From IMG/VR virus record IMGVR_UViG_3300032092_000041, positions 1 through 54,301 of that record: a stretch of 54,301 nucleotides of DNA. One strand, given 5' to 3'. Made by a program: the position numbers and the translations under genes. Below are positions 1 through 54,301 of the stretch, in pieces. Source of the stretch: a virus. Within the stretch, counting starts at the first letter, position 1, and each line of letters starts with the position of its first letter. The notes under the pieces are model-generated. The model searched no databases. It was not told the origin of the DNA and was given only the letters and a program-made list of their open reading frames with translations.

Positions 1-1069
1 CACCTTGTACATAAGCTGAAGAACCTGCCGCATTGGCAGCATTGTAAGCCGCTTGTGCCAAAACATTGGCTGAGTTAGCAAAGTTGTAGGCCGCTTGTGT
101 AAATCCACCTAACTCAATATTATTAACGACAGCAGTTTTACCAACCAAATTTGCTCTAATAATATCAGCATTTAAATTGGCCGTTCTAAACGATGGGTCT
201 GTGATATTAAGTTGGTTATTTGCACCAAGTTCTGGTATATAATCTTTAAACAAAAACCATTCTTTTGTACCAAAATCACGAACAAAACCGGCATGAGCAT
301 TAACACCGTCATTATAATGTGAAACGAAACCAATATCTTTCAAGTCACTAAAATAATTTCCTGTTCCCAAAAGGATCAATGGATCAGAAACCTCGAATGA
401 CTGAGTGTTTGTGGTAATTAAATTACCTTGTACGGTTAAGTTTCCAGTAACAAATAAGTTTTTATTGTTGATGATGTTGACATCACCATTAATATTACCA
501 CCAGAAGAACTAAATTTAGTATTGGAATTATCGTATGCTGCTTGAGCAAGTACGTTGGCCGCATTAGCTTTATTGAATGCTTCAAAACCAATAAGTCCTT
601 CGGCAGTATTTGCTTTGTCGAATGCTGCCTGTGCTAATGCGTTTGCAGAATTGGCTTTGTCGAAAGCACTTTGGCTAAAACCAGTTAAGAAACTAATGTT
701 GATATTGGCTGCTTGAACACCAGCCAAAGCAATAGATATATTGGCATTTTGTGCCACATCCACGGCAGCCAAAACTATTGTATTAGCAGACGCACTATTT
801 GCTTGGTTATAAGCCGCTTGTGCCAGTACATTGGCTGAGTTGGCTTTATCAAATATTTGTTGAGTATTACCAGCTACTAATGTATTGGCAGATATCCATT
901 GACGACCACCAGGATAATTAGAGTTATAACTTAATATATCTCCGGTATTGGCTGCGCCTAGATTTGGTTCTGCTGAACTTAAATCTAAAAATTGATATCG
1001 GTCTGATGTAACATTAGCAGAGTTACTTGTGGGTACACGACCGCTAACCAGTCTGGATCTATTGGTCAT
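1..1069 (-). CDS. Tail fibre-like structural protein (C-terminus outside window)
   Basis: An open frame runs from an ATG at 1069 off the left edge, giving about 356 residues without a stop. After an N-terminal stretch starting MTNRSRLVSG, it carries repeats of the form A-(Y/F)-(N/D)-x-A-N-(S/A)-A-N-x-L-A-Q-A, for example AFDKANSANALAQAA and AAYNQANSA. Between the repeats is a beta-rich segment containing VTGNLTVQGNL, typical of phage fibre proteins. Similar AFDKAN repeats are common in fibres of aquatic T4-like phages. It lies 6 bp downstream of another structural gene on the same strand. Adhesin or fibre function is inferred from composition and context; no receptor-binding domain can be identified. 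Confidence 0.8.
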   Translation of the reverse strand, partial: MTNRSRLVSGRVPTSNSANVTSDRYQFLDLSSAEPNLGAANTGDILSYNSNYPGGRQWISANTLVAGNTQQIFDKANSANVLAQAAYNQANSASANTIVLAAVDVAQNANISIALAGVQAANINISFLTGFSQSAFDKANSANALAQAAFDKANTAEGLIGFEAFNKANAANVLAQAAYDNSNTKFSSSGGNINGDVNIINNKNLFVTGNLTVQGNLITTNTQSFEVSDPLILLGTGNYFSDLKDIGFVSHYNDGVNAHAGFVRDFGTKEWFLFKDYIPELGANNQLNITDPSFRTANLNADIIRANLVGKTAVVNNIELGGFTQAAYNFANSANVLAQAAYNAANAAGSSAYVQG

Positions 1070-1075
1070 ATTTTA

Positions 1076-1414
1076 TTATTGATTTGCTGTTTCTAGATAT
1101 GACAAAATTAATTGTCCTGAATTATTTGTGCTACAACTGGCTGAAAGTGAATCTCCAGTTTGTAATATTAATTTTCCTGTTAACAAAGTACCCGCATCAT
1201 TAATTGGTATAATGGTGTTTTTAATAATTGATGTTGTATTCGGACCTCTAAGAAAATTTGCTGACGCTGTAATTGAACTTGTAGCATTAATATTTGATAC
1301 TTGAGCCAATAGAACCACGGTTGTTACACTAATTGGACAAGTGTATACAGTTTGTGGAGTGGTTGTTAAATCTAAAGTTACTGTTTTAAATGTATTTAAT
1401 GGAATGGCTGCCAT
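1076..1414 (-). CDS. Small virion structural protein, beta-rich
   Basis: This 112-residue protein is rich in Thr, Ser, Ile and Val and looks like an all-beta domain (residues 10-110). It contains the phrases NTIIPINDAGTLLTGKL and LQTGDSLSAS. Similar small proteins sit beside tail fibre genes in cyanophages and pelagiphages and are annotated as structural or decoration proteins. It is sandwiched between two fibre genes with gaps of 3-6 bp, so it is almost certainly translated with them. A role as fibre-associated or capsid-decorating subunit is inferred; no enzymatic motif is visible. Confidence 0.7.
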   Translation of the reverse strand: MAAIPLNTFKTVTLDLTTTPQTVYTCPISVTTVVLLAQVSNINATSSITASANFLRGPNTTSIIKNTIIPINDAGTLLTGKLILQTGDSLSASCSTNNSGQLILSYLETANQ

Positions 1415-1417
1415 TTT

Positions 1418-3019
1418 TTATCCTTCGAGCGCTAAAATATAAGGTGTCATTTCTGCAAATAAACTTTTTGTAAATGTTCTACCAGCAATAGTTGCTGTAG
1501 ATTGATTAAGTACTAAGTCGCCTACAATAAAATTACCAGATTCATCTGTTGCTGTGGCGTAAACAGCACCTTCTGCAATTACAATAATTTGATTTGCTGA
1601 ATTTGCAACACCACCTAATCTTGGTAGTGCATTAATTGTTGTTCCGGCACCAACAAATTCAAAAGTTTGTGCTGATGCTCTTAATTGACTTTGTTGGTAA
1701 AAACTAAGTTGTGTACCGTTAGCAAATACTGATGTATTACTTAGTGCAAATGTAACCGTACTATTTCCGTTTGCACCTAATGGAGTTGCAGAACTAACGG
1801 TATAATATGTGCTCGGATCATCACCAGCAATTTTCATAACCATGGTAGAAAAAGGAACTGTTGATGTTACAAAATCTGTATTTGCAACTATATTTTTAAT
1901 ATCAAAAGTATTATTGTTGGCAGCTTGAATGCCGTCCAACACCGCAGTCATAGCAAGAGCACCTTTGCCATTAGCAACAAGACCACGATTACCAAAGTTT
2001 ACGTTACAGTTACCCATTGAAGCCGAACCACCAGTTTCCGCTAAGAAAGAAGTGTCACAGAAGATACCATAGATAGAAACTAATTGTGAGTAACCATCAT
2101 TTAAAATATGTACACCAGTACCATTATTATTTACTTGAGTATATTGTGCAGAAATCATACTCTTATTACCAGTAGCTCTTGATCCATCAATTTTTAATCC
2201 TGTTCCACCAAGAGTAGTAATAGAAGAACAATTATAAATGTATGGACTTCCAGTAATATAAGTTGTATATCTTGTATTGCTAGTAGCTGGTGAAGTTCTC
2301 AATGGAATAAAAAGATTGTAAGAAGAACTGCTATCAGGAAAATTAATAAAACTAGTGCTTAACGTAGCAATTTTTGTGTTGCCATCATAAGCAGTAATTG
2401 TTTTAGTTTGATTTGCTCCGGCACCTGCTGTGATGGTAATATTCATACTAGTATAATAATCATCATAAGAAGATGCAGATGCATCCAATCGAACAGTAGT
2501 TGCAGTACCACTTTGTACTGTACCAGTTTCAACTATTGGAGCTGGAAATGAAATTGCCGAACCTGAGTAGTCAATAAATTTTACACCAGTTACATAACCA
2601 TTGTTGTTCATCCAAAAAATATCTTTTGTTGAATCAATCGGCTTAATAATAGTATTTCTTTCTCCTGCACCACAAATCTGTACTTGTTGTGGAACAATAA
2701 TAGGAGTAATTTCGGTGTATAAACCGCTATGAATAAAAACTGTATCTCCTGGTACTGCTGCAGCTACTGCTGCACGAATGGTTGCTTTTGATGCACCTGG
2801 AGTCGTACCATCGAACTGGTCATTACCTGTTGTTGAAACATAATAAGTTTTGCCAGCTGGCGTAGAAGAAATATCAACTACATGACCATTTTGTAACTGT
2901 AAAAATAAACGACCATCAGTTAAGTTTACTGCCAATTCACCAGGAGCCAAAGTATTGGCTGCTGGCATAGAAAATACCGTATTACTTCTTTTTAATTGTA
3001 TAATTGAAGTATTTGCCAT
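1418..3019 (-). CDS. Tail fibre/spike protein with pectate-lyase-like beta-helix
   Basis: This 533-residue protein has two visible parts. Residues 1-50 match the common phage N-terminal module beginning IIQLKRSNT with GELAVNLTDGRLF, seen on many fibre proteins of T4-like aquatic phages. Residues 58-140 contain KTYYVSTTGNDQFDGT, then AVPGDTVFIHSGLYTE and QICGAGERNTII, the signature of a right-handed parallel beta-helix of the pectate-lyase or DUF1565 type. The remainder is Ser/Thr/Asn-rich. The protein probably forms a trimeric spike or fibre that contacts surface polysaccharide. Whether it cuts glycans cannot be told, because no catalytic residues are recognisable. Its start codon overlaps the stop of the next gene upstream. 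Confidence 0.75.
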   Translation of the reverse strand: MANTSIIQLKRSNTVFSMPAANTLAPGELAVNLTDGRLFLQLQNGHVVDISSTPAGKTYYVSTTGNDQFDGTTPGASKATIRAAVAAAVPGDTVFIHSGLYTEITPIIVPQQVQICGAGERNTIIKPIDSTKDIFWMNNNGYVTGVKFIDYSGSAISFPAPIVETGTVQSGTATTVRLDASASSYDDYYTSMNITITAGAGANQTKTITAYDGNTKIATLSTSFINFPDSSSSYNLFIPLRTSPATSNTRYTTYITGSPYIYNCSSITTLGGTGLKIDGSRATGNKSMISAQYTQVNNNGTGVHILNDGYSQLVSIYGIFCDTSFLAETGGSASMGNCNVNFGNRGLVANGKGALAMTAVLDGIQAANNNTFDIKNIVANTDFVTSTVPFSTMVMKIAGDDPSTYYTVSSATPLGANGNSTVTFALSNTSVFANGTQLSFYQQSQLRASAQTFEFVGAGTTINALPRLGGVANSANQIIVIAEGAVYATATDESGNFIVGDLVLNQSTATIAGRTFTKSLFAEMTPYILALEG

Positions 3020-3258
3020 TAAAATGTACCTCCGTCAATCAATGCCAAACTTGCAACGATAGCATTTTCAGCAATAGCAATAACATTTGAAGTTACAAAG
3101 CTATTTGTATTAGCTTCATAAACAATTGCAAAACCTTGGCCTGCACCTGCTAGACTTAAATCAGTAGCGCTCTTTAAAGTTCTACTTCCGTAGGTGATAG
3201 AGGTTGCTCTTGGATTTGTAGGAGTTCCTACTGTGACTTTTATATTACCAAGTGCCAT
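3019..3258 (-). CDS. Small structural protein near tail fibre
   Basis: This 79-residue protein begins MALGNIKVTVG and contains YEANTNSFVTSNV and a C-terminal IVASLALIDGGTF. The last base of its stop codon is shared with the start codon of the following fibre gene, so the two are translationally coupled. Small proteins of this kind accompany fibre genes in cyanophage-like genomes. No catalytic motif or membrane segment is visible. A virion role is inferred from position only. Confidence 0.65.
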   Translation of the reverse strand: MALGNIKVTVGTPTNPRATSITYGSRTLKSATDLSLAGAGQGFAIVYEANTNSFVTSNVIAIAENAIVASLALIDGGTF

Positions 3259-3260
3259 TA

Positions 3261-3596
3261 TTACCTCGTAACTGATGGAGATACATCAACAACACCTTCT
3301 AAGATTCTGGTGGCATCACCAGAAGGTGTCTTAATGATTGTATCGTAAACATAACGTCCGGCTGCTATGTTGGCTGTTGTAGGAGTACTCATGGACAATG
3401 AAACTGTGCCTGTATTGGCATTAACAATTGCAAGAAATGCTGCTGTAGCATTGGATGAATAATAAGACTTACGAATTTGACTATTTGCTGTATATCCAGT
3501 CAAGTCATAGATATCACCATAGACATCATCTAAGGTAATTGTGGTACTGAATGAGGTTCCTTGTTCTATGTAGAGATTTTGATAGGCAGCTGGCAT
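3261..3596 (-). CDS. Virion protein, BppU-like beta domain
   Basis: This 111-residue, all-beta-looking protein contains YIEQGTSFSTTITLDD, DLTGYTANSQIRKSY and AGRYVYDTIIKTPSG. The pattern resembles the BppU N-terminal and fibre-tip family found in many tail modules. It is the first gene after a 134-bp gap, and a CATAAATA octamer lies 33 bp upstream, so it likely heads a late transcript running leftward through the fibre genes. A Shine-Dalgarno-like CAGGAA precedes the start. The family assignment is moderate. Confidence 0.65.
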   Translation of the reverse strand: MPAAYQNLYIEQGTSFSTTITLDDVYGDIYDLTGYTANSQIRKSYYSSNATAAFLAIVNANTGTVSLSMSTPTTANIAAGRYVYDTIIKTPSGDATRILEGVVDVSPSVTR

Positions 3597-3628
3597 TTAA
3601 AATTCCTGAAGTCATTATTCTTATTGGA

Positions 3629-3636
3629 TATTTATG
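3629..3636 (-). promoter_or_regulatory. Candidate T4-type late promoter (CATAAATA)
   Basis: Read on the minus strand the octamer is CATAAATA, one base from the T4 late -10 box TATAAATA. It lies 33 bp upstream of the ATG at 3596, in the only sizeable gap of the left structural cluster. The presence of a gp33 homologue in the window makes T4-type late transcription plausible. Confidence 0.5.
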
Positions 3637-3687
3637 TCAATACCTACCTCACCTTAAAAGTAAATTCGCTTTTCCAACTCTAGGATA

Positions 3688-3732
3688 GCGTCCGGAGAAT
3701 TCTGGGGCCGGAACGCAAAAATTCGAATTTTT
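3688..3732 (-). terminator. Candidate terminator/hairpin region after S74 fibre gene
   Basis: Two structures are adjacent. GCGT-CCGG at 3688-3695 pairs with CCGG-A-ACGC at 3708-3716 with one bulged base. AAAAATTCGAATTTTT at 3717-3732 is a perfect 16-bp palindrome that overlaps the stop codon of the gene reading leftward from 4903. Together they probably end that transcript, although no classical U-tract follows the GC-rich stem. Confidence 0.5.
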
Positions 3733-4903
3733 ATTTTTTAAGACTATTTACTTCGGCCTTGAGTTCTTTTATCGCCTCAATCAAAAGTGGTATAATTCTT
3801 TCATAATGAATTGTCAAATACTTCTCATCAATTGGAGCAGGTACGACCACCTCAGGCAATACTGCTTGTACCTCTTGTGCGGAAAGGCCAACTTCTGATT
3901 TAACATCATAACCTAACGCTTGTGCGGTTTCGTTAGCTTCATAATGAAACCCATTCAAACTCATTACTTTATCTAGAGCACCTTCAATATTACCTAAACG
4001 AGTTTTTAGTCTGTCGTCTGAGTAGTATGCGGTAATGTTATTAACTGCACGAATTTCGCCAGCCGTACCTGAACCTGCTGTGCCAACTCCAAGAGAATTA
4101 ATTTGAAAATTTGCACCAGTACCAATATTTTGTGGAGTAGATAATAATATGTTTCCTGTACTATTATTTGCAATAACTTGGTTAGCGGTTCCAGTAATTG
4201 TTCCAACAATTGCGCCACCTGCAATTTGACTACTTGTTATTGAACCTGGAGCAATTTGACTGCCTGTTATAAACCCAAGAATTTTAGTATTTGCAATTCC
4301 AGTAATCCAAGTTGGATCGGAATAGTATAAATTGCTGTAAATACCATTAGTTACAGTATTTGCGTTACCTGAGGTTCCCGTGATACTAATATTCCATTGG
4401 CCAGTATTATAATTATAGGCGGTAGCACCACCAACAATTAAACTACCATTAAAGGCTGTAGTTCCTAAAAACGATGCACCATTTGAAACAGATAGAGTAT
4501 TTAAAGAAGTTGCACCACCTACTGTGAAATTTGTTCCTACTGTGGCACTATTGGCTACAGCAAGTCCAGTATTTCCATTTGCAAACATGGTATTTGAGAA
4601 TACGGAAGAACCAGTTACAGTTAATGAAGTTCCTGTATTTGAAAATGTGCCTTGTCCAGCGGTTAATCCGTTTTGAACTGTTACAAAAGATCCTGAGCCG
4701 ACAACTTGAAGTCCACCGCCAATAATTGCATTATTTGCAACAGATAAACCTAATGATGGATCATTGAAATAATATGTACCGGCCGCTTTTGTAAAACTAT
4801 TAGTTGAAGCTTGATTGTTTTGATTAATCAAGAAATTTGTTGCAACCACCCAATCGCCAAAGGTATTGGCATAACTAAGTGTTGGAATTGTATTAGCTGC
4901 CAT
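3731..4903 (-). CDS. Tail fibre with C-terminal peptidase S74 chaperone domain
   Basis: This 390-residue protein is Asn/Thr/Ser-rich with VTGSSVF and GGGLQVVGSGSF style beta repeats over residues 1-290. The last ~100 residues carry the S74 intramolecular chaperone motif: SDDRLKTRLGNI, then VGLSAQEVQAVLPE and YERIIPLLIEAIKEL. In this family (for example endosialidase tailspikes) the Ser-Lys dyad of the SDDRLK segment self-cleaves after trimer assembly. The protein is therefore very likely a trimeric fibre matured by autoproteolysis. The end of the gene upstream on the same strand overlaps its start by 11 bp. Confidence 0.85.
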   Translation of the reverse strand: MAANTIPTLSYANTFGDWVVATNFLINQNNQASTNSFTKAAGTYYFNDPSLGLSVANNAIIGGGLQVVGSGSFVTVQNGLTAGQGTFSNTGTSLTVTGSSVFSNTMFANGNTGLAVANSATVGTNFTVGGATSLNTLSVSNGASFLGTTAFNGSLIVGGATAYNYNTGQWNISITGTSGNANTVTNGIYSNLYYSDPTWITGIANTKILGFITGSQIAPGSITSSQIAGGAIVGTITGTANQVIANNSTGNILLSTPQNIGTGANFQINSLGVGTAGSGTAGEIRAVNNITAYYSDDRLKTRLGNIEGALDKVMSLNGFHYEANETAQALGYDVKSEVGLSAQEVQAVLPEVVVPAPIDEKYLTIHYERIIPLLIEAIKELKAEVNSLKK

Positions 4904-5120
4904 TTGACTTTTCCATTAATTTTAAAATTAATTGTTTGATTTCTTGCATATCACCTTTAAGTTCAGAAATATCTGATTTCATACTATTTATTTCGTTTTT
5001 TTGACTTTCCAAAAGCTTTCTTTTTTTCATATATTCGTTTAAACCATTTTGGTCTTGATTAATTAAAGCCATTGTTGTTGTATCACGAACTAAACTGGTG
5101 CCTGGTATTTGAACTATCAT
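4893..5120 (-). CDS. Small coiled-coil fibre-associated protein
   Basis: This 75-residue protein has an N-terminal strand-rich segment (MIVQIPGTSLVRD) followed by a predicted coiled coil from about residue 30 to 68, with heptad-like spacing in ESQKNEINSMKSDISELKG. It overlaps the S74 fibre gene downstream by 11 bp and ends 1 bp from the giant structural gene upstream. A similar short coiled-coil protein is found beside fibre genes in cyanophages. It may be a fibre connector or trimerisation partner; this is inference. Confidence 0.65.
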   Translation of the reverse strand: MIVQIPGTSLVRDTTTMALINQDQNGLNEYMKKRKLLESQKNEINSMKSDISELKGDMQEIKQLILKLMEKSNGS

Positions 5121-5121
5121 A

Positions 5122-8100
5122 TTAGAATGTTGTGTTTACGTTAGATGGTAAAGCAAGAGCTCGCATATCTGTTACATATGGAACAAAAGTATTATCGGTT
5201 GTTGTTAAAACAATTTTAATTGCAAACTGACTAAATGTTGTGTATGTTTGGCCAGTTGTTGAACTTACATAACTTACATAACCTACATCAACACCTGCTG
5301 TTCCAGGAGCAAAAGCATATTCATAAGTATCTGTTCTAGTTAATGAAAATTGTGTATTGCTGTTATTAATTTTTGTCATTAACTGCCAAGAACTATTATT
5401 AAGGCCTTGAGTATCATTACGATTTAATATTTTGTAATAAACATTAATATCGGTATTTGGTGGCCTGTAAGCAGTTAAGTATACATTAATATCACCAGAA
5501 TCGTTACCTTGTGCCAATTGAATTGGTCTTGTTACATATTTAGCAAGAGCAGGACCACCAACTTGAGAAGTTTCACCAATTACGTTGGCGGAAGCACCAG
5601 TACCTGGAGTGGTATTGGCGTCAATAATTGTAATTGTTGGTGTTTCCAAATAACCTGAACCACCGTTGGTGATATAGATTGATTTAATAACTCCATTCTC
5701 TACGTTAGCTTCAGCAATTGCAGGAGAACCACCAACTCCTGTTGGAGCAGATATTGTTACAGAAAGGTTTGCGTTATTACTGTAACCTGTTCCACCAGAG
5801 GCCAATTGAATTAAATTGTTTGATATTGAGCAATTATTGATGTTCCAATTAATTGCATAAGCACTTAAACCAGCATCAGAAATTACTGGACTAACAAAAG
5901 AATCAGTAGAGGATAGTGTTGCATTTAATATAAATGAGTTATTCGAATATGGTAAAATTACTCGTTCTCCATTACCGTCATCCAAATAAATGTCATCTGC
6001 CGTTGCAGTACCGTATTTTCCAGGTGTAATATTTTTGTTACCAGCACTTGAACCGCTTGCTAAAGTAGCAACATAATTATATGAAATTTGTGTTGTTGTA
6101 GGAGTAAAATCAGTTGTTGTAATATTAAATGCGTCAACATAAGTTGTGGAATTTGAAATTGAATTCAAAGTATTTGAAACGGTGTTTGCATTTGTATAAT
6201 AATCAACCGATTGTTCAATTAATTCTCTTTGTGGAGATAATCTTGGTATCACATAAGGAATTTGTGGTGTTGCACTTGTTGTAAATATACATTGGTCTGC
6301 AACCATCATTAAAGCTTGGTTTTGGTCAACGCTCCATGTTTGAGAATTTTGAGATATGAACAAACCACCAACATAAGGTGCACCGCCAATTTTAGTAACA
6401 ACAGAAGGTGTATTATCAGTTGGTAAATTCTTGGCAGAAGAACCTATAGCAGTATCTCCGTTAGCAGCAGTCCATACTGTGTATTGGTTACTGTCCGTCT
6501 TTACAATAAACGCATACAATACATCAGATTGAATATAAACTGGTACAGAAAATTGGAATACCGTTGCAGTTGTGCCATCTAAGTACTGTGGAGTTTCAGA
6601 AGTATTCACCATATCTGGTGTCAGACTAACAATAGAGTGATCCAAAATGTCGCCATTAGGATAACCGTTTAAAGTACCAACAATATACAATGATACAGGA
6701 ATATTTTCTGTGGTAGGTTTAGACCTAAAGAACAATTTAATGGAATTTAAGAAGAAACCATTTGGATAATTTCTCTTAGATACAATAAATGATTGTGCAA
6801 CTGGATCCCAAGGACTTATAGATGTTGAAACCGATGTTAATTGTTGTTGTGATGTTTGAGTAAATGTACCTTTGGCACCTGCAGGAGAAGCACCAAAATC
6901 TACACGTTGTTGAGTTGTTTGTAAACCTTCAGCGTAGTAAGTTGCTTCTGCATATGTTGTTGCTGAAGTTTGATTGCCTCCAGTACTATTGTCTACTCGT
7001 AATACTCTTTCGCCAGTACGGAAAGTACTGTCTGGTAAATTAAAGATACCATAGAAAGATCCGGTTTCATCAGTTGAAATGCTTCCAATCGAATAAATGT
7101 CGCCATTAGCACTAGTAATAGAAGAAGCCAACACAGCAACTTGGTTTGCACCATAATAATTAGAAATTGTTGCAGATTGATTTTTACCTGTACCAGCACA
7201 AATGTAAATTGTGTTGCCGGTATAGTAACCATCTGTTGTTGCGGCCAATTTAGACAATTGAATTGATGTTGTCGTGTTGGCGTTTAAGATTCTACCGCCA
7301 AAATGTTTGGTTGAGGCTATTGTACCTGATGCTGTATTACCTTGGTAAATTCCGTTTACGTCAAAAAAACCATTTACTAAAGATAAAGAATTATTATATG
7401 TAATAGAAGAAGGATCAGCCGCAACATATAGTCTTGTGTTACTTGTATTGGCATAATTGTATACCCCAACAACTCTTGCGGTTGGAGTGAATATACCACT
7501 TAAATAATAACCTAATACATCGTCTTGTTTAAATGCACCAACAACATTTGTTAATTCAATAATATTTGGTTTACGAATATAATTTATAATACTTGTGTTA
7601 TCAAAATATGCCGTAATTGGAGAATTTGTCAATAAGCTTCCAGCACGAACAACAACTTGTTGTGGCCTAATATATGGCAAAACAGAAATGTCAGTAATAT
7701 ATCCGTTATTTAATGCATATGTACTACCAATTCTATCATACGGACCAAGAATGTCTGATTTTGCTTGTTGCAAAGTCGTCACACTTGATGTAGTTGAAAA
7801 ACCAACCCGACCAAACGGACTTGGATTGATTCCATGGCCTTCGGTAAAAGTTGTTGCACTAGTTGTTGTTCCTGAAATTGTTTTCCAGTCACCAGAAGAT
7901 AACACGCTAATATTTTCGCTAGCTTGAAACACTTGTAAATCTGGATTGGTAATTAATAATGCTGGAGAATAATTTGTATCAACCCAATTATCCATATTTG
8001 GAGATAAAGATAACACGCCTTCACTCGTTACATAAGCAAAAGGATTAACATTGGTTGTTCTAGAAGCCAATTTTTGGCTAAACACATTTGCTGTTGTGAA

Positions 8101-11100
8101 AGGTAAAGTAAAATAATTTACATAACCATCATAACTAATATTATAACCTAATGCACTTGAGGTTGCTGAAGAAGGCAATCCCATGTTGTAAGCTAAAGCT
8201 GAAGATTTTAATGGATAATTTTTAACACTTTGTGATGCCGTCATTCTTCTTTCACGGCGATTAATGGTAGCAGAATAATCCTGACTTAAAGTATCGGCAG
8301 TTGCGTAACTAGAGAAGTCATCAACAATAATACCGTTCTTAAATCGATTTAATCCATAAGCATCAGAAATTTGCTGAGAAGTTGCAGTTTGTTCTAATTG
8401 GCTTAAAGATGTGTAATATTCAACATTATTAATGCGATTTTCCAAACCAGCAATATCTTGCATTGTATATCGTTGGTGTTTAACTTTTTCGATGGATAAA
8501 TTTGGCATAAATCCAGAAGGTGCTTCTGTTGGCAAATAACCAGTATATGGATCCAAAGATAAATTTGCTATTACAAGTGAACCATCAGGCTGAGCAGGAT
8601 ATAAAGGAGTTAAAGATGAAGTTCCTTCAATAATTTTAAAACTCTTATCTTTTGTTAAAACTAATTTATCTTTTCTACCCAAATAATAATTATAATAACC
8701 TGTAAAAGTAGACATATCATACGGCAAAAATACTCCATACTTTGTTGTATCACCAGTATTTGAATAGCGGAAAGTAAATAAAGTTTGAGCATTCAATCTT
8801 GCTGGTCTAAAATCCAAACTATCTCTAAGTGCATATACTATACCGGCTTTACTAGTATATTGTGGAATTTGTTGATAAACTTCATTCAAATAAGATTGTA
8901 CACTAAAATAACCATCTCCACCAGTATGTTGATAGTAGTTCAAAACAACTAGCATATTACCAGAAGGTTTAGGGTATCCAGGTTTTAATGTAATTGAAGC
9001 GTGGTCATAGAATCCATCTCTTTGACCGTTATCAAAATTAAATCTACTAGTTATATCATATGAAGAACCTGCAATCAACATAGAAGCAGTTGGTAAAGTA
9101 CCTACGCTGCCAGTATCAATAACACGAACAATATTTTTAACATCTGATAAATATAAACTTTGTGAAATTCCTGGATTTACTATTCCGGCATTTTGTATAT
9201 AAACTTGACCTTTTGATGTTGTGGCCGTATTATCAACAAATGTATATGTTGCTACTTGAGTATTACTAGAATTAATAACAGATGTGTTTCCTGCTATTAA
9301 TGTTTTATTTCGTAACAAGTGAGCGGTATTGTCAGCATTGACTGCATAGACAGTAGCAAGAATAGTTGCTGTAAATGTACCACCGACATCTGATGCTTGT
9401 AGTGTTGCAGTTGAAGCGTCTGCACTTAAAACTACTGTTCTTCCTGCTGTTGTCCAAGGAACAATTTCTCCTACATTTAATGTACAACCTCCACCAATAG
9501 CAGTAACAACAATAACAAAATTTTGTCTAACTAAAGAAGATGAGAGTGTTGATCCACCAGTACCAATGTGACGAATAACATTTGAATAGTCGCCAGTATA
9601 CTGTAACGCTGTTGAAACCGTAGAACCAACACCAGTAGAAGTGAAACCAACATTTCTCCACAACTGTTGGGTGGTATATGTTGTGCTTGTTAAGTTGGCA
9701 ACATAAGGACTTCCAACAGGGAAAATTAATTCTGGATATGTTGGATTTTGTAATGTTGTTAATCCTGATGGAACACCATTTGCTTTGCTTGATTCGTCAA
9801 TAATAGCAGTAGAATATATTTGTGCGGGGAAGGACGATTTATTTGCAAACACCACGGTATTTGCATATTTAATATCAAAATTTAATGTATATTGTGATGT
9901 TGTGTCGGGAGTTGTAGTCCAATTTTGATTAATTGTTGCAACTTTTGATACGCCGTTATAAGCAACAATTGTTCGGCTATCACCAGCATTTCTACCATTA
10001 AAAATGCTAATGGTCATACCTGGATAGGCAGTATTTGATGTGGAAAAATAAGATGGAAAAGTTACAGTATTAGGTGTTGCAGTTGTTACATTAGCACTAA
10101 TACTATTTGCTTGTAAACTGTCAACATATAAACGATACACATAAGAATTTGCATCTGTGCCATTAACCTTGTCAAATTCTAATCCACGAATATATCCTGT
10201 TGCAACAACAGTTGAAGAATAAGAACTAGAAGTTGCAACACTTACATTTGCAACAGACACACAATGAAAATCTACGTTTGAATATGTGGTTGTATCAAAG
10301 AATTGTCCGTTTGCACCACGAACTGTATCAACATAAAAATAATTACCATAAGACATATATGTTGGATTATTATTTTGTGCTACGGTGGTTCTGGAACGCA
10401 TTGTTGTTAAATCAATAGGTGCTTGATTTTCAATACGATAACCGTGAACATAAGCAATACCTTTACCAACACTCATAATATAACTATTATTTGAAGCGTC
10501 TGCGGTGTTTGCTTTTGGAGTTAATTTAAAATCATTAACAATATAATCACCATTGGTCTCATAATCACGCTTTGCAAAATAATCATCAATAACATTATAA
10601 ACTGTTCCGTTTACAATTGTTTGCACCTCACCATTAATTACACGAATCAATTCAATGAATGAATCATCGTTACCTAATAATAATGGCCTTGTTTCTAATA
10701 CTAAATCAATTTTATAACGGTCTGCACCAGGCGCTTGATAATTCGAAGCACCAATAGCCGGATCTAACAAAGAAGAATCATTTAAATAAGTTGTAATTGA
10801 TTCTACAATGTCTAAACCAACTCTTAAATTTGGAATACTATCATATTTGTTTAAAATAACAGATTGTGGATTAACCTGTACAAAAGTGCCTTTAGTAATT
10901 ACTTCACCCGATGGTGCGGTATAATTGGAAGAAATATAAAAAACACCCTGAGAAACAGAAGCAACAGAACTTGAACCGGTAGAAGCAGAAGTGATAGCTT
11001 GACAAATTGGTTGCAAAGTTGTTGCATCATATACTATGTCACCATTAGTAAATTGTACGCCAGATGTATAGGTTAGAATTATTGTAGGAGGATCTCCGCC

Positions 11101-11454
11101 AGCACCTGACCCGCTGGCAGAAGCTGCAGCAATAATACGAGCTTTAACAGTACCAGTAATATCTTGAACTGATTTTCCAACAAAAGTTATTGGACTGATA
11201 GTTACATTATTAAAAGTTGTTTGTAATTTAACATAAAAACAATTTAAATTGGTGGTTATCTGGCCGCCAGTAATAGGAGTATTTTGCTTAAAAATATTGT
11301 CAGCAAAATTAGAAATTTGATTTTGAAGAATAGATTGAGTTTGTGTTAATTCACGAGCTTGAACGGCAAAGCCAGGCTTAAAAAGAATACGATGGTAATT
11401 CTTTGCAGGATCAAAATCATCATAATACGGATCAACGTTAAAATTTAAAGACAT
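5122..11454 (-). CDS. Giant virion structural protein, DUF4815 N-terminus
   Basis: At 2110 residues this is the largest gene in the window. The N-terminus (MSLNFNVDPYYDDFDPAKN, followed by ILFKPGFAVQARELTQ) is the hallmark of the DUF4815 family of T4-like aquatic phages. These proteins occupy the genomic place of T4 gp10/gp9 baseplate and fibre-connector proteins. The body is Thr/Ser/Asn-rich, with repeated beta segments and GGxGY modules near the C-terminus (GGTGYSNNANLSV, GGSGYLETPTITI). AAGGAATAAA precedes the ATG. It follows gp8 in the wedge operon, so it probably forms the outer wedge or fibre attachment point. Full-length homology to T4 gp10 is not claimed. Confidence 0.8.
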   Translation of the reverse strand: MSLNFNVDPYYDDFDPAKNYHRILFKPGFAVQARELTQTQSILQNQISNFADNIFKQNTPITGGQITTNLNCFYVKLQTTFNNVTISPITFVGKSVQDITGTVKARIIAAASASGSGAGGDPPTIILTYTSGVQFTNGDIVYDATTLQPICQAITSASTGSSSVASVSQGVFYISSNYTAPSGEVITKGTFVQVNPQSVILNKYDSIPNLRVGLDIVESITTYLNDSSLLDPAIGASNYQAPGADRYKIDLVLETRPLLLGNDDSFIELIRVINGEVQTIVNGTVYNVIDDYFAKRDYETNGDYIVNDFKLTPKANTADASNNSYIMSVGKGIAYVHGYRIENQAPIDLTTMRSRTTVAQNNNPTYMSYGNYFYVDTVRGANGQFFDTTTYSNVDFHCVSVANVSVATSSSYSSTVVATGYIRGLEFDKVNGTDANSYVYRLYVDSLQANSISANVTTATPNTVTFPSYFSTSNTAYPGMTISIFNGRNAGDSRTIVAYNGVSKVATINQNWTTTPDTTSQYTLNFDIKYANTVVFANKSSFPAQIYSTAIIDESSKANGVPSGLTTLQNPTYPELIFPVGSPYVANLTSTTYTTQQLWRNVGFTSTGVGSTVSTALQYTGDYSNVIRHIGTGGSTLSSSLVRQNFVIVVTAIGGGCTLNVGEIVPWTTAGRTVVLSADASTATLQASDVGGTFTATILATVYAVNADNTAHLLRNKTLIAGNTSVINSSNTQVATYTFVDNTATTSKGQVYIQNAGIVNPGISQSLYLSDVKNIVRVIDTGSVGTLPTASMLIAGSSYDITSRFNFDNGQRDGFYDHASITLKPGYPKPSGNMLVVLNYYQHTGGDGYFSVQSYLNEVYQQIPQYTSKAGIVYALRDSLDFRPARLNAQTLFTFRYSNTGDTTKYGVFLPYDMSTFTGYYNYYLGRKDKLVLTKDKSFKIIEGTSSLTPLYPAQPDGSLVIANLSLDPYTGYLPTEAPSGFMPNLSIEKVKHQRYTMQDIAGLENRINNVEYYTSLSQLEQTATSQQISDAYGLNRFKNGIIVDDFSSYATADTLSQDYSATINRRERRMTASQSVKNYPLKSSALAYNMGLPSSATSSALGYNISYDGYVNYFTLPFTTANVFSQKLASRTTNVNPFAYVTSEGVLSLSPNMDNWVDTNYSPALLITNPDLQVFQASENISVLSSGDWKTISGTTTSATTFTEGHGINPSPFGRVGFSTTSSVTTLQQAKSDILGPYDRIGSTYALNNGYITDISVLPYIRPQQVVVRAGSLLTNSPITAYFDNTSIINYIRKPNIIELTNVVGAFKQDDVLGYYLSGIFTPTARVVGVYNYANTSNTRLYVAADPSSITYNNSLSLVNGFFDVNGIYQGNTASGTIASTKHFGGRILNANTTTSIQLSKLAATTDGYYTGNTIYICAGTGKNQSATISNYYGANQVAVLASSITSANGDIYSIGSISTDETGSFYGIFNLPDSTFRTGERVLRVDNSTGGNQTSATTYAEATYYAEGLQTTQQRVDFGASPAGAKGTFTQTSQQQLTSVSTSISPWDPVAQSFIVSKRNYPNGFFLNSIKLFFRSKPTTENIPVSLYIVGTLNGYPNGDILDHSIVSLTPDMVNTSETPQYLDGTTATVFQFSVPVYIQSDVLYAFIVKTDSNQYTVWTAANGDTAIGSSAKNLPTDNTPSVVTKIGGAPYVGGLFISQNSQTWSVDQNQALMMVADQCIFTTSATPQIPYVIPRLSPQRELIEQSVDYYTNANTVSNTLNSISNSTTYVDAFNITTTDFTPTTTQISYNYVATLASGSSAGNKNITPGKYGTATADDIYLDDGNGERVILPYSNNSFILNATLSSTDSFVSPVISDAGLSAYAINWNINNCSISNNLIQLASGGTGYSNNANLSVTISAPTGVGGSPAIAEANVENGVIKSIYITNGGSGYLETPTITIIDANTTPGTGASANVIGETSQVGGPALAKYVTRPIQLAQGNDSGDINVYLTAYRPPNTDINVYYKILNRNDTQGLNNSSWQLMTKINNSNTQFSLTRTDTYEYAFAPGTAGVDVGYVSYVSSTTGQTYTTFSQFAIKIVLTTTDNTFVPYVTDMRALALPSNVNTTF

Positions 11455-11463
11455 TTTATTCCT

Positions 11464-12828
11464 TTAGTATCCTAATACAAATCTAAATTGTTCTATTCCA
11501 TCCGAACTTCTTTGAGTACCACTTCTGTTTTGTATTTGCGCCAAATAACCAGAAAATGGTACAAAGTTTGGAGTATTGTAAGTTAAAATAGTTCGAGCTG
11601 TTTGTGATGTGGTACCAAAAATTGGTAGATTAATACTTGGTGTTCCCGTTATATTTATCAGCCTAACCACATTGGTTATAGAATCAAAACTTAACATAGT
11701 TGCACTAAATGTTGGATTTGTTTCACTACCTTGATACACAGTTTCACCACTTACAAATGCACCAAAGCCTGTTGATACAACTAAATCGGTGCTAGTAGAG
11801 TAAATTTGTCCGTTAGCAGGATAAGGGTAGCTTTGCAAAGATGTCGGATTAATTAAAATCCCACTTTGATAATAGGTTACATCGGTTGGAATATTTCCAG
11901 CCTCTGAACCATCAAATTCGGCAGTAATCATTGCAGCCTTGACACCCAATTCAGCTATGGGATCAAATCCGTGGCCACCAATTGGACTTACTTGCGCCTC
12001 GGCCGTTGCACCAGAACCAATAGCTGATGAAATGGTCACTGTCGCATAACTATAATTTGTTCCTGCGTTTAGTACAACTATGTCAGTAATTGATCCGGCC
12101 ACATTTGCTAACGCCAATCCTTGAGCGCCTGTACCATCACCAGTAATAGTTACTGTAATTGCACCGTTTGCTGTATCATATCCAGAACCGCCGTTGGTAA
12201 CATTAATTACTTCTATGTCACCAGAACCTGCTGCATTTTGAATTGGGTTTGGTGTGTTTTGTCCTACTGGCACAGGTATCCAAGTTGCATCCATAAATGT
12301 TTTTTTAATACCAACATCGATGGTGTACATATATTTCCATTTGTAACCATCAGAACCTTTGAATATGTTATTTAAACCATAGTTTCCTGGTTGAAAATAA
12401 GGTTCTACTGTTGATGGTGTGCCAAGGTTATTCCACAAACATTTAAATACTTGGTCAAAACTATTACGAACATAATAATTTATAACATTAAAACCATTTT
12501 GATCCACTTGAAACATATCAATATCATCTTTGTAATAATTATATGTTGTGCCGGATAACCAATCATGTCTTTCTATTACTGGCGAAATATTATTTTGATT
12601 AACTATTTTTGCAACAAACATATTTCTAAAAACTTGTTTAATATATTGTTGAGTTTGTAGTGGTGTATCAGGATTTAAATCATTTGCCCATGGTTCAATA
12701 CGAGAAAGAAAAACGTAAATTGAACTAATTGGCAAACCAGTAACAGGTAATACCGCAGTGGGTGAATAGTAAGTTTGCTCTACCTGAGAAACTCTTGCAT
12801 TGTAAGTTAATATATTTTTATATGCCAT
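11464..12828 (-). CDS. 8: Baseplate wedge protein gp8-like
   Basis: This 454-residue protein contains SSIYVFLSRIEPWAND near residue 38, RHDW near residue 88 and DGYKWKYMYTID near residue 160. All match the conserved landmarks of T4 gp8 (the F-R-EPW motif, RRDW, and GYVWEYLFEI). T4 gp8 is 334 residues and forms a dimer in the baseplate wedge. The extra length here includes two GGSGY beta modules at about residues 210-280. The gene order gp6-gp7-gp8 matches T4, which supports the call. Confidence 0.8.
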   Translation of the reverse strand: MAYKNILTYNARVSQVEQTYYSPTAVLPVTGLPISSIYVFLSRIEPWANDLNPDTPLQTQQYIKQVFRNMFVAKIVNQNNISPVIERHDWLSGTTYNYYKDDIDMFQVDQNGFNVINYYVRNSFDQVFKCLWNNLGTPSTVEPYFQPGNYGLNNIFKGSDGYKWKYMYTIDVGIKKTFMDATWIPVPVGQNTPNPIQNAAGSGDIEVINVTNGGSGYDTANGAITVTITGDGTGAQGLALANVAGSITDIVVLNAGTNYSYATVTISSAIGSGATAEAQVSPIGGHGFDPIAELGVKAAMITAEFDGSEAGNIPTDVTYYQSGILINPTSLQSYPYPANGQIYSTSTDLVVSTGFGAFVSGETVYQGSETNPTFSATMLSFDSITNVVRLINITGTPSINLPIFGTTSQTARTILTYNTPNFVPFSGYLAQIQNRSGTQRSSDGIEQFRFVLGY

Positions 12829-12835
12829 AATTTAT

Positions 12836-14623
12836 TTATGCGTGTGTAATAGCTACAAAAGTATTTGCTAATGTTCCATCCATACACCAGTATTTTACAA
12901 AAATACTTGATGTTGCTGGAATACTATATGTTGTTGAATTAATGGTTGAATTAATTGCAGAACATCCGTGAGTAAATGTTTGTCCATTGCCAGCAGTATT
13001 AGTAATCCAAGCCTCAACTACTTTACCTGCAACAAAACTTGATAGCGTTACAACCAAACCGGCTGAAGTCTGAGCACGAACAACTGAGTTATTTGCAAAG
13101 TCAATTGTAATTGCTGTTTGTGAACTTGGGTAAATATTTGGTGTATAAATGAATCCTTTTGTTGGTGCCACAGTACCGGTGAATGATACAGAATCACCAT
13201 TAAATGAAGCAATTTCATTAACAACATTTGAACCCGTTGGTGTATTCCAGAATCTTATTCTAGAACCACGATTTGTGTCAGAACGATTTTCAGTAGCCAC
13301 AAAATCAATTCTTGCATCACCAAATGGTGCATATCCTGTATCACCATAAGAGTTACCAGCAATACGCAACAGAATATCATTGTTCTGTGTTGCTGTTGGT
13401 GCACCTACTGTACCCCTGGCAGTTCTACCAGCAATAAGAGAATATGCTGTATTTGATGTACCAACAGAATCAATCAACACCCTAGCAGGAACGTTTGATT
13501 TGCCAGTCAATTGCATTAGTGTGCCGGCTTGTGTTGGTGTTTGTGAACTTCCTGATGCTGTGATTCTAAAGGCAGCTTCTGTTGATGAGAAGTTTGAATT
13601 GGCTAGAACAGCGGTGCCATTGACTGCTAAGTTATTTGAAATATTTAAAGTGCCACCAAAAGTACCTGTGGTATTGGCTAATGCGTTATTGGCCACTACG
13701 GCAGTAGTATTAGCAACAATACCAGCAACGTTAGCTTGGTTTTGAGCAGTTTGAATTCGAGTATTTTGAGTTGTTTGTACGCCAAGCGCATACTGTGATA
13801 AAGTTGTTGCCGTTTGAATATTGTCGTTTTGAGTTAAATTGACAGCATTTAAAAAAGCAATATTAGCATTAACTGCAGCAACACCACCTGAAATATTGGC
13901 ATTAGCTGCTGCAACACCAGCCAAAGCAATTGCTACATTAGTATTGGTGGCATTAAGACCAGCTTGTAATACTATTGAATTTGCTGAAGCATTGTTTGCT
14001 ACTGCTGATGCTGTGGTTGTATAATTAAAACTTGCTGCATTAGTAATTTGTCTTGTACCATCAGCAAAAGTAATGTAGGATTGAGTGTTTAATACCAATC
14101 CGTTGGCAGTCATTAAAGCAACAATGTCTTGATTAGTAACACCGCCATTAATGAATACAGTATTTGCTTTATTTTGTGTACCAATAATCAAATTACCTGT
14201 TGGACTAGTAGTTGTTTTACCCACCATGTAAAGGTAACCATCATATGGTTTAAATGCTGGATAACCAGCAGCAACACCGTTATAACTTGCACTTTCGATA
14301 CCCATGTCAACAAAACCAAAGGTGTTGTCAGAATCGCTAGTAGATGCTACATAATCTGCTGAACCATTGGCATTAAAGTTTTGATTATTGATTTGTAAAT
14401 ATGTTGGACTACTACCTGAAAATTGGCCTATAACATTATCAAATTGTACAACATTATTTCCAACAATAAGAGTATTATTTAAATATAAGTTTCTAGCAAT
14501 TGCCTGAGCAGTAAATTGACCTGTCAAGTCTGCGTCCAAATCTACACCCACAAAAACGGTATTTTGAGTATTTGCGGTAAAAGTTGTTACCAGAGGTAAT
14601 TGCGATATTTTTATTGTTGACAT
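12836..14623 (-). CDS. Structural/fibre protein in wedge operon
   Basis: This 595-residue protein lies between the gp7-like and gp8-like genes. The N-terminus MSTIKISQLPLVTTF resembles phage fibre proteins that start with an ISQLP motif. Residues 190-320 are Ala/Asn-rich (ANNASANSIVLQAGLNATN, VAAANANISGG), a likely alpha-helical or coiled shaft, followed by GGTLNISNNLAVNGTAVLA strand repeats and a globular C-terminal region. Insertion of a fibre-like gene into the gp7-gp8 interval is seen in other aquatic T4-like phages. It probably encodes a short tail fibre or a gp11/gp12-like element; this is inference. Confidence 0.65.
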   Translation of the reverse strand: MSTIKISQLPLVTTFTANTQNTVFVGVDLDADLTGQFTAQAIARNLYLNNTLIVGNNVVQFDNVIGQFSGSSPTYLQINNQNFNANGSADYVASTSDSDNTFGFVDMGIESASYNGVAAGYPAFKPYDGYLYMVGKTTTSPTGNLIIGTQNKANTVFINGGVTNQDIVALMTANGLVLNTQSYITFADGTRQITNAASFNYTTTASAVANNASANSIVLQAGLNATNTNVAIALAGVAAANANISGGVAAVNANIAFLNAVNLTQNDNIQTATTLSQYALGVQTTQNTRIQTAQNQANVAGIVANTTAVVANNALANTTGTFGGTLNISNNLAVNGTAVLANSNFSSTEAAFRITASGSSQTPTQAGTLMQLTGKSNVPARVLIDSVGTSNTAYSLIAGRTARGTVGAPTATQNNDILLRIAGNSYGDTGYAPFGDARIDFVATENRSDTNRGSRIRFWNTPTGSNVVNEIASFNGDSVSFTGTVAPTKGFIYTPNIYPSSQTAITIDFANNSVVRAQTSAGLVVTLSSFVAGKVVEAWITNTAGNGQTFTHGCSAINSTINSTTYSIPATSSIFVKYWCMDGTLANTFVAITHA

Positions 14624-14627
14624 TTTT

Positions 14628-17504
14628 TTAACCTAATAGAATTTCTAAACCATTCTCCGTTATAATTATATTTCCATCTTCAGTAGTAATTACAGGGAAA
14701 TATTGAACTCCTACTGCACCAAAATCATAGACATTACTTGTAACAAATGTTCGATTGACCGTCATTAACGAACCAGAATTTGCGTATGCCGACAAATTAC
14801 TGGTCAAATAAACAACATTATTCTGGTAATCAACATTGGATACTGTTCTAACTGAATTGTTTGAAATTACAACAGTATCACCAGTAAATACAATATCCCT
14901 TAATGGTTGTGTCGGATTACTATAAGTACCATTATTTACAATATTGTAAGAACCAGTCAATGATGATATATTTATTCGATTACTTCCAGCATTTGCGGTT
15001 ACATAAGCAACATTCGCAAATGATAACCAAGAATGATCCACCAAAGTAACTGTATTAGAACTCACATTAACCGATTCAATTTCAGACTGAATTGCAAAAC
15101 CGTTGGCGGTGGTCATTAAAAGTTCGTTGCCAACTGCCAGAATTTGTTGTAAGTTTGCACCATATAAAAAGGTGAAAGCAACGGTATTGGTACTTGGATA
15201 GCTAGTGTTTGCAACCATTGTGGCAAACGATGGCGCACCAGTATAATAGGCCAACGGGAATCCTTCATGAAAACCAGTAGAAGTTGAAAAATCAGTTTCG
15301 GCCAACGATTCAATTGTATATCTTCCAAGAACTTTTAAACCTGTTGGATGTAATAAATCCAATAGTACTTTACGATACTTGGCAATTTCTACACCTGACG
15401 TAAGTTGGTAAGTAAAATTATTATATTCTTGATTTTGTAAAACTGAAAATCCGCTTGGTTGACCTTGAGTATTTAAATATTGGCCAGAACTACTATTTAA
15501 ACCGTTTACAAAAACTGCGGTAGCTTTAGCAGTACCATCACCGTATGTTAAAACACCACCAGAATCATATCTACTAGCAGTATTAATTGTATTATATGAA
15601 TTTGTTAGTGTTATAAATTGTTGATTGTTTGAATTTAATTTTAAAGGCAAATCATAAATTGGTTTAGACGAGTAATTATAAACTCGAACATTGTAAATTA
15701 TTTGAGAAGAATTACCACTAAAGGACAAAATGGAATAAGAATCTACTGTTGCCGTATAAGTAGCGGCCGCAAAACTGGATCCTTGAAATAAAATATCACC
15801 TTTATTTGGTAAAAATAGTGTAGATGGTACAACTACTGAAAGGTCTTGTACCGCCAATGAAATATTTGGTGTTGAACTATAATCTTGTCCAGGATCCGTA
15901 ATAGTAACTGATGTAATTCCACCAAGTCTATCACCTTGAGCCGAAAATGACGCACCAACACCTAATACACTAGGAACATACAAAACAGCTCCACTCGCAC
16001 TAGCATTTGCAGAATTAACTGATATTGATGGTAGACTATATTGATAACCCATTCCACCTAAAGCAAACTTTTGTGGTGTCGTTCTGACATAAGTTATCGA
16101 AGTGATTGTATTTCCGTTTGCAATATTAACTGAAGCTACGTTTGCAAGAGCTCCGTAACCGGATCCACCAGTAAATACAATTTGGTCATTTGCACGATAC
16201 CCTTGGCCACCACTTTGAATTTGAATAGGTGCAAGAATACCTAAATTGGCCAAATTTCCTTGGCCGCCACTTTGAACTGGATAATATGACGAAGCAAAAA
16301 TTTCTCTTACAGTTGAAATTCCTGTACCTGAAGATGTTAATAAAACCGAAGATATAGGAAAAGTGGTAAATTCTATAAAGCTAAATGCATTAGCTAGAGT
16401 TGTATTTGCGTTAGCACTTTGATTAATAGAAAAATTATAAACACTATTTCCTAATGGTGGAGGTCCAAAACCTGCCGCAGTATTTCCAATATATGAATTA
16501 GCTACAGTAGCAATAATATCTGTTGGCACAAAATATACATTTGCTTGTTGGCTTGGATCCGCATTAACAGTTCCAACTACTGCATTAGGTAATACTTGAG
16601 CATCTGCATTTACGGTAATTACTGTATTAGGACTAAATCTGTAACCATAACCACCGTTAACAAGACCGATAGAAGCAAATGAACCTTTTGATGTTGTAGC
16701 AACTTCTGCTGCAGCACTATCAGTTGATCCTGGATCTAACCCGCCATAAAAAACTAAAGGATCTCCAGGTTGATATAATAATCCTTGGTTGTTTGGATCA
16801 ATAATTATTTGGTTAACTTGGCCAACAATTGGACCTCTAAGTATGTAATTTGCCCCATTTATATTAATAATATAATCTTTATTATTTGAATCTACAACAC
16901 GAACAAATTCACCAGAACTAAATTGTCTTACTGGATTAGAAATATAAACTTGCATTTTTGTGCCAGTAAATATTACATTTTCAATTGTTGCAAATGATTT
17001 GGTTGTTTCTCCAAACACCCTTAGACTGCCTGACGGTAAATTATTAAGTAATAACCAGTTTTGGTCTGAGGTATCAACATTAAGATTTTTAGCCACATAC
17101 CAAACACCAGAAGATGCTTTTAATACAGCGTCTTTTGTGAAAAAGAAATCAACATCAGAATTAAAAAGAATTCTAAAAAGAAATTTGTATGATGCAGTAG
17201 TTCCTTTTGATTGGTATAACTGTTTTGCTATTTTAATAACTGCAGGTTTATTTGCAAGTATTTCTTGAGGAAAATATGAAAGATATTCTTCAGTAAAATA
17301 ATTAATAAATTCTTCTGTTGTGTTATCAATATCAGCATAATTTAATATATTTTTTGAACGGTCTGTAACATTATTGGTTTGTTCCAACCATTCATAGTAT
17401 GCTTCTAAGAAAGCAAGAAAGTTGGCGTATGACGAATCTTCCCGAATAAATGCGGGTAATTGTTGAGGTATTAATAAAGATGTTTTTTGATTATTTGGAA
17501 TCAT
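14628..17504 (-). CDS. 7: Baseplate wedge protein gp7-like
   Basis: This 958-residue protein begins MIPNNQKTSLLIPQQLPAF. A helical region at residues 25-130 includes YANFLAFLEAYYEWLEQ and YQSKGTTASYKFLFRILF, a pattern typical of the large wedge protein that follows gp6 in cyanophages and is equated with T4 gp7 (1032 residues). The central part holds several GGxGY beta modules (GGYGYRFSPNTVI, GGQGYRANDQIVFTGG, GGMGYQYSLPSI). The position directly after gp6 and before gp8 matches T4. In T4, gp7 cross-links the wedge (gp6)2-gp7 heterotrimer. Confidence 0.75.
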   Translation of the reverse strand: MIPNNQKTSLLIPQQLPAFIREDSSYANFLAFLEAYYEWLEQTNNVTDRSKNILNYADIDNTTEEFINYFTEEYLSYFPQEILANKPAVIKIAKQLYQSKGTTASYKFLFRILFNSDVDFFFTKDAVLKASSGVWYVAKNLNVDTSDQNWLLLNNLPSGSLRVFGETTKSFATIENVIFTGTKMQVYISNPVRQFSSGEFVRVVDSNNKDYIININGANYILRGPIVGQVNQIIIDPNNQGLLYQPGDPLVFYGGLDPGSTDSAAAEVATTSKGSFASIGLVNGGYGYRFSPNTVITVNADAQVLPNAVVGTVNADPSQQANVYFVPTDIIATVANSYIGNTAAGFGPPPLGNSVYNFSINQSANANTTLANAFSFIEFTTFPISSVLLTSSGTGISTVREIFASSYYPVQSGGQGNLANLGILAPIQIQSGGQGYRANDQIVFTGGSGYGALANVASVNIANGNTITSITYVRTTPQKFALGGMGYQYSLPSISVNSANASASGAVLYVPSVLGVGASFSAQGDRLGGITSVTITDPGQDYSSTPNISLAVQDLSVVVPSTLFLPNKGDILFQGSSFAAATYTATVDSYSILSFSGNSSQIIYNVRVYNYSSKPIYDLPLKLNSNNQQFITLTNSYNTINTASRYDSGGVLTYGDGTAKATAVFVNGLNSSSGQYLNTQGQPSGFSVLQNQEYNNFTYQLTSGVEIAKYRKVLLDLLHPTGLKVLGRYTIESLAETDFSTSTGFHEGFPLAYYTGAPSFATMVANTSYPSTNTVAFTFLYGANLQQILAVGNELLMTTANGFAIQSEIESVNVSSNTVTLVDHSWLSFANVAYVTANAGSNRINISSLTGSYNIVNNGTYSNPTQPLRDIVFTGDTVVISNNSVRTVSNVDYQNNVVYLTSNLSAYANSGSLMTVNRTFVTSNVYDFGAVGVQYFPVITTEDGNIIITENGLEILLG

Positions 17505-17507
17505 TTA

Positions 17508-19583
17508 TTAACTTTGAGCAATAACATTTACGGTAATTGCTGTAGGACTACTGCTATCCAATGTTAAAATGGTATTGTACGAAGAAGATATTAAAGACGA
17601 TACTGGTGTCGCATCAACAGAAAGTTCACCTAAATCATTGTTAACATCAACTGGCGCAAGAGATACTAACGAAATAATACCTTTTGAATAATCAATTGTT
17701 CCTGCATTATTATTAAGTACAGTTTTAACATTTGTGACATTATTATAATATGTTCTTAATGTACCAAAACGTCCTTGTAGGTTAACAACAACTGCACCTA
17801 ATTGACCTGTTGTGTCGCCGTTGACTGGAGTGATTGTTGCAATAGCAGTAGTATAATTGTTACCTGAAGTATCTACAACAATTTTTTGTATTGTTCCGCC
17901 AGCAATTTCCGCATGAGCCGTTGCACCTTGTCCATCACCTAAAATAGTAATAATTGGTGCAGATTGATAACCATATCCTGGATTCAATACAGATATAGTA
18001 TCAACACCATAGGTTGTTGCTGGCACTTCTTCATAAAATACGCCATCAATAATGTTTTCTGTGTTTGCTGGATTAACAAATTGTAGACCAGGAGAACTAG
18101 AAACGCCGCTTAATAAAACACCTTTTTGCAATGGAGTATTATAGTATAAATTATATGTTGATGAATCGGTTAAACTTGGAAGTACTCTTTTTTGTAATTT
18201 TAAAGAATATTCACTATTAACAATTGAAGGGTCATAACTTTGAACAGCATTCAATAAATCGTATCCATTAAATGTTGAATTAAAAGTATTTAAGGAAGTA
18301 TTTGCAAAAGCTACAATTGCTGCTTTTACACCATTTTCTATTTGTAACGCTGTTTTTGTTGTTTTATTTGGGTTGTAAACAACATTAACAGAAACATTTA
18401 TAAAAGTAAAATCTGGATCTACAATAGTAGGAGTTACTGTTAATACACTAATTGGGTCTATAATATTAGTAATAATGCTTTGTTTTTGGGCATCATTTAA
18501 AAGAAAAGAACCTTCTGGCTTCATGGAGATAAACACTTGGCCAAAAACTGGCGATTCATTTTCTTGTCCGCCCCATACAGAAACAGAATCAAAAGCAAAA
18601 CCTAAATTGTTTTGCTGAATAGCAGTAATATAATCTTCTTTAGTTACCGCACGATTTTGTGCTGCATAAGCTTTAGGTGCTTGAAATTTAATTGAATCGA
18701 TGGACTCTTTGTCGCCACCTTGCGATGCAGGAATAACTCCTGTTACAGAAGAACTTGTAAATCCTCCAATATTATCCATCAAAACAAAACTATTCGCACC
18801 TGTAGCCAACGTACCATCAGTTGAAATGTAGGTCACCACAACAATATTTCCGTCTTGTAATTCATAACCCAATACACCATCACCAAAACTAATTTGATAA
18901 TTGCCATTTAGTGATTCTTGCAAGAAGTATACTTGGTCAGTTGGTGTTAAAGTTAAAAAACTACCGGCAGGTTGATAAGTTGTATAAGAGTTATTTGATG
19001 AATTTTCTTGTACAGTAACTTGAATTGATGTTGTATCAATTTTTGAATCAGGAATTTCAAAAACATATTTTGGATTGATTGTTGAATCGACTGTATAGGT
19101 GTATGCTGCTGGAATGCCTTGTTTAATTTGTAAATTGGTAAAATTGGCAGTACCACCAGAAGTTGCAACAGTCGTTGCGTCAGTAGAAACAAAATTATAA
19201 TTTACGCCTTGTACTGATTCGGATATAAAATTACTATAACGTGGCAAAGTAAAAGAACTAGATGTAACACCAGTAAACGCAACATTGATATATGCTGTTG
19301 GTGCAATAGAAGATTTTGGAGTGTAGTTTAATAATTTTGCATGGGAAACAACCGAGCTTCTTTGTAAGGCAGAATCCAAAAACATCTCGTTGGCTACCAT
19401 GTTTAAATAATAAGCATTGTATTGTGTATTATATGCCAAAATGTCCAAAAGAACAGACATGGCAGAACCTTGAAAGTTATAATCTTTAAAGGCATCTTGT
19501 GATTGCAAATAAGCAATAAAATTGTTTTTGATATTACTGAAATCTAATTCAGTTAATTGTATATTGTTGTTTGAAGATGCCAT
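17508..19583 (-). CDS. 6: Baseplate wedge protein gp6-like
   Basis: This 691-residue protein is close to T4 gp6 (660). The N-terminal half carries LDILAYNTQYNAYYLNMVANEMFLDSA and SVVSHAKLLNYTPKS, the strongly conserved core of gp6/GpJ-like wedge proteins. The middle contains QNRAVTKEDYITAIQQN, another family landmark. A GYGYQSAPIITILGDGQ module near residue 520 is shared with the neighbouring wedge proteins. gp6 dimers form the continuous inner ring of the baseplate. Its start codon overlaps the gp25 stop by one base, so the two wedge genes are coupled. Confidence 0.9.
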   Translation of the reverse strand: MASSNNNIQLTELDFSNIKNNFIAYLQSQDAFKDYNFQGSAMSVLLDILAYNTQYNAYYLNMVANEMFLDSALQRSSVVSHAKLLNYTPKSSIAPTAYINVAFTGVTSSSFTLPRYSNFISESVQGVNYNFVSTDATTVATSGGTANFTNLQIKQGIPAAYTYTVDSTINPKYVFEIPDSKIDTTSIQVTVQENSSNNSYTTYQPAGSFLTLTPTDQVYFLQESLNGNYQISFGDGVLGYELQDGNIVVVTYISTDGTLATGANSFVLMDNIGGFTSSSVTGVIPASQGGDKESIDSIKFQAPKAYAAQNRAVTKEDYITAIQQNNLGFAFDSVSVWGGQENESPVFGQVFISMKPEGSFLLNDAQKQSIITNIIDPISVLTVTPTIVDPDFTFINVSVNVVYNPNKTTKTALQIENGVKAAIVAFANTSLNTFNSTFNGYDLLNAVQSYDPSIVNSEYSLKLQKRVLPSLTDSSTYNLYYNTPLQKGVLLSGVSSSPGLQFVNPANTENIIDGVFYEEVPATTYGVDTISVLNPGYGYQSAPIITILGDGQGATAHAEIAGGTIQKIVVDTSGNNYTTAIATITPVNGDTTGQLGAVVVNLQGRFGTLRTYYNNVTNVKTVLNNNAGTIDYSKGIISLVSLAPVDVNNDLGELSVDATPVSSLISSSYNTILTLDSSSPTAITVNVIAQS

Positions 19584-19975
19584 TATCTGGACCTTTCAAG
19601 AAGTATATTTACCGATGTTGGCAAGGTATTATTTCCTATGTAAAATGTTAGATTAATCGTAAATGAGTTTTCATCAATATTACCGGTAACCGTAATATCT
19701 TCTATTTGTACTCTAGGTTCATAATTTGTTATAACATTTTCAATTTCGGTTTTAATTAAACTGGCCGTCAAAGTGGTGGCCGGTTCAAATAAAAGTTTGT
19801 CGATATTTCCACCAATATCTGGTTGAAACGGTCTTTCATAGAAATTGGTCAATAAAAGATTACGAACCGAACGAATAACCGCTTGGTCATCAAAGCTTCG
19901 AGCAACATCTTTCGAACCAGGAACAAGGTTAAATGTGAAGTCTAAATCGGAATAAAGATTGGTTAGTGTTGCCAT
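19583..19975 (-). CDS. 25: Baseplate wedge protein gp25
   Basis: This 130-residue protein matches T4 gp25 in length (132) and in the conserved segments DLDFTFNLVPGSKDVARSFDDQAV, LLTNFYERPFQPDIGGNI and PRVQIEDITVTGNID. These include the RPF and EPR-like signature of the gpW/gp25 lysozyme-like fold that nucleates sheath assembly. Immediate linkage to gp6 is the usual order in contractile tails. Confidence 0.92.
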   Translation of the reverse strand: MATLTNLYSDLDFTFNLVPGSKDVARSFDDQAVIRSVRNLLLTNFYERPFQPDIGGNIDKLLFEPATTLTASLIKTEIENVITNYEPRVQIEDITVTGNIDENSFTINLTFYIGNNTLPTSVNILLERSR

Positions 19976-19994
19976 TTATTATTTATGATGCTTC

Positions 19995-20810
19995 CTATGA
20001 ATTAATTCGTGTAATTAACTTGTCGGTGCCAATAAAGTTGTTACACAGATAAGTTTGAGTTTCGCCCATACTTGAAAATTGTCTTACTGTGTTATACTTG
20101 TCGGAAAATGTTTTTAAGTTACCATAAAATGCTACGTCTGCACTTCTCTGAGATGACAGTAAAGTGTTGGTATTTGATATGTCCGATACAATCTGGTTAA
20201 TTTGTGCCGCTGTTAATGATGTGTTTTGACCAACCTCAGGATCACCACTAATACTATTGGCAATCAAAGCAATGTATGGGTAAATTGTGTTGGATTGATT
20301 ACTAATTTGCGGTCCAATCAAAATACTACCAAAACTACCCAAGATAGGTGATGTATTGGTTATGTTATCCGTTTGATTGGTGATATATAGTGCTGTTTTT
20401 CCAAAAGAAATTGCTGTTTCATAATAGGGGTTGGTTACATCTTCACCATTAAACGGAGTTATTCCAGACAATCTATTAGTGTGAGCATTAAAAGCTACCG
20501 ATGTCGTAGACAAAGTTCTACACGCCGTTTGCGCAGTTGCTAAAGCCGCACAATTGGACACAGCAATATTGGCCGCAATTGTATTGGCGGTTGTAAGAAT
20601 TGTATTTACATAAGTTAATACAGGATTTTGAAAATAACCACTCACAGCATTATTTGCAATATCTTGTGCTTGCCATGTTTGAATAAAAGCAGGTTGCTTT
20701 TCTAAATGATTAACAGCATCAGTTGAAAGTGGTTCCACATAACCATTCGGGTCACTAAAACTATAACCTAGTGTTGCATATACCCCTGTTGCATTATTAA
20801 CTGTTGACAT
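19995..20810 (-). CDS. Structural protein between spike and gp25
   Basis: This 271-residue protein has no recognised domain. It is Asn/Thr/Ala-rich, with helical stretches at residues 60-100 (NTILTTANTIAANIAVSN) and 195-245. A protein of similar size and composition lies between gp5 and gp25 in many cyanophage-type genomes and is found in virions. It starts 2 bp after the spike gene and is clearly part of the hub/wedge operon. A baseplate component is inferred. Confidence 0.65.
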   Translation of the reverse strand: MSTVNNATGVYATLGYSFSDPNGYVEPLSTDAVNHLEKQPAFIQTWQAQDIANNAVSGYFQNPVLTYVNTILTTANTIAANIAVSNCAALATAQTACRTLSTTSVAFNAHTNRLSGITPFNGEDVTNPYYETAISFGKTALYITNQTDNITNTSPILGSFGSILIGPQISNQSNTIYPYIALIANSISGDPEVGQNTSLTAAQINQIVSDISNTNTLLSSQRSADVAFYGNLKTFSDKYNTVRQFSSMGETQTYLCNNFIGTDKLITRINS

Positions 20811-20812
20811 AA

Positions 20813-21583
20813 TTAAACTCCGAAGAAACCGGTCAAAGGTTTACTGGTTGGAAATCCTCTATTACCAATATGCACATGAGTATTATAGATGTTACTATTA
20901 ATAGTATCAGTCATCAAAGTGGCCTCCATAATACCAAATTCACCAAGTGGTGATTGTACCAATACCAAAGAAGTTATTGGGCCTTGAGAATACATTCCAT
21001 TAATACCAGCATATACTCCCACACCAGCATTAACTCTGGATTCGGCAGAAACAACGTCAGCCGAAACTGAACCTCCAACTTCCAAGTCTGACGCTATGTA
21101 TATATGGTCTCCAGCAGACAGGTACATCGCACCAGTCGAACTTGAAGAAGATTGAATACTCATATCGTTATCCGAGATTAACTGCATACCATTGGTTCCT
21201 GCAGCTCTGGCAACCATGTCACCCACCACTTGAAGATTATAGTTGCCATCAATCTTTTCACTCTTATTACCTAAAACATGGATGTTTGAATCGCCATTAA
21301 TGGTAATGTTACAAGTACCATTAATTTCTACATTTTTACCTTTAACCGTAATTTCATAACCAGTACCATATACTTTGTGTACCTCATCGCCATTAGGCTG
21401 CATTTCAATAAAAGTGCCTGAACGATGAGATAAACGAACCCTCTCACGGGTTGGTGTGTCATCCATCTCAAACGAATGACCAGATTCACTTTGTTGTATA
21501 TTGTTATATGGATATTCTGGCTGAGTGTCTGCATTAGCTGCTGATTCAGGTTGTGTCCATAAAACAGATGACGGATTATCCAT
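20813..21583 (-). CDS. 5: Baseplate central spike, gp5 C-terminal-like beta-helix
   Basis: This 256-residue protein contains GSFIEM-like FIEMQPNGDEV, then ITVKGKNVEINGTCNITINGDSNIH and YNLQVVGDMVARAAG. These repeats form the triple-stranded beta-helix of T4 gp5C and VgrG spikes. A C-terminal HVHIGNRG segment may bind metal at the tip. T4 gp5 is 575 residues (OB fold, lysozyme, beta-helix); here only the spike part is encoded, and an OB-fold gene sits two genes upstream on the same strand. The protein probably forms the membrane-piercing needle. No lysozyme domain is present. Confidence 0.8.
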   Translation of the reverse strand: MDNPSSVLWTQPESAANADTQPEYPYNNIQQSESGHSFEMDDTPTRERVRLSHRSGTFIEMQPNGDEVHKVYGTGYEITVKGKNVEINGTCNITINGDSNIHVLGNKSEKIDGNYNLQVVGDMVARAAGTNGMQLISDNDMSIQSSSSSTGAMYLSAGDHIYIASDLEVGGSVSADVVSAESRVNAGVGVYAGINGMYSQGPITSLVLVQSPLGEFGIMEATLMTDTINSNIYNTHVHIGNRGFPTSKPLTGFFGV

Positions 21584-22266
21584 TATATACCTTTTTTAAA
21601 CTGCGTTGCAACATTGGGTAATTGAGTAACTGCACTAGAAATTGCTACGGCACCAGCGGCCGCTGTGGCAGCCATAGAAACGGTCTGATTAAATGTTTGT
21701 GCGGCCTCTTTGGCAGCTTTAAGTTCATCACCAAACCCACCACTTGCACCACCAGTAATATCAGTTAGAGCATTACCTACTGCAGCATAAAGATTTTTTA
21801 AACAATCCTGTAACATAGCTAACAATCTTCCAGGCAAACTTAAAATATAAGCAATCATGTCTTGTATTTTTTTAATATATTGAACAACAAGAGCTTCAAA
21901 ATCAAGAATAGGTTGTATTATATTTTTTTGTATATACTTTAACTCTTTAGTGATTGATTTAAGTTTATTATACAACCATTGACTTTCTCCTGTTGCATCA
22001 GAAAAACCTAACGCTCTCATTACGTCACGAATCGCATTTCTAATATTAATTGCTTGAGAATTTAAAAATCTTTTTAATGCATTATTTTTAATAATATCCA
22101 AACTAAAATCACAATTGTGTGATAATGTACTATTGGTAAAGCTAATAGCAGTATTGGCAACCTGCCCTATACCGAGGGCGGGAGTGGTAGGTTGTCCAGC
22201 AGTATTGAATATTCCTGTATAAGGACTAAAAGGTGGATTTTCGGCAGTTCCAAGATTTGGTTTCAT
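21583..22266 (-). CDS. Tail hub-associated protein of unknown function
   Basis: This 227-residue protein is encoded between the two gp5-like pieces. Residues 55-165 are helical and basic (NNALKRFLNSQAINIRNAIRD, KKIQDMIAYILSLPGRLLAML), and the C-terminal 55 residues are Ala-rich (SMAATAAAGAVAISSAV), possibly a membrane-active or coiled segment. Proteins of this type occupy the same slot in cyanophage-like genomes. It occupies the gene position of T4's lysozyme domain but shows no lysozyme motif. Hub or spike-loading function is inference. Confidence 0.6.
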   Translation of the reverse strand: MKPNLGTAENPPFSPYTGIFNTAGQPTTPALGIGQVANTAISFTNSTLSHNCDFSLDIIKNNALKRFLNSQAINIRNAIRDVMRALGFSDATGESQWLYNKLKSITKELKYIQKNIIQPILDFEALVVQYIKKIQDMIAYILSLPGRLLAMLQDCLKNLYAAVGNALTDITGGASGGFGDELKAAKEAAQTFNQTVSMAATAAAGAVAISSAVTQLPNVATQFKKGI

Positions 22267-22274
22267 TTTAATTC

Positions 22275-22580
22275 CTATTGTTTAAGTCCAGGCATTACAC
22301 CAAACATTATAGGAAATTGTCCTGATTCTCCATCCATAAAGAATCCAACAACCCAATCTCCTACCATTGGTGCAGAAAACGATTTCGAATTATTTATTGG
22401 GTATAACGGATGCGCAAAAGGTAAATCTTCAGATGGAATTAATTCTTTATTTTGTGTATGCCAACCAAAGATACGAACTTGACAACGACCCAATCCTAAC
22501 GGATCAATTCTATTTTCTACTTCTCCAACCCACCAAACAAAACCATTTAGGCCGGCAAAGTTGTTAATCATTTTAGACAT
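22275..22580 (-). CDS. 5: gp5 N-terminal OB-fold domain protein
   Basis: This 101-residue protein contains VWWVGEVENRIDPLGLGRCQVRIFGWH, followed by LPFAHPLYP and SAPMVGDWVVGFFMDGESGQ, the recognisable gp5/GpV OB-fold core that docks the spike onto the gp27 ring. The stop-to-start distance to the gp27-like gene is zero to one base, as in a hub operon. In T4 this domain is covalently joined to lysozyme and spike; here it stands alone. Confidence 0.82.
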   Translation of the reverse strand: MSKMINNFAGLNGFVWWVGEVENRIDPLGLGRCQVRIFGWHTQNKELIPSEDLPFAHPLYPINNSKSFSAPMVGDWVVGFFMDGESGQFPIMFGVMPGLKQ

Positions 22581-23953
22581 TATGCAATTCCTTTAACCGT
22601 ATTCTGCCACAGAGCAGAATTGTTATCTGGTGAAGCATATTGTTTAGTTGTGCTTTCTTTTGTAATTTCAAGCACAGTTTTGTATTCATTCATTGTAATC
22701 ATGTGACGAACTGCTGTAATTAAATATTTTCCTGAATAAAACGGATCAGGTTCTTTGTTGTTAGGATTTTTAGATAATAAAGACAAGTTAAGGTTTGTAC
22801 CAATAGTAAGACCAGGATCTCCAGGTACAGAAATTTTAACTCTTGTATAATTTGCCAATGCTAACTGTGCTGTTCTATATGGTATGTAAGTTTCAGCATA
22901 AATGTCTTTACCAACAGAATCAGGTCCTTGCTCAGCAATGTAAGGTACTAAATTTTGTTCAAAATTTGAGAATATTAATTTTGTTACTGCTTCTGGAGTT
23001 TGGTTAACTCCTTCACCAAATCTATTTTTAAATGTATTGGTGATTGGATGTTCGTTTAACATCGTGGCTTCCTGAATATAACCAGCATAATCAAAGTTAG
23101 TTTCTTTATAACGTCTTGTGACTGGATCCACAGATATTAATTTATTGGCAAATATACCAGAATTAATTGCTCCCAATGAATCGTAAGAATTTAAAATTTC
23201 ATATGTCGTAACATTATGTATTCGTTTATTTAAATCATATGTGGCATTATCTATATTTTTTGGATCATAACTGTAATTATAAAAAACAGGTTCTTTCATC
23301 ATAGATTGAATTGACCTAAAATTAAAACCAAACTTATTTTCATAAAACAACATATCAGCACCAGGTTTGTCTGGTTGTGGTCTGGCATACCCCGCCATAT
23401 AATTAATTGCATCAAATGGTTTTATTGTTGGTATAACAAAATCATATATGCCATAGGTTGAATCAATTTGAGCAATTTTTTTGTTTGGTACTTTTAAATA
23501 ATTTTCTAAAATATCAATAACATTATCTGAAATAGATTTGGCACGATATGATTTACTTACTTTATATTGTTCAGACAATAACATTTCTTCAGAACAAAAA
23601 TACAAAGAATAAGATTCTGTATCGCCTTTACCTTCTGGTCGCCTTTTGTCTACTTTATAAACACGGAATATTTTATCAATCCAGTTAGAATTTTGATTGG
23701 TTTTACCAAATGTCATCCGCAGATATTCATTACCGGTAAGGTTTAATGTTTCAATGTAACCCATAGAATCAACAACCATCAGATAACCTGACGCTGTATT
23801 ATTAAACAAATCTTCTTGATATGATAATTCGGTCAATAAATTTTTCATGTCCATACTATTGGATGCTGATAGTAAGGTAAGATTTATTAACGCATAGTCT
23901 TTTGGATAAGATACACCAGCTGGCGTTGGTGCTGAAGAAGATATGTCCGCCAC
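22580..23953 (-). CDS. 27: Baseplate hub protein gp27-like
   Basis: This 457-residue protein contains LTELSYQEDLFNNTASGYLMVVDS near residue 40 and FRVYKVDKRRPEGKGDTESY near residue 95. It also has YRAKSISDNVIDILENYL and a C-terminal GKYLITAVRHMI segment, matching the gp27/GpD tail-tube-like hub fold. T4 gp27 (391 residues) is a trimeric torus that joins the hexagonal tube to the trimeric spike. The flanking OB-fold gp5 piece and gp53 support the assignment. Confidence 0.82.
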   Translation of the reverse strand: MADISSSAPTPAGVSYPKDYALINLTLLSASNSMDMKNLLTELSYQEDLFNNTASGYLMVVDSMGYIETLNLTGNEYLRMTFGKTNQNSNWIDKIFRVYKVDKRRPEGKGDTESYSLYFCSEEMLLSEQYKVSKSYRAKSISDNVIDILENYLKVPNKKIAQIDSTYGIYDFVIPTIKPFDAINYMAGYARPQPDKPGADMLFYENKFGFNFRSIQSMMKEPVFYNYSYDPKNIDNATYDLNKRIHNVTTYEILNSYDSLGAINSGIFANKLISVDPVTRRYKETNFDYAGYIQEATMLNEHPITNTFKNRFGEGVNQTPEAVTKLIFSNFEQNLVPYIAEQGPDSVGKDIYAETYIPYRTAQLALANYTRVKISVPGDPGLTIGTNLNLSLLSKNPNNKEPDPFYSGKYLITAVRHMITMNEYKTVLEITKESTTKQYASPDNNSALWQNTVKGIA

Positions 23954-23954
23954 T

Positions 23955-24581
23955 TTATGTACCCATTAATGATTTAAGTTGACTTTCAAATTGCGGTGCA
24001 TAAATTGCATTTATTAATTTAATAGTTCTTTTTGATTCATTTTGTTCAACTTCCCAATCATATATGTTAACAGCCTCTTTTGTAATCGTTTCTTTTGCTG
24101 ATGTGCCATTAGAAAATGTTACTGTTTTTGTTGAAGGCAATGTTGTTAAATATGACGGTTCATCAATTATATAAGTCTTTGATGTTGTTGTCAATGATGT
24201 TTCATCAGTTGTTGTAATAATTTTACGATATTCATATACTGTTGAAGATGTGTATGCCAAAACGGTATTGGCATTAGCCGCAACGGAATACTTATTATTT
24301 AAATATAATGTAAACTGCTGAGAAGATAGTGGCCAATCCCATTGCGGATCTAATATTTGATTTGAAAACAAAACCAACCAATAACGATATGAATCGCCAT
24401 AATATTTGGAAGCAACAATGTCTGGTGTATCACCATCTTGTATATTATATTCATAAAACATTAGAGGGTTTGTCATTAAATTTTGTACAAGTTCCGCTCT
24501 TGCCAAAAGATTAGTTAAAACAATAGCATTATTTTTATTGTCGTTAGTTAGAATTTTTGGTAAGGTATTAAAATATAACAT
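23955..24581 (-). CDS. 53: Baseplate wedge protein gp53
   Basis: This 208-residue protein is near the T4 gp53 length (196). It contains YEYNIQDGDTPDIVASKYYGD and YRYWLVLFSNQILDPQWDWP, the LysM-like core of the family, which clamps the wedge to the hub. The start codon overlaps the stop of the gp48-like gene by one base. The T4 order 4-53-5 is partly preserved in this neighbourhood. Confidence 0.88.
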   Translation of the reverse strand: MLYFNTLPKILTNDNKNNAIVLTNLLARAELVQNLMTNPLMFYEYNIQDGDTPDIVASKYYGDSYRYWLVLFSNQILDPQWDWPLSSQQFTLYLNNKYSVAANANTVLAYTSSTVYEYRKIITTTDETSLTTTSKTYIIDEPSYLTTLPSTKTVTFSNGTSAKETITKEAVNIYDWEVEQNESKRTIKLINAIYAPQFESQLKSLMGT

Positions 24582-25738
24582 TATCTTAAAGTTCCTTTAG
24601 CAATTTTATCTCTATCAACAATAACAATTTCTTTAAATGTTAAATTGAGTGTTGTTTGTACTGGCGCACCGTTTTCATGTACAGCAAAACCATTTGGTGC
24701 ATAATTAACGTCAATATCAGTTAAAACACAATCACCATATTTTGGTGTATACTGATTTTCGTTTTGGCCAATTTTGAATTGTACATTAAATATTGAAGGC
24801 GAAGTCAAAAACATACTTTGTGTTGAATCGGTTTTGCCGGCTTCAAATCCAGGCGAAAAATGATATTTAAATGTTTTAATAATATCGTTAACTTCAGTAG
24901 ATTCTTCCAAAGATTTTGGAGTAAACATAAAAGATAATTGAAAACTACGAAAACCAACACCTCTAAAAATCATCTGCAATTGTGGGTTAATTGCATAACC
25001 TTGGCCTTTTAATATAACGTCACCAATCACTTTAGCATCAATTAAATTACTACCAATACCACTCGCACCCAATAAGTTTGCAACTGTTGCTGTAACTGCT
25101 GGATCTGTTGATGCTAAATTACCTAAACTTTTTCCTAAATCTCCAGAGGTAAAAGTTCCTTGTTGTCCTGCATTAGTGGCTAATTGGTCAATCATCCTTA
25201 ATGTAGATATTCCTGTGCCCATATCACCTAAACTCATTTCTTGCCAGTCGGCTGAATACTGTGCCATTAATGTATCTGGCATATATAAAGAAATATATGC
25301 TTTCGCTTGTGTTGTTGTGGGTGAAATTTGTAATGAGGTGGGAATATATTCACCAATCTTTTTATAACCATCACCAACTCCCTCTGTGGCTCGTCCAATT
25401 AATTCTTGTGTAGTTTCAGAAGAACCACTAGCGGCACTTTTAATTCCATTACTTATTGCTTCACCAATAGCTCCTGTTGCCTGAGCAATACCATTAAGAT
25501 TGATGCTTTGGCCAGGAGTTGTTGGTCCTGTTGTTGAATACCCAGCGGGTATAACTTCTTTAATTGAAAATTGTACATAATGATTTTTAGTGGCATCAGT
25601 AGCAAGGTCAGAAGGATACTTTAAGGTTTGTACTCCTTTGCCACCATACAAAGCGGCAAGTGGACCTTTAGCAATTTGACCTAGGGGGCCAGGTAGAGAA
25701 ACGCCAGCGACTGATGTTGGTATGGAGATTACGGCCAT
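24581..25738 (-). CDS. 48: Baseplate tail-tube cap protein gp48-like
   Basis: This 385-residue protein (T4 gp48 is 364) contains LKYPSDLATDATKNHYVQFSIKE near residue 40 and FRGVGFRSFQLSFMFTPKSLEES near residue 265. It also has FKYHFSPG and CVLTDIDVNYAPNGFAVHENGAPVQT. These are the landmarks of the cyanophage-type gp48 tube-initiator family, which has a tube-like fold. Residues 95-230 are low-complexity and Gly/Ser-rich. It is the first gene of the leftward hub/wedge transcript and has a consensus late promoter 32 bp upstream. Confidence 0.78.
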   Translation of the reverse strand: MAVISIPTSVAGVSLPGPLGQIAKGPLAALYGGKGVQTLKYPSDLATDATKNHYVQFSIKEVIPAGYSTTGPTTPGQSINLNGIAQATGAIGEAISNGIKSAASGSSETTQELIGRATEGVGDGYKKIGEYIPTSLQISPTTTQAKAYISLYMPDTLMAQYSADWQEMSLGDMGTGISTLRMIDQLATNAGQQGTFTSGDLGKSLGNLASTDPAVTATVANLLGASGIGSNLIDAKVIGDVILKGQGYAINPQLQMIFRGVGFRSFQLSFMFTPKSLEESTEVNDIIKTFKYHFSPGFEAGKTDSTQSMFLTSPSIFNVQFKIGQNENQYTPKYGDCVLTDIDVNYAPNGFAVHENGAPVQTTLNLTFKEIVIVDRDKIAKGTLR

Positions 25739-25769
25739 TGATTAACTCTTTAAATTGAAATATACATAG

Positions 25770-25777
25770 TATTTATA
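25770..25777 (-). promoter_or_regulatory. T4-type late promoter (TATAAATA) for hub/wedge operon
   Basis: The minus-strand octamer is exactly TATAAATA, the T4 late -10 element. It lies 32 bp upstream of the gp48-like start at 25738, in the 38-bp divergent gap. Its first base pair (25777) is the A of the gp4 ATG on the other strand, so the promoter and the gp4 start abut. Confidence 0.7.
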
Positions 25778-26214
25778 TGGCTTATTCAGGACGATTCACA
25801 CCAAAATACCCTCAAAAATATGTTGGAGACCACACCAACATCATCTACCGTTCTTCATGGGAAGTAAAGGTGATGGATTGGCTTGACCGTAATTCCGATG
25901 TTATATCATGGCAATCAGAAGAACTCATTGTTCCTTACAAATCTCCTGTTGATGGCAAATGGCACCGTTACTTTCCAGACTTTATTGCTAAAGTAAGAAC
26001 CAAAGACAATAAATTCAAAACAATGATGATTGAAGTTAAACCAGACAAACAAACCAAAGAACCACAACAAAAAAAACGTATCACTAAACAATACATAAAC
26101 GAAGTGGTGGCGTGGGGGGTGAACCAAGCCAAATGGAAGGCGGCTGAAGAATTCTGTGCTGACCGTGGTTGGGAGTTTAAAATTCTTACTGAACATCACC
26201 TAGGAATCAACTAA
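25777..26214 (+). CDS. 4: Head completion nuclease gp4-like
   Basis: This 145-residue protein is similar in length to T4 gp4 (150). It contains FTPKYPQKYVGD, IIYRSSWEVKVMDWLDRN, PDFIAKV and MMIEVKPDKQ. The PD...EVK pattern is that of a PD-(D/E)XK-like fold (Asp near residue 67, Glu-x-Lys near 87-89), seen in the gp50/gp4 head completion family and TnsA-like nucleases. It acts after DNA packaging to prepare heads for tail joining. No Shine-Dalgarno is visible upstream of the ATG, and the neighbouring divergent late promoter overlaps its start. Confidence 0.85.
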   Translation: MAYSGRFTPKYPQKYVGDHTNIIYRSSWEVKVMDWLDRNSDVISWQSEELIVPYKSPVDGKWHRYFPDFIAKVRTKDNKFKTMMIEVKPDKQTKEPQQKKRITKQYINEVVAWGVNQAKWKAAEEFCADRGWEFKILTEHHLGIN

Positions 26215-26222
26215 ATAACGTT

Positions 26223-26819
26223 ATGGCCTCTAAACTTACACTGCTCACACAACAACTATCTGCAGCTCAAATGCAAAAGATGTCCAGAGAATCATATCAA
26301 TGGCTCTTGAAAAAAATTAATGAATTACGAAATCCTTCATTAATTCCAAGAACTATTGCTAATGAAAGGTTTAGACAAACTAGAAGATTATTTAAAGGTA
26401 GATTATACCAATTTTTTTACGATCCAAAAGGTAAGGCAGATATGCCTTATTATGACCGTTTTCCTTTGGTATTAATATTGGAAAAATATGATGATGGATT
26501 TTTAGGATTAAACCTACATTATTTACCAATTAAGTACAGAGTGGCATTTTTAGACAAACTGTTAAATTACGCCATCCTAGACGATGAAGATAATCCAGCA
26601 AGGTTACGCATCACCTATGATATATTGACGGCCTCCAGACGGTTTAGAGAGTTTAGGCCGTGTATTAAAAGATACTTATTTAGCCAAATAAGGTCAAAAA
26701 TACTTACCATTGAACCACAAGAGTGGGAAGTGGCAATTTTCTTACCTACTCAACTGTTTAAAGGTGCTAAACCACAGAAAGTATGGCAAGAATCAGTAAA
26801 TGAAATAAGGAAAAGTTAA
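26223..26819 (+). CDS. Conserved phage protein, possible gp2-type DNA end protector
   Basis: This 198-residue basic protein contains SRESYQWLLKKINELRNPS, KGRLYQFFYDPKGKADMPYYDRFPLVLIL and DDGFLGLNLHYLPIKYRV. These phrases recur in T4-like and jumbo phages and are sometimes annotated as DNA end protector. In T4, gene 2 is next to gene 4, and this gene lies 8 bp after gp4, so position supports that role. Direct similarity to T4 gp2 cannot be shown by eye, so the name is tentative. Its stop overlaps the next start by one base. Confidence 0.6.
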   Translation: MASKLTLLTQQLSAAQMQKMSRESYQWLLKKINELRNPSLIPRTIANERFRQTRRLFKGRLYQFFYDPKGKADMPYYDRFPLVLILEKYDDGFLGLNLHYLPIKYRVAFLDKLLNYAILDDEDNPARLRITYDILTASRRFREFRPCIKRYLFSQIRSKILTIEPQEWEVAIFLPTQLFKGAKPQKVWQESVNEIRKS

Positions 26820-27502
26820 TGCCTAGTAGCTTAAACGATTTTCGTGCCAGTTTTGTAAAAGATTTGGCCAAACCCAATCGGTTTGATGTAAACATTCCCG
26901 TACCACTAACTTTGTTTCCTTACCGAAATACTGGCAGAACTTTATCATTGCGCTGTGAATCTACCGAATTACCAAGTAGAACATTTGCCACAACGGAACA
27001 AAAGTTTGGTACCAATCCAACCGAAAAACATCCATATCAATCTCAATACAATGATATCACCATGACATTCATTGTTTCAGAAAGTATGGAAGAAAAGTTA
27101 TTCTTTGATGCTTGGATGGAATATATCAATCCGTCTTACAAGTTTGACTTTAGATACAAATCAGATTACATATCAACACTACAAGTTAATCAGTACGACC
27201 AGCAGAATAAAAAAATATATTCTGTTAATTTGATTGATGCATTTCCTATTTCAGTAAATCAATTAGATTTGGATTGGTCATCAGATGCGTACCATAAATT
27301 AACCGTGGTGTTTGCTTACACATACTGGCAAAACAATTCAATTCAAGCATTGGGTTCCAGTTTGTTACAATCTATTACATCGGAAATTGCTGCCGGAGTT
27401 AATGATTTTACAACACAAATTCCAAATAGAGCTGATTTGACAAATGTTTTTAGAGATAGAAATAGTTTGAATGGCAGCCAAGCTAACAGAGATTTTGATT
27501 AA
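26819..27502 (+). CDS. Tail tube-fold protein (gp54/gp19-like)
   Basis: This 227-residue protein contains NRFDVNIPVPLTLFP, LSLRCESTELPSRTF, NDITMTFIVSESMEEKLFFDAWMEYINP and NLIDAFPISVNQLDLDWS. These elements define the T4 gp19-like tail tube fold shared by gp19, gp48 and gp54. The position next to hub genes suggests the tube initiator gp54 rather than the main tube, although T4 gp54 is longer (320). It is followed after 24 bp by gp26 and then by the large tail proteins. Confidence 0.75.
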   Translation: MPSSLNDFRASFVKDLAKPNRFDVNIPVPLTLFPYRNTGRTLSLRCESTELPSRTFATTEQKFGTNPTEKHPYQSQYNDITMTFIVSESMEEKLFFDAWMEYINPSYKFDFRYKSDYISTLQVNQYDQQNKKIYSVNLIDAFPISVNQLDLDWSSDAYHKLTVVFAYTYWQNNSIQALGSSLLQSITSEIAAGVNDFTTQIPNRADLTNVFRDRNSLNGSQANRDFD

Positions 27503-27526
27503 TTTTTAATATGGAGTGAAAATAAA

Positions 27527-28267
27527 ATGGCTTTACCAAAAATTGATGCACCAGTGTATGAAATAGATTTACCATTATCCAAGAAACACATTCGATTTAG
27601 ACCGTTTTTGGTTAAAGAACAACGTAACTTAATGATGGCTTTGGAATCAGACGATAGACAAACTATTGAAAAAAATATTCGTCAAGTGTTACACAATTGT
27701 ACTTTGACTGAAAATGTTGATATTGATTCGTTACCAATTATTGATGTTGAGTTTTATTTCTTAAATTTGAGAGCCCGTTCTGTTGGTGAAATTGTAGAAA
27801 GCAACTATCGTTGTGAGAACATGGTTCAATTAGAGGATCGCACAGACCCAACACCATGTGGTAATTCTATGAAAACCAAAATTAATCTTTTGGATATTCA
27901 AGTTGAGATGGGGGCCACAAAAGAGATTATTAATTTAACCAACACAATTAGTATCAAATTAAAGTATCCAGAGTTCTCTGTGTTGGAATCGGTTGCAAAA
28001 ACCAATAATGTAACTGATATGGCATTTGATATGATTATTAATAGTATCGAACATATCTATGATGGCCAACAATACTATTATGCCAAAGAGAGTACCAAAA
28101 AAGAATTGAATGATTTTTTGGAATCATTGAATCAGGAACAGTTTGCACAGATTGAACAATTTTTTGAGAATTTGCCAAAGTTAAACAAAAAGATTGAAAT
28201 GAAGTGTGGCAAGTGTGGTTATGACCATTCCATTGAAGTCGAAGGCCTAGACAGTTTTTTCGACTAA
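27527..28267 (+). CDS. 26: Baseplate hub/tail assembly protein gp26-like
   Basis: This 246-residue protein begins with ALPKIDAPVYEIDLPLSKK and KHIRFRPFLVKEQRNLMMALES, the signature of the T4 gp26 hub family (PF12322). T4 gp26 is 208 residues. A zinc-binding region is suggested by C-x(18-19)-C-G near residues 103-122 and by MKCGKCGYDH near the C-terminus. The Shine-Dalgarno is GGAGTGA. The last codons AGT TTT TTC GAC TAA contain a -1 slippery heptamer (28255-28261), and the -1 frame continues open for 63 codons into a gp51-like sequence. Some ribosomes may therefore make a longer fusion protein. Confidence 0.85.
   Translation: MALPKIDAPVYEIDLPLSKKHIRFRPFLVKEQRNLMMALESDDRQTIEKNIRQVLHNCTLTENVDIDSLPIIDVEFYFLNLRARSVGEIVESNYRCENMVQLEDRTDPTPCGNSMKTKINLLDIQVEMGATKEIINLTNTISIKLKYPEFSVLESVAKTNNVTDMAFDMIINSIEHIYDGQQYYYAKESTKKELNDFLESLNQEQFAQIEQFFENLPKLNKKIEMKCGKCGYDHSIEVEGLDSFFD
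28255..28261 (+). promoter_or_regulatory. Candidate programmed -1 frameshift site (T TTT TTC)
   Basis: In the gp26 frame the codons are AGT TTT TTC GAC TAA, which gives the canonical X-XXY-YYZ heptamer T-TTT-TTC two codons before the stop. A slip of one base back enters a frame reading Arg-Leu-Thr-Phe-Arg-Tyr-Asp-Asn, which stays open to the TGA at 28450-28452. No strong downstream stem was identified by eye. Confidence 0.7.
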
Positions 28268-28452
28268 CATTTCGTTATGACAATCTGAAGAATTACTACA
28301 CTACTAATTTTAGTTTGATGCAACACCACAAATATAGTCTTACGGAACTTGAAAATATGATTCCGTGGGAAAGAGATATTTACGTTACTATGCTTATACA
28401 ATATATTGAACAAGAAAACGAAAAAATTAAGCAAAGACAAAAAGGTAAATGA
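28261..28452 (+). CDS. 51: gp51-like tail assembly chaperone, expressed as gp26 -1 frameshift extension
   Basis: The -1 frame relative to gp26 encodes 63 residues, including NLKNYYTTNFSLMQHHKYS and LTELENMIPWERDIYVTML, then a Lys/Glu/Gln-rich tail. The phrase LTELE-x-M-(I/M)-P-W-E-R-(D/E)-I-Y is a recurrent motif of short chaperones that follow gp26 in T4-like phages and of GT-type tail chaperones in other phages. No start codon with a ribosome site exists near its beginning. The first in-frame ATG (28318) would remove the conserved N-terminal part and has no Shine-Dalgarno. This favours expression by frameshifting from gp26. Its TGA overlaps the ATG of the next gene. Confidence 0.7.
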   Translation, partial: RLTFRYDNLKNYYTTNFSLMQHHKYSLTELENMIPWERDIYVTMLIQYIEQENEKIKQRQKGK

Positions 28453-29942
28453 AAAAGAGTAGCGAAGAACTATTACAAGAACTTCAAGAAGTGGATGCTT
28501 TAATTGCACAAAAGCGACCACTTACTGGTACAGACCGTCAGCGCCTTAAAGAAATACGAGAAAGAGGTTTTCTTGCCAACATCAGAAATGGTGCGATAGA
28601 GGGCAAACCTCTTAAACAAACTATATCAGAAAATTTCAAAGCCAAAGTAGTTGGCATCAAAGAAAAATTCAATCCATTAAACATCGCTAAATCGCTTGTT
28701 GGTAAAACAGGCGCATCTTTACTTGGCAAAACATTTGGTGCCAATAAAGATACTATGAAGTATTTCTTAGGCGATAAAAAATCTTCAATGTCTTTATCAT
28801 CCGGTGGAAAAATTGGTAGTATCGATACGGCATTTTACACCACGGTAACATCTGGACAAAGAGAAGGTCTCCGTAAAGGTAACTCTGTAGCCGATGTGGC
28901 AGGCAAACTGTTTAATTTAGTAAAAACTCATAATGAAAAAAATAAACTTAATTATGAATTAGAAAAAAACTTTGAGCAAGAATTACATGAAGAAGAAGAA
29001 AGACGCCACAAACAATTAATTGAACAAATTAAAAAAAGTCAAACTACAAAATTAGGTAAAATTAAAATTAAAAAAGAACCTAAGGTTTCTCCTAAAAAAG
29101 AAACAGTAGATAAAATACCAAAAGAAGAAACTAAACCAGCAACAAGTACCAAAGAAACACCTACAATTCAAACACCAAGCACATCAGCATCTAAATCTGG
29201 ACCACTTAGTGCTGGTAGTTTAGCAGTAGGTGGTGCAGTTGCTGCTGGTGGTAGTATGGCTCTTATTATTAAAGAGGAAGGTTTTGCTAAGAAAGCCTAT
29301 CCTGATGGTGGAAAAATTTCAATTGGTTATGGTCACCAAATTAAAGATGATGAATACAAACAAGGTTTTATACAAGCGGGTGACGAACAAATTCCAATTT
29401 TGGGTAATAAAGGAATAGACACTATCATTACTAAAGAGCAGGCACAAAAATTATTAAAAATGGATATGCCAAAGTATGAAGGACAAGCAAAAAAAGATTT
29501 AGGTGATTCTACTTGGAGTAAACTTAATGATAATCAAAAAGCTGCACTAACTAGTTACGCCTATAATGTAGGATCTTTAAAAGGTTTAAAAGGTTTGAAA
29601 ACCGCAATCGATTCGGGAGATACAAATAAAGCTTCAGAAATTATTAGAAATGGTATTGCTACCGAACAAGGCAGGCCTCATCCTGTATTAAAAGCCAGAC
29701 GAGCCCGTGAAGCGGATTTATTTCTTTCCAACTCACCTATATCAACAGTAGCACCAATTCCACAAAGTGGTGCCGTATTGAACAACCAATCAGTTCAAAA
29801 CAAAGATTTAAAAGGCACATCCAAACCAAACAACATTGTTCTAAATACTAGCCAAACAATAAACAATGTGGGTGCAGGACCCTCCACACAAGTATTACAT
29901 ACAGGCAGCGATTTAGATTTACCACTTTTTATGGGTGCATAA
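28449..29942 (+). CDS. Large tail/hub protein with internal GH24 lysozyme domain
   Basis: This 497-residue protein has three parts. Residues 1-165 are a basic helical region (KEKFNPLNIAKSLVG, SIDTAFYTTVTSGQREGLRKG) shared with the next gene. Residues 165-250 are a charged linker rich in Lys, Glu, Pro and Thr. Residues 270-430 form a T4-lysozyme-like domain: IIKEEGFAKKAYPDGGKISIGYGH gives catalytic Glu277 and Asp286 and a Ser at the place of T4 Thr26, followed by LNDNQKAALTSYAYNVG and RRAREADLF. It would cut peptidoglycan during tail penetration. The C-terminus has NNVGAGPSTQVL, resembling the neighbour's end. Position suggests a gp29-like or tape-measure role. Confidence 0.75.
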   Translation: MKKSSEELLQELQEVDALIAQKRPLTGTDRQRLKEIRERGFLANIRNGAIEGKPLKQTISENFKAKVVGIKEKFNPLNIAKSLVGKTGASLLGKTFGANKDTMKYFLGDKKSSMSLSSGGKIGSIDTAFYTTVTSGQREGLRKGNSVADVAGKLFNLVKTHNEKNKLNYELEKNFEQELHEEEERRHKQLIEQIKKSQTTKLGKIKIKKEPKVSPKKETVDKIPKEETKPATSTKETPTIQTPSTSASKSGPLSAGSLAVGGAVAAGGSMALIIKEEGFAKKAYPDGGKISIGYGHQIKDDEYKQGFIQAGDEQIPILGNKGIDTIITKEQAQKLLKMDMPKYEGQAKKDLGDSTWSKLNDNQKAALTSYAYNVGSLKGLKGLKTAIDSGDTNKASEIIRNGIATEQGRPHPVLKARRAREADLFLSNSPISTVAPIPQSGAVLNNQSVQNKDLKGTSKPNNIVLNTSQTINNVGAGPSTQVLHTGSDLDLPLFMGA

Positions 29943-29943
29943 C

Positions 29944-31377
29944 ATGGCCATTAATTCATATCAACAAGCTTCTAGAGTAAACAAAAAATCATTAGGTGAA
30001 CTCATTCGTGAGAAAGCTAGTAGTGGAGAATTTGGCGCAATGAAATCGATTACTGGTGCCATATCAGATAAAATGGCCGCCAGAAGTAAGGGATTCAAAG
30101 AAAAATTTGATTACTTAAACATTGTTAGAATGTTAATGGGTAATACAATGTCATCGATAGTTGGTAGTGCAACTGGCCGCAAAAGAGAAGATATTGAATA
30201 TTTTGCCAACAAAGGTGTGAAAAATAAACAAGGCCGAGCGAATCAAATTAATGAAAGAACTAGTGGTAGTAAACTAAGCAGTATTGAACCGGCTTTATAC
30301 ACCAATGTTTCAGATGGCCAAAAACAAAAACTGAGAAAAGGTGATGGTGTTGCTGATGTGTTGGCAAGGTTATACAACCTAATGAAGGCTGAGTACATTG
30401 CTGAAAGCAAAAAACTTAAAATTGAAAAAAACTTTAAAAAAGAAAAAGATAGAGAAAAAGAAAAATGGCATAAAGAACTATTGGATGCTTTATCTAAACG
30501 AGGTGGTACAGCAACCCCAATAAAAGAACAAAAAGAAGGATTTAACCTTTTAGATTTTATTGGTAATATATTTAAAAATGTGGCCGCAATGGTTGAAAAA
30601 GTTATAACTTCTATTGCAGAAGCACTTTGGGGTGCTATCAAATTTCTTACTAATGGTTTAGCTACTGTTGCTGGAATGTTAGGTCTTAAAAAACTGGCTG
30701 AAAAAGCAATAGGTCAACTTGGCCAAAAAGGTAAAGAAGTACAAAAACCTAAAAAAGGAACAGAAAAATTTACCAAAGAACAAGAAAAAGCTTTAGATAA
30801 AGAATACGGTAAAAAAGTTGAAAAGGCCACCGAAAAAGAAATAGAGAAAAAAACCGAGAAAGCAGGTGTTAAAGGTGCTGCTAAGTCCGCCGGTAAGTCC
30901 ATACTTAAAAAACTTCCTTTTGGATTAGGCCTTGGTGCCGCAGGATACTTCGCTTATGATAGATTAAAAGAAGGTGATGTTGTTGGTGCTGGTTTAGAAC
31001 TTGCTGAAGGTGCAGCTGCAATAGTACCATTTGTTGGCACTGCATTATCTACTGCTATTGGTGCGGTAAGCATGGGTAGAGATATATCTAAGTCTACCTC
31101 GCCAGAATCTAGTCAATCACAGTCAGTTCCAACCGCAACACCCGAGGCACCACAAGCCAATCCTATTACCAGCAGAGTACAATCAGCGATTGATGAAAAT
31201 GTTAATTTAGAAAATGCTGAGTTTGCTGGTATGCATAATGTTGTGGTAGATGCTTCTACGAAAGTCAATAGTGTTGGTGCTGGAGGCCGAGGCGTACTAC
31301 TTGATACAACGGTAAATGTTCGTACTGATGACCCCACACTTCAAAAAATTCTTAAACAAAATCTTAGACCGACTTAA
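29944..31377 (+). CDS. Large tail protein, paralogue of the preceding gene; hydrophobic C-terminal half
   Basis: This 477-residue protein starts at ATG 29944, 1 bp after the previous stop. The N-terminal 160 residues parallel the upstream protein: FKEKFDYLNIVRMLMG against IKEKFNPLNIAKSLVG, and SIEPALYTNVSDGQKQKLRKGDGVADV against SIDTAFYTTVTSGQREGLRKGNSVADV. It lacks the lysozyme domain. Instead it carries helical, hydrophobic stretches near residues 215-255 and 325-385 (PFGLGLGAAGYFAYD, AAIVPFVGTALSTAIGAV) that could be membrane-active. The charged middle (KATEKEIEKKTEK) suggests coiled coil. It ends in VNSVGAGGRGVLLDTTVNV. A tape-measure or hub role like T4 gp29 is plausible but unproven. 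Confidence 0.7.
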   Translation: MAINSYQQASRVNKKSLGELIREKASSGEFGAMKSITGAISDKMAARSKGFKEKFDYLNIVRMLMGNTMSSIVGSATGRKREDIEYFANKGVKNKQGRANQINERTSGSKLSSIEPALYTNVSDGQKQKLRKGDGVADVLARLYNLMKAEYIAESKKLKIEKNFKKEKDREKEKWHKELLDALSKRGGTATPIKEQKEGFNLLDFIGNIFKNVAAMVEKVITSIAEALWGAIKFLTNGLATVAGMLGLKKLAEKAIGQLGQKGKEVQKPKKGTEKFTKEQEKALDKEYGKKVEKATEKEIEKKTEKAGVKGAAKSAGKSILKKLPFGLGLGAAGYFAYDRLKEGDVVGAGLELAEGAAAIVPFVGTALSTAIGAVSMGRDISKSTSPESSQSQSVPTATPEAPQANPITSRVQSAIDENVNLENAEFAGMHNVVVDASTKVNSVGAGGRGVLLDTTVNVRTDDPTLQKILKQNLRPT

Positions 31378-31386
31378 CCAATAAAA

Positions 31387-31406
31387 AACCCCGCCGTAGC
31401 GGGGTT
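31387..31406. terminator. Bidirectional terminator between convergent operons
   Basis: AACCCCGC and GCGGGGTT form a perfect 8-bp stem around a CGTA loop. The stem is preceded on the plus strand by ATAAAA, so the leftward RNA has a U-rich run after the hairpin; the rightward U-tract is weak. It sits in the 48-bp gap between the converging tail-protein and gp32 genes. Confidence 0.85.
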
Positions 31407-31425
31407 CGTACACACATGGGAAAAC

Positions 31426-32307
31426 TTAATCTTCTTCTGCCAACTTGGCAAAATAAGACATATCATCATCATCTTCATGAATCTTTGGTTCAACTGACTT
31501 AGGAGCAGTACGAACTTGCTCTTTAATAGTTTCTACGGTTGTCTTTGGTGCAACTACTTCACCATTCAAACCAAGAACTTTGTCAAGGCGTTGCTTCAAC
31601 TCATCATAAGATTTAAACTCTTTACCAGCAGTCAATTCATTCAAAGAGAACTCTGACTTCCAGATTTTCTCTAATGCTGCATCATCATCTAATAGAGCAG
31701 TTGGTGAATCAAACTCTGACTTATCATAGTTCTGATAACCTTCTACCTTACGAATCTTCAACTTGAAGTTAGCACCTTTCCACATATCAAATGGATTGAT
31801 TGGTGATTCATCTTCAAACTGTGGATTCATTGCTTCAGTAATCTTATCAAAGATTTTCTTACCAAAGCGGAACAATTTCACTTTGCCTTCATTTTCTGGA
31901 TGTTTAGGATCCGAAACGATATACACATTGGCAACATAATTTAACTTACGTTTCTGTTTGCGAACAACATCTTTATTCGCTTCAATGCCAGAATTCCATA
32001 ATGTAGAATTGTGTTCACATACTGGACATTGTTGATTCTTTGTGGTCAAACAATTATCAATTAACCAACCACCAGGTCCTTGAAAACCATGGGAGAAGAT
32101 TTTAACCCAAGGCAGACCATCTTCACCATCGGCTTCAGATGCTGGTAAGAAACGGATAGTGGCCATGCCATTACCTGCTTTATCAACTTCTGGTTTCCAA
32201 TAGTTATCGGACTTTTCAGAACCTTCGGATGTTTGGGAGAGTGCCTCAACTGCTTTAGCAAGTTTGTCGAGGTTGCCGGATTGGCGTTTTAGATTTGCGA
32301 AACTCAT
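31426..32307 (-). CDS. 32: Single-stranded DNA-binding protein gp32
   Basis: This 293-residue protein matches T4 gp32 in length (301) and plan. The basic N-terminus carries the LAST-like MSFANLKRQSGNLDKL used for cooperativity. The core zinc site is His73, Cys86, Cys94 and Cys97 (FSHGFQGPGG, then CLTTKNQQCPVC). The OB fold continues with WKGANFKLKIRKVEGYQNYDKSEF. The C-terminus is acidic (EPKIHEDDDDM), for partner binding. It coats ssDNA in replication, recombination and repair. AAAGGTAA gives a good ribosome site. The gp32-gp59-gp33 order is the same as in T4, with one gene inserted. Confidence 0.93.
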   Translation of the reverse strand: MSFANLKRQSGNLDKLAKAVEALSQTSEGSEKSDNYWKPEVDKAGNGMATIRFLPASEADGEDGLPWVKIFSHGFQGPGGWLIDNCLTTKNQQCPVCEHNSTLWNSGIEANKDVVRKQKRKLNYVANVYIVSDPKHPENEGKVKLFRFGKKIFDKITEAMNPQFEDESPINPFDMWKGANFKLKIRKVEGYQNYDKSEFDSPTALLDDDAALEKIWKSEFSLNELTAGKEFKSYDELKQRLDKVLGLNGEVVAPKTTVETIKEQVRTAPKSVEPKIHEDDDDMSYFAKLAEED

Positions 32308-32341
32308 AGTATTACCTTTCGTATTAACGGAGTATAAACGG

Positions 32342-32369
32342 AATATATCAAATTACTTCTCATAATCAA
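32342..32369 (-). promoter_or_regulatory. Candidate promoter of gp32
   Basis: In the 93-bp gap upstream of gp32 the minus strand shows TTGATT (32364-32369), a 16-bp spacer and TATATT (32342-32347). This is a fair sigma70-type match lying about 35 bp before the start codon. The remaining leader is AT-rich; no operator-like repeat was noticed. Confidence 0.4.
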
Positions 32370-32400
32370 CTGCTAGTATATCATAGTATTTAGGCGTTTG

Positions 32401-32892
32401 TCAAATGTACATATGCAATATTGCCATAGTACTGTGCCAGTCTTTATGTAGAATACCAATACCACCTTTTGCTGTCCATTGAGTGATGTTTATTTCAGTA
32501 TCATCAATAAGAATGCAATCTGGTTCTGCATAGTTCTGTTTCAACCTTTTACCTGGTACTATAATAGGGTAAAACGTAATGCCGTGTTTTTCCAACCACA
32601 ACATTTTTTGTTTAGAAACATCATCATGGCGTTTTTCGCTTGACGATGAGGTAAGCATCTGAGTAAGTACATTGGATTTTCTCAAATATTCCAAACCTTC
32701 TGCTGCGCCTGGCATTAAATCTAGGCTAGCAAACTGTTGTGTAGCAATAAACTCACTAAAAAACTTATCAAATTGTTTGTGTTTCTCTGCATCTTTTGGT
32801 GCCATGTTATAGAGTTCTCTATATCGCTTATCAAAATCAGCAATAACTCCATCCATGTCCAAATAAACACATTTAATGTTAGGCCTGTTCAT
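32401..32892 (-). CDS. HAD-family phosphatase, 5'(3')-deoxyribonucleotidase-like
   Basis: This 163-residue protein has the HAD motif I VYLDMDGVIADFD (nucleophile Asp12, acid Asp14), a motif II-like MLTSSSSEKRHDD, a Lys in SKQKMLWLEKHG and a motif IV CILIDDTEINI. Size and motif spacing fit the 5'(3')-deoxyribonucleotidase/NT5C-like group common in T4-like phages. There such enzymes may balance nucleotide pools or repair 3'-phosphates. The substrate is not certain. It lies between gp32 and gp59 and overlaps the gp59 stop by 14 bp. Confidence 0.8.
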   Translation of the reverse strand: MNRPNIKCVYLDMDGVIADFDKRYRELYNMAPKDAEKHKQFDKFFSEFIATQQFASLDLMPGAAEGLEYLRKSNVLTQMLTSSSSEKRHDDVSKQKMLWLEKHGITFYPIIVPGKRLKQNYAEPDCILIDDTEINITQWTAKGGIGILHKDWHSTMAILHMYI

Positions 32893-33499
32893 GTATCTTT
32901 TTCTTTAAAATATGTAAAAACTTTTCTTTATCGTATTGTATAAATGGTGTATATCTTTGTATTAATCGTTTGTGTGTTGGCCAAATAATATCTTCGGTGA
33001 TTTGTTTTTCCCATCTTGGCATACAACCCACCAAATCAACCAATATACAAACTGATTCCAACGATACCTGATTCTTCATCAATTTTGTGATAATCATTGG
33101 CCATCCGCCATCGATGGGCTTTAGTATATCATCACGGTTAACAAATTCAGCACCATCTACCAAATCAAACAAATACATTATATCATTCTCAAAGGTATAA
33201 GTCAAGCTTTGTTGCCGTTTTTGCCACTTGGCATAGTTCTCATCACCATCTTGTAGTAATTCACCAACCCAATCACCTTTACCTTCTATGAAGTTTGCCA
33301 CATAGAATGATTTCAATTCTTCCAAATCATACTTGCGAGATAACTTGTAGAATTGGTATTTGGATTTATTTGTGGTAAACGACTGCTTTGATACATTGGT
33401 CTTGCCGCTGTATTTAAAGTAGTTGTATGAATCGGAAGTAAAATGAAGCTTCAAGGCATTCCATAATGCGTATGCTTCAAAACCGGTATTCTCGGTCAT
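32879..33499 (-). CDS. 59: Helicase loader gp59
   Basis: This 206-residue protein (T4 gp59: 217) contains YNYFKYSGKTNVSKQSF, KYQFYKLSRKYDLEELKSFYVANFIE and YTFENDIMYLFD, corresponding to conserved T4 gp59 segments (YDVIKYN, FFQKLSEKYKLKELALIFISNL, FKFEEDI). It loads the gp41 helicase onto gp32-coated forks. Location near gp32 and next to gp33 repeats the T4 order. The start overlaps the gp33 stop by 4 bp. Confidence 0.88.
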   Translation of the reverse strand: MTENTGFEAYALWNALKLHFTSDSYNYFKYSGKTNVSKQSFTTNKSKYQFYKLSRKYDLEELKSFYVANFIEGKGDWVGELLQDGDENYAKWQKRQQSLTYTFENDIMYLFDLVDGAEFVNRDDILKPIDGGWPMIITKLMKNQVSLESVCILVDLVGCMPRWEKQITEDIIWPTHKRLIQRYTPFIQYDKEKFLHILKKKIHEQA

Positions 33500-33717
33500 A
33501 TTGGTAGCTTAGAAGTTTTCTTTAGTAGATTTAAGTCTTGTGCTTCCAATTTAATCTTAGCCTTTAATGCGGCAGAGATTAATGTGGCAGACACCTCGAT
33601 TTCTAAACCACTTTCTTTACAATGATGGCATATTGCATCCATCAAGGTCAATTTTTCTGTCTTAGCAACCTGTTCAATCAAATCACTAAAATGTTTTATT
33701 TCATCTTTAGTAGGCAT
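33496..33717 (-). CDS. 33: Late transcription coactivator gp33-like
   Basis: This 73-residue protein contains KLTLMDAICHHCKESGLEIEVSATLISAALKAKIK and ends in EAQDLNLLKKTSKLPI. The helix pattern and the position beside gp59 match the short gp33 proteins of aquatic T4-like phages (T4 gp33 is 112). gp33 bridges the RNA polymerase flap and the gp45 clamp to activate late promoters, consistent with the TATAAATA-type octamers in this window. The sequence is too short for certainty, but synteny is strong. Confidence 0.78.
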   Translation of the reverse strand: MPTKDEIKHFSDLIEQVAKTEKLTLMDAICHHCKESGLEIEVSATLISAALKAKIKLEAQDLNLLKKTSKLPI

Positions 33718-33736
33718 TATGTTATACTTTCAATTA

Positions 33737-34243
33737 TTAGTTTCTTGCATAGAATACATGGTTACCTATCTTGGCCACTACTCGGTTTTTCCAACCAGGA
33801 TTTACATATACTGCATGATAGAATTGTGCATTTGTGCTTGCTATTTTATCATGTAATATTGGTTCTGTCAATGCTTTGCGTGCTACTATTTCCGATTCTT
33901 CCCAAGCGTATTTGTTTCTTACTGCCAAATTCTTTAAACAAGTCCAACTAAATTGGCAGGTACCTAATGTTCTTTGATATACCACACCACAAATGGTAGA
34001 TGGAAATCTAGAATCATTAACACGATTGATGGTAACTTGTGCTACTGCCAGTTTGCCTTCGTAAGATTCTCCGGCTGCCTCAAAGTAAATATTTTTAGCT
34101 AAGCAGTCTAATTGTTTGTTGAAGTCCTCATTGACTTCTTGTTTGATATTATTATCCTTAATTTCTTGTGAAATAGAAGGTATTGAAATTAGTAGTGAGG
34201 CGGCCAAAATTCCGACCAGCACTTGTTTAATGTGATGAAACAT
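33737..34243 (-). CDS. Secreted SleB-type cell wall hydrolase (candidate endolysin)
   Basis: This 168-residue protein has a basic start, a hydrophobic segment at residues 8-24 (VLVGILAASLLISIPSI) and then a hydrolase_2/SleB domain: CLAKNIYFEAAGESYEGKLAVAQVTINRV, with the family's catalytic Glu at about residue 55, and GTCQFSWTC and NAQFYHAVYVNPGW. SleB-like enzymes are lytic transglycosylases that cut peptidoglycan. The hydrophobic N-terminus could be a cleaved signal or a signal-anchor-release segment, allowing export by the host Sec system without a holin. GGAGATATA precedes the ATG. Confidence 0.85.
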   Translation of the reverse strand: MFHHIKQVLVGILAASLLISIPSISQEIKDNNIKQEVNEDFNKQLDCLAKNIYFEAAGESYEGKLAVAQVTINRVNDSRFPSTICGVVYQRTLGTCQFSWTCLKNLAVRNKYAWEESEIVARKALTEPILHDKIASTNAQFYHAVYVNPGWKNRVVAKIGNHVFYARN

Positions 34244-34262
34244 TATATCTCCTTGTTAAGGC

Positions 34263-34282
34263 CGACCTGGCGAACCAGGTCG
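34263..34282 (-). terminator. UUCG-type hairpin before SleB gene
   Basis: On the minus strand CGACCTGG-TTCG-CCAGGTCG is a perfect 8-bp stem capped by the very stable UUCG tetraloop. It lies in the 50-bp gap between the small upstream gene and SleB. No U-tract follows, so it may be an RNA-stabilising or processing element, or a partial terminator, rather than a full terminator. Confidence 0.6.
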
Positions 34283-34293
34283 AACATCTCCAA

Positions 34294-34566
34294 TTACGAA
34301 TTTGATTTCGATTTTATTTTAACTTCAGGTTGTGGAGGGGTTTGAGAAACGAATAGATTGAGGGCTTCCGCCTTCTTAACTATGTCTGTTTCTGTGGGGA
34401 ATGGTGGCAACTCGGGGATATCAGGTGACTCTAAACCGGCAATCTTTGCTGCCTCGACCTGTGTGTGCCATTGTTCTAGTTTAGCGCTTCTGTTGTATGA
34501 ATACTCATCAGATACTAAACCTTGCGCCATCTTTAATAATTCTAGGCGAATTTCATAGGGTGTCAT
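34294..34566 (-). CDS. Small conserved phage protein of unknown function
   Basis: This 90-residue acidic protein begins MTPYEIRLELLKMAQGLVSDEY. The N-terminal helix pattern and a Pro-rich middle (SPDIPELPPFPTETD) recur in short proteins near gp32/gp33 of aquatic T4-like phages. The ribosome site AAGGAG at 34574-34579 is strong and lies 7 bp before the ATG, so translation is likely. It starts just past the 3' end of the tmRNA coding piece and may share its transcript. No function is proposed. Confidence 0.7.
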   Translation of the reverse strand: MTPYEIRLELLKMAQGLVSDEYSYNRSAKLEQWHTQVEAAKIAGLESPDIPELPPFPTETDIVKKAEALNLFVSQTPPQPEVKIKSKSNS

Positions 34567-34681
34567 ATTGTTACTCCTTGTGTGTGTTTATGTGTATTAC
34601 CAGCGGTTTGTGTGTTGCTGGTGTTTTATTTATCCAGGTGATTCTGTTGCTAAGTTCACCTGGCGAAACTCCGCTTACCTA

Positions 34682-34714
34682 TCAGGCAGCAAGTGCATAC
34701 TTATTATCGTTTGC
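34682..34714 (-). other. tmRNA tag reading frame (ANDNKYALAA)
   Basis: Resume codon GCA at 34714-34712 begins Ala-Asn-Asp-Asn-Lys-Tyr-Ala-Leu-Ala-Ala, then tandem stops TGA TAG. With the alanine carried by the tmRNA itself, the full tag would be AANDNKYALAA. The AND start and ALAA end match bacterial tags recognised by ClpXP and SspB-type adaptors, so tagged proteins should be degraded by host proteases. Confidence 0.9.
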
Positions 34715-34795
34715 GTTTAATTTAAATAGTTTTTACGGCTTCTCTGCCGATTCTCCATTGTTCTAATTATTGCCATGTCGAATCTAGGCACCCCC

Positions 34796-34863
34796 ATCAG
34801 AAGTATATTGCCACAACTATATTGTGTGTTTGCTACCGATAACTCGGTTCGTCAATATACTTT
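34796..34863 (-). other. tmRNA intervening spacer with processing helix
   Basis: The 68-nt segment between the CCA end and the coding-piece 5' G is removed when a permuted tmRNA matures. It is bounded by a perfect 10-bp inverted repeat, AAGTATATTG at 34801-34810 and CAATATACTT at 34853-34862, which would extend the acceptor stem in the precursor and hold both ends together for RNase processing. Confidence 0.75.
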
Positions 34864-34923
34864 TGGTGGAGGTGGTGGGAATCGCACCCACGTCCACAAC
34901 AACGTTCAAACAACTTCTACGAA

Positions 34924-35055
34924 TTACTTTACCGCTTCGGTATGTTTATGCTTAAGGCTTTTCTTTAACAATTTAAACCATAGTTTTTTAATCAATGGCG
35001 TATCATGCTTAATTTCAGCCTCATATAAATTTTTAATTAACTCTTTAACTTTCAT
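34924..35055 (-). CDS. Small basic protein upstream of tmRNA
   Basis: This 43-codon frame begins MKVKELIKNLYEAEIKHD and ends SLKHKHTEAVK. It is helical and basic with a central LIKKLWFKLLKKS. TCGGAAA precedes the ATG at low strength. The stop codon lies a few bases before the start of the tmRNA acceptor piece, so the two would share a transcript. Similar short Lys-rich helices occur in cyanophage-like genomes, but no function is known. It could also be a leader whose translation affects tmRNA processing. Confidence 0.5.
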   Translation of the reverse strand: MKVKELIKNLYEAEIKHDTPLIKKLWFKLLKKSLKHKHTEAVK

Positions 35056-35145
35056 TTTCCGACCCACCACTTATTTTAACGAAATAAGAAACTATTGTAA
35101 CATAAAACTATTTAGATGTCAACCATCGTTGGCATTATTACCGTT

Positions 35146-35583
35146 TTATTGGCACCAACCGACCTTAGCTCCACCATAGTATTCCCGTGCATATCCTTGT
35201 TGGATCAACATGGAACGCAACGATTTACCATCTAACAATACATCACCTAGGACACGACCACCATACTTGTCCCAATCCATTAATACCACTTGGCGAGTTT
35301 TGGCTGCATTGATAGTGCTTTTGGTAAATGCCGTGGCCGCTTGACCTCTTTCATTTTCAGAGGGACATTGCGCACGATGGCCTTTTTCTGGAGTGTCCAC
35401 ACCAAATACACGAATTGATAATTCTTTCTTTAATGGATCTGGTAACCATAGTGCTTGAAATGCCACAGTATCACCATCAATAACTCTGGTAATGGTTGCA
35501 GTATATGTTACGCCTTCTTTTTGTTTCTGTGCAAATACTGTTGTTGAAGTAACCAATAATAATGCAATCAAAATGTTTTTCAT
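35146..35583 (-). CDS. Secreted thermonuclease (SNase family)
   Basis: This 145-residue protein starts with a clear signal peptide (MKNILIALLLVTSTTVFA, cut after about residue 18). The SNase fold follows: ATITRVIDGDTVAF (Asp36, Asp38), SIRVFGVDTPEKG (Arg58, Asp63, Glu66) and WDKYGGRVLGDV (Arg110), so the catalytic Arg-Glu-Arg set is present. It should degrade DNA or RNA in the periplasm or outside the cell. Possible uses are destroying competing phage DNA or releasing nucleotides. It overlaps the following nuclease gene by 4 bp, and AAGGAAC is a fair ribosome site. Confidence 0.88.
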   Translation of the reverse strand: MKNILIALLLVTSTTVFAQKQKEGVTYTATITRVIDGDTVAFQALWLPDPLKKELSIRVFGVDTPEKGHRAQCPSENERGQAATAFTKSTINAAKTRQVVLMDWDKYGGRVLGDVLLDGKSLRSMLIQQGYAREYYGGAKVGWCQ

Positions 35584-36233
35584 CTTTGTTCCTTGTAAAA
35601 TTTAATCGCCTTCACCAAACCAGGAATATGGTCTTGTGTCCGTTGTTTAAATAACAACGGTTGTTCATTTTCTACCGCCATTATAATTACAAGATTATTT
35701 ATAGGTGTACCAATCATTTCTTCATACATCAAAGCGTATGCAGCTGTTTGCCAATAGTAATCTTCAATGTTTGCGCTTGATTTAATCTTCTTGGATGTTT
35801 TAAAATCAATTACAGATAGTTCACCATCGAATTCACCAATACAGTCTACACGACCTGCCATTTCTAATTGTTTGGACCATAAGGCACACTCTTGGTAATG
35901 AATATTGTCGATTCGATTAAGTAATGGTTTCAATGATACAAACATTTCTTTGGCATCAGGCATAATATCACCCAATGATTCATTATTGAGATATCGTTCA
36001 CAGAGTGTGTGAACATTGGTACCACGACTAGTTGCCTTCTTTGATACACGATTGGCTTCTTCTTCACCAACTCTCTTACGCCACTCCATAATGGCTTGTT
36101 TCTTTTGGGCACCAAGCACAGTAGTTACAGAAGGTAATTTGGTACCATCTTCTAGTGTATAGTAACGCTTTCCATCAGGAAAGGTTTCAGATTTTAAGTC
36201 AGCAAGGACTTTTGGTGGACAATAATTAAACAT
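35580..36233 (-). CDS. PD-(D/E)XK exonuclease, RecB/Cas4-like
   Basis: This 217-residue protein contains SRGTNVHTLCERYL (His75), GRVDCIGEFDGELSVIDFKTSKK (Asp130, Asp143, Lys145) and YYWQTAAYALMYEE (the QxxxY motif). This is the RecB-nuclease/Cas4-like arrangement found in many cyanophage exonucleases. It probably processes DNA ends in recombination or host-DNA breakdown. It overlaps the downstream thermonuclease by 4 bp and the upstream oxygenase by 8 bp, so it sits at the boundary between the nuclease genes and the modification cassette. Confidence 0.82.
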   Translation of the reverse strand: MFNYCPPKVLADLKSETFPDGKRYYTLEDGTKLPSVTTVLGAQKKQAIMEWRKRVGEEEANRVSKKATSRGTNVHTLCERYLNNESLGDIMPDAKEMFVSLKPLLNRIDNIHYQECALWSKQLEMAGRVDCIGEFDGELSVIDFKTSKKIKSSANIEDYYWQTAAYALMYEEMIGTPINNLVIIMAVENEQPLLFKQRTQDHIPGLVKAIKFYKEQR

Positions 36234-36882
36234 AATCTATATCGAATACAAATACATTACGAGGCAAATCACTATTATGGACACTAACAGCATGATATAC
36301 TTCTGGTGAATGTATTACTAATTCTCCTTGTTTTGGTTTTAAATAGTACCTATCACATTCATCATATTCATGAATATATGTATCTGCTTTACCGTTGCGT
36401 ATAAAAACTAAATCTGAACTGCCTTCTGGTACATCAACATAAAAAATTCCAACGGCATCTGGTCTAAAATTCTCTGGTGAGTATTGGGTCATTTCAGACA
36501 TATACTCATCCAGTTTAACATGATTATGGCATAATCCTTGGCCATCACGAAATAGTCTATTTGCCCAACTTCTTTTATAATACACCGATTTTACTTCTTT
36601 GTCAACACCTAATTGTTTGTGTACCAAAAGAAATTGTTCTGTAATCCAATTGGTTAAGTTTGAAGCACCAGGTAAGTGAATTAAATCTAAGTATGACTGA
36701 CCAACAGAAGTTAAACCGTTACCCTTATGTGAATCGCCTTTGTCATTTCGTTTTCTGTTTTTCACCGTAGGCATATTCAAAACGTGGTCAACACTTTTTG
36801 TTAAATCTTCATTACGATAAAGTTCTTCATTTTGACATTGTATTCTTACGATTGTACTATCAAAAACATTTTCAATAATCAT
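36226..36882 (-). CDS. 2OG-Fe(II) oxygenase-like protein
   Basis: This 218-residue protein has the expected facial-triad layout: CHNHVKLDEY (His119/His121 and Asp125), then GELVIHSPEVYHAVSVHNSDLPRNVFVFDI, giving a distal His197 and a 2OG-binding Arg208. DAVGIFYVDVPEGSSDLVF fits the double-stranded beta-helix core. Such enzymes hydroxylate or otherwise oxidise proteins or small molecules. It directly follows the halogenase (1-bp overlap) and so probably acts in the same modification pathway. The substrate is unknown. Which His of H119/H121 binds iron cannot be decided by eye. Confidence 0.75.
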   Translation of the reverse strand: MIIENVFDSTIVRIQCQNEELYRNEDLTKSVDHVLNMPTVKNRKRNDKGDSHKGNGLTSVGQSYLDLIHLPGASNLTNWITEQFLLVHKQLGVDKEVKSVYYKRSWANRLFRDGQGLCHNHVKLDEYMSEMTQYSPENFRPDAVGIFYVDVPEGSSDLVFIRNGKADTYIHEYDECDRYYLKPKQGELVIHSPEVYHAVSVHNSDLPRNVFVFDIDYV

Positions 36883-38405
36883 TATGTATTTTTAAGTTCC
36901 TCAATATAATCATTATGGTGAAACATAAAACTACTTTCTAACTCAAATAATTCGGTCAAATCATTTTCAGTTTTTGTAAAATCTTTAAAATCTCGGTTTA
37001 ATATTTTTTTAGCCATCTCAGAACTATAATACTTTATACCAGATCCAACTTGTAACCAACTACTTTCTGAAAACATTGGTATATGTTTTATGCTTGGATT
37101 GATTCTGTTTGTTTCCAAATCATTTAGATAGGTTAAATTGTGTTTTTCAATTATATTATCTTTTATTATTAAATTTAAATCTTCAATAAATGGTAGAATT
37201 TTATTTTTTGTAGAAAAATTTATCCAAAATTCACTATCGTTTCTCTTTGTTTTATAGTGGAAGTGTATAAAATTTAAAACATCTAAATTTGTCCGTTTCA
37301 TAGAATCATTAAAGTCTTTAATTATATTTAAGTCTTTTTCTAATATTTTTTCTTTGTTGTTTCCCCAACTCTTTAACATTAGAATAGTTACCCATATGCT
37401 TGTTGCTTCTAGAGGTTCAACAAAGCTCGAACTTAAACCCATAGCAACACAATTTTTTACACAAACCTCCTCAAAACAACCGGGATCAAAATTAAATGCT
37501 CTTGGGCTTGTTATTTTGTGGCCAAAATATTCTTCTAATTCTTTAATAATATCTTCATCTGAAACAAAATTAGAATCGAAAACATAACCACACCCATGAC
37601 GACCTTGCACGGGAATTTTCCACACCCATCCATGTTTCATTGCAATTGATTCTGTATATGGTGGCAATTCTTCGCCATCATTATCAATGAAAAAAGGAAG
37701 TGCTCGGTTCAATGGTAAATGCTCTTTGTATGATTTCCATTTAGAACCATAATGTTGACCAATAATTAATCTTTTAAATCCTGTGCAATCGAACACAAAA
37801 TCGGTTGTCATTAATCCTTGTGATTTTAAATCAAAACTTTTAATAAAACCTTCAGAATCATTATTAATAGAAATTACTTCATCATCAATTAATTTAATAT
37901 TTCTTTTTAGACCAACGGACTGTAAATGTTTTGCCAATAGATTGGCATCAAAATGTAACGCATATGCTCCGTATGATTCGTAATTTTCTTTGTGTATTTT
38001 TACTTGATTTTTTTCTGAAATATATGATGTTAGATTGATATCATTGAATGAATCGCCAGATGAAATCTTATTCAAGTAGTATGGTTTAAAATCGGCATTT
38101 GCTCGCTCATCGGTATTCTTAAAGTAATCTTGAAACCCGTGATAATAATGGCTACCATCTCCATTCCAATTAGTAAATTTAATACCGTTTTTAAATGTAC
38201 CTTTGGCGTTTTTAATGATATCAGAGATTGGAATATTCATTTCGTTCATCAGTTCAACGAATTGTGGTGTAGTACCTTCGCCTGCACCCAATATTCCTAT
38301 CTCACTACTTGCAACTACAACCACTTCATCTTTTGGACAAATATGTCTAACATAAAGAGCTGTTAACCATCCTGCCGTACCTCCACCAATAATTGTATAT
38401 TTCAT
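36882..38405 (-). CDS. Flavin-dependent tryptophan halogenase-like enzyme
   Basis: This 507-residue protein has the FAD-binding GGGTAGW at residues 7-13, GILGAGEGTTP near 37-47, the conserved Lys72 in TFKNGIKFTNW (equivalent to PrnA Lys79, which forms the haloamine), the family signature WVWKIP at 260-265, and SSFVEPLEATSI with Glu330 at the PrnA Glu346 position. All hallmark residues are thus present. Cyanophage Syn10 encodes a related active halogenase (VirX1), so phage members exist. It needs reduced FAD, likely supplied by the host. It overlaps both neighbours, lying between a 2OG oxygenase and an unknown protein next to a radical SAM gene. Confidence 0.9.
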   Translation of the reverse strand: MKYTIIGGGTAGWLTALYVRHICPKDEVVVVASSEIGILGAGEGTTPQFVELMNEMNIPISDIIKNAKGTFKNGIKFTNWNGDGSHYYHGFQDYFKNTDERANADFKPYYLNKISSGDSFNDINLTSYISEKNQVKIHKENYESYGAYALHFDANLLAKHLQSVGLKRNIKLIDDEVISINNDSEGFIKSFDLKSQGLMTTDFVFDCTGFKRLIIGQHYGSKWKSYKEHLPLNRALPFFIDNDGEELPPYTESIAMKHGWVWKIPVQGRHGCGYVFDSNFVSDEDIIKELEEYFGHKITSPRAFNFDPGCFEEVCVKNCVAMGLSSSFVEPLEATSIWVTILMLKSWGNNKEKILEKDLNIIKDFNDSMKRTNLDVLNFIHFHYKTKRNDSEFWINFSTKNKILPFIEDLNLIIKDNIIEKHNLTYLNDLETNRINPSIKHIPMFSESSWLQVGSGIKYYSSEMAKKILNRDFKDFTKTENDLTELFELESSFMFHHNDYIEELKNT

Positions 38406-39073
38406 AGTGGTAAAATGTTGGTGTGTTCTTCTAAAGTTTTTGGCATAGTATTATTATAATATTCTTTTATTTTTTCAACTATATTGGGGTGTTGTTCAAC
38501 ATCTTCACAAACTTCAATTGGAAATGTACCTGAATATTTTGTAAAGATATTTGTATCGTTTGAATGTTTCATATCACAATTAATAACAATATAATTTGAG
38601 ATACTATTGTTATATAACTTAATATTTTCCACAAACTCAAATTCATTAATTTTTTCCAACAATTGAGCTTGTATCACACTAATTTCCGTTATGGCTGTGG
38701 CCTTATGAATTTGTTCAATGATATCGGTCTCTGGATTTAAATAATAAAAAGAATCCAAATAATCGGTATTGATACACAATGTACAATCATTATCTGTACA
38801 AGACTTTCTATCAAAATAACCTTCCATCAACATATCAATTTGACTTTTATTTTGTATAACTTCTTGTGGAAGAGGTTCTGAACAAAATATTTTTGGTATA
38901 ACCAATTCAATAAAATGTTCATTTTTAAATAACTTAAACATAAAACACTCAACACCACCAATCAATTGTTTGTATTCAATTGGATTATTATAAATCTCAA
39001 CACTAGTGATATTTACCATACTATCAAAAAAATCAATTTTTTCTTGTAAATTTGGTGTTATTGTTACCGACAT
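38402..39073 (-). CDS. Unknown protein between radical SAM and halogenase genes
   Basis: This 223-residue acidic protein has no recognised fold. It contains Cys-rich KSCTDNDCTLCINTDYLDSFYY near residues 90-112, an FMFKLFKNEHFIELVIPKIF strand-rich segment and a C-terminal NIVEKIKEYYNN helix. It overlaps the halogenase by 4 bp and follows the radical SAM gene without a gap. Position suggests a scaffold, substrate-recognition protein or modified substrate of the cassette. No RRE-type wing-helix pattern can be claimed by eye. Confidence 0.65.
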   Translation of the reverse strand: MSVTITPNLQEKIDFFDSMVNITSVEIYNNPIEYKQLIGGVECFMFKLFKNEHFIELVIPKIFCSEPLPQEVIQNKSQIDMLMEGYFDRKSCTDNDCTLCINTDYLDSFYYLNPETDIIEQIHKATAITEISVIQAQLLEKINEFEFVENIKLYNNSISNYIVINCDMKHSNDTNIFTKYSGTFPIEVCEDVEQHPNIVEKIKEYYNNTMPKTLEEHTNILPL

Positions 39074-40513
39074 TTATACCTCTACTCTAGATTTTCCATA
39101 AATTTCCACATCATTCAATTCACCAATTTTTTCTGCAACAACTTTAATTGGTATAATTTTTCTTGTGGGTTTTTCTTCATGTTTATATACTGTTCCAAAA
39201 ATATCTTGGCGTGATAAAGGTAAACCTTCACCTTTAATCGTAACAGGAATATAACCACCTGTTATTTTTTCTAATGCCAAAGCAAATAAACTAATGGCAT
39301 CCGAATAAGCATTATCACAAGTTACATCCCAATGTTTTCCGTCCAAATACATACAAGAACCTTTACAGATATGTAGAACTGGACAATCCGAACAACTCAC
39401 ACGATTCATCCAATGTGTGGCAGATGTTAAGCTAACATTATCATAATCATCTAGATTACCACCATAATGTGGTTCACCATTCTTACTATTCTCAACGATA
39501 GAAACGTTCTGACAAGTTACAATATTACCTTTTAAATCAAGTGCAACTGTTGTTGGTTCTTCCATACCACACTTTTGGCCAACATATTTGTTTTCAACAT
39601 GAGCCAATGTGCCTTTAATAAAATTATCAATTTTGGTAAAGACCATACCAAAATTAATACTGCCTTGGGAGGCGTAAATATCGCCAAAAGATTTTCTTCT
39701 GTAATTAAAGTGTTCGTCTAATGTAATTAATGAATTATTTACTGCTGCATCATCATACGCATCAATGAATCCACCTTCACCAATTGGAACTGATGGATCA
39801 CCAGTCAACTCAGCAAAGAAATCATAAATTGCTTTACGGTCAATATTTTTATTATTCAACATGGCATTAAAACTAATTCTGCCTTGTGGCCTCATGATGT
39901 TATAAAACTCCAAGATAATCTTTTTCTTCTCAGCGTCATCAAACGGATCAGGACCACGAACATATTGGCCAGGACCATCGTGACTGATGCCAACACTAAA
40001 TCCCATGTAGTAGATCCAAGAACAAATCTCTCTTGTTAATAGTGATCCATTGGTTACCATACTGAAATTAACTTTCTTTTTCCAATGGCTATATCTTTCA
40101 GCAAAAGCTTCGGCCAAAGGTTTTAAAGTTTTCCAATATACTAATGGTTCGCCACCCCAAAATTCTACTCTTAAACCAGATTCTTCAGTAATGTTTAATG
40201 CGTCCAGTTTACGCATAAATTCTTCAATATCTTTTTTGCTTGTTTCTGGTGGCCTTTCAACAAATCTTTGACTGCAATAGTCACAGGTGTAATTGCAAGA
40301 TAAACCTAATTGAATTTTAATCAAATCAATATTTTTTGATTTTTTAAGTGGATTTTCTTTCGAAAAAGGTACAGTTTCTTTTAGATTAGGTTTTTTTATT
40401 TCTGGATATTCATAAACAAAACCAGTTTCATCTTTCAAAATTGAATTTACATTATCATAGTAAAACTTCTTACCATCAGTAGAATTTTTTTCAGCATATA
40501 TTTCAAATATCAT
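39074..40513 (-). CDS. Radical SAM/SPASM protein-modifying enzyme
   Basis: This 479-residue protein contains the radical SAM cluster motif CNYTCDYC (Cys73, Cys77, Cys80), then VEFWGGEPLVYW (the GGEP SAM-binding motif), TNGSLLT and GISHDGPGQ. Toward the C-terminus the SPASM pattern is visible: KCGMEEPTTVALDLKGNIVTCQNV and SCSDCPVLHICKGSCMYL, ending in a later Cys. This is the anaerobic sulfatase-maturase or peptide-maturase layout, in which extra Fe-S clusters help modify Cys, Ser or other residues of a protein. The neighbouring gene 17 bp upstream encodes a Cys-rich protein, the obvious candidate substrate. AAGGAT is the ribosome site. Confidence 0.9.
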   Translation of the reverse strand: MIFEIYAEKNSTDGKKFYYDNVNSILKDETGFVYEYPEIKKPNLKETVPFSKENPLKKSKNIDLIKIQLGLSCNYTCDYCSQRFVERPPETSKKDIEEFMRKLDALNITEESGLRVEFWGGEPLVYWKTLKPLAEAFAERYSHWKKKVNFSMVTNGSLLTREICSWIYYMGFSVGISHDGPGQYVRGPDPFDDAEKKKIILEFYNIMRPQGRISFNAMLNNKNIDRKAIYDFFAELTGDPSVPIGEGGFIDAYDDAAVNNSLITLDEHFNYRRKSFGDIYASQGSINFGMVFTKIDNFIKGTLAHVENKYVGQKCGMEEPTTVALDLKGNIVTCQNVSIVENSKNGEPHYGGNLDDYDNVSLTSATHWMNRVSCSDCPVLHICKGSCMYLDGKHWDVTCDNAYSDAISLFALALEKITGGYIPVTIKGEGLPLSRQDIFGTVYKHEEKPTRKIIPIKVVAEKIGELNDVEIYGKSRVEV

Positions 40514-40529
40514 AATAATCCTTTTTTAT

Positions 40530-41012
40530 TTACCAACAAGCACAAGCACAAATCCAACAAGCACACGCACAGTTAAAACTTACGGTGGAGGTGGTGCAAT
40601 TATAAGACGGAGCGTTTTGTGTACAATTATATGAACAAGCACAATTACAATTATTTTGCAAAAATGGTTGGCTATCACAGTTTGCACAATTAATTGCATT
40701 ACAATTTGAACAATTCGAACAATCTGATGGACCTGCAATTAAACAATTGCTACAATTTGTGTCCCCACAATTACAGTTACTTGTACAATTACCGTTTGGA
40801 CCGCCAGATTCAGAGCAATTACCATTGTTACAATTACCTTCATTGTTGCTTTGATAATATGCCTTACTGTAAAAGGCCGCCATATTAGGAGATGCTGGCG
40901 CCGATTTCAATAACCCATTCAAAAAGTTTAAAGATGAGGAAAAAGTAGGCGCTTGGCCAATTTCCGTATTGATATTGGATATGGTTATGGGTCCCGAGGC
41001 TGGTAATGTCAT
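40530..41012 (-). CDS. Cys-rich phage protein with terminal CACACW repeats (candidate modified substrate)
   Basis: This 160-residue protein has two halves. Residues 1-57 (TLPASGPITISNINTEIGQ, then MAAFYSKAYY) match an N-terminal module common on virion proteins of T4-like aquatic phages. Residues 61-160 contain 23 Cys, 16 of them preceded by Asn (NC dipeptides), ending in CACACW-I-CACACW. The two Trp (153 and 160) are the only ones in the protein, and the last residue is Trp. There is no signal peptide. AAGGA lies before the ATG, and a GATAAATA late-type octamer lies about 25 bp upstream. The radical SAM gene follows directly. Substrate status is inference. Confidence 0.8.
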   Translation of the reverse strand: MTLPASGPITISNINTEIGQAPTFSSSLNFLNGLLKSAPASPNMAAFYSKAYYQSNNEGNCNNGNCSESGGPNGNCTSNCNCGDTNCSNCLIAGPSDCSNCSNCNAINCANCDSQPFLQNNCNCACSYNCTQNAPSYNCTTSTVSFNCACACWICACACW

Positions 41013-41036
41013 TTACAATTCCTTAAATTAATGAGG

Positions 41037-41044
41037 TATTTATC
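41037..41044 (-). promoter_or_regulatory. Candidate late promoter (GATAAATA) of Cys-rich gene
   Basis: The minus-strand octamer GATAAATA differs by one base from TATAAATA and ends about 25 bp before the ATG at 41012. It overlaps the stop codon of the upstream oxygenase gene. If active, it would give late expression of the Cys-rich protein and the genes after it. Confidence 0.45.
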
Positions 41045-41612
41045 TACTAATATTTGATACTGATCCATTATGTATATTTGTAGTAATACTAATCCTTTTG
41101 TCATCCGACATATTTTTCTCAACCTCATGTAAAACATATGCCGGAAATAACACCAATTTACCCTCTTTCGGCTTAACTCTTTTGTATTTAATGCCACGAA
41201 TACCACCATCTTCCAACCATTCCCAATTTACACCACCTCTAGGGTCAACCAATAACAAATCACCACAATCGGCCGGAGATTTAACATAGTAAGTACAGGT
41301 TAATAATGAACCTCCATGGTCATGTAGTGGGTTACCCACACCTTTAAGATTTTCATTAATCCAGCCAAACATAATACATGGATTGTAAGGGTAAAAGTCT
41401 GGAAAGTATTCAGTTACCGTGTTATCCAAAGATTCAAATATTTTATCTTTTAAAATATTCAAGCACGGAGTTGAATATTCCCATAGGTTAGTGCGTGAAT
41501 TTTTTGGTATCGTACCATTCAATTCTTCCAATAATTTATCATTAAAAAGATAGTTTAAACCAGTGTCTATTTCCCAAACGGGAGTTGACCACCACTCATG
41601 TTTCGTAATCAT
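41040..41612 (-). CDS. 2OG-Fe(II) oxygenase (TIGR02466-like)
   Basis: This 190-residue protein begins ITKHEWWSTPVWEIDTGL, typical of the TIGR02466 family of putative 2OG-Fe(II) oxygenases. Iron-binding candidates are NPLHDHGGSLLTCTYYV (His97 with Asp98 or His99) and GKLVLFPAYVLHEVEKN (His162), with Arg173 in KRISITTNI for 2OG binding. It lies directly upstream of the Cys-rich gene and overlaps the upstream DUF6445-like gene by 17 bp. Relatives are common in cyanophages, where the target is unknown. Here it may hydroxylate the neighbouring protein. Confidence 0.8.
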   Translation of the reverse strand: MITKHEWWSTPVWEIDTGLNYLFNDKLLEELNGTIPKNSRTNLWEYSTPCLNILKDKIFESLDNTVTEYFPDFYPYNPCIMFGWINENLKGVGNPLHDHGGSLLTCTYYVKSPADCGDLLLVDPRGGVNWEWLEDGGIRGIKYKRVKPKEGKLVLFPAYVLHEVEKNMSDDKRISITTNIHNGSVSNISR

Positions 41613-42192
41613 AATGTTTTTCTTTCACACGATTCAAATTTTTCATATCAATATTAATTTCATTAATGAAAAAATTAAGGCTTAATCTACAATCATCAAT
41701 GCTTTGGCCAAAACCAAAATTGGGAGAATGAAAATAATCTCCACGATACAATATCATTTTATTGAATTCATAACTAATGTTGGTTTCTTCACCATTTCTG
41801 TATATTTTTGTTCCATGATTATTAAATTTATCCACAAAGTTTTCATTTAAATAAATTAAACCAGAATATAAAGAGGTGTCTTTGTGTACCCAAGAATTAT
41901 TTGGTATATGGGTATCAAATAAACAATGAAACAAACATATGGATTGTAATTTAATTTTGGACGGTACGCTGTCTTTAAAGAGTTTGGATACTATCTTATT
42001 ATTTAATTCATAACACAATTCTTCACTTAATATATCAGAAATGTGTAATGTTCTTATACCACTATAACCAAACTTTGGATTGGTCATCGATGGGTTATCT
42101 TTTGTTAGATAATATTTTTGTTTTTTGGCCAATTCAACAATTTTGTGTGGGTCATCAAAGAAATTGTTGACACATAATATATCGGGTATCAT
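41596..42192 (-). CDS. DUF6445-like 2OG-Fe(II)-type protein
   Basis: This 198-residue protein contains WVHKDTSLYSGLIYLNE (His103-x-Asp105), KMILYRGDYFHSPNFGFG (His155) and DDCRLSLNFFI (Arg169), a full HxD...H...R set. The layout resembles DUF6445 proteins, which in bacteria often neighbour tryptophan-halogenase genes. That association makes it a likely functional partner of the halogenase in this cluster. It starts with IPDILCVNNFFDDPHKIVELAKK, the usual N-terminus of such proteins. Overlap with the next oxygenase gene implies co-translation. Confidence 0.75.
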   Translation of the reverse strand: MIPDILCVNNFFDDPHKIVELAKKQKYYLTKDNPSMTNPKFGYSGIRTLHISDILSEELCYELNNKIVSKLFKDSVPSKIKLQSICLFHCLFDTHIPNNSWVHKDTSLYSGLIYLNENFVDKFNNHGTKIYRNGEETNISYEFNKMILYRGDYFHSPNFGFGQSIDDCRLSLNFFINEINIDMKNLNRVKEKHYDYET

Positions 42193-42342
42193 TTATTCTC
42201 TATACCTAAATTGTGGTTCTTTACGGTTTTCAAACTCTTTTACTTGTTTGACATATTCAATTAGTTCTTGCTTTACTCTGTCCTTGTTTTGATATTCGTA
42301 ATACAGCCGCTGTTGTTTGGACATTCCTCTTTTTTTGCTCAT
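42193..42342 (-). CDS. Small basic protein of unknown function
   Basis: This 49-codon frame begins MSKKRGMSKQQRLYYEYQN and ends with RKEPQFRYRE. It is highly charged and probably helical over residues 8-38. GGGGAT lies 5 bp before the ATG. It fills the gap between the DUF6445-like gene and the next upstream frame and ends immediately before the DUF6445-like start. The coding case rests on the ribosome site and tight packing; no homologue is recognised. Confidence 0.55.
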   Translation of the reverse strand: MSKKRGMSKQQRLYYEYQNKDRVKQELIEYVKQVKEFENRKEPQFRYRE

Positions 42343-42460
42343 TGTAATCCCCATTGTTATTGTTATCGGATAGGTTTTGAGCTTTTACTACGGGGGCAAT
42401 TTTGTTATCAAATTTGACTCCTTTGTAGGTGAGTAAAACAGGAAGATTATTGATTACCAT
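42257..42460 (-). CDS. Possible small protein, DUF4278-like start
   Basis: This 67-codon frame starts at an ATG overlapping the previous stop (ATGGTAA). The first 20 residues, INNLPVLLTYKGVKFDN, resemble the LTYRGVxYD opening of DUF4278 proteins. The second half overlaps the 49-codon gene in another frame and is less convincing (Gln/Lys-rich). Either the gene is real with a long overlap, or only its start is conserved. Confidence is limited. Confidence 0.4.
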   Translation of the reverse strand: MVINNLPVLLTYKGVKFDNKIAPVVKAQNLSDNNNNGDYNEQKKRNVQTTAAVLRISKQGQSKARTN

Positions 42461-42732
42461 TCTCTAGGTGTCTTTGTTTTATGACCACCCATTGTATTAC
42501 CAGGAATAGTTTCTTTCATACGGTTGATAACATACTTCTCAAACGCCGATTCTGGTTTACCAATACCTGGTACAGACAAACGGTTACCATCGGAGTACAC
42601 AGGAAAGTTTTCAAGAAAGATATGCTGTTCTAGTTGGGGATTGTCGACCTTGAATTGGTCCAACACGGTATAGGACATACGGTGTTCTTCACGTTCATTT
42701 GTTTCTTTATTTACAAAGGTGTAGGTCGGCAT
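42454..42732 (-). CDS. Conserved phage protein, FmdB-like N-terminus without zinc cysteines
   Basis: This 92-residue protein begins MPTYTFVNKETNEREEHRMSY and continues with VDNPQLEQHIFLENFP. The opening matches the phage branch of FmdB-like small proteins, but the two CxxC knuckles of bacterial FmdB are absent. C-terminal SAFEKYVINRMKETIPGNTM recurs in cyanophage relatives. Its start overlaps the preceding gene by 22 bp. Function is unknown. Confidence 0.7.
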   Translation of the reverse strand: MPTYTFVNKETNEREEHRMSYTVLDQFKVDNPQLEQHIFLENFPVYSDGNRLSVPGIGKPESAFEKYVINRMKETIPGNTMGGHKTKTPREW

Positions 42733-43301
42733 ACTGGCAAATCCTTCATTCTCATATTAATCAACCATTTTGGTACTGGCCTACTATTTATCTTACCTTT
42801 CCATGACCACAAATGACCTTTGCTCATATTGTAATAGTTATGGTAAGATTGTAATGAATTGCCTGGTACTTTACATTCATCAGGCATAGCAGGTGTAGGA
42901 CCAGTAAACGGTTTATGTGGAATATTTGTAGGCAGTACCGCAAGGTCTGGTATTAATCGAGCACAAGCATGAGTTTTGCCATAACGATAGGTGAATTCTT
43001 TTAGTAGTTCGCACCACATATTGTATAACCATACATAGTTCTTATCAGATTGGCGTAACCATATGGCGGATGGGTGGTTCATCATTGTAGGCTTCATGAG
43101 GCGTTCTTCACGACCATCAGGTAGTCGCCATGCCTTGATTGAACGGTTATTGGCAGAAAGTCTACGGTATTCTTCACCGTCAAGTACACGATGTGTTGTG
43201 GAAAGCAACTGAGCATACTCAATTACCATTTTGCAAACGTGCTTATCAACGTGCATTTGAGCACACTTCACAGGATCATTATCTAGATAAAATATATTCA
43301 C
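42711..43301 (-). CDS. Conserved phage protein, possible pyrimidine-dimer glycosylase-like
   Basis: This 196-residue protein contains MNIFYLDNDPVKCAQMHVDKHVCKMVIEYAQLL, MNHPSAIWLRQSDKNYVWLYNMW and SYHNYYNMSKGHLWSWKGK. This sequence type is frequent in T4-like aquatic phages and is sometimes labelled as belonging to the T4 DenV/Pyr_excise superfamily, which repairs UV dimers. The catalytic N-terminal Thr of DenV (after Met removal) is not present: residue 2 is Asn. Activity is therefore doubtful. It overlaps the next gene by 22 bp. Confidence 0.6.
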   Translation of the reverse strand: MNIFYLDNDPVKCAQMHVDKHVCKMVIEYAQLLSTTHRVLDGEEYRRLSANNRSIKAWRLPDGREERLMKPTMMNHPSAIWLRQSDKNYVWLYNMWCELLKEFTYRYGKTHACARLIPDLAVLPTNIPHKPFTGPTPAMPDECKVPGNSLQSYHNYYNMSKGHLWSWKGKINSRPVPKWLINMRMKDLPVCRPTPL

Positions 43302-43543
43302 TTCTTCACCTTATTAATAGTTGCAGTAGATGTTTTTTCATCTATTGTCATATAACCTTCACAAGCAATATTCCAGTCATCACCAAATTCATTGCCGGAT
43401 CGTTCTGATTGTGATGGCACATTAATCTTTACATTTTTAAAAATAAACTCATCACCATTTTCAAATACACGCCACGCATGGTCTTTACCGCCACGACCTG
43501 GTTGGCCTTTTGATTTGTTAAAACGAATATGATATTTGTTCAT
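43298..43543 (-). CDS. Small conserved phage protein
   Basis: This 81-residue protein contains YHIRFNKSKGQPGRGGKDHAWRVFENG and a C-terminal EGYMTIDEKTSTATIN. Its beta-rich pattern resembles small proteins conserved in cyanophages. ATGA overlaps link it to both neighbours, including the 2OG oxygenase upstream. No catalytic residues or metal sites stand out. Confidence 0.65.
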   Translation of the reverse strand: MNKYHIRFNKSKGQPGRGGKDHAWRVFENGDEFIFKNVKINVPSQSERSGNEFGDDWNIACEGYMTIDEKTSTATINKVKK

Positions 43544-44205
43544 GCGTTTGTTATGGCCAAATTAAAATGAATTAATCTTAATGGTTGTTTACTTGGATTT
43601 CTTTGAATGGTGTGTGGCAACCAAGAATTAGTTAGAATCATCAAACCAGGTTCAGGCGTATAGTTTATCATGTTGCTTGCAATCGTTGCTTGAGTAATAT
43701 CCATTTCAGGTAAATTGGCATAAACTTTAGCAGGTCTTGGATCATGAAACACAACTCTCGGTCCATCTTTTGGGGTATCAAGGAAATAAAATCCAGATAT
43801 TTGATTACCCATGCCGTGAATGTGTTCTTCGTGGCCAGAACCTGTGTGGTGTTCTTGAGCCCACATTTCAGTATATACCATTTTAAAACCGGTTACATTG
43901 TAACCTTGCGAGAGCAATACTTGATGTGCAGCACCACTCACAAAACCAACAAAGTCACTAATCCTTGGATCAGTAAACATATTGTCACCTTGAGCAATAG
44001 GAAAAGTTTTATCTAGTTTAACTTTTTTCTTTGATTCATCAAGATATAGTTTAGATACTTTTCTTAGTGTATCAAGAAACTTTGGTTCAATCAAAGAGTA
44101 GATGCTACTACAAAAATAATTGGCGCCGTAAAGTTGTACTTGCTCACTTTTTAATTCGTTGGTGTTTTCAGAAACTTCACCAACTACTTTTGCTTTTTTT
44201 ACCAT
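43540..44205 (-). CDS. 2OG-Fe(II) oxygenase (fourth in the window)
   Basis: This 221-residue protein contains HTGSGHEEHIHGMGNQISGFYFLD (His128 and His130), then PGLMILTNSWLPHTIQRNP with distal His198 and Arg210 in LRLIHFNLA, fitting the TIGR02466-type 2OG-Fe(II) fold. The second iron ligand is a His or Glu rather than the usual Asp, so the exact metal set is uncertain. It is separated by about 1.3 kb from the main modification cassette but on the same strand. A TATAAT-like element overlaps the end of the gene upstream. Confidence 0.75.
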   Translation of the reverse strand: MVKKAKVVGEVSENTNELKSEQVQLYGANYFCSSIYSLIEPKFLDTLRKVSKLYLDESKKKVKLDKTFPIAQGDNMFTDPRISDFVGFVSGAAHQVLLSQGYNVTGFKMVYTEMWAQEHHTGSGHEEHIHGMGNQISGFYFLDTPKDGPRVVFHDPRPAKVYANLPEMDITQATIASNMINYTPEPGLMILTNSWLPHTIQRNPSKQPLRLIHFNLAITNA

Positions 44206-44220
44206 AATTATTCCAATATA

Positions 44221-44505
44221 TTATAACATTCTCATTAAGCCGACAATATCAATAGTTACGAGCAGAAGATAGTTAGCCAACATACCAACTGATTTCCTAG
44301 TATAAGCAGCCCAAGCATACATGGCGCAACCAAGAATCCAAATTGGATATAATATGAGTAACGGTGGGTTGGGTACTGTAAGAGCCATTGCGAGAGCACA
44401 ACCAATGCTAATTGCCCATGCCAATAACTCCACAACAAAGCGGAGTTTATTTGATTTCCAATCGTCACTTATCCAACCAAACACATTATAAAATAAATCG
44501 TTCAC
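44221..44505 (-). CDS. Small multi-pass membrane protein
   Basis: This 94-residue protein has three likely membrane helices: about residues 22-43 (FVVELLAWAISIGCALAMALTV), 47-66 (PLLILYPIWILGCAMYAWAA) and 72-93 (VGMLANYLLLVTIDIVGLM). The N-terminus carries WISDDWKSNK. It could be a transporter fragment-like protein or a holin, but no family motif supports either. It lies in a run of small coupled genes, and its start overlaps the next upstream gene by 4 bp. Confidence 0.65.
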   Translation of the reverse strand: MNDLFYNVFGWISDDWKSNKLRFVVELLAWAISIGCALAMALTVPNPPLLILYPIWILGCAMYAWAAYTRKSVGMLANYLLLVTIDIVGLMRML

Positions 44506-44753
44506 TTCTTGTCAAATATACTTTCGGTATACATGTCCAAGTCATCACGACCATTTGAATATTTTTTACCGAGAGGTTCACCTACAAATTCTAAATTACC
44601 TTCAAGGTGAAAACCACAACCACGTAAAAAGGTTTCAAATTCACCAATGACACTATCTAAACAGTCAGCATTAAACTCAAATGTTTTTTTGGTGACGATT
44701 GCATCAGCAAATGGCATTGGTTCATCTTCACAGATAAATGTAAACTTGCTCAT
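44502..44753 (-). CDS. Small conserved phage protein
   Basis: This 83-residue acidic protein starts MSKFTFICEDEPMPFADAIVTKKTFEF and contains FETFLRGCGFHLEGNLEF. This sequence type is widespread in cyanophages and relatives, where it has no assigned role. It overlaps both neighbours by 4 bp. Three cysteines (residues 8, 31, 46) are spread through the chain and do not make an obvious zinc site. Confidence 0.7.
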   Translation of the reverse strand: MSKFTFICEDEPMPFADAIVTKKTFEFNADCLDSVIGEFETFLRGCGFHLEGNLEFVGEPLGKKYSNGRDDLDMYTESIFDKK

Positions 44754-45028
44754 AGTTTTGGAATATCCAAGTCAACTGCAATATTTTTCTTTAAAGATTT
44801 TAGACGTGCGGCAATATCTTCACTCGATACTGTCTGCATAGCAAATTGTTGGAACTGTGTATATGAATCTTCTACCTTCATAACACGGGTACCACCAACT
44901 GCGGCCGCATCATTAAAGAACAAATCACAACCACCACTCTTTAAAGGAGCAACTTCTACAATTTGATCCAAATTAATAATAACTTTACACATCTTTTCTT
45001 TCGATGTAACTTCAACAAATAATGCCAT
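44750..45028 (-). CDS. Small conserved phage protein
   Basis: This 92-residue protein starts MALFVEVTSKEKMCKVIINLDQIVEV. Its N-terminal beta-hairpin pattern (VIINLDQIVEVAPLKSGGCDLFFND) looks like a small beta-barrel or SH3-like fold, followed by a C-terminal helix. ATG 45028 is preferred to the GTG three bases earlier because TGATG couples it to the preceding gene, and GGAGATGAG precedes it. Function unknown. Confidence 0.65.
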   Translation of the reverse strand: MALFVEVTSKEKMCKVIINLDQIVEVAPLKSGGCDLFFNDAAAVGGTRVMKVEDSYTQFQQFAMQTVSSEDIAARLKSLKKNIAVDLDIPKL

Positions 45029-45204
45029 CACTCATCTCCTTGGTTTGATTGGGATTTCGTCCCACTTAATTTAGCCATCTTGGCTCGTTTTTCGGATACT
45101 TCTGCTTCAATCAACATCTTCTTCCAATGACCTCGCTTATCAGTAGGTAGGCCTGATAGGATCCTTTTGGACTCTTTACTTAGGCAAAAATCTTTATTAG
45201 TCAT
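45028..45204 (-). CDS. Small Lys-rich protein
   Basis: This 58-codon frame begins MTNKDFCLSKESKRILSGL and contains TDKRGHWKKMLIEAEVSEKRAKMAKL, a basic helix. The stop overlaps the start of the next gene (TGATG) and the start overlaps the end of the gene upstream, fitting the coupled layout of the region. Similar short proteins with SKESKR...H-W-KKMLIEAE appear in T4-like phages without known function. Confidence 0.65.
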   Translation of the reverse strand: MTNKDFCLSKESKRILSGLPTDKRGHWKKMLIEAEVSEKRAKMAKLSGTKSQSNQGDE

Positions 45205-45452
45205 TACTTGATTCCTTTATCACAATCTTGAACACGAATTAAATATACTGTATTGGTGGCAGGTCTTACAAAGTAACACTCACCTTTAATATTCCAAACT
45301 AAACGGTTTTGAATACCATCTTTATATTCTTGTAATGGTGGATTCTCCACAAAGAAAGAAACACCAGCAATTATAAATGAACCAATAATTATGCCAATGA
45401 AATAACCAGCAACATTAATTGATTTGATTTTATCCAATAATTTTGTAAACAT
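45204..45452 (-). CDS. Small single-pass membrane protein
   Basis: This 82-residue protein (ATG at 45452; a TTG lies one codon earlier) has one membrane helix at about residues 15-35 (AGYFIGIIIGSFIIAGVSFFV), followed by a soluble part with GECYFVRPATNTVYLIRVQDCDKG, where two Cys might form a disulfide in the periplasm. It overlaps the upstream membrane protein gene by 23 bp. Function unknown. Confidence 0.65.
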   Translation of the reverse strand: MFTKLLDKIKSINVAGYFIGIIIGSFIIAGVSFFVENPPLQEYKDGIQNRLVWNIKGECYFVRPATNTVYLIRVQDCDKGIK

Positions 45453-45681
45453 CAATAAACCCCTTATTAATTGAGTAACCTAGGCTAACACAGAATACCA
45501 ATAAAGTCAACAGAAAAACGGTAAACTTTCTTGATGTTTCACGGAAATGTTCCACTTCTAACTCGAGCATATCTTTCTGTGCCTCTAACATATAATTGGA
45601 AGAATCACCCATCAATTCAATAGTTTTCTTGGCACCTTCCAATGACTTCTTGGCCTGCCAGAGATAATAATAAGGTATCAT
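45430..45681 (-). CDS. Small membrane protein with coiled coil
   Basis: The frame extends upstream, but ATG 45681, overlapping the previous stop (TAATATG), is the best start and gives 83 residues beginning MIPYYYLWQAKKSLEGAKK. Residues 10-50 look like a helix or coiled coil (EAQKDMLELEVEHF), followed by a membrane segment near residues 53-74 (FTVFLLTLLVFCVSLGYSI). It may form a pair with the neighbouring membrane protein. Function unknown. Confidence 0.6.
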   Translation of the reverse strand: MIPYYYLWQAKKSLEGAKKTIELMGDSSNYMLEAQKDMLELEVEHFRETSRKFTVFLLTLLVFCVSLGYSINKGFIDVYKIIG

Positions 45682-45682
45682 A

Positions 45683-46345
45683 TTAGTCCCACAAATTTTT
45701 GTAATAACTACCAAATAACTTAAAGCCGTTTGCTTTACGCTTTTGATGTGCTTCTAAACCTTCACGGTCTACTTTAACTTTACTTACATATTGACCATTT
45801 TCATTCCATGGGAATTTTTCATCACCACATTCAGAATGGTCAAAGAATTGGTGTTCATCATCGTCTTTAAGTTCTTGTTCAAATGCCCAAATCATTTCAT
45901 TGAGAATCCAATCCCAACGCATGAAATGCAAACTATCGGTGTCCCATTCATTCTCTTTTGGTTCTGCCATATGACTACGCAGGTGTTCTGGTACATCTTC
46001 ATCATCAGTATAAGGTGCGCCGTGTTTAGTTTCATTTAATTGAACTAACATAGGGTGAATGATGTAAGCCAAGGTATGATCCATTGACCATGTATCGTAT
46101 CGGTCAATCTTCACATAACGAATTTGTGGACTGATTACCTCACGAACCTTTTGTAATGCATTACAAAATGGATTCAATAGTGGTACGACCTTTTCAACCC
46201 ATGCAGGATGGTCAATCCATTTTTCATCAGCAATAATTTGTTTGTTGCGTGAACACTTTGACCAATTTGTCCAAAAGAACACATAGTCAATAATGGTGTA
46301 TGGTGACAACCAAGTGTCTGGATAACCATTCATGTATACTTTCAT
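45683..46345 (-). CDS. Conserved phage protein of unknown function
   Basis: This 220-residue protein is rich in aromatic and acidic residues. It contains WLSPYTIIDYVFFWTNWSKC, VKIDRYDTWSMDHTLAYIIHPML and MRWDWILNEMIWAFEQELKDDDEHQFFD. This sequence family is found in many T4-like and jumbo phages from varied hosts with no assigned role. His and Asp residues in the middle could bind a metal. It directly follows the metallophosphoesterase gene. Confidence 0.75.
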   Translation of the reverse strand: MKVYMNGYPDTWLSPYTIIDYVFFWTNWSKCSRNKQIIADEKWIDHPAWVEKVVPLLNPFCNALQKVREVISPQIRYVKIDRYDTWSMDHTLAYIIHPMLVQLNETKHGAPYTDDEDVPEHLRSHMAEPKENEWDTDSLHFMRWDWILNEMIWAFEQELKDDDEHQFFDHSECGDEKFPWNENGQYVSKVKVDREGLEAHQKRKANGFKLFGSYYKNLWD

Positions 46346-47221
46346 TTAAATCTCCATATATTTTAATTCAAAGTCTTTTGCTCTTTGTTCGTGCTTCACA
46401 TAACCTCTTGGATTACAAACAACTCTGGTGTCACCAACCATATAATCCGATACATTGTGCATATGACCGTGAGTCCACAATTTAATCTGTGGTCTATCTA
46501 AAATAAAATCGGATAAATCAGATGCAAAGGCACCATTCATTAGTGTATCACCTTTGTAACACTCAGCAATACTAATTGGTGATGGCGCATGATGTGTTAC
46601 TGCTACATAACATTTTGTCTTATCTTGTGTTACAATGTTAATGAAGTCTAACATTTTCTTATGGTCTTCCACAGAATCTTCTACTGACCACTTAGACGGC
46701 GATTGATAATGATCCACAGCTTTAACAATTAAAGTGCCATCTTCATTTCGCTCACTCTCATGGTAAACATTTCTCTTGTGTTGAACCATACGATTACTAT
46801 TTGTAATCACACTAAAATCACTCATACCTTTGCCGCAATGCCACAAGGTCAATGGATCATCTTTGTTCATATCAGTCCATAATGTACCAGCAACAAAGGT
46901 CACACTATTGTGTTCCCATGTTTCTTTCTCAAGCAAATGAATGTTTGGCAAATCGGCCAATTCAGCTTTTAACCTATCGTAGGTGTTAGCAATATCAAAA
47001 TTATAGTGCTCGTGATTACCCATGATATACACAACATGAGGAAATTGAAATGCACACCGCTTAAAGAAATCTTTAACCATCATTCTTTCTTTTGGCTTGT
47101 GTTTAAATTGTTTTGCTGTGCAAATATCACCACTCAAAACAAGAACGTCAGCATTTTCCTCATTCTTTAAGAAAAGGTCCCCAAATTCTAAATGGATATC
47201 TGAGGCTAATGCAATTTTCAT
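46346..47221 (-). CDS. Calcineurin-like metallophosphoesterase
   Basis: This 291-residue protein carries the standard metal-binding blocks: ASDIHLEFG (Asp8, His10), VLVLSGDI (Asp32), VVYIMGNHEHYNFD (Asn69, His70), VAVTHHAPSP and LWTHGHMHN. This is the two-metal phosphoesterase fold. Phage members may act on nucleotides, RNA ends or signalling nucleotides such as 2',3'-cyclic phosphates. The substrate is not predictable. The start is one base past the end of the gene upstream. Confidence 0.88.
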   Translation of the reverse strand: MKIALASDIHLEFGDLFLKNEENADVLVLSGDICTAKQFKHKPKERMMVKDFFKRCAFQFPHVVYIMGNHEHYNFDIANTYDRLKAELADLPNIHLLEKETWEHNSVTFVAGTLWTDMNKDDPLTLWHCGKGMSDFSVITNSNRMVQHKRNVYHESERNEDGTLIVKAVDHYQSPSKWSVEDSVEDHKKMLDFINIVTQDKTKCYVAVTHHAPSPISIAECYKGDTLMNGAFASDLSDFILDRPQIKLWTHGHMHNVSDYMVGDTRVVCNPRGYVKHEQRAKDFELKYMEI

Positions 47222-47451
47222 TAATGTACCTGTGGTTTTATTTTTTCGTTTTCAACAATATCTTTAGGTGCTTCTAATAATCTAAGAAAATCATCAGTAT
47301 AATTTCCTTGTTTGGCCAAGTGTGTTAATCTTGCCAGCATAACGGCAGTTAAATTTAATCCAGGCACTTCATATGTAGTCAGCCATTTAATTAAAGCATT
47401 ATCAATATCTTCAGATAAATGTTCTAACATACCATCATCAATCTTTGCCAT
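47221..47451 (-). CDS. Small helical protein
   Basis: The frame could start further upstream, but ATG 47451 has GGGAGA at proper spacing, giving 76 residues beginning MAKIDDGMLEHLSEDIDNALIKW. Predicted helices cover most of it (LNLTAVMLARLTHLAKQGN, DDFLRLLEAPKDIVE). It resembles short phage proteins of unknown role and is coupled to the metallophosphoesterase. Confidence 0.6.
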   Translation of the reverse strand: MAKIDDGMLEHLSEDIDNALIKWLTTYEVPGLNLTAVMLARLTHLAKQGNYTDDFLRLLEAPKDIVENEKIKPQVH

Positions 47452-47752
47452 TGCCATTCTCCCGCCAATGATTTTCACAACTTGATTTGGTTGCATTTAA
47501 ATTGTATTTAATACAATCTTCAATAAACTCTGCTGGCACAACATCTTCTGGTGCAATGACCGCAGGCTTTGATTCAGTAGAACTATTTCCTGATGACATG
47601 GCAAATACAGTAACGCAAAACAAAATGCCTACGCCAGTCACAACAAAACGCCAATACATACCGACCAAAAAGATTATAATGCCTGCCAAAATAGCAAACT
47701 GTAATACTCTGGTAGTAATACCAATAGAAGATAAATTCTCAAATAATTCCAT
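47438..47752 (-). CDS. Small membrane protein
   Basis: ATG 47752 is chosen (a longer frame exists), giving 104 residues beginning MELFENLSSIGI. Two adjacent hydrophobic segments near residues 17-35 (LQFAILAGIIIFLVGMYW) and 36-53 (FVVTGVGILFCVTVFAM) form a hairpin in the inner membrane. A soluble C-terminal tail with two Cys (FIEDCIKYNLNATKSSCENHW) follows. It sits beside a lipoprotein gene; a joint envelope role is possible but unproven. Confidence 0.6.
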   Translation of the reverse strand: MELFENLSSIGITTRVLQFAILAGIIIFLVGMYWRFVVTGVGILFCVTVFAMSSGNSSTESKPAVIAPEDVVPAEFIEDCIKYNLNATKSSCENHWRENGNGKD

Positions 47753-47760
47753 GTTTAATC

Positions 47761-47991
47761 TCAATAAGCATCGCAACGAACATCAACGGGTACCAACACT
47801 TTGCTACCATCAACCTTTTGTGTTACATATTCGGTTGTAGGCCGCATCTTGGCACGAACACATTCTCTTGCAGCATTAATAACTTCATTTCGACCCATAA
47901 CTTCAGGACCTGTATAACCTTTAATTGTGTATGTTGTACCACAAGCGGTCAACGATAACAAAGATAATACTACTAATGTTTTTTTCATCAT
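47761..47991 (-). CDS. Small lipoprotein
   Basis: This 76-residue protein has a lipoprotein signal: a basic start, a hydrophobic core (LVVLSLLSL) and the lipobox LTAC-G, with lipidation expected at Cys17. The mature part has TGPEVMGRNEVINAARECV and three further Cys. Phage lipoproteins can be outer-membrane spanins or superinfection-exclusion factors. The neighbouring membrane protein makes a spanin-like or exclusion pair conceivable. Retention at either membrane cannot be predicted (residue +2 is Gly). Confidence 0.75.
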   Translation of the reverse strand: MMKKTLVVLSLLSLTACGTTYTIKGYTGPEVMGRNEVINAARECVRAKMRPTTEYVTQKVDGSKVLVPVDVRCDAY

Positions 47992-48188
47992 AACTCCATA
48001 ATATGGTTAATTACTTCTCTTGCTTCATGTAACTCTGATACAGCAACGGAATGGTCAATATAATCAAGTTGCGACAGTTTAATAGCCTGTTCAACTTTAA
48101 ATATTTCAACAAACCTATTTGCTTCTTGTTCGGTATTAAAGAAAGCAAACGGATAACCGTTCATTCTTACGGCAATCTTATTTGTCAT
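47988..48188 (-). CDS. Small conserved phage protein
   Basis: This 66-residue protein contains IAVRMNGYPFAFFNTEQEANRFVEIFK and a C-terminal helix (SELHEAREVINHIMEL). The first part resembles a small alpha/beta fold found in short phage proteins. It overlaps the lipoprotein gene and the 44-codon membrane gene by ATGA junctions. Confidence 0.6.
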   Translation of the reverse strand: MTNKIAVRMNGYPFAFFNTEQEANRFVEIFKVEQAIKLSQLDYIDHSVAVSELHEAREVINHIMEL

Positions 48189-48319
48189 TTGCCTGTATCC
48201 ACTTTAACTGATATAGTTTTTAATGTTTCAATGCCTTCATCTAATGCTTGTGCTAGACCACTAAATCCGATTGTAGCAACAAAGAAACCTAAAACAAATC
48301 CAATAATTACATTAATCAT
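48185..48319 (-). CDS. 44-residue membrane peptide
   Basis: The frame MINVIIGFVLGFFVATIGF opens with a Gly-rich membrane helix, then a polar tail (LDEGIETLKTISVKVD). ATGA overlaps at both ends tie it to its neighbours, which is strong support for a real gene despite its length. Function unknown. Confidence 0.6.
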   Translation of the reverse strand: MINVIIGFVLGFFVATIGFSGLAQALDEGIETLKTISVKVDTGK

Positions 48320-48459
48320 ATATAATCTTCCTCTAATACAATATATTCAATATACAAATTATCCAATTCTTCATCGGACTTCTTCATTAATGAATCAGTA
48401 GTAAAATAACCTTTTACTGATAACATCAAAATAATATCACTTCTTGAAATAGAATCCAT
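48316..48459 (-). CDS. 47-residue acidic peptide
   Basis: The frame begins MDSISRSDIILMLSVKGYF and ends with an acidic helix (DEELDNLYIEYIVLEED). AGGAAAATTT lies before the start, and an ATGA overlap links it to the next gene. It is the first gene after a strong sigma70-type promoter, so it probably heads an early transcript. Function unknown. Confidence 0.6.
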   Translation of the reverse strand: MDSISRSDIILMLSVKGYFTTDSLMKKSDEELDNLYIEYIVLEEDYI

Positions 48460-48485
48460 AAATTTTCCTAATCAACTAAAATACC

Positions 48486-48513
48486 ATTGTAACACAACCA
48501 CGGATGGTGTCAA
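48486..48513 (-). promoter_or_regulatory. sigma70-type early promoter
   Basis: On the minus strand TTGACA (48508-48513), a 16-bp spacer and TACAAT (48486-48491) form a near-consensus promoter in a 68-bp gap. The -10 ends about 26 bp before the ATG at 48459. It is the clearest host-type promoter seen in the window and would drive the leftward small-gene run. Confidence 0.75.
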
Positions 48514-48527
48514 GTGGTATGTTGTTC

Positions 48528-48746
48528 CTAAGCAACACAAATTAACTTACCAATACCAACATACTCCTCAATAGCGTGTTTCAACTGCTTAGGAGACGCC
48601 TTAGGTGCAATGAACACATAGTCCAACTCAGGCTTCACGACACTATCAGACAGCACCTGGTTCAAGTATAGGACTGCCTCACGAGCATCATCAAATTCTT
48701 TCATGCCTGTATTATTAAATAACTTTGGCTTGGCAATGTATTTCAT
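48528..48746 (-). CDS. Small conserved phage protein
   Basis: ATG 48746 is chosen because it forms an ATGA overlap with the upstream gene. This gives 72 residues beginning MKYIAKPKLFNNTGM, with ALYLNQ-like AVLYLNQVLSD and VFIAPKASPKQLKHAIEEYVG. Similar short proteins occur in aquatic T4-like phages; no function is known. It is the last gene before the promoter gap. Confidence 0.6.
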   Translation of the reverse strand: MKYIAKPKLFNNTGMKEFDDAREAVLYLNQVLSDSVVKPELDYVFIAPKASPKQLKHAIEEYVGIGKLICVA

Positions 48747-49024
48747 TTTTTCTTCTTTTCTTTTTCTAATAATTGCTCTCGCAATGCAGCACATTCTTCA
48801 TTCAACATACGATTCTCACGAACCAACGACATATGTACATCTTCAAATAATTCCCACAACTTGTTGAATCTAATTTCGTTGATTTCTTTCAGACCAAATA
48901 ATACATTGGTAATCTGGTCATGGCTTAAATCACGCTCGAGAATGGCCTCAGACAAATCATAGATGTCATCAGTAACCAACCAACACTTTTGAATCTGTTG
49001 TTCAAAATCAAATCTATCACTCAT
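48743..49024 (-). CDS. Small helical/coiled-coil protein
   Basis: This 93-residue protein is nearly all helix. It contains FEQQIQKCWLVTDDIYDLSEAILE, QITNVLFGLKEINEIRFNKLWELFEDVH and a C-terminal coiled coil (MLNEECAALREQLLEKEKK). The first part, with CW-x(3)-DDI, is recurrent in cyanophage hypothetical proteins. ATGA overlaps on both sides. Confidence 0.65.
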   Translation of the reverse strand: MSDRFDFEQQIQKCWLVTDDIYDLSEAILERDLSHDQITNVLFGLKEINEIRFNKLWELFEDVHMSLVRENRMLNEECAALREQLLEKEKKKK

Positions 49025-49191
49025 TTTTTTACCTTTTTCTTTGGATTGTAAAAATCATTATTAACTGATTCTTTTAACATGGCAACCAAACCCCATTGAA
49101 TCAACAATGCGAGTGCTTCTTTATCAAAGTTAATAGTAGCATCAGCCGAACCATCTTCATTTTCTTCAATTACTTCAATTTCAATTTTCAT
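49021..49191 (-). CDS. Small conserved phage protein
   Basis: This 56-residue protein begins MKIEIEVIEENEDGSADATINFD and continues EALALLIQWGLVAMLKESV, ending in a Lys-rich tail. The pattern is common among short proteins of T4-like aquatic phages. GAGGTGAGG lies just before the start, directly after the closing helix of the structured region upstream, so its translation may depend on that structure. Confidence 0.65.
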   Translation of the reverse strand: MKIEIEVIEENEDGSADATINFDKEALALLIQWGLVAMLKESVNNDFYNPKKKVKK

Positions 49192-49207
49192 ATTATATCC
49201 TCACCTC

Positions 49208-49368
49208 ATTAAAGCATACTGCACTATTTGCTACCACTCACTGGAGTCATCCGGATTAACCAGACTATTGCGGTAGTTACTCAGGCTTTGCATTACCCAT
49301 GGCTTACAATATGCTTTAATAAGGTGCCACCGACTTACGGCGCTTCACAGCGAGCTGCAATGGCATAA
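49208..49368 (-). ncRNA. Candidate structured RNA or 5' leader element
   Basis: This noncoding stretch has nested pairing. ATTAAAGCATA (49208-49218) pairs perfectly with TATGCTTTAAT (49310-49320). Inside it, CTACC (49231-49235) pairs with GGTAG (49272-49276), and within that a CTGG...CCAG stem is present. A second short hairpin (CGCT-TCAC-AGCG) follows toward 49368, enclosed by TGCCA/TGGCA. The closing helix abuts the ribosome site of the gene starting at 49191. It could be a small RNA or a regulatory leader; no known class is recognised. Confidence 0.45.
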
Positions 49369-49373
49369 AACTA

Positions 49374-49712
49374 TTAAGCCGTTACTGTTGGTTGTTGGAC
49401 TACAACAGGTTTTACAGGTGATGCTTTGGTCTGTAACTGTTGATTGCTTTTGAAACGACCATTGGCATCGAACTGGTCATTATTAACCAATTGATAACCG
49501 GTAACTTTACGGCCTTGTTTGATAACTTTTACAATACCACCGTCTTTACGAATATTGTAAATGTTGGTTGATAGGCGATACAATACTGCCTCTTGGTTTG
49601 TGCCTTTGAATACATCAGCAATTTCCTGAGGTGATACTGGTTTGCCACTTAATAATACTTGGGTGATTTTCTCATGACGATTAATCTTACCCTTGCGAAC
49701 TGTTAAAGCCAT
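49374..49712 (-). CDS. Winged-helix DNA-binding protein
   Basis: This 112-residue protein has a winged-helix pattern: RHEKITQVLLSGKPVSPQEIADVFKG, with the recognition region NQEAVLYRLSTNIYNIRKDGG, then a wing (VKVIKQGRKVTGYQLV). The C-terminal 35 residues are Gln/Val/Pro-rich and flexible. It is basic at the N-terminus. It likely binds DNA as a transcription or replication regulator; the target is unknown. AAGGAG precedes the ATG. The gene follows a terminator hairpin, so it has its own transcript or relies on read-through. Confidence 0.75.
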   Translation of the reverse strand: MALTVRKGKINRHEKITQVLLSGKPVSPQEIADVFKGTNQEAVLYRLSTNIYNIRKDGGIVKVIKQGRKVTGYQLVNNDQFDANGRFKSNQQLQTKASPVKPVVVQQPTVTA

Positions 49713-49740
49713 TGTAATACTCCTTCAAATTAAACATAAT

Positions 49741-49775
49741 AAAAAGCTGGTTTTATTTTATAGTCAAAAACCAGC
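49741..49775 (-). terminator. Intrinsic terminator after CobS-like gene
   Basis: On the minus strand GCTGGTTTT and AAAACCAGC form a perfect 9-bp stem with a 12-nt loop, followed immediately by TTTTTATT. It ends the leftward transcript from the ATPase gene and precedes the winged-helix gene. Confidence 0.85.
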
Positions 49776-49862
49776 AAAAGTAGACTGCGAGTTTTACGGG
49801 GTTCATGGTACCCGAAGGATGGCAACACCCTTACCATTTTAACCATGGTATCACATCTGTGG

Positions 49863-51026
49863 TTAATTGGCAACCTCGGTTGTGGTAGAATTGAATGCTG
49901 TATTAGCAGGTGATTCTACCGAACTATCGACCTTAGAATACAGGTCTAAGAATGCCATTTTGGTTTCTTCGTCAAAACGATTCACACACAATGTAATGGC
50001 TTTCATTCTATCTTTAAAGATACCATATGCCTTGGCAATATGTACCAATCGGCGAGTGGAGATAATCTCATCAGTAGCACCTTCTTGGTACGATTTACGA
50101 ACCACATCAGCCCATTGGCATAGGTTCTCAACAAAATCTTTATCATCAAGCAATGGTGATAGAATTTTCTTCTCAGTTTTGGCATCAGGATATTCCTGTT
50201 CTACCGTAATTGGGAATCTTTCTAAGAAAGCATCGTCAAGGATTTGGGACAGATATTTGCCTTCGTCACTACCACGACCTTTGGTGTTTGCCGTTGCGAT
50301 GATAGTAAAGCCATTCTTTGGATATACCATCTCACCAGATTTCTTATTGTAGTGTGGTTTGCCTTCCATGATGCCTTGCAAACACATCAACTTATTAGAA
50401 CCACGGTCTACTTCGTCAATCAACAATACTGCGCCACGCTTCATTGCAATAAGAACAGGACCATCACGATTGACCACATTACCATTGACCAAGGTAGGAC
50501 CACCAAGTAGGTCGCTCTCATCAGTTTCAACTGAAATATTAACACGAATACACTCCCTATTTAATTCAGCACACACTTGCTCGACCATCAAGGTCTTGCC
50601 GTTGCCTGACAAACCAGTAACGAATATCGGATAGAATGATTTGCTACTAATGATATTCTTCATATCTTTGTAGAAACCAAATGGTACATAATCAGGCCAT
50701 TTTTGTGGCACAGCAGGTTCAGAATCATCAATCAGTTTTGGCTGACGAAACTCTAGCACTTGTGCTGTGTTGGTCTGATATGCCATTTCAACTTCAGGTT
50801 CAGGATTCTTTACAATAGTTTCAGATTTCTTTACAATCTTTTCACCTGATGGTGGTACTTTGTATTGACCACGGTCATAACGATATTGTGCCTTAGTAAC
50901 CAACCAATAGGGATACGGTGCACCAGATTCATTACAAATCTGTGTAATGCCGTCACGGGTAATAATTGTTTCACTACCAAACACTTGCTCACACGCTACG
51001 ATAAACTGCTTTGCATTTTTATTCAT
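49863..51026 (-). CDS. AAA+ ATPase, CobS/MoxR-like
   Basis: This 387-residue protein has a Walker A GLSGNGKTL at residues 138-146, Walker B VLLIDEVDR near 200-208, a sensor-1 TIIATANT and an arginine-finger region LDDAFLERF. The N-terminal 80 residues are a separate helical domain. The ATPase core matches the CobS/MoxR branch, and CobS-like proteins are well known in cyanophages. There is no CobT or CobN partner gene in the window, so a cobalamin role is not shown; a MoxR-type remodelling role is equally possible. tRNA-Glu lies 17 bp upstream. Confidence 0.85.
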   Translation of the reverse strand: MNKNAKQFIVACEQVFGSETIITRDGITQICNESGAPYPYWLVTKAQYRYDRGQYKVPPSGEKIVKKSETIVKNPEPEVEMAYQTNTAQVLEFRQPKLIDDSEPAVPQKWPDYVPFGFYKDMKNIISSKSFYPIFVTGLSGNGKTLMVEQVCAELNRECIRVNISVETDESDLLGGPTLVNGNVVNRDGPVLIAMKRGAVLLIDEVDRGSNKLMCLQGIMEGKPHYNKKSGEMVYPKNGFTIIATANTKGRGSDEGKYLSQILDDAFLERFPITVEQEYPDAKTEKKILSPLLDDKDFVENLCQWADVVRKSYQEGATDEIISTRRLVHIAKAYGIFKDRMKAITLCVNRFDEETKMAFLDLYSKVDSSVESPANTAFNSTTTEVAN

Positions 51027-51043
51027 AACTACCTTTCAAAATA

Positions 51044-51118
51044 TGGTACACCCAAGGAGAATCGAACTCTTATTCCCGCCGTGAAAGGGCGATGTCCTAA
51101 CCGTTAGACGATGGGTGC
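51044..51118 (-). tRNA. tRNA-Glu (UUC)
   Basis: The cloverleaf has acceptor stem GCACCCA/TGGGTGT (first pair G-U), anticodon loop CTTTCAC giving anticodon TTC for glutamate GAA, a T arm with GTTCGATTC and an encoded CCA end (51044-51046). Phage tRNAs usually offset codon bias differences with the host. Confidence 0.93.
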
Positions 51119-51130
51119 ATAATAACAAAA

Positions 51131-51346
51131 TTAATCCAATAAAACCATATACGCTTCTGCGTTATTCTCAATAAACCAATTGATGCCTTTTCTTACACCA
51201 TCGTAATCACCAAACAACTCACAACCTTTTAATGTGTCATACACGGCAACTTCTTCGGCTGTCAGCATAATGCCTTCGCCTGAAAATGGATTAGTAATGA
51301 ACTCATCAACTTCACCAACAAATATATCTTTATACGGCAATTTCAT
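51131..51346 (-). CDS. Small acidic protein
   Basis: This 71-residue protein begins KLPYKDIFVGEVDEFITNPFSG and contains MLTAEEVAVYDTLKGCELFGD and a C-terminal INWFIENNAEAYMVLLD. It resembles short conserved proteins of T4-like aquatic phages. It overlaps the next upstream gene by 17 bp and lies just before tRNA-Glu. Function unknown. Confidence 0.65.
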   Translation of the reverse strand: MKLPYKDIFVGEVDEFITNPFSGEGIMLTAEEVAVYDTLKGCELFGDYDGVRKGINWFIENNAEAYMVLLD

Positions 51347-51518
51347 TAGTCACCTCATTATAAAAATCAATCAATGCATCGTCTGACATTTCCAAACAAC
51401 GCTCTTCAAGTAAATCACGGCATAAGCCAAGTAAGTCACGCTTTTTTAGTTTACGAATTGTTGTCATTTCTGAATCAACAATGGCATCAATAGCAGTTTT
51501 TAGTTTAATTTTTTTCAT
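51330..51518 (-). CDS. Small basic/acidic helical protein
   Basis: ATG 51518 has GGAGAG upstream, giving 62 residues that begin MKKIKLKTAIDAIVDSEMTTIRKLKKRD. The C-terminal part is acidic (EMSDDALIDFYNEVTNEI). A longer frame exists but lacks a ribosome site. Its start lies 28 bp downstream of the end of tRNA-Tyr. Function unknown. Confidence 0.6.
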   Translation of the reverse strand: MKKIKLKTAIDAIVDSEMTTIRKLKKRDLLGLCRDLLEERCLEMSDDALIDFYNEVTNEIAV

Positions 51519-51546
51519 ACACTCTCCAATTAAACATAACAAATAC

Positions 51547-51632
51547 TGGTGGGTAAGGATGGATTCGAACCAACTCAGCCATAGGCAACAGATTTACAGT
51601 CTGCTGTAACTCTCCAACTTTACCGCTTACCC
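51547..51632 (-). tRNA. tRNA-Tyr (GUA)
   Basis: Acceptor stem GGGTAAG/CTTACCC, anticodon stem CAGA/TCTG with loop CTGTAAA giving anticodon GTA, a long variable arm typical of class II tRNA-Tyr, T-loop TTCGAAT and an encoded CCA (51547-51549). All parts are present, so the gene looks functional. Confidence 0.93.
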
Positions 51633-51669
51633 AATTTAATCAACCATTATACAGGTACCACATTATATG

Positions 51670-52077
51670 TCAAGTAATATCTGCTGGCTGTTGTGCCGAA
51701 GCAACACTTTCCGAATGCTTACATTTACCACGATAGGCATACCCGATACAATTACATTGATACTTACCAGATTCTAAGGTGACCGTATAGGTCTTGCCTG
51801 AATCGCTTTTAACTGACCAATGAGGCGTATTCTCAAGGTTAGGCACATCAAGCACCACCGTTGCGCCATATGAGTCCAATGCCTCATGTTTCACCTTGAT
51901 AAACTTACGCCTACGGGTATCCATTGGTAATGGTTTATGTAATATCACCAATTCATTATTGCTCGCCTTCGCATATGCCAAAATATTGGACTTACCATCA
52001 AATAGGTAAGTATGGTTCGGCACCACAAACTCTGAATTGTCCCACTCTGTTACTTCTTTATATGCACTAATACTCAT
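51670..52077 (-). CDS. SWIM-type zinc-finger protein
   Basis: This 135-residue protein has a C-terminal SWIM motif: YTVTLESGKYQCNCIGYAYRGKCKHSESV, with C-x-C-x(n)-C-x-H ligands. The N-terminal 90 residues are beta-rich and include RRRKFIKVKHEALDSYG. SWIM domains bind DNA or proteins. This domain alone, without transposase or helicase parts, is typical of small phage proteins. A DNA-binding role is inferred. Confidence 0.75.
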   Translation of the reverse strand: MSISAYKEVTEWDNSEFVVPNHTYLFDGKSNILAYAKASNNELVILHKPLPMDTRRRKFIKVKHEALDSYGATVVLDVPNLENTPHWSVKSDSGKTYTVTLESGKYQCNCIGYAYRGKCKHSESVASAQQPADIT

Positions 52078-52367
52078 TATTCATATCCTTCAGCCCAAGT
52101 AATTTTTGGATTTTCTCTTTCATACAACTCAACCAATTCTTCCAATGACCACATAAAATCGGTCTCAAAGGTATTCAACCAGTCACTAAATCTACCCCAA
52201 TCTTCAACAAGCATTGGTGATAAGCCAATTTCATCACCGTATGGTCCTAAATCTTCACCACGACAATCAATACGACCGGCAGCATAAGTCCAAAGCTCAA
52301 GGCCTCGCTCTTCATACCATTGCTTATTAATTGGTCCCATCCAGTTGGTACTATACCTCACGGGCAT
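52077..52367 (-). CDS. Small conserved phage protein
   Basis: This 96-residue acidic protein contains STNWMGPINKQWYEERGLELWTYAAGRIDCRG and LVEDWGRFSDWLNTFETDFMWSLEELVELYE. It is rich in Trp and Glu. Such proteins are widespread in cyanophages and pelagiphages with no known role. It overlaps the upstream gene by 17 bp and the downstream one by 1 bp. Confidence 0.7.
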   Translation of the reverse strand: MPVRYSTNWMGPINKQWYEERGLELWTYAAGRIDCRGEDLGPYGDEIGLSPMLVEDWGRFSDWLNTFETDFMWSLEELVELYERENPKITWAEGYE

Positions 52368-52683
52368 ATTTTAATTCTTTCCAATTTGTATTCTCAGGCA
52401 GTATTTCAATTTTATAATCTGCCTTATCAATAAAGTTCGCTAACACACTGCCGCCATAACCATTGGTGCCATAACAATTCTTATGACAACGATATACCGA
52501 TCCAGAGTGACCATGAAATTCATAATAGTTATCTGCCAATTCAACTTTAACAATACCGCTATTGAATTGCCACGAATCAGAGCCACCAAGTCCGCCATAC
52601 CAACAAGCAAATACCTTATATAGCATTTCTTTATCGGTTGTAATCTTTACTACAAGCCATCTATCAGGCGTATAATCACTCAT
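52351..52683 (-). CDS. Small conserved phage protein
   Basis: ATG 52683 (overlapping the upstream TAA by one base) gives 110 residues. The protein has a beta-rich core with WLVVKITTDKEMLYKVFACWYGGLGGSDSWQFNSGI and a Cys/His-containing VYRCHKNCYGTNGYGG. This could be a small enzyme or metal-binding fold but is not recognised. It is coupled to its neighbours. Confidence 0.65.
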   Translation of the reverse strand: MSDYTPDRWLVVKITTDKEMLYKVFACWYGGLGGSDSWQFNSGIVKVELADNYYEFHGHSGSVYRCHKNCYGTNGYGGSVLANFIDKADYKIEILPENTNWKELKYAREV

Positions 52684-52871
52684 TAACATCTCCCGTCATC
52701 ATCATCTTTCCATTGGTCGTTTTCACCAGTTTCAGTCCAAACATTCCAAATCTTGGCGTTAGGCCAACCTAATTTAATTGAATGAACTGCTTCCTCTGCT
52801 GAAATAGCGGACACTTCTTCATATTGAGGATGAACCGAATCATCCATAAATTCAACAAGATAATAATTCAT
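52683..52871 (-). CDS. Small acidic protein
   Basis: This 62-residue protein contains YYLVEFMDDSVHPQYEEVSAISAEEAVHSIKLGWPNAKIWNVW and an acidic tail. The pattern resembles a small alpha/beta fold seen in several short phage proteins. Start and stop overlap both neighbours. Function unknown. Confidence 0.6.
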   Translation of the reverse strand: MNYYLVEFMDDSVHPQYEEVSAISAEEAVHSIKLGWPNAKIWNVWTETGENDQWKDDDDGRC

Positions 52872-53044
52872 TTTCTATCCTTTATTTTATTAATGGCTTC
52901 CATGGCATCAGGATATTCTTTCATCCATAAAACCAACTCATCATTCTTCACAACATCATCTAATGGGTTTTTTGGCTGTGTATTGACCACAATATTATAC
53001 TTTGCCAATCTTTCCCAATCGATTTGATAATTGCTTTTATTCAT
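52868..53044 (-). CDS. Small protein
   Basis: ATG 53044 gives 58 residues beginning MNKSNYQIDWERLAKYNIV. It overlaps the upstream gene by 8 bp (ATGAATAA), which favours this start over the longer frame. The C-terminal half is helical (ELVLWMKEYPDAMEAINKI). Function unknown. Confidence 0.55.
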   Translation of the reverse strand: MNKSNYQIDWERLAKYNIVVNTQPKNPLDDVVKNDELVLWMKEYPDAMEAINKIKDRK

Positions 53045-53216
53045 CTTCACCATCATTAGTATAAACTTCTTCATAGATGGATTTAATAACTTCACCCTCA
53101 TGCTCATCAGCACAATATTCTTTTACATCTTCAACTGTATATTGGCCAACATGAATAATTCTACCTGATTGAAATTCAACCATGTAAATTCTTTCAAAAT
53201 CTGAATCATAACTCAT
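53037..53216 (-). CDS. Small acidic protein
   Basis: A 59-codon frame begins MSYDSDFERIYMVEFQSGR and includes IIHVGQYTVEDVKEYCADEHEG, a beta-alpha pattern resembling phage short proteins with a viral MVEFxSG motif. It overlaps both neighbours by 4-8 bp. Function unknown. Confidence 0.6.
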   Translation of the reverse strand: MSYDSDFERIYMVEFQSGRIIHVGQYTVEDVKEYCADEHEGEVIKSIYEEVYTNDGEDE

Positions 53217-53662
53217 GCTAATTCCTTTTCTTTACAAAATTCAGTAAACTCTTTTAGATTGCCTTTGAATACAAAATCATGTTTATCACTCATGGTGACA
53301 CCAAACATATTACAACCACAATCAACCACTTCAATATACAAACCTTTACCACTATCATAGATGTGATATTCATAATCTTGACCACAATCGGTCATATCAG
53401 TAGGGTAAATGTAGAAACCACCAGGTGTTTGCTTGAAATAAGCAACCATCGATGCTGCTAAACAACTCATACCATTAAAAACAACTTCTTCAACAGTTTT
53501 GGTTTCAATCAAACCATTTACTAAACGACCACCACTCAAAAACTCTGCCAACTCAGCACCATGACCGGTTGGATAACCATCATATTGTCGGTACATATTG
53601 CAAACTGGTTTCTGCACATGATTATATTCTTCATATACAAATGTTAATGACCTAGTACCCAT
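53213..53662 (-). CDS. Conserved protein, MGTRSLTFV family
   Basis: This 149-residue protein begins MGTRSLTFVYEEY and contains PVCNMYRQYDGYPTGHGAELAEFL. The same opening occurs in proteins of diverse phages and some bacteria, so it is a widespread but uncharacterised family. A Cys-rich region follows the middle (DMTDCGQDYEYHIYD, VVDCGCNMFGV). It is fused by overlaps to the genes on both sides. No enzyme motif is recognised. Confidence 0.75.
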   Translation of the reverse strand: MGTRSLTFVYEEYNHVQKPVCNMYRQYDGYPTGHGAELAEFLSGGRLVNGLIETKTVEEVVFNGMSCLAASMVAYFKQTPGGFYIYPTDMTDCGQDYEYHIYDSGKGLYIEVVDCGCNMFGVTMSDKHDFVFKGNLKEFTEFCKEKELA

Positions 53663-53901
53663 TATACAATCTCACTTTCTTCAATAACCCAACCTTCAGC
53701 ACGCAACTGAGCACGGCCTTCTGGTGTTTTCTTCATAGCATCAAAAGCATCATGTATGCCATTAATACTTTCAATCAACCAATCACGGTTACGCCATTGT
53801 TCTGGTGTTGCAAAACGAGGACGAAAACCATAATAATCTTTATGAAAATCAGAGAAATACGATTGTAATTCTTCAACATTCATATCATCAAAATCACTCA
53901 T
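53662..53901 (-). CDS. Small acidic protein
   Basis: ATG 53901 gives 79 residues beginning MSDFDDMNVEELQSYFSDFHKDYYG. It contains RWLIES-like NRDWLIESINGIHDAFDAMKKTPEGR. It resembles short helical proteins of T4-like aquatic phages. It overlaps the upstream gene by 4 bp. Confidence 0.6.
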   Translation of the reverse strand: MSDFDDMNVEELQSYFSDFHKDYYGFRPRFATPEQWRNRDWLIESINGIHDAFDAMKKTPEGRAQLRAEGWVIEESEIV

Positions 53902-54221
53902 ACACCCGCCCATCTAATATGTTTAAATTCACCAGTTAATACATTGCCACGACCAAAGTTACGAGCAGGTGCTTTCCAACTTGCTGACTTTAGAATTTCA
54001 CCTTGCTTAAACTGTTTGTCATTATCAAGCATAATCCAAGAATGTGAACTGCGTTGACCAATACTAAACTGGCCAATATGCTTCATAATGACATGAGCAT
54101 ATTTACGACCACGCTCATAATAAAACTCTATGAACTGGTTGCCACCTTTACTATCATAATCTGCCTGTAGGTGCGCCACATACTCTTGCAAACCAGTATC
54201 TAAATCTTTATAAGCTACCAT
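53898..54221 (-). CDS. Small protein at right edge
   Basis: ATG 54221, which overlaps the stop of the partial upstream gene, gives 107 residues beginning MVAYKDLDTGLQEYVAHLQ. The sequence includes FIEFYYERGRKYAHVIMKH and SWIMLDNDKQFKQGEILKSASW, a beta-rich pattern. Longer in-frame starts exist but lack context support. Function unknown. Confidence 0.6.
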   Translation of the reverse strand: MVAYKDLDTGLQEYVAHLQADYDSKGGNQFIEFYYERGRKYAHVIMKHIGQFSIGQRSSHSWIMLDNDKQFKQGEILKSASWKAPARNFGRGNVLTGEFKHIRWAGV

Positions 54222-54301
54222 ATAATGATACTCCATCAATGTCATAAAAATCCAAATCTTCATTGAAGCTTGGGTCACGCTTAATCTCTGAAGCAATCCA
54301 T
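54208..54301 (-). CDS. Partial CDS running off the right edge
   Basis: The minus strand is open from the window end to TAA at 54208-54210 (30 residues, including RDPSFNEDLDFYDIDGV). Only the C-terminus is visible. It overlaps the next gene (start at 54221) by 14 bp. Product not identifiable. Confidence 0.55.
   Translation of the reverse strand, partial: WIASEIKRDPSFNEDLDFYDIDGVSLYGSL

Follow-up and report, generated by a model that had tools for sequence, protein, structure and literature searches.

A radical SAM enzyme paired with a cysteine-rich C-terminal tip in phages and prophages: a putative maturation system for tail-fibre-type proteins

A block of seven genes in a virus contig probably serves to mature the tip of a tail-fibre-type protein of the phage: a radical SAM (rSAM) enzyme would cross-link a cysteine-rich tip, and a halogenase would act on a tryptophan of that tip. 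The invariant core of the block is the pair formed by the rSAM enzyme and the tip; the halogenase, the 2OG oxygenases, the DUF6445 protein and a B12-type rSAM protein are optional. The block is not a chance arrangement, as hundreds of viral contigs, and prophages as well, contain the same core.

Enzymes of the types found here are known to act on cysteine and tryptophan residues of proteins. QhpD, a SPASM rSAM enzyme, forms Cys-Asp/Glu thioethers in QhpC, after which QhpG, a flavoprotein with a halogenase fold, oxidises a Trp of QhpC in a ternary complex (PMC7876137). PapB links Cys to Asp through thioethers and tolerates Cys-Xn-Asp spacings of n = 0 to 6 (PMC9413430). In the open-access full texts searched, we found no paper connecting the modification of phage tails to radical SAM enzymes, or describing receptor-contact tips built by radical chemistry. 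In this study, we follow up an earlier note on this DNA, which had proposed that the block is a cassette for modifying a Cys-rich protein.

Results

The window, i.e. the whole stretch of DNA analysed, is the IMG/VR virus contig IMGVR_UViG_3300032092_000041 (54-kb; 54,301 nt, positions 1 to 54,301), in which by our reading T4-like structural genes are present. The seven ORFs form the tight same-strand block that had been described: all lie on the minus strand and are separated by 0-27 bp or overlap slightly. In order of transcription they encode a DUF6445-like protein with an HxD...H...R pattern (41596..42192), a PF13759 2OG-Fe(II) oxygenase (41040..41612), a Cys-rich protein of 160 aa (40530..41012), a radical SAM/SPASM enzyme of 479 aa (39074..40513), an unknown protein of 223 aa (38402..39073), a Trp halogenase (36882..38405) and a second PF13759 2OG oxygenase (36226..36882). 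The three 2OG-type assignments hold at Pfam gathering scores. The oxygenases at 41040 and 36226, which would be optional tailoring enzymes, reach 66.7 and 29.9 bits against PF13759 (2OG-FeII_Oxy_5; gathering score 27), and the product of 41596 reaches 28.3 bits against DUF6445 (PF20043; gathering score 24), a weak match confined to the last 44 of the 224 profile columns (181-224). DUF6445 is present in 20 loci. A further PF13759 2OG oxygenase is encoded 1.3 kb upstream of the block (43540-44205, minus strand), and a permuted tmRNA adjoins the cassette (34591-34969, minus strand; tag ANDNKYALAA). The tmRNA scores 115 bits against the Rfam tmRNA_permuted model and 85 bits against the betaproteobacterial tmRNA model (cut-off 84), which hints at a betaproteobacterial host.

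The Cys-rich tail-type protein, defined by its profile family and by alignment, is the presumed shared substrate of the block. It consists of an N-terminal "MTLPASGPITISNINTEIG" module followed by a Cys-rich C-terminal domain, and it ends in the tip CACACWICACACW (40533..40571, minus strand), whose alternating Cys and terminal Trp, together with tip statistics, mark it as the presumed site of modification. Where two terminal Trp had been reported, one is indeed the last residue and the other stands 7 residues earlier. By profile search, the family occurs in 235 loci. Nothing convincing was found for the window protein in Pfam, PHROGs or NCBIfam, and in Pfam and PHROGs it showed neither an S74 domain nor homology to tail proteins; such a domain or homology was found in the same-family members L024, L375 and L382, and the S74-bearing homologues match tail fibre and long-tail-fibre PHROGs. 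Because longer members of the family carry tail-fibre S74 domains, the virion tail tip is the likely target. It is these homologues that would place the window protein in the virion, and the position of its gene outside the structural-gene region counts against a fibre reading. A tblastn search of cultured phages returned no match with the window protein and, with a relative as query, only a weak match to a tail-fibre N-terminus, a null result that does not show absence because BLAST masks such sequence. In a near-identical contig (L003:9734-10000) the Cys-rich gene is ~232 bp shorter and runs out of frame after ~70 codons, through either collapse of a repeat during assembly or a real deletion.

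The product of 39074 matches Radical_SAM/phrog_1802 (E 1e-63) and PF04055 (37.5 bits, cut-off 29.5). Its CxxxCxxC cluster motif (C73, C77 and C80; 40274..40297, minus strand) is conserved in 131 of 132 distinct rSAMs, the exception being one gapped row. The SPASM auxiliary-cluster cysteines, C315-X13-G329-X4-C334, C374, C377, C383, C387 and C399 (39317..39571, minus strand), are conserved in all 132 under the pattern CX9-15GX4C ... CX2CX5CX3C ... C, and the window enzyme carries the full set of seven, in agreement with its earlier identification as a radical SAM/SPASM protein. Invariant cysteines and family match make it the presumed tip maturase. Its best NCBIfam resemblances are to PapB (1.3e-24), geopeptide maturase (5e-21), QhpD (4e-20) and CcpM (4e-19), all four far below the curated cut-offs, and it also matches models of the sulfatase maturase (3e-13) and of the cyclophane-forming YhhB (4e-14).

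The pairing of enzyme and tip was examined in both directions. Profile scans of viral contigs, one bacterial-genome scan and loci from other scans yielded 338 rSAM loci, and a tip gene was scored wherever a same-strand ORF within 5 kb belonged to the Cys-rich family or contained (Cx)3C. Such a gene was present at 308 of the 338 loci, as compared to 6 of 338 for the motif on the opposite strand; counted as distinct rSAMs, 187 of 207 have a tip. Most of the 20 tipless enzymes are truncated by contig ends, and at L290 and L293 the tip lies just beyond the strict criteria. Four (L296, L330, L098 and L007) have no convincing tip gene and count against the pairing. At L007, an orphan frame of 24 codons (6015-6087) reading CDCVCACNC adjoins a 70%-identical rSAM, with no intact tip gene, and is a remnant, a frameshift or a coincidence. 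For the reverse test, ORF hits of a motif-only scan for NCNCNCNC were counted if the sequence continued for at least 3.5 kb downstream. The rSAM family lay beside 36 of these 39 hits, a few of the enzyme matches being weak (e.g. L469, 155 and 45 bits), and the three hits without it were internal, non-terminal, low-complexity, chance-like ORFs.

A survey of relatives had been set beforehand as the refuting test of the cassette proposal; rSAM and halogenase genes do co-occur with the Cys-rich gene, and the refutation failed. As judged from sequence, the proposal appears supported in its core, with enzyme and tip linked in both search directions, and may be widened to an rSAM-tip pair that extends beyond the window phage. 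The rest of the cassette, comprising halogenase, 2OG and DUF6445 genes, proved to be optional.

In close relatives, whose rSAMs are 70-80% identical, the gene order is (DUF6445)-2OG-Cys-rich-rSAM-accessory-halogenase-(B12-type rSAM)-2OG-exonuclease, with gain and loss of individual enzymes: L008 has an extra rSAM, L016 has extra 2OGs and L375 is without a halogenase. The second rSAM protein of L008 (13623-15155), probably B12-binding, is an optional member of the cassette present in 52 loci. The enzymes of roseobacter prophages are only ~36% identical and still have a tip, with a small ORF ending in YSFNCNCNCRC directly upstream of the rSAM gene. One bacterium, Thalassobacter stenotrophicus CECT 5294, contains four loci of the family (L105, L106, L107 and L109). 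At L428, L434, L469 and L493, diverged rSAMs are found with proteins of 67-79 aa that end in sequences like H-T-H-[ILV]-F..DDYST-ACNCNCNCNC, several of them per locus in L428. In a partial search of HTVC008M, P-SSM2 and S-H38 for CxCxCxC codon patterns, the readable ones were mostly short chance-like peptides. In 43 of 66 distant-type loci, a 2OG gene lies upstream of the rSAM gene at a distance of up to 3.5 kb, a raw frequency not set against a background rate; since phages of this kind often carry 2OG genes, the link between 2OG and tip is weak and the weakest part of the set.

The proteins that carry the tip fall into about 16 types (50%-length linkage) that share little but the tip, and several of these types match tail-fibre PHROGs. 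The tip gene of Achromobacter phage JWF, PJWF_00028, is annotated as a Hint protein and has a T4 gp36 match, and that of Achromobacter phage 2-1 comes shortly after the baseplate hub protein gene; the tip of these two phages reads NCNCDCNCS. The tip forms the end of the protein in 107 of 187 unique loci and directly precedes a helical domain in 70; in the remaining settings it stands directly before a Hint domain or an S74 chaperone domain, with PF13884 (S74) beginning at the residue right after FW or CACAC. Auto-cleavage takes place at the start of S74 domains, and Hint domains undergo self-splicing or self-cleavage, so that in these types the tip would become the mature C-terminus. The "SKII" helical domain (165-180 aa, all-helical, with S/G-K-I-[IV]-C...ADQ.[YF]G..., e.g. 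L047:11849-12373) gave a good model (pLDDT 90) and no PDB match. In nearly all cases, X in the CxC tips is N (345), A (212) or D (96), and of the 107 end-type tips, 102 have N before the first Cys.

Alignment and modelling of the accessory protein (38402..39073) point to two tandem copies of an alpha/beta domain of ~100 aa, and its C-terminal half matches a single-domain protein encoded directly after the rSAM gene in other phages (hhalign E 9e-12). Searches of Pfam, PHROGs and NCBIfam gave no convincing family. A fold comparison of its model (pLDDT 85) with the PDB yielded nothing significant (best E 0.026), and the protein is therefore not recognisably a PqqD-like RRE.

The halogenase matches PF04820 Trp_halogenase (E 2e-97, 327 bits) and is a canonical flavin-dependent enzyme, as had been noted from its hallmark residues: the GxGxxG glycines, WxWxIP, Lys72 and Glu330 are all found and are kept in 76 of 76 rows of its clade, as expected of true halogenases (PMC8407142). 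All halogenases with a profile E below 1e-155 have an rSAM 327-1921 bp upstream except L114, where the sequence extends only 38 bp upstream, and L120, which lies in a different neighbourhood. Among the matches listed, none of those between 7e-152 and 2e-128 has one. The window halogenase belongs to a discrete rSAM-linked clade, encoded just downstream of the rSAM given enough flank, with the exception of L120. Phage halogenases without rSAM or tip were found in 58 loci, e.g. in HTVC008M and cyanophages. A role as tip enzymes for phage halogenases in general was rejected, as most have neither partner.

Within the tip-associated clade, the terminal Trp is the presumed target of the enzyme. In loci with at least 4.5 kb of downstream sequence, and with a Trp tip defined by a terminal Trp or by FW directly before S74, a canonical halogenase was present in 24 of 24 Trp-tip loci and a halogenase homologue in 5 of 108 others. 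These five homologues are more distant; in three of them (L041, L048 and L063) the Lys and WxWxIP are missing, and the other two, L294 and L295, qualify as canonical or close to it and, having no Trp tip, count against the association. L375 offers the most telling case for a coupling of Trp and halogenase, and a suggestive one: this collinear relative retains the B12-rSAM, Cys-rich, rSAM, accessory and exonuclease genes and has neither the terminal Trp nor the halogenase, its tip reading CSWICACAC, followed by SDK and S74. On the rSAM tree, terminal Trp and halogenase have only one or two joint origins, so that their association is suggestive and not independently replicated. For the same reason, the Fisher test of Trp against halogenase (p 2.6e-19) was set aside as replicated evidence.

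Discussion

In the RiPP- and QHNDH-like mechanism that we propose, the 160-aa protein would end in an exposed tip of alternating Cys and a terminal Trp. The SPASM rSAM enzyme would modify this tip, most likely by linking Cys sulfur to carbon of neighbouring residues in thioethers like those of QhpD and PapB, with the accessory protein probably presenting the substrate, a role suggested by the position of its gene. The halogenase would then halogenate a tip Trp, most likely the terminal one, and the 2OG and DUF6445 enzymes would hydroxylate residues of the tip or the fibre, resulting in a rigid, chemically capped tip that contacts the receptor or the membrane. The proposed Cys cross-links, halogenated Trp and 2OG-derived hydroxyls draw on the analogy with QHNDH maturation and PapB; we likewise infer the identity of the physical substrate, the type of bond, the order of the steps, the location in the virion and the biological role. 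A more general idea, which we put forward tentatively, is that a covalently cross-linked polycysteine "nib" on tail fibres is a widespread and unrecognised virion modification that some lineages cap with halogenated Trp and hydroxylated residues, and that tip and maturase form a portable module moving between unrelated fibres.

Maturation of the QHNDH gamma-subunit is similar in that a SPASM rSAM enzyme and a halogenase-fold flavoprotein share one small Cys-rich protein as their target, acting on its Cys and Trp, and QhpD (TIGR03906) is the third-best NCBIfam match of the window rSAM. The window substrate, however, is not QhpC-like (no family match) and resembles a tail-fibre tip, the scores against QhpD (71.8 bits, cut-off 453) and QhpG (16.9, cut-off 240) are low, the window flavoprotein has halogenase motifs and no leader protease was seen. 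PapB-type ranthipeptide maturases provide the best NCBIfam match (NF047865, E 1e-24) and also have a Cys-rich substrate gene next door, whereas the window enzyme reaches 87.1 bits against a cut-off of 340, its tip has CxC with N/A/D in place of repeated Cys-X3-Asp, and its substrate is the C-terminal tail of a phage protein. The window system would work like both and by these cut-offs is a member of neither. SPASM enzymes are chemically diverse, and with the sulfatase maturase and YhhB models also matching, the rSAM might make some other change to the tip, i.e. epimerisation, a C-C cross-link or oxidation of Cys to formylglycine, and no thioethers; we regard this as rather unlikely, given that its better matches include the thioether formers PapB and QhpD and that the substrate Cys are many and evenly spaced. 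It is very unlikely that the flavoprotein is a Trp monooxygenase leading to a Cys-tryptophylquinone-like cofactor and not to halo-Trp. QhpG does work with an rSAM enzyme on a Cys-rich protein (PMC7876137), and the halogenase has weak matches to the QhpG and LodB models (0.002-0.015), but WxWxIP, Lys72 and Glu330 are intact throughout the 76 clade members, and WxWxIP has been suggested to prevent monooxygenation (PMC8407142).

The tip could also be mainly a metal-binding needle, with CxC rings in a trimeric fibre coordinating iron, zinc or Fe-S and the rSAM making a minor or assembly-related change. Its alternating Cys do resemble the HxH of T4 gp37 and marine phage fibres (PMC11705849), and the X residues of CxC are small or polar. 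This account is nevertheless unlikely, as it leaves unexplained a SPASM enzyme with invariant clusters beside essentially every tip, and no such enzyme is known to be needed for HxH needles. The iron-binding tip of gp37, as cited in the same paper, shares with ours the regular alternation of metal-ligand-type residues in a fibre tip, and differs in having His where the window has Cys and in the dedicated radical SAM enzyme that adjoins the latter. Metal binding and cross-linking are compatible with each other. Least probable of all is a set of unrelated auxiliary genes in a shared variable locus, with the halogenase using small molecules as substrates, as VirX1 does in vitro. Halogenases without rSAM or tip are common in phages, but that of the window falls in a discrete rSAM-tied clade, and unrelated phages share the pairing of rSAM and tip.

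Returning to the proposed maturation of a tail-fibre tip, the S74/ICA- and Hint-bearing tail fibres are comparable in that homologues of the Cys-rich protein carry PF13884 and others a Hint-like domain, whereas the window protein has neither. To our knowledge, no such fibre is known with an rSAM-linked Cys tip. If correct, the proposal would add a new type of virion maturation, provide many orphan radical SAM, halogenase and 2OG genes of phages with natural substrates, offer a simple search rule (a terminal CxCxCxC beside a phrog_1802-type rSAM) and, for one clade, make the target of phage-encoded halogenases amenable to direct testing. The proposal is open to testing in cultured systems, namely the Achromobacter phages JWF and 2-1 and the prophages of bacteria in culture.

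VirX1 and the cyanophage and pelagiphage halogenases (PMC8407142) are likewise phage-encoded PF04820 proteins with the same motifs (VirX1 match 1e-45), but those of HTVC008M, P-SSM2 and S-H38 have no rSAM or Cys tip nearby. At L122 (4506-14082), halogenases without rSAM or Cys tip, together with 2OG-type genes, adjoin tail-like proteins whose ends are rich in Gly (GGGGGGG...GPGGPGI); this may be a further set that modifies fibres.
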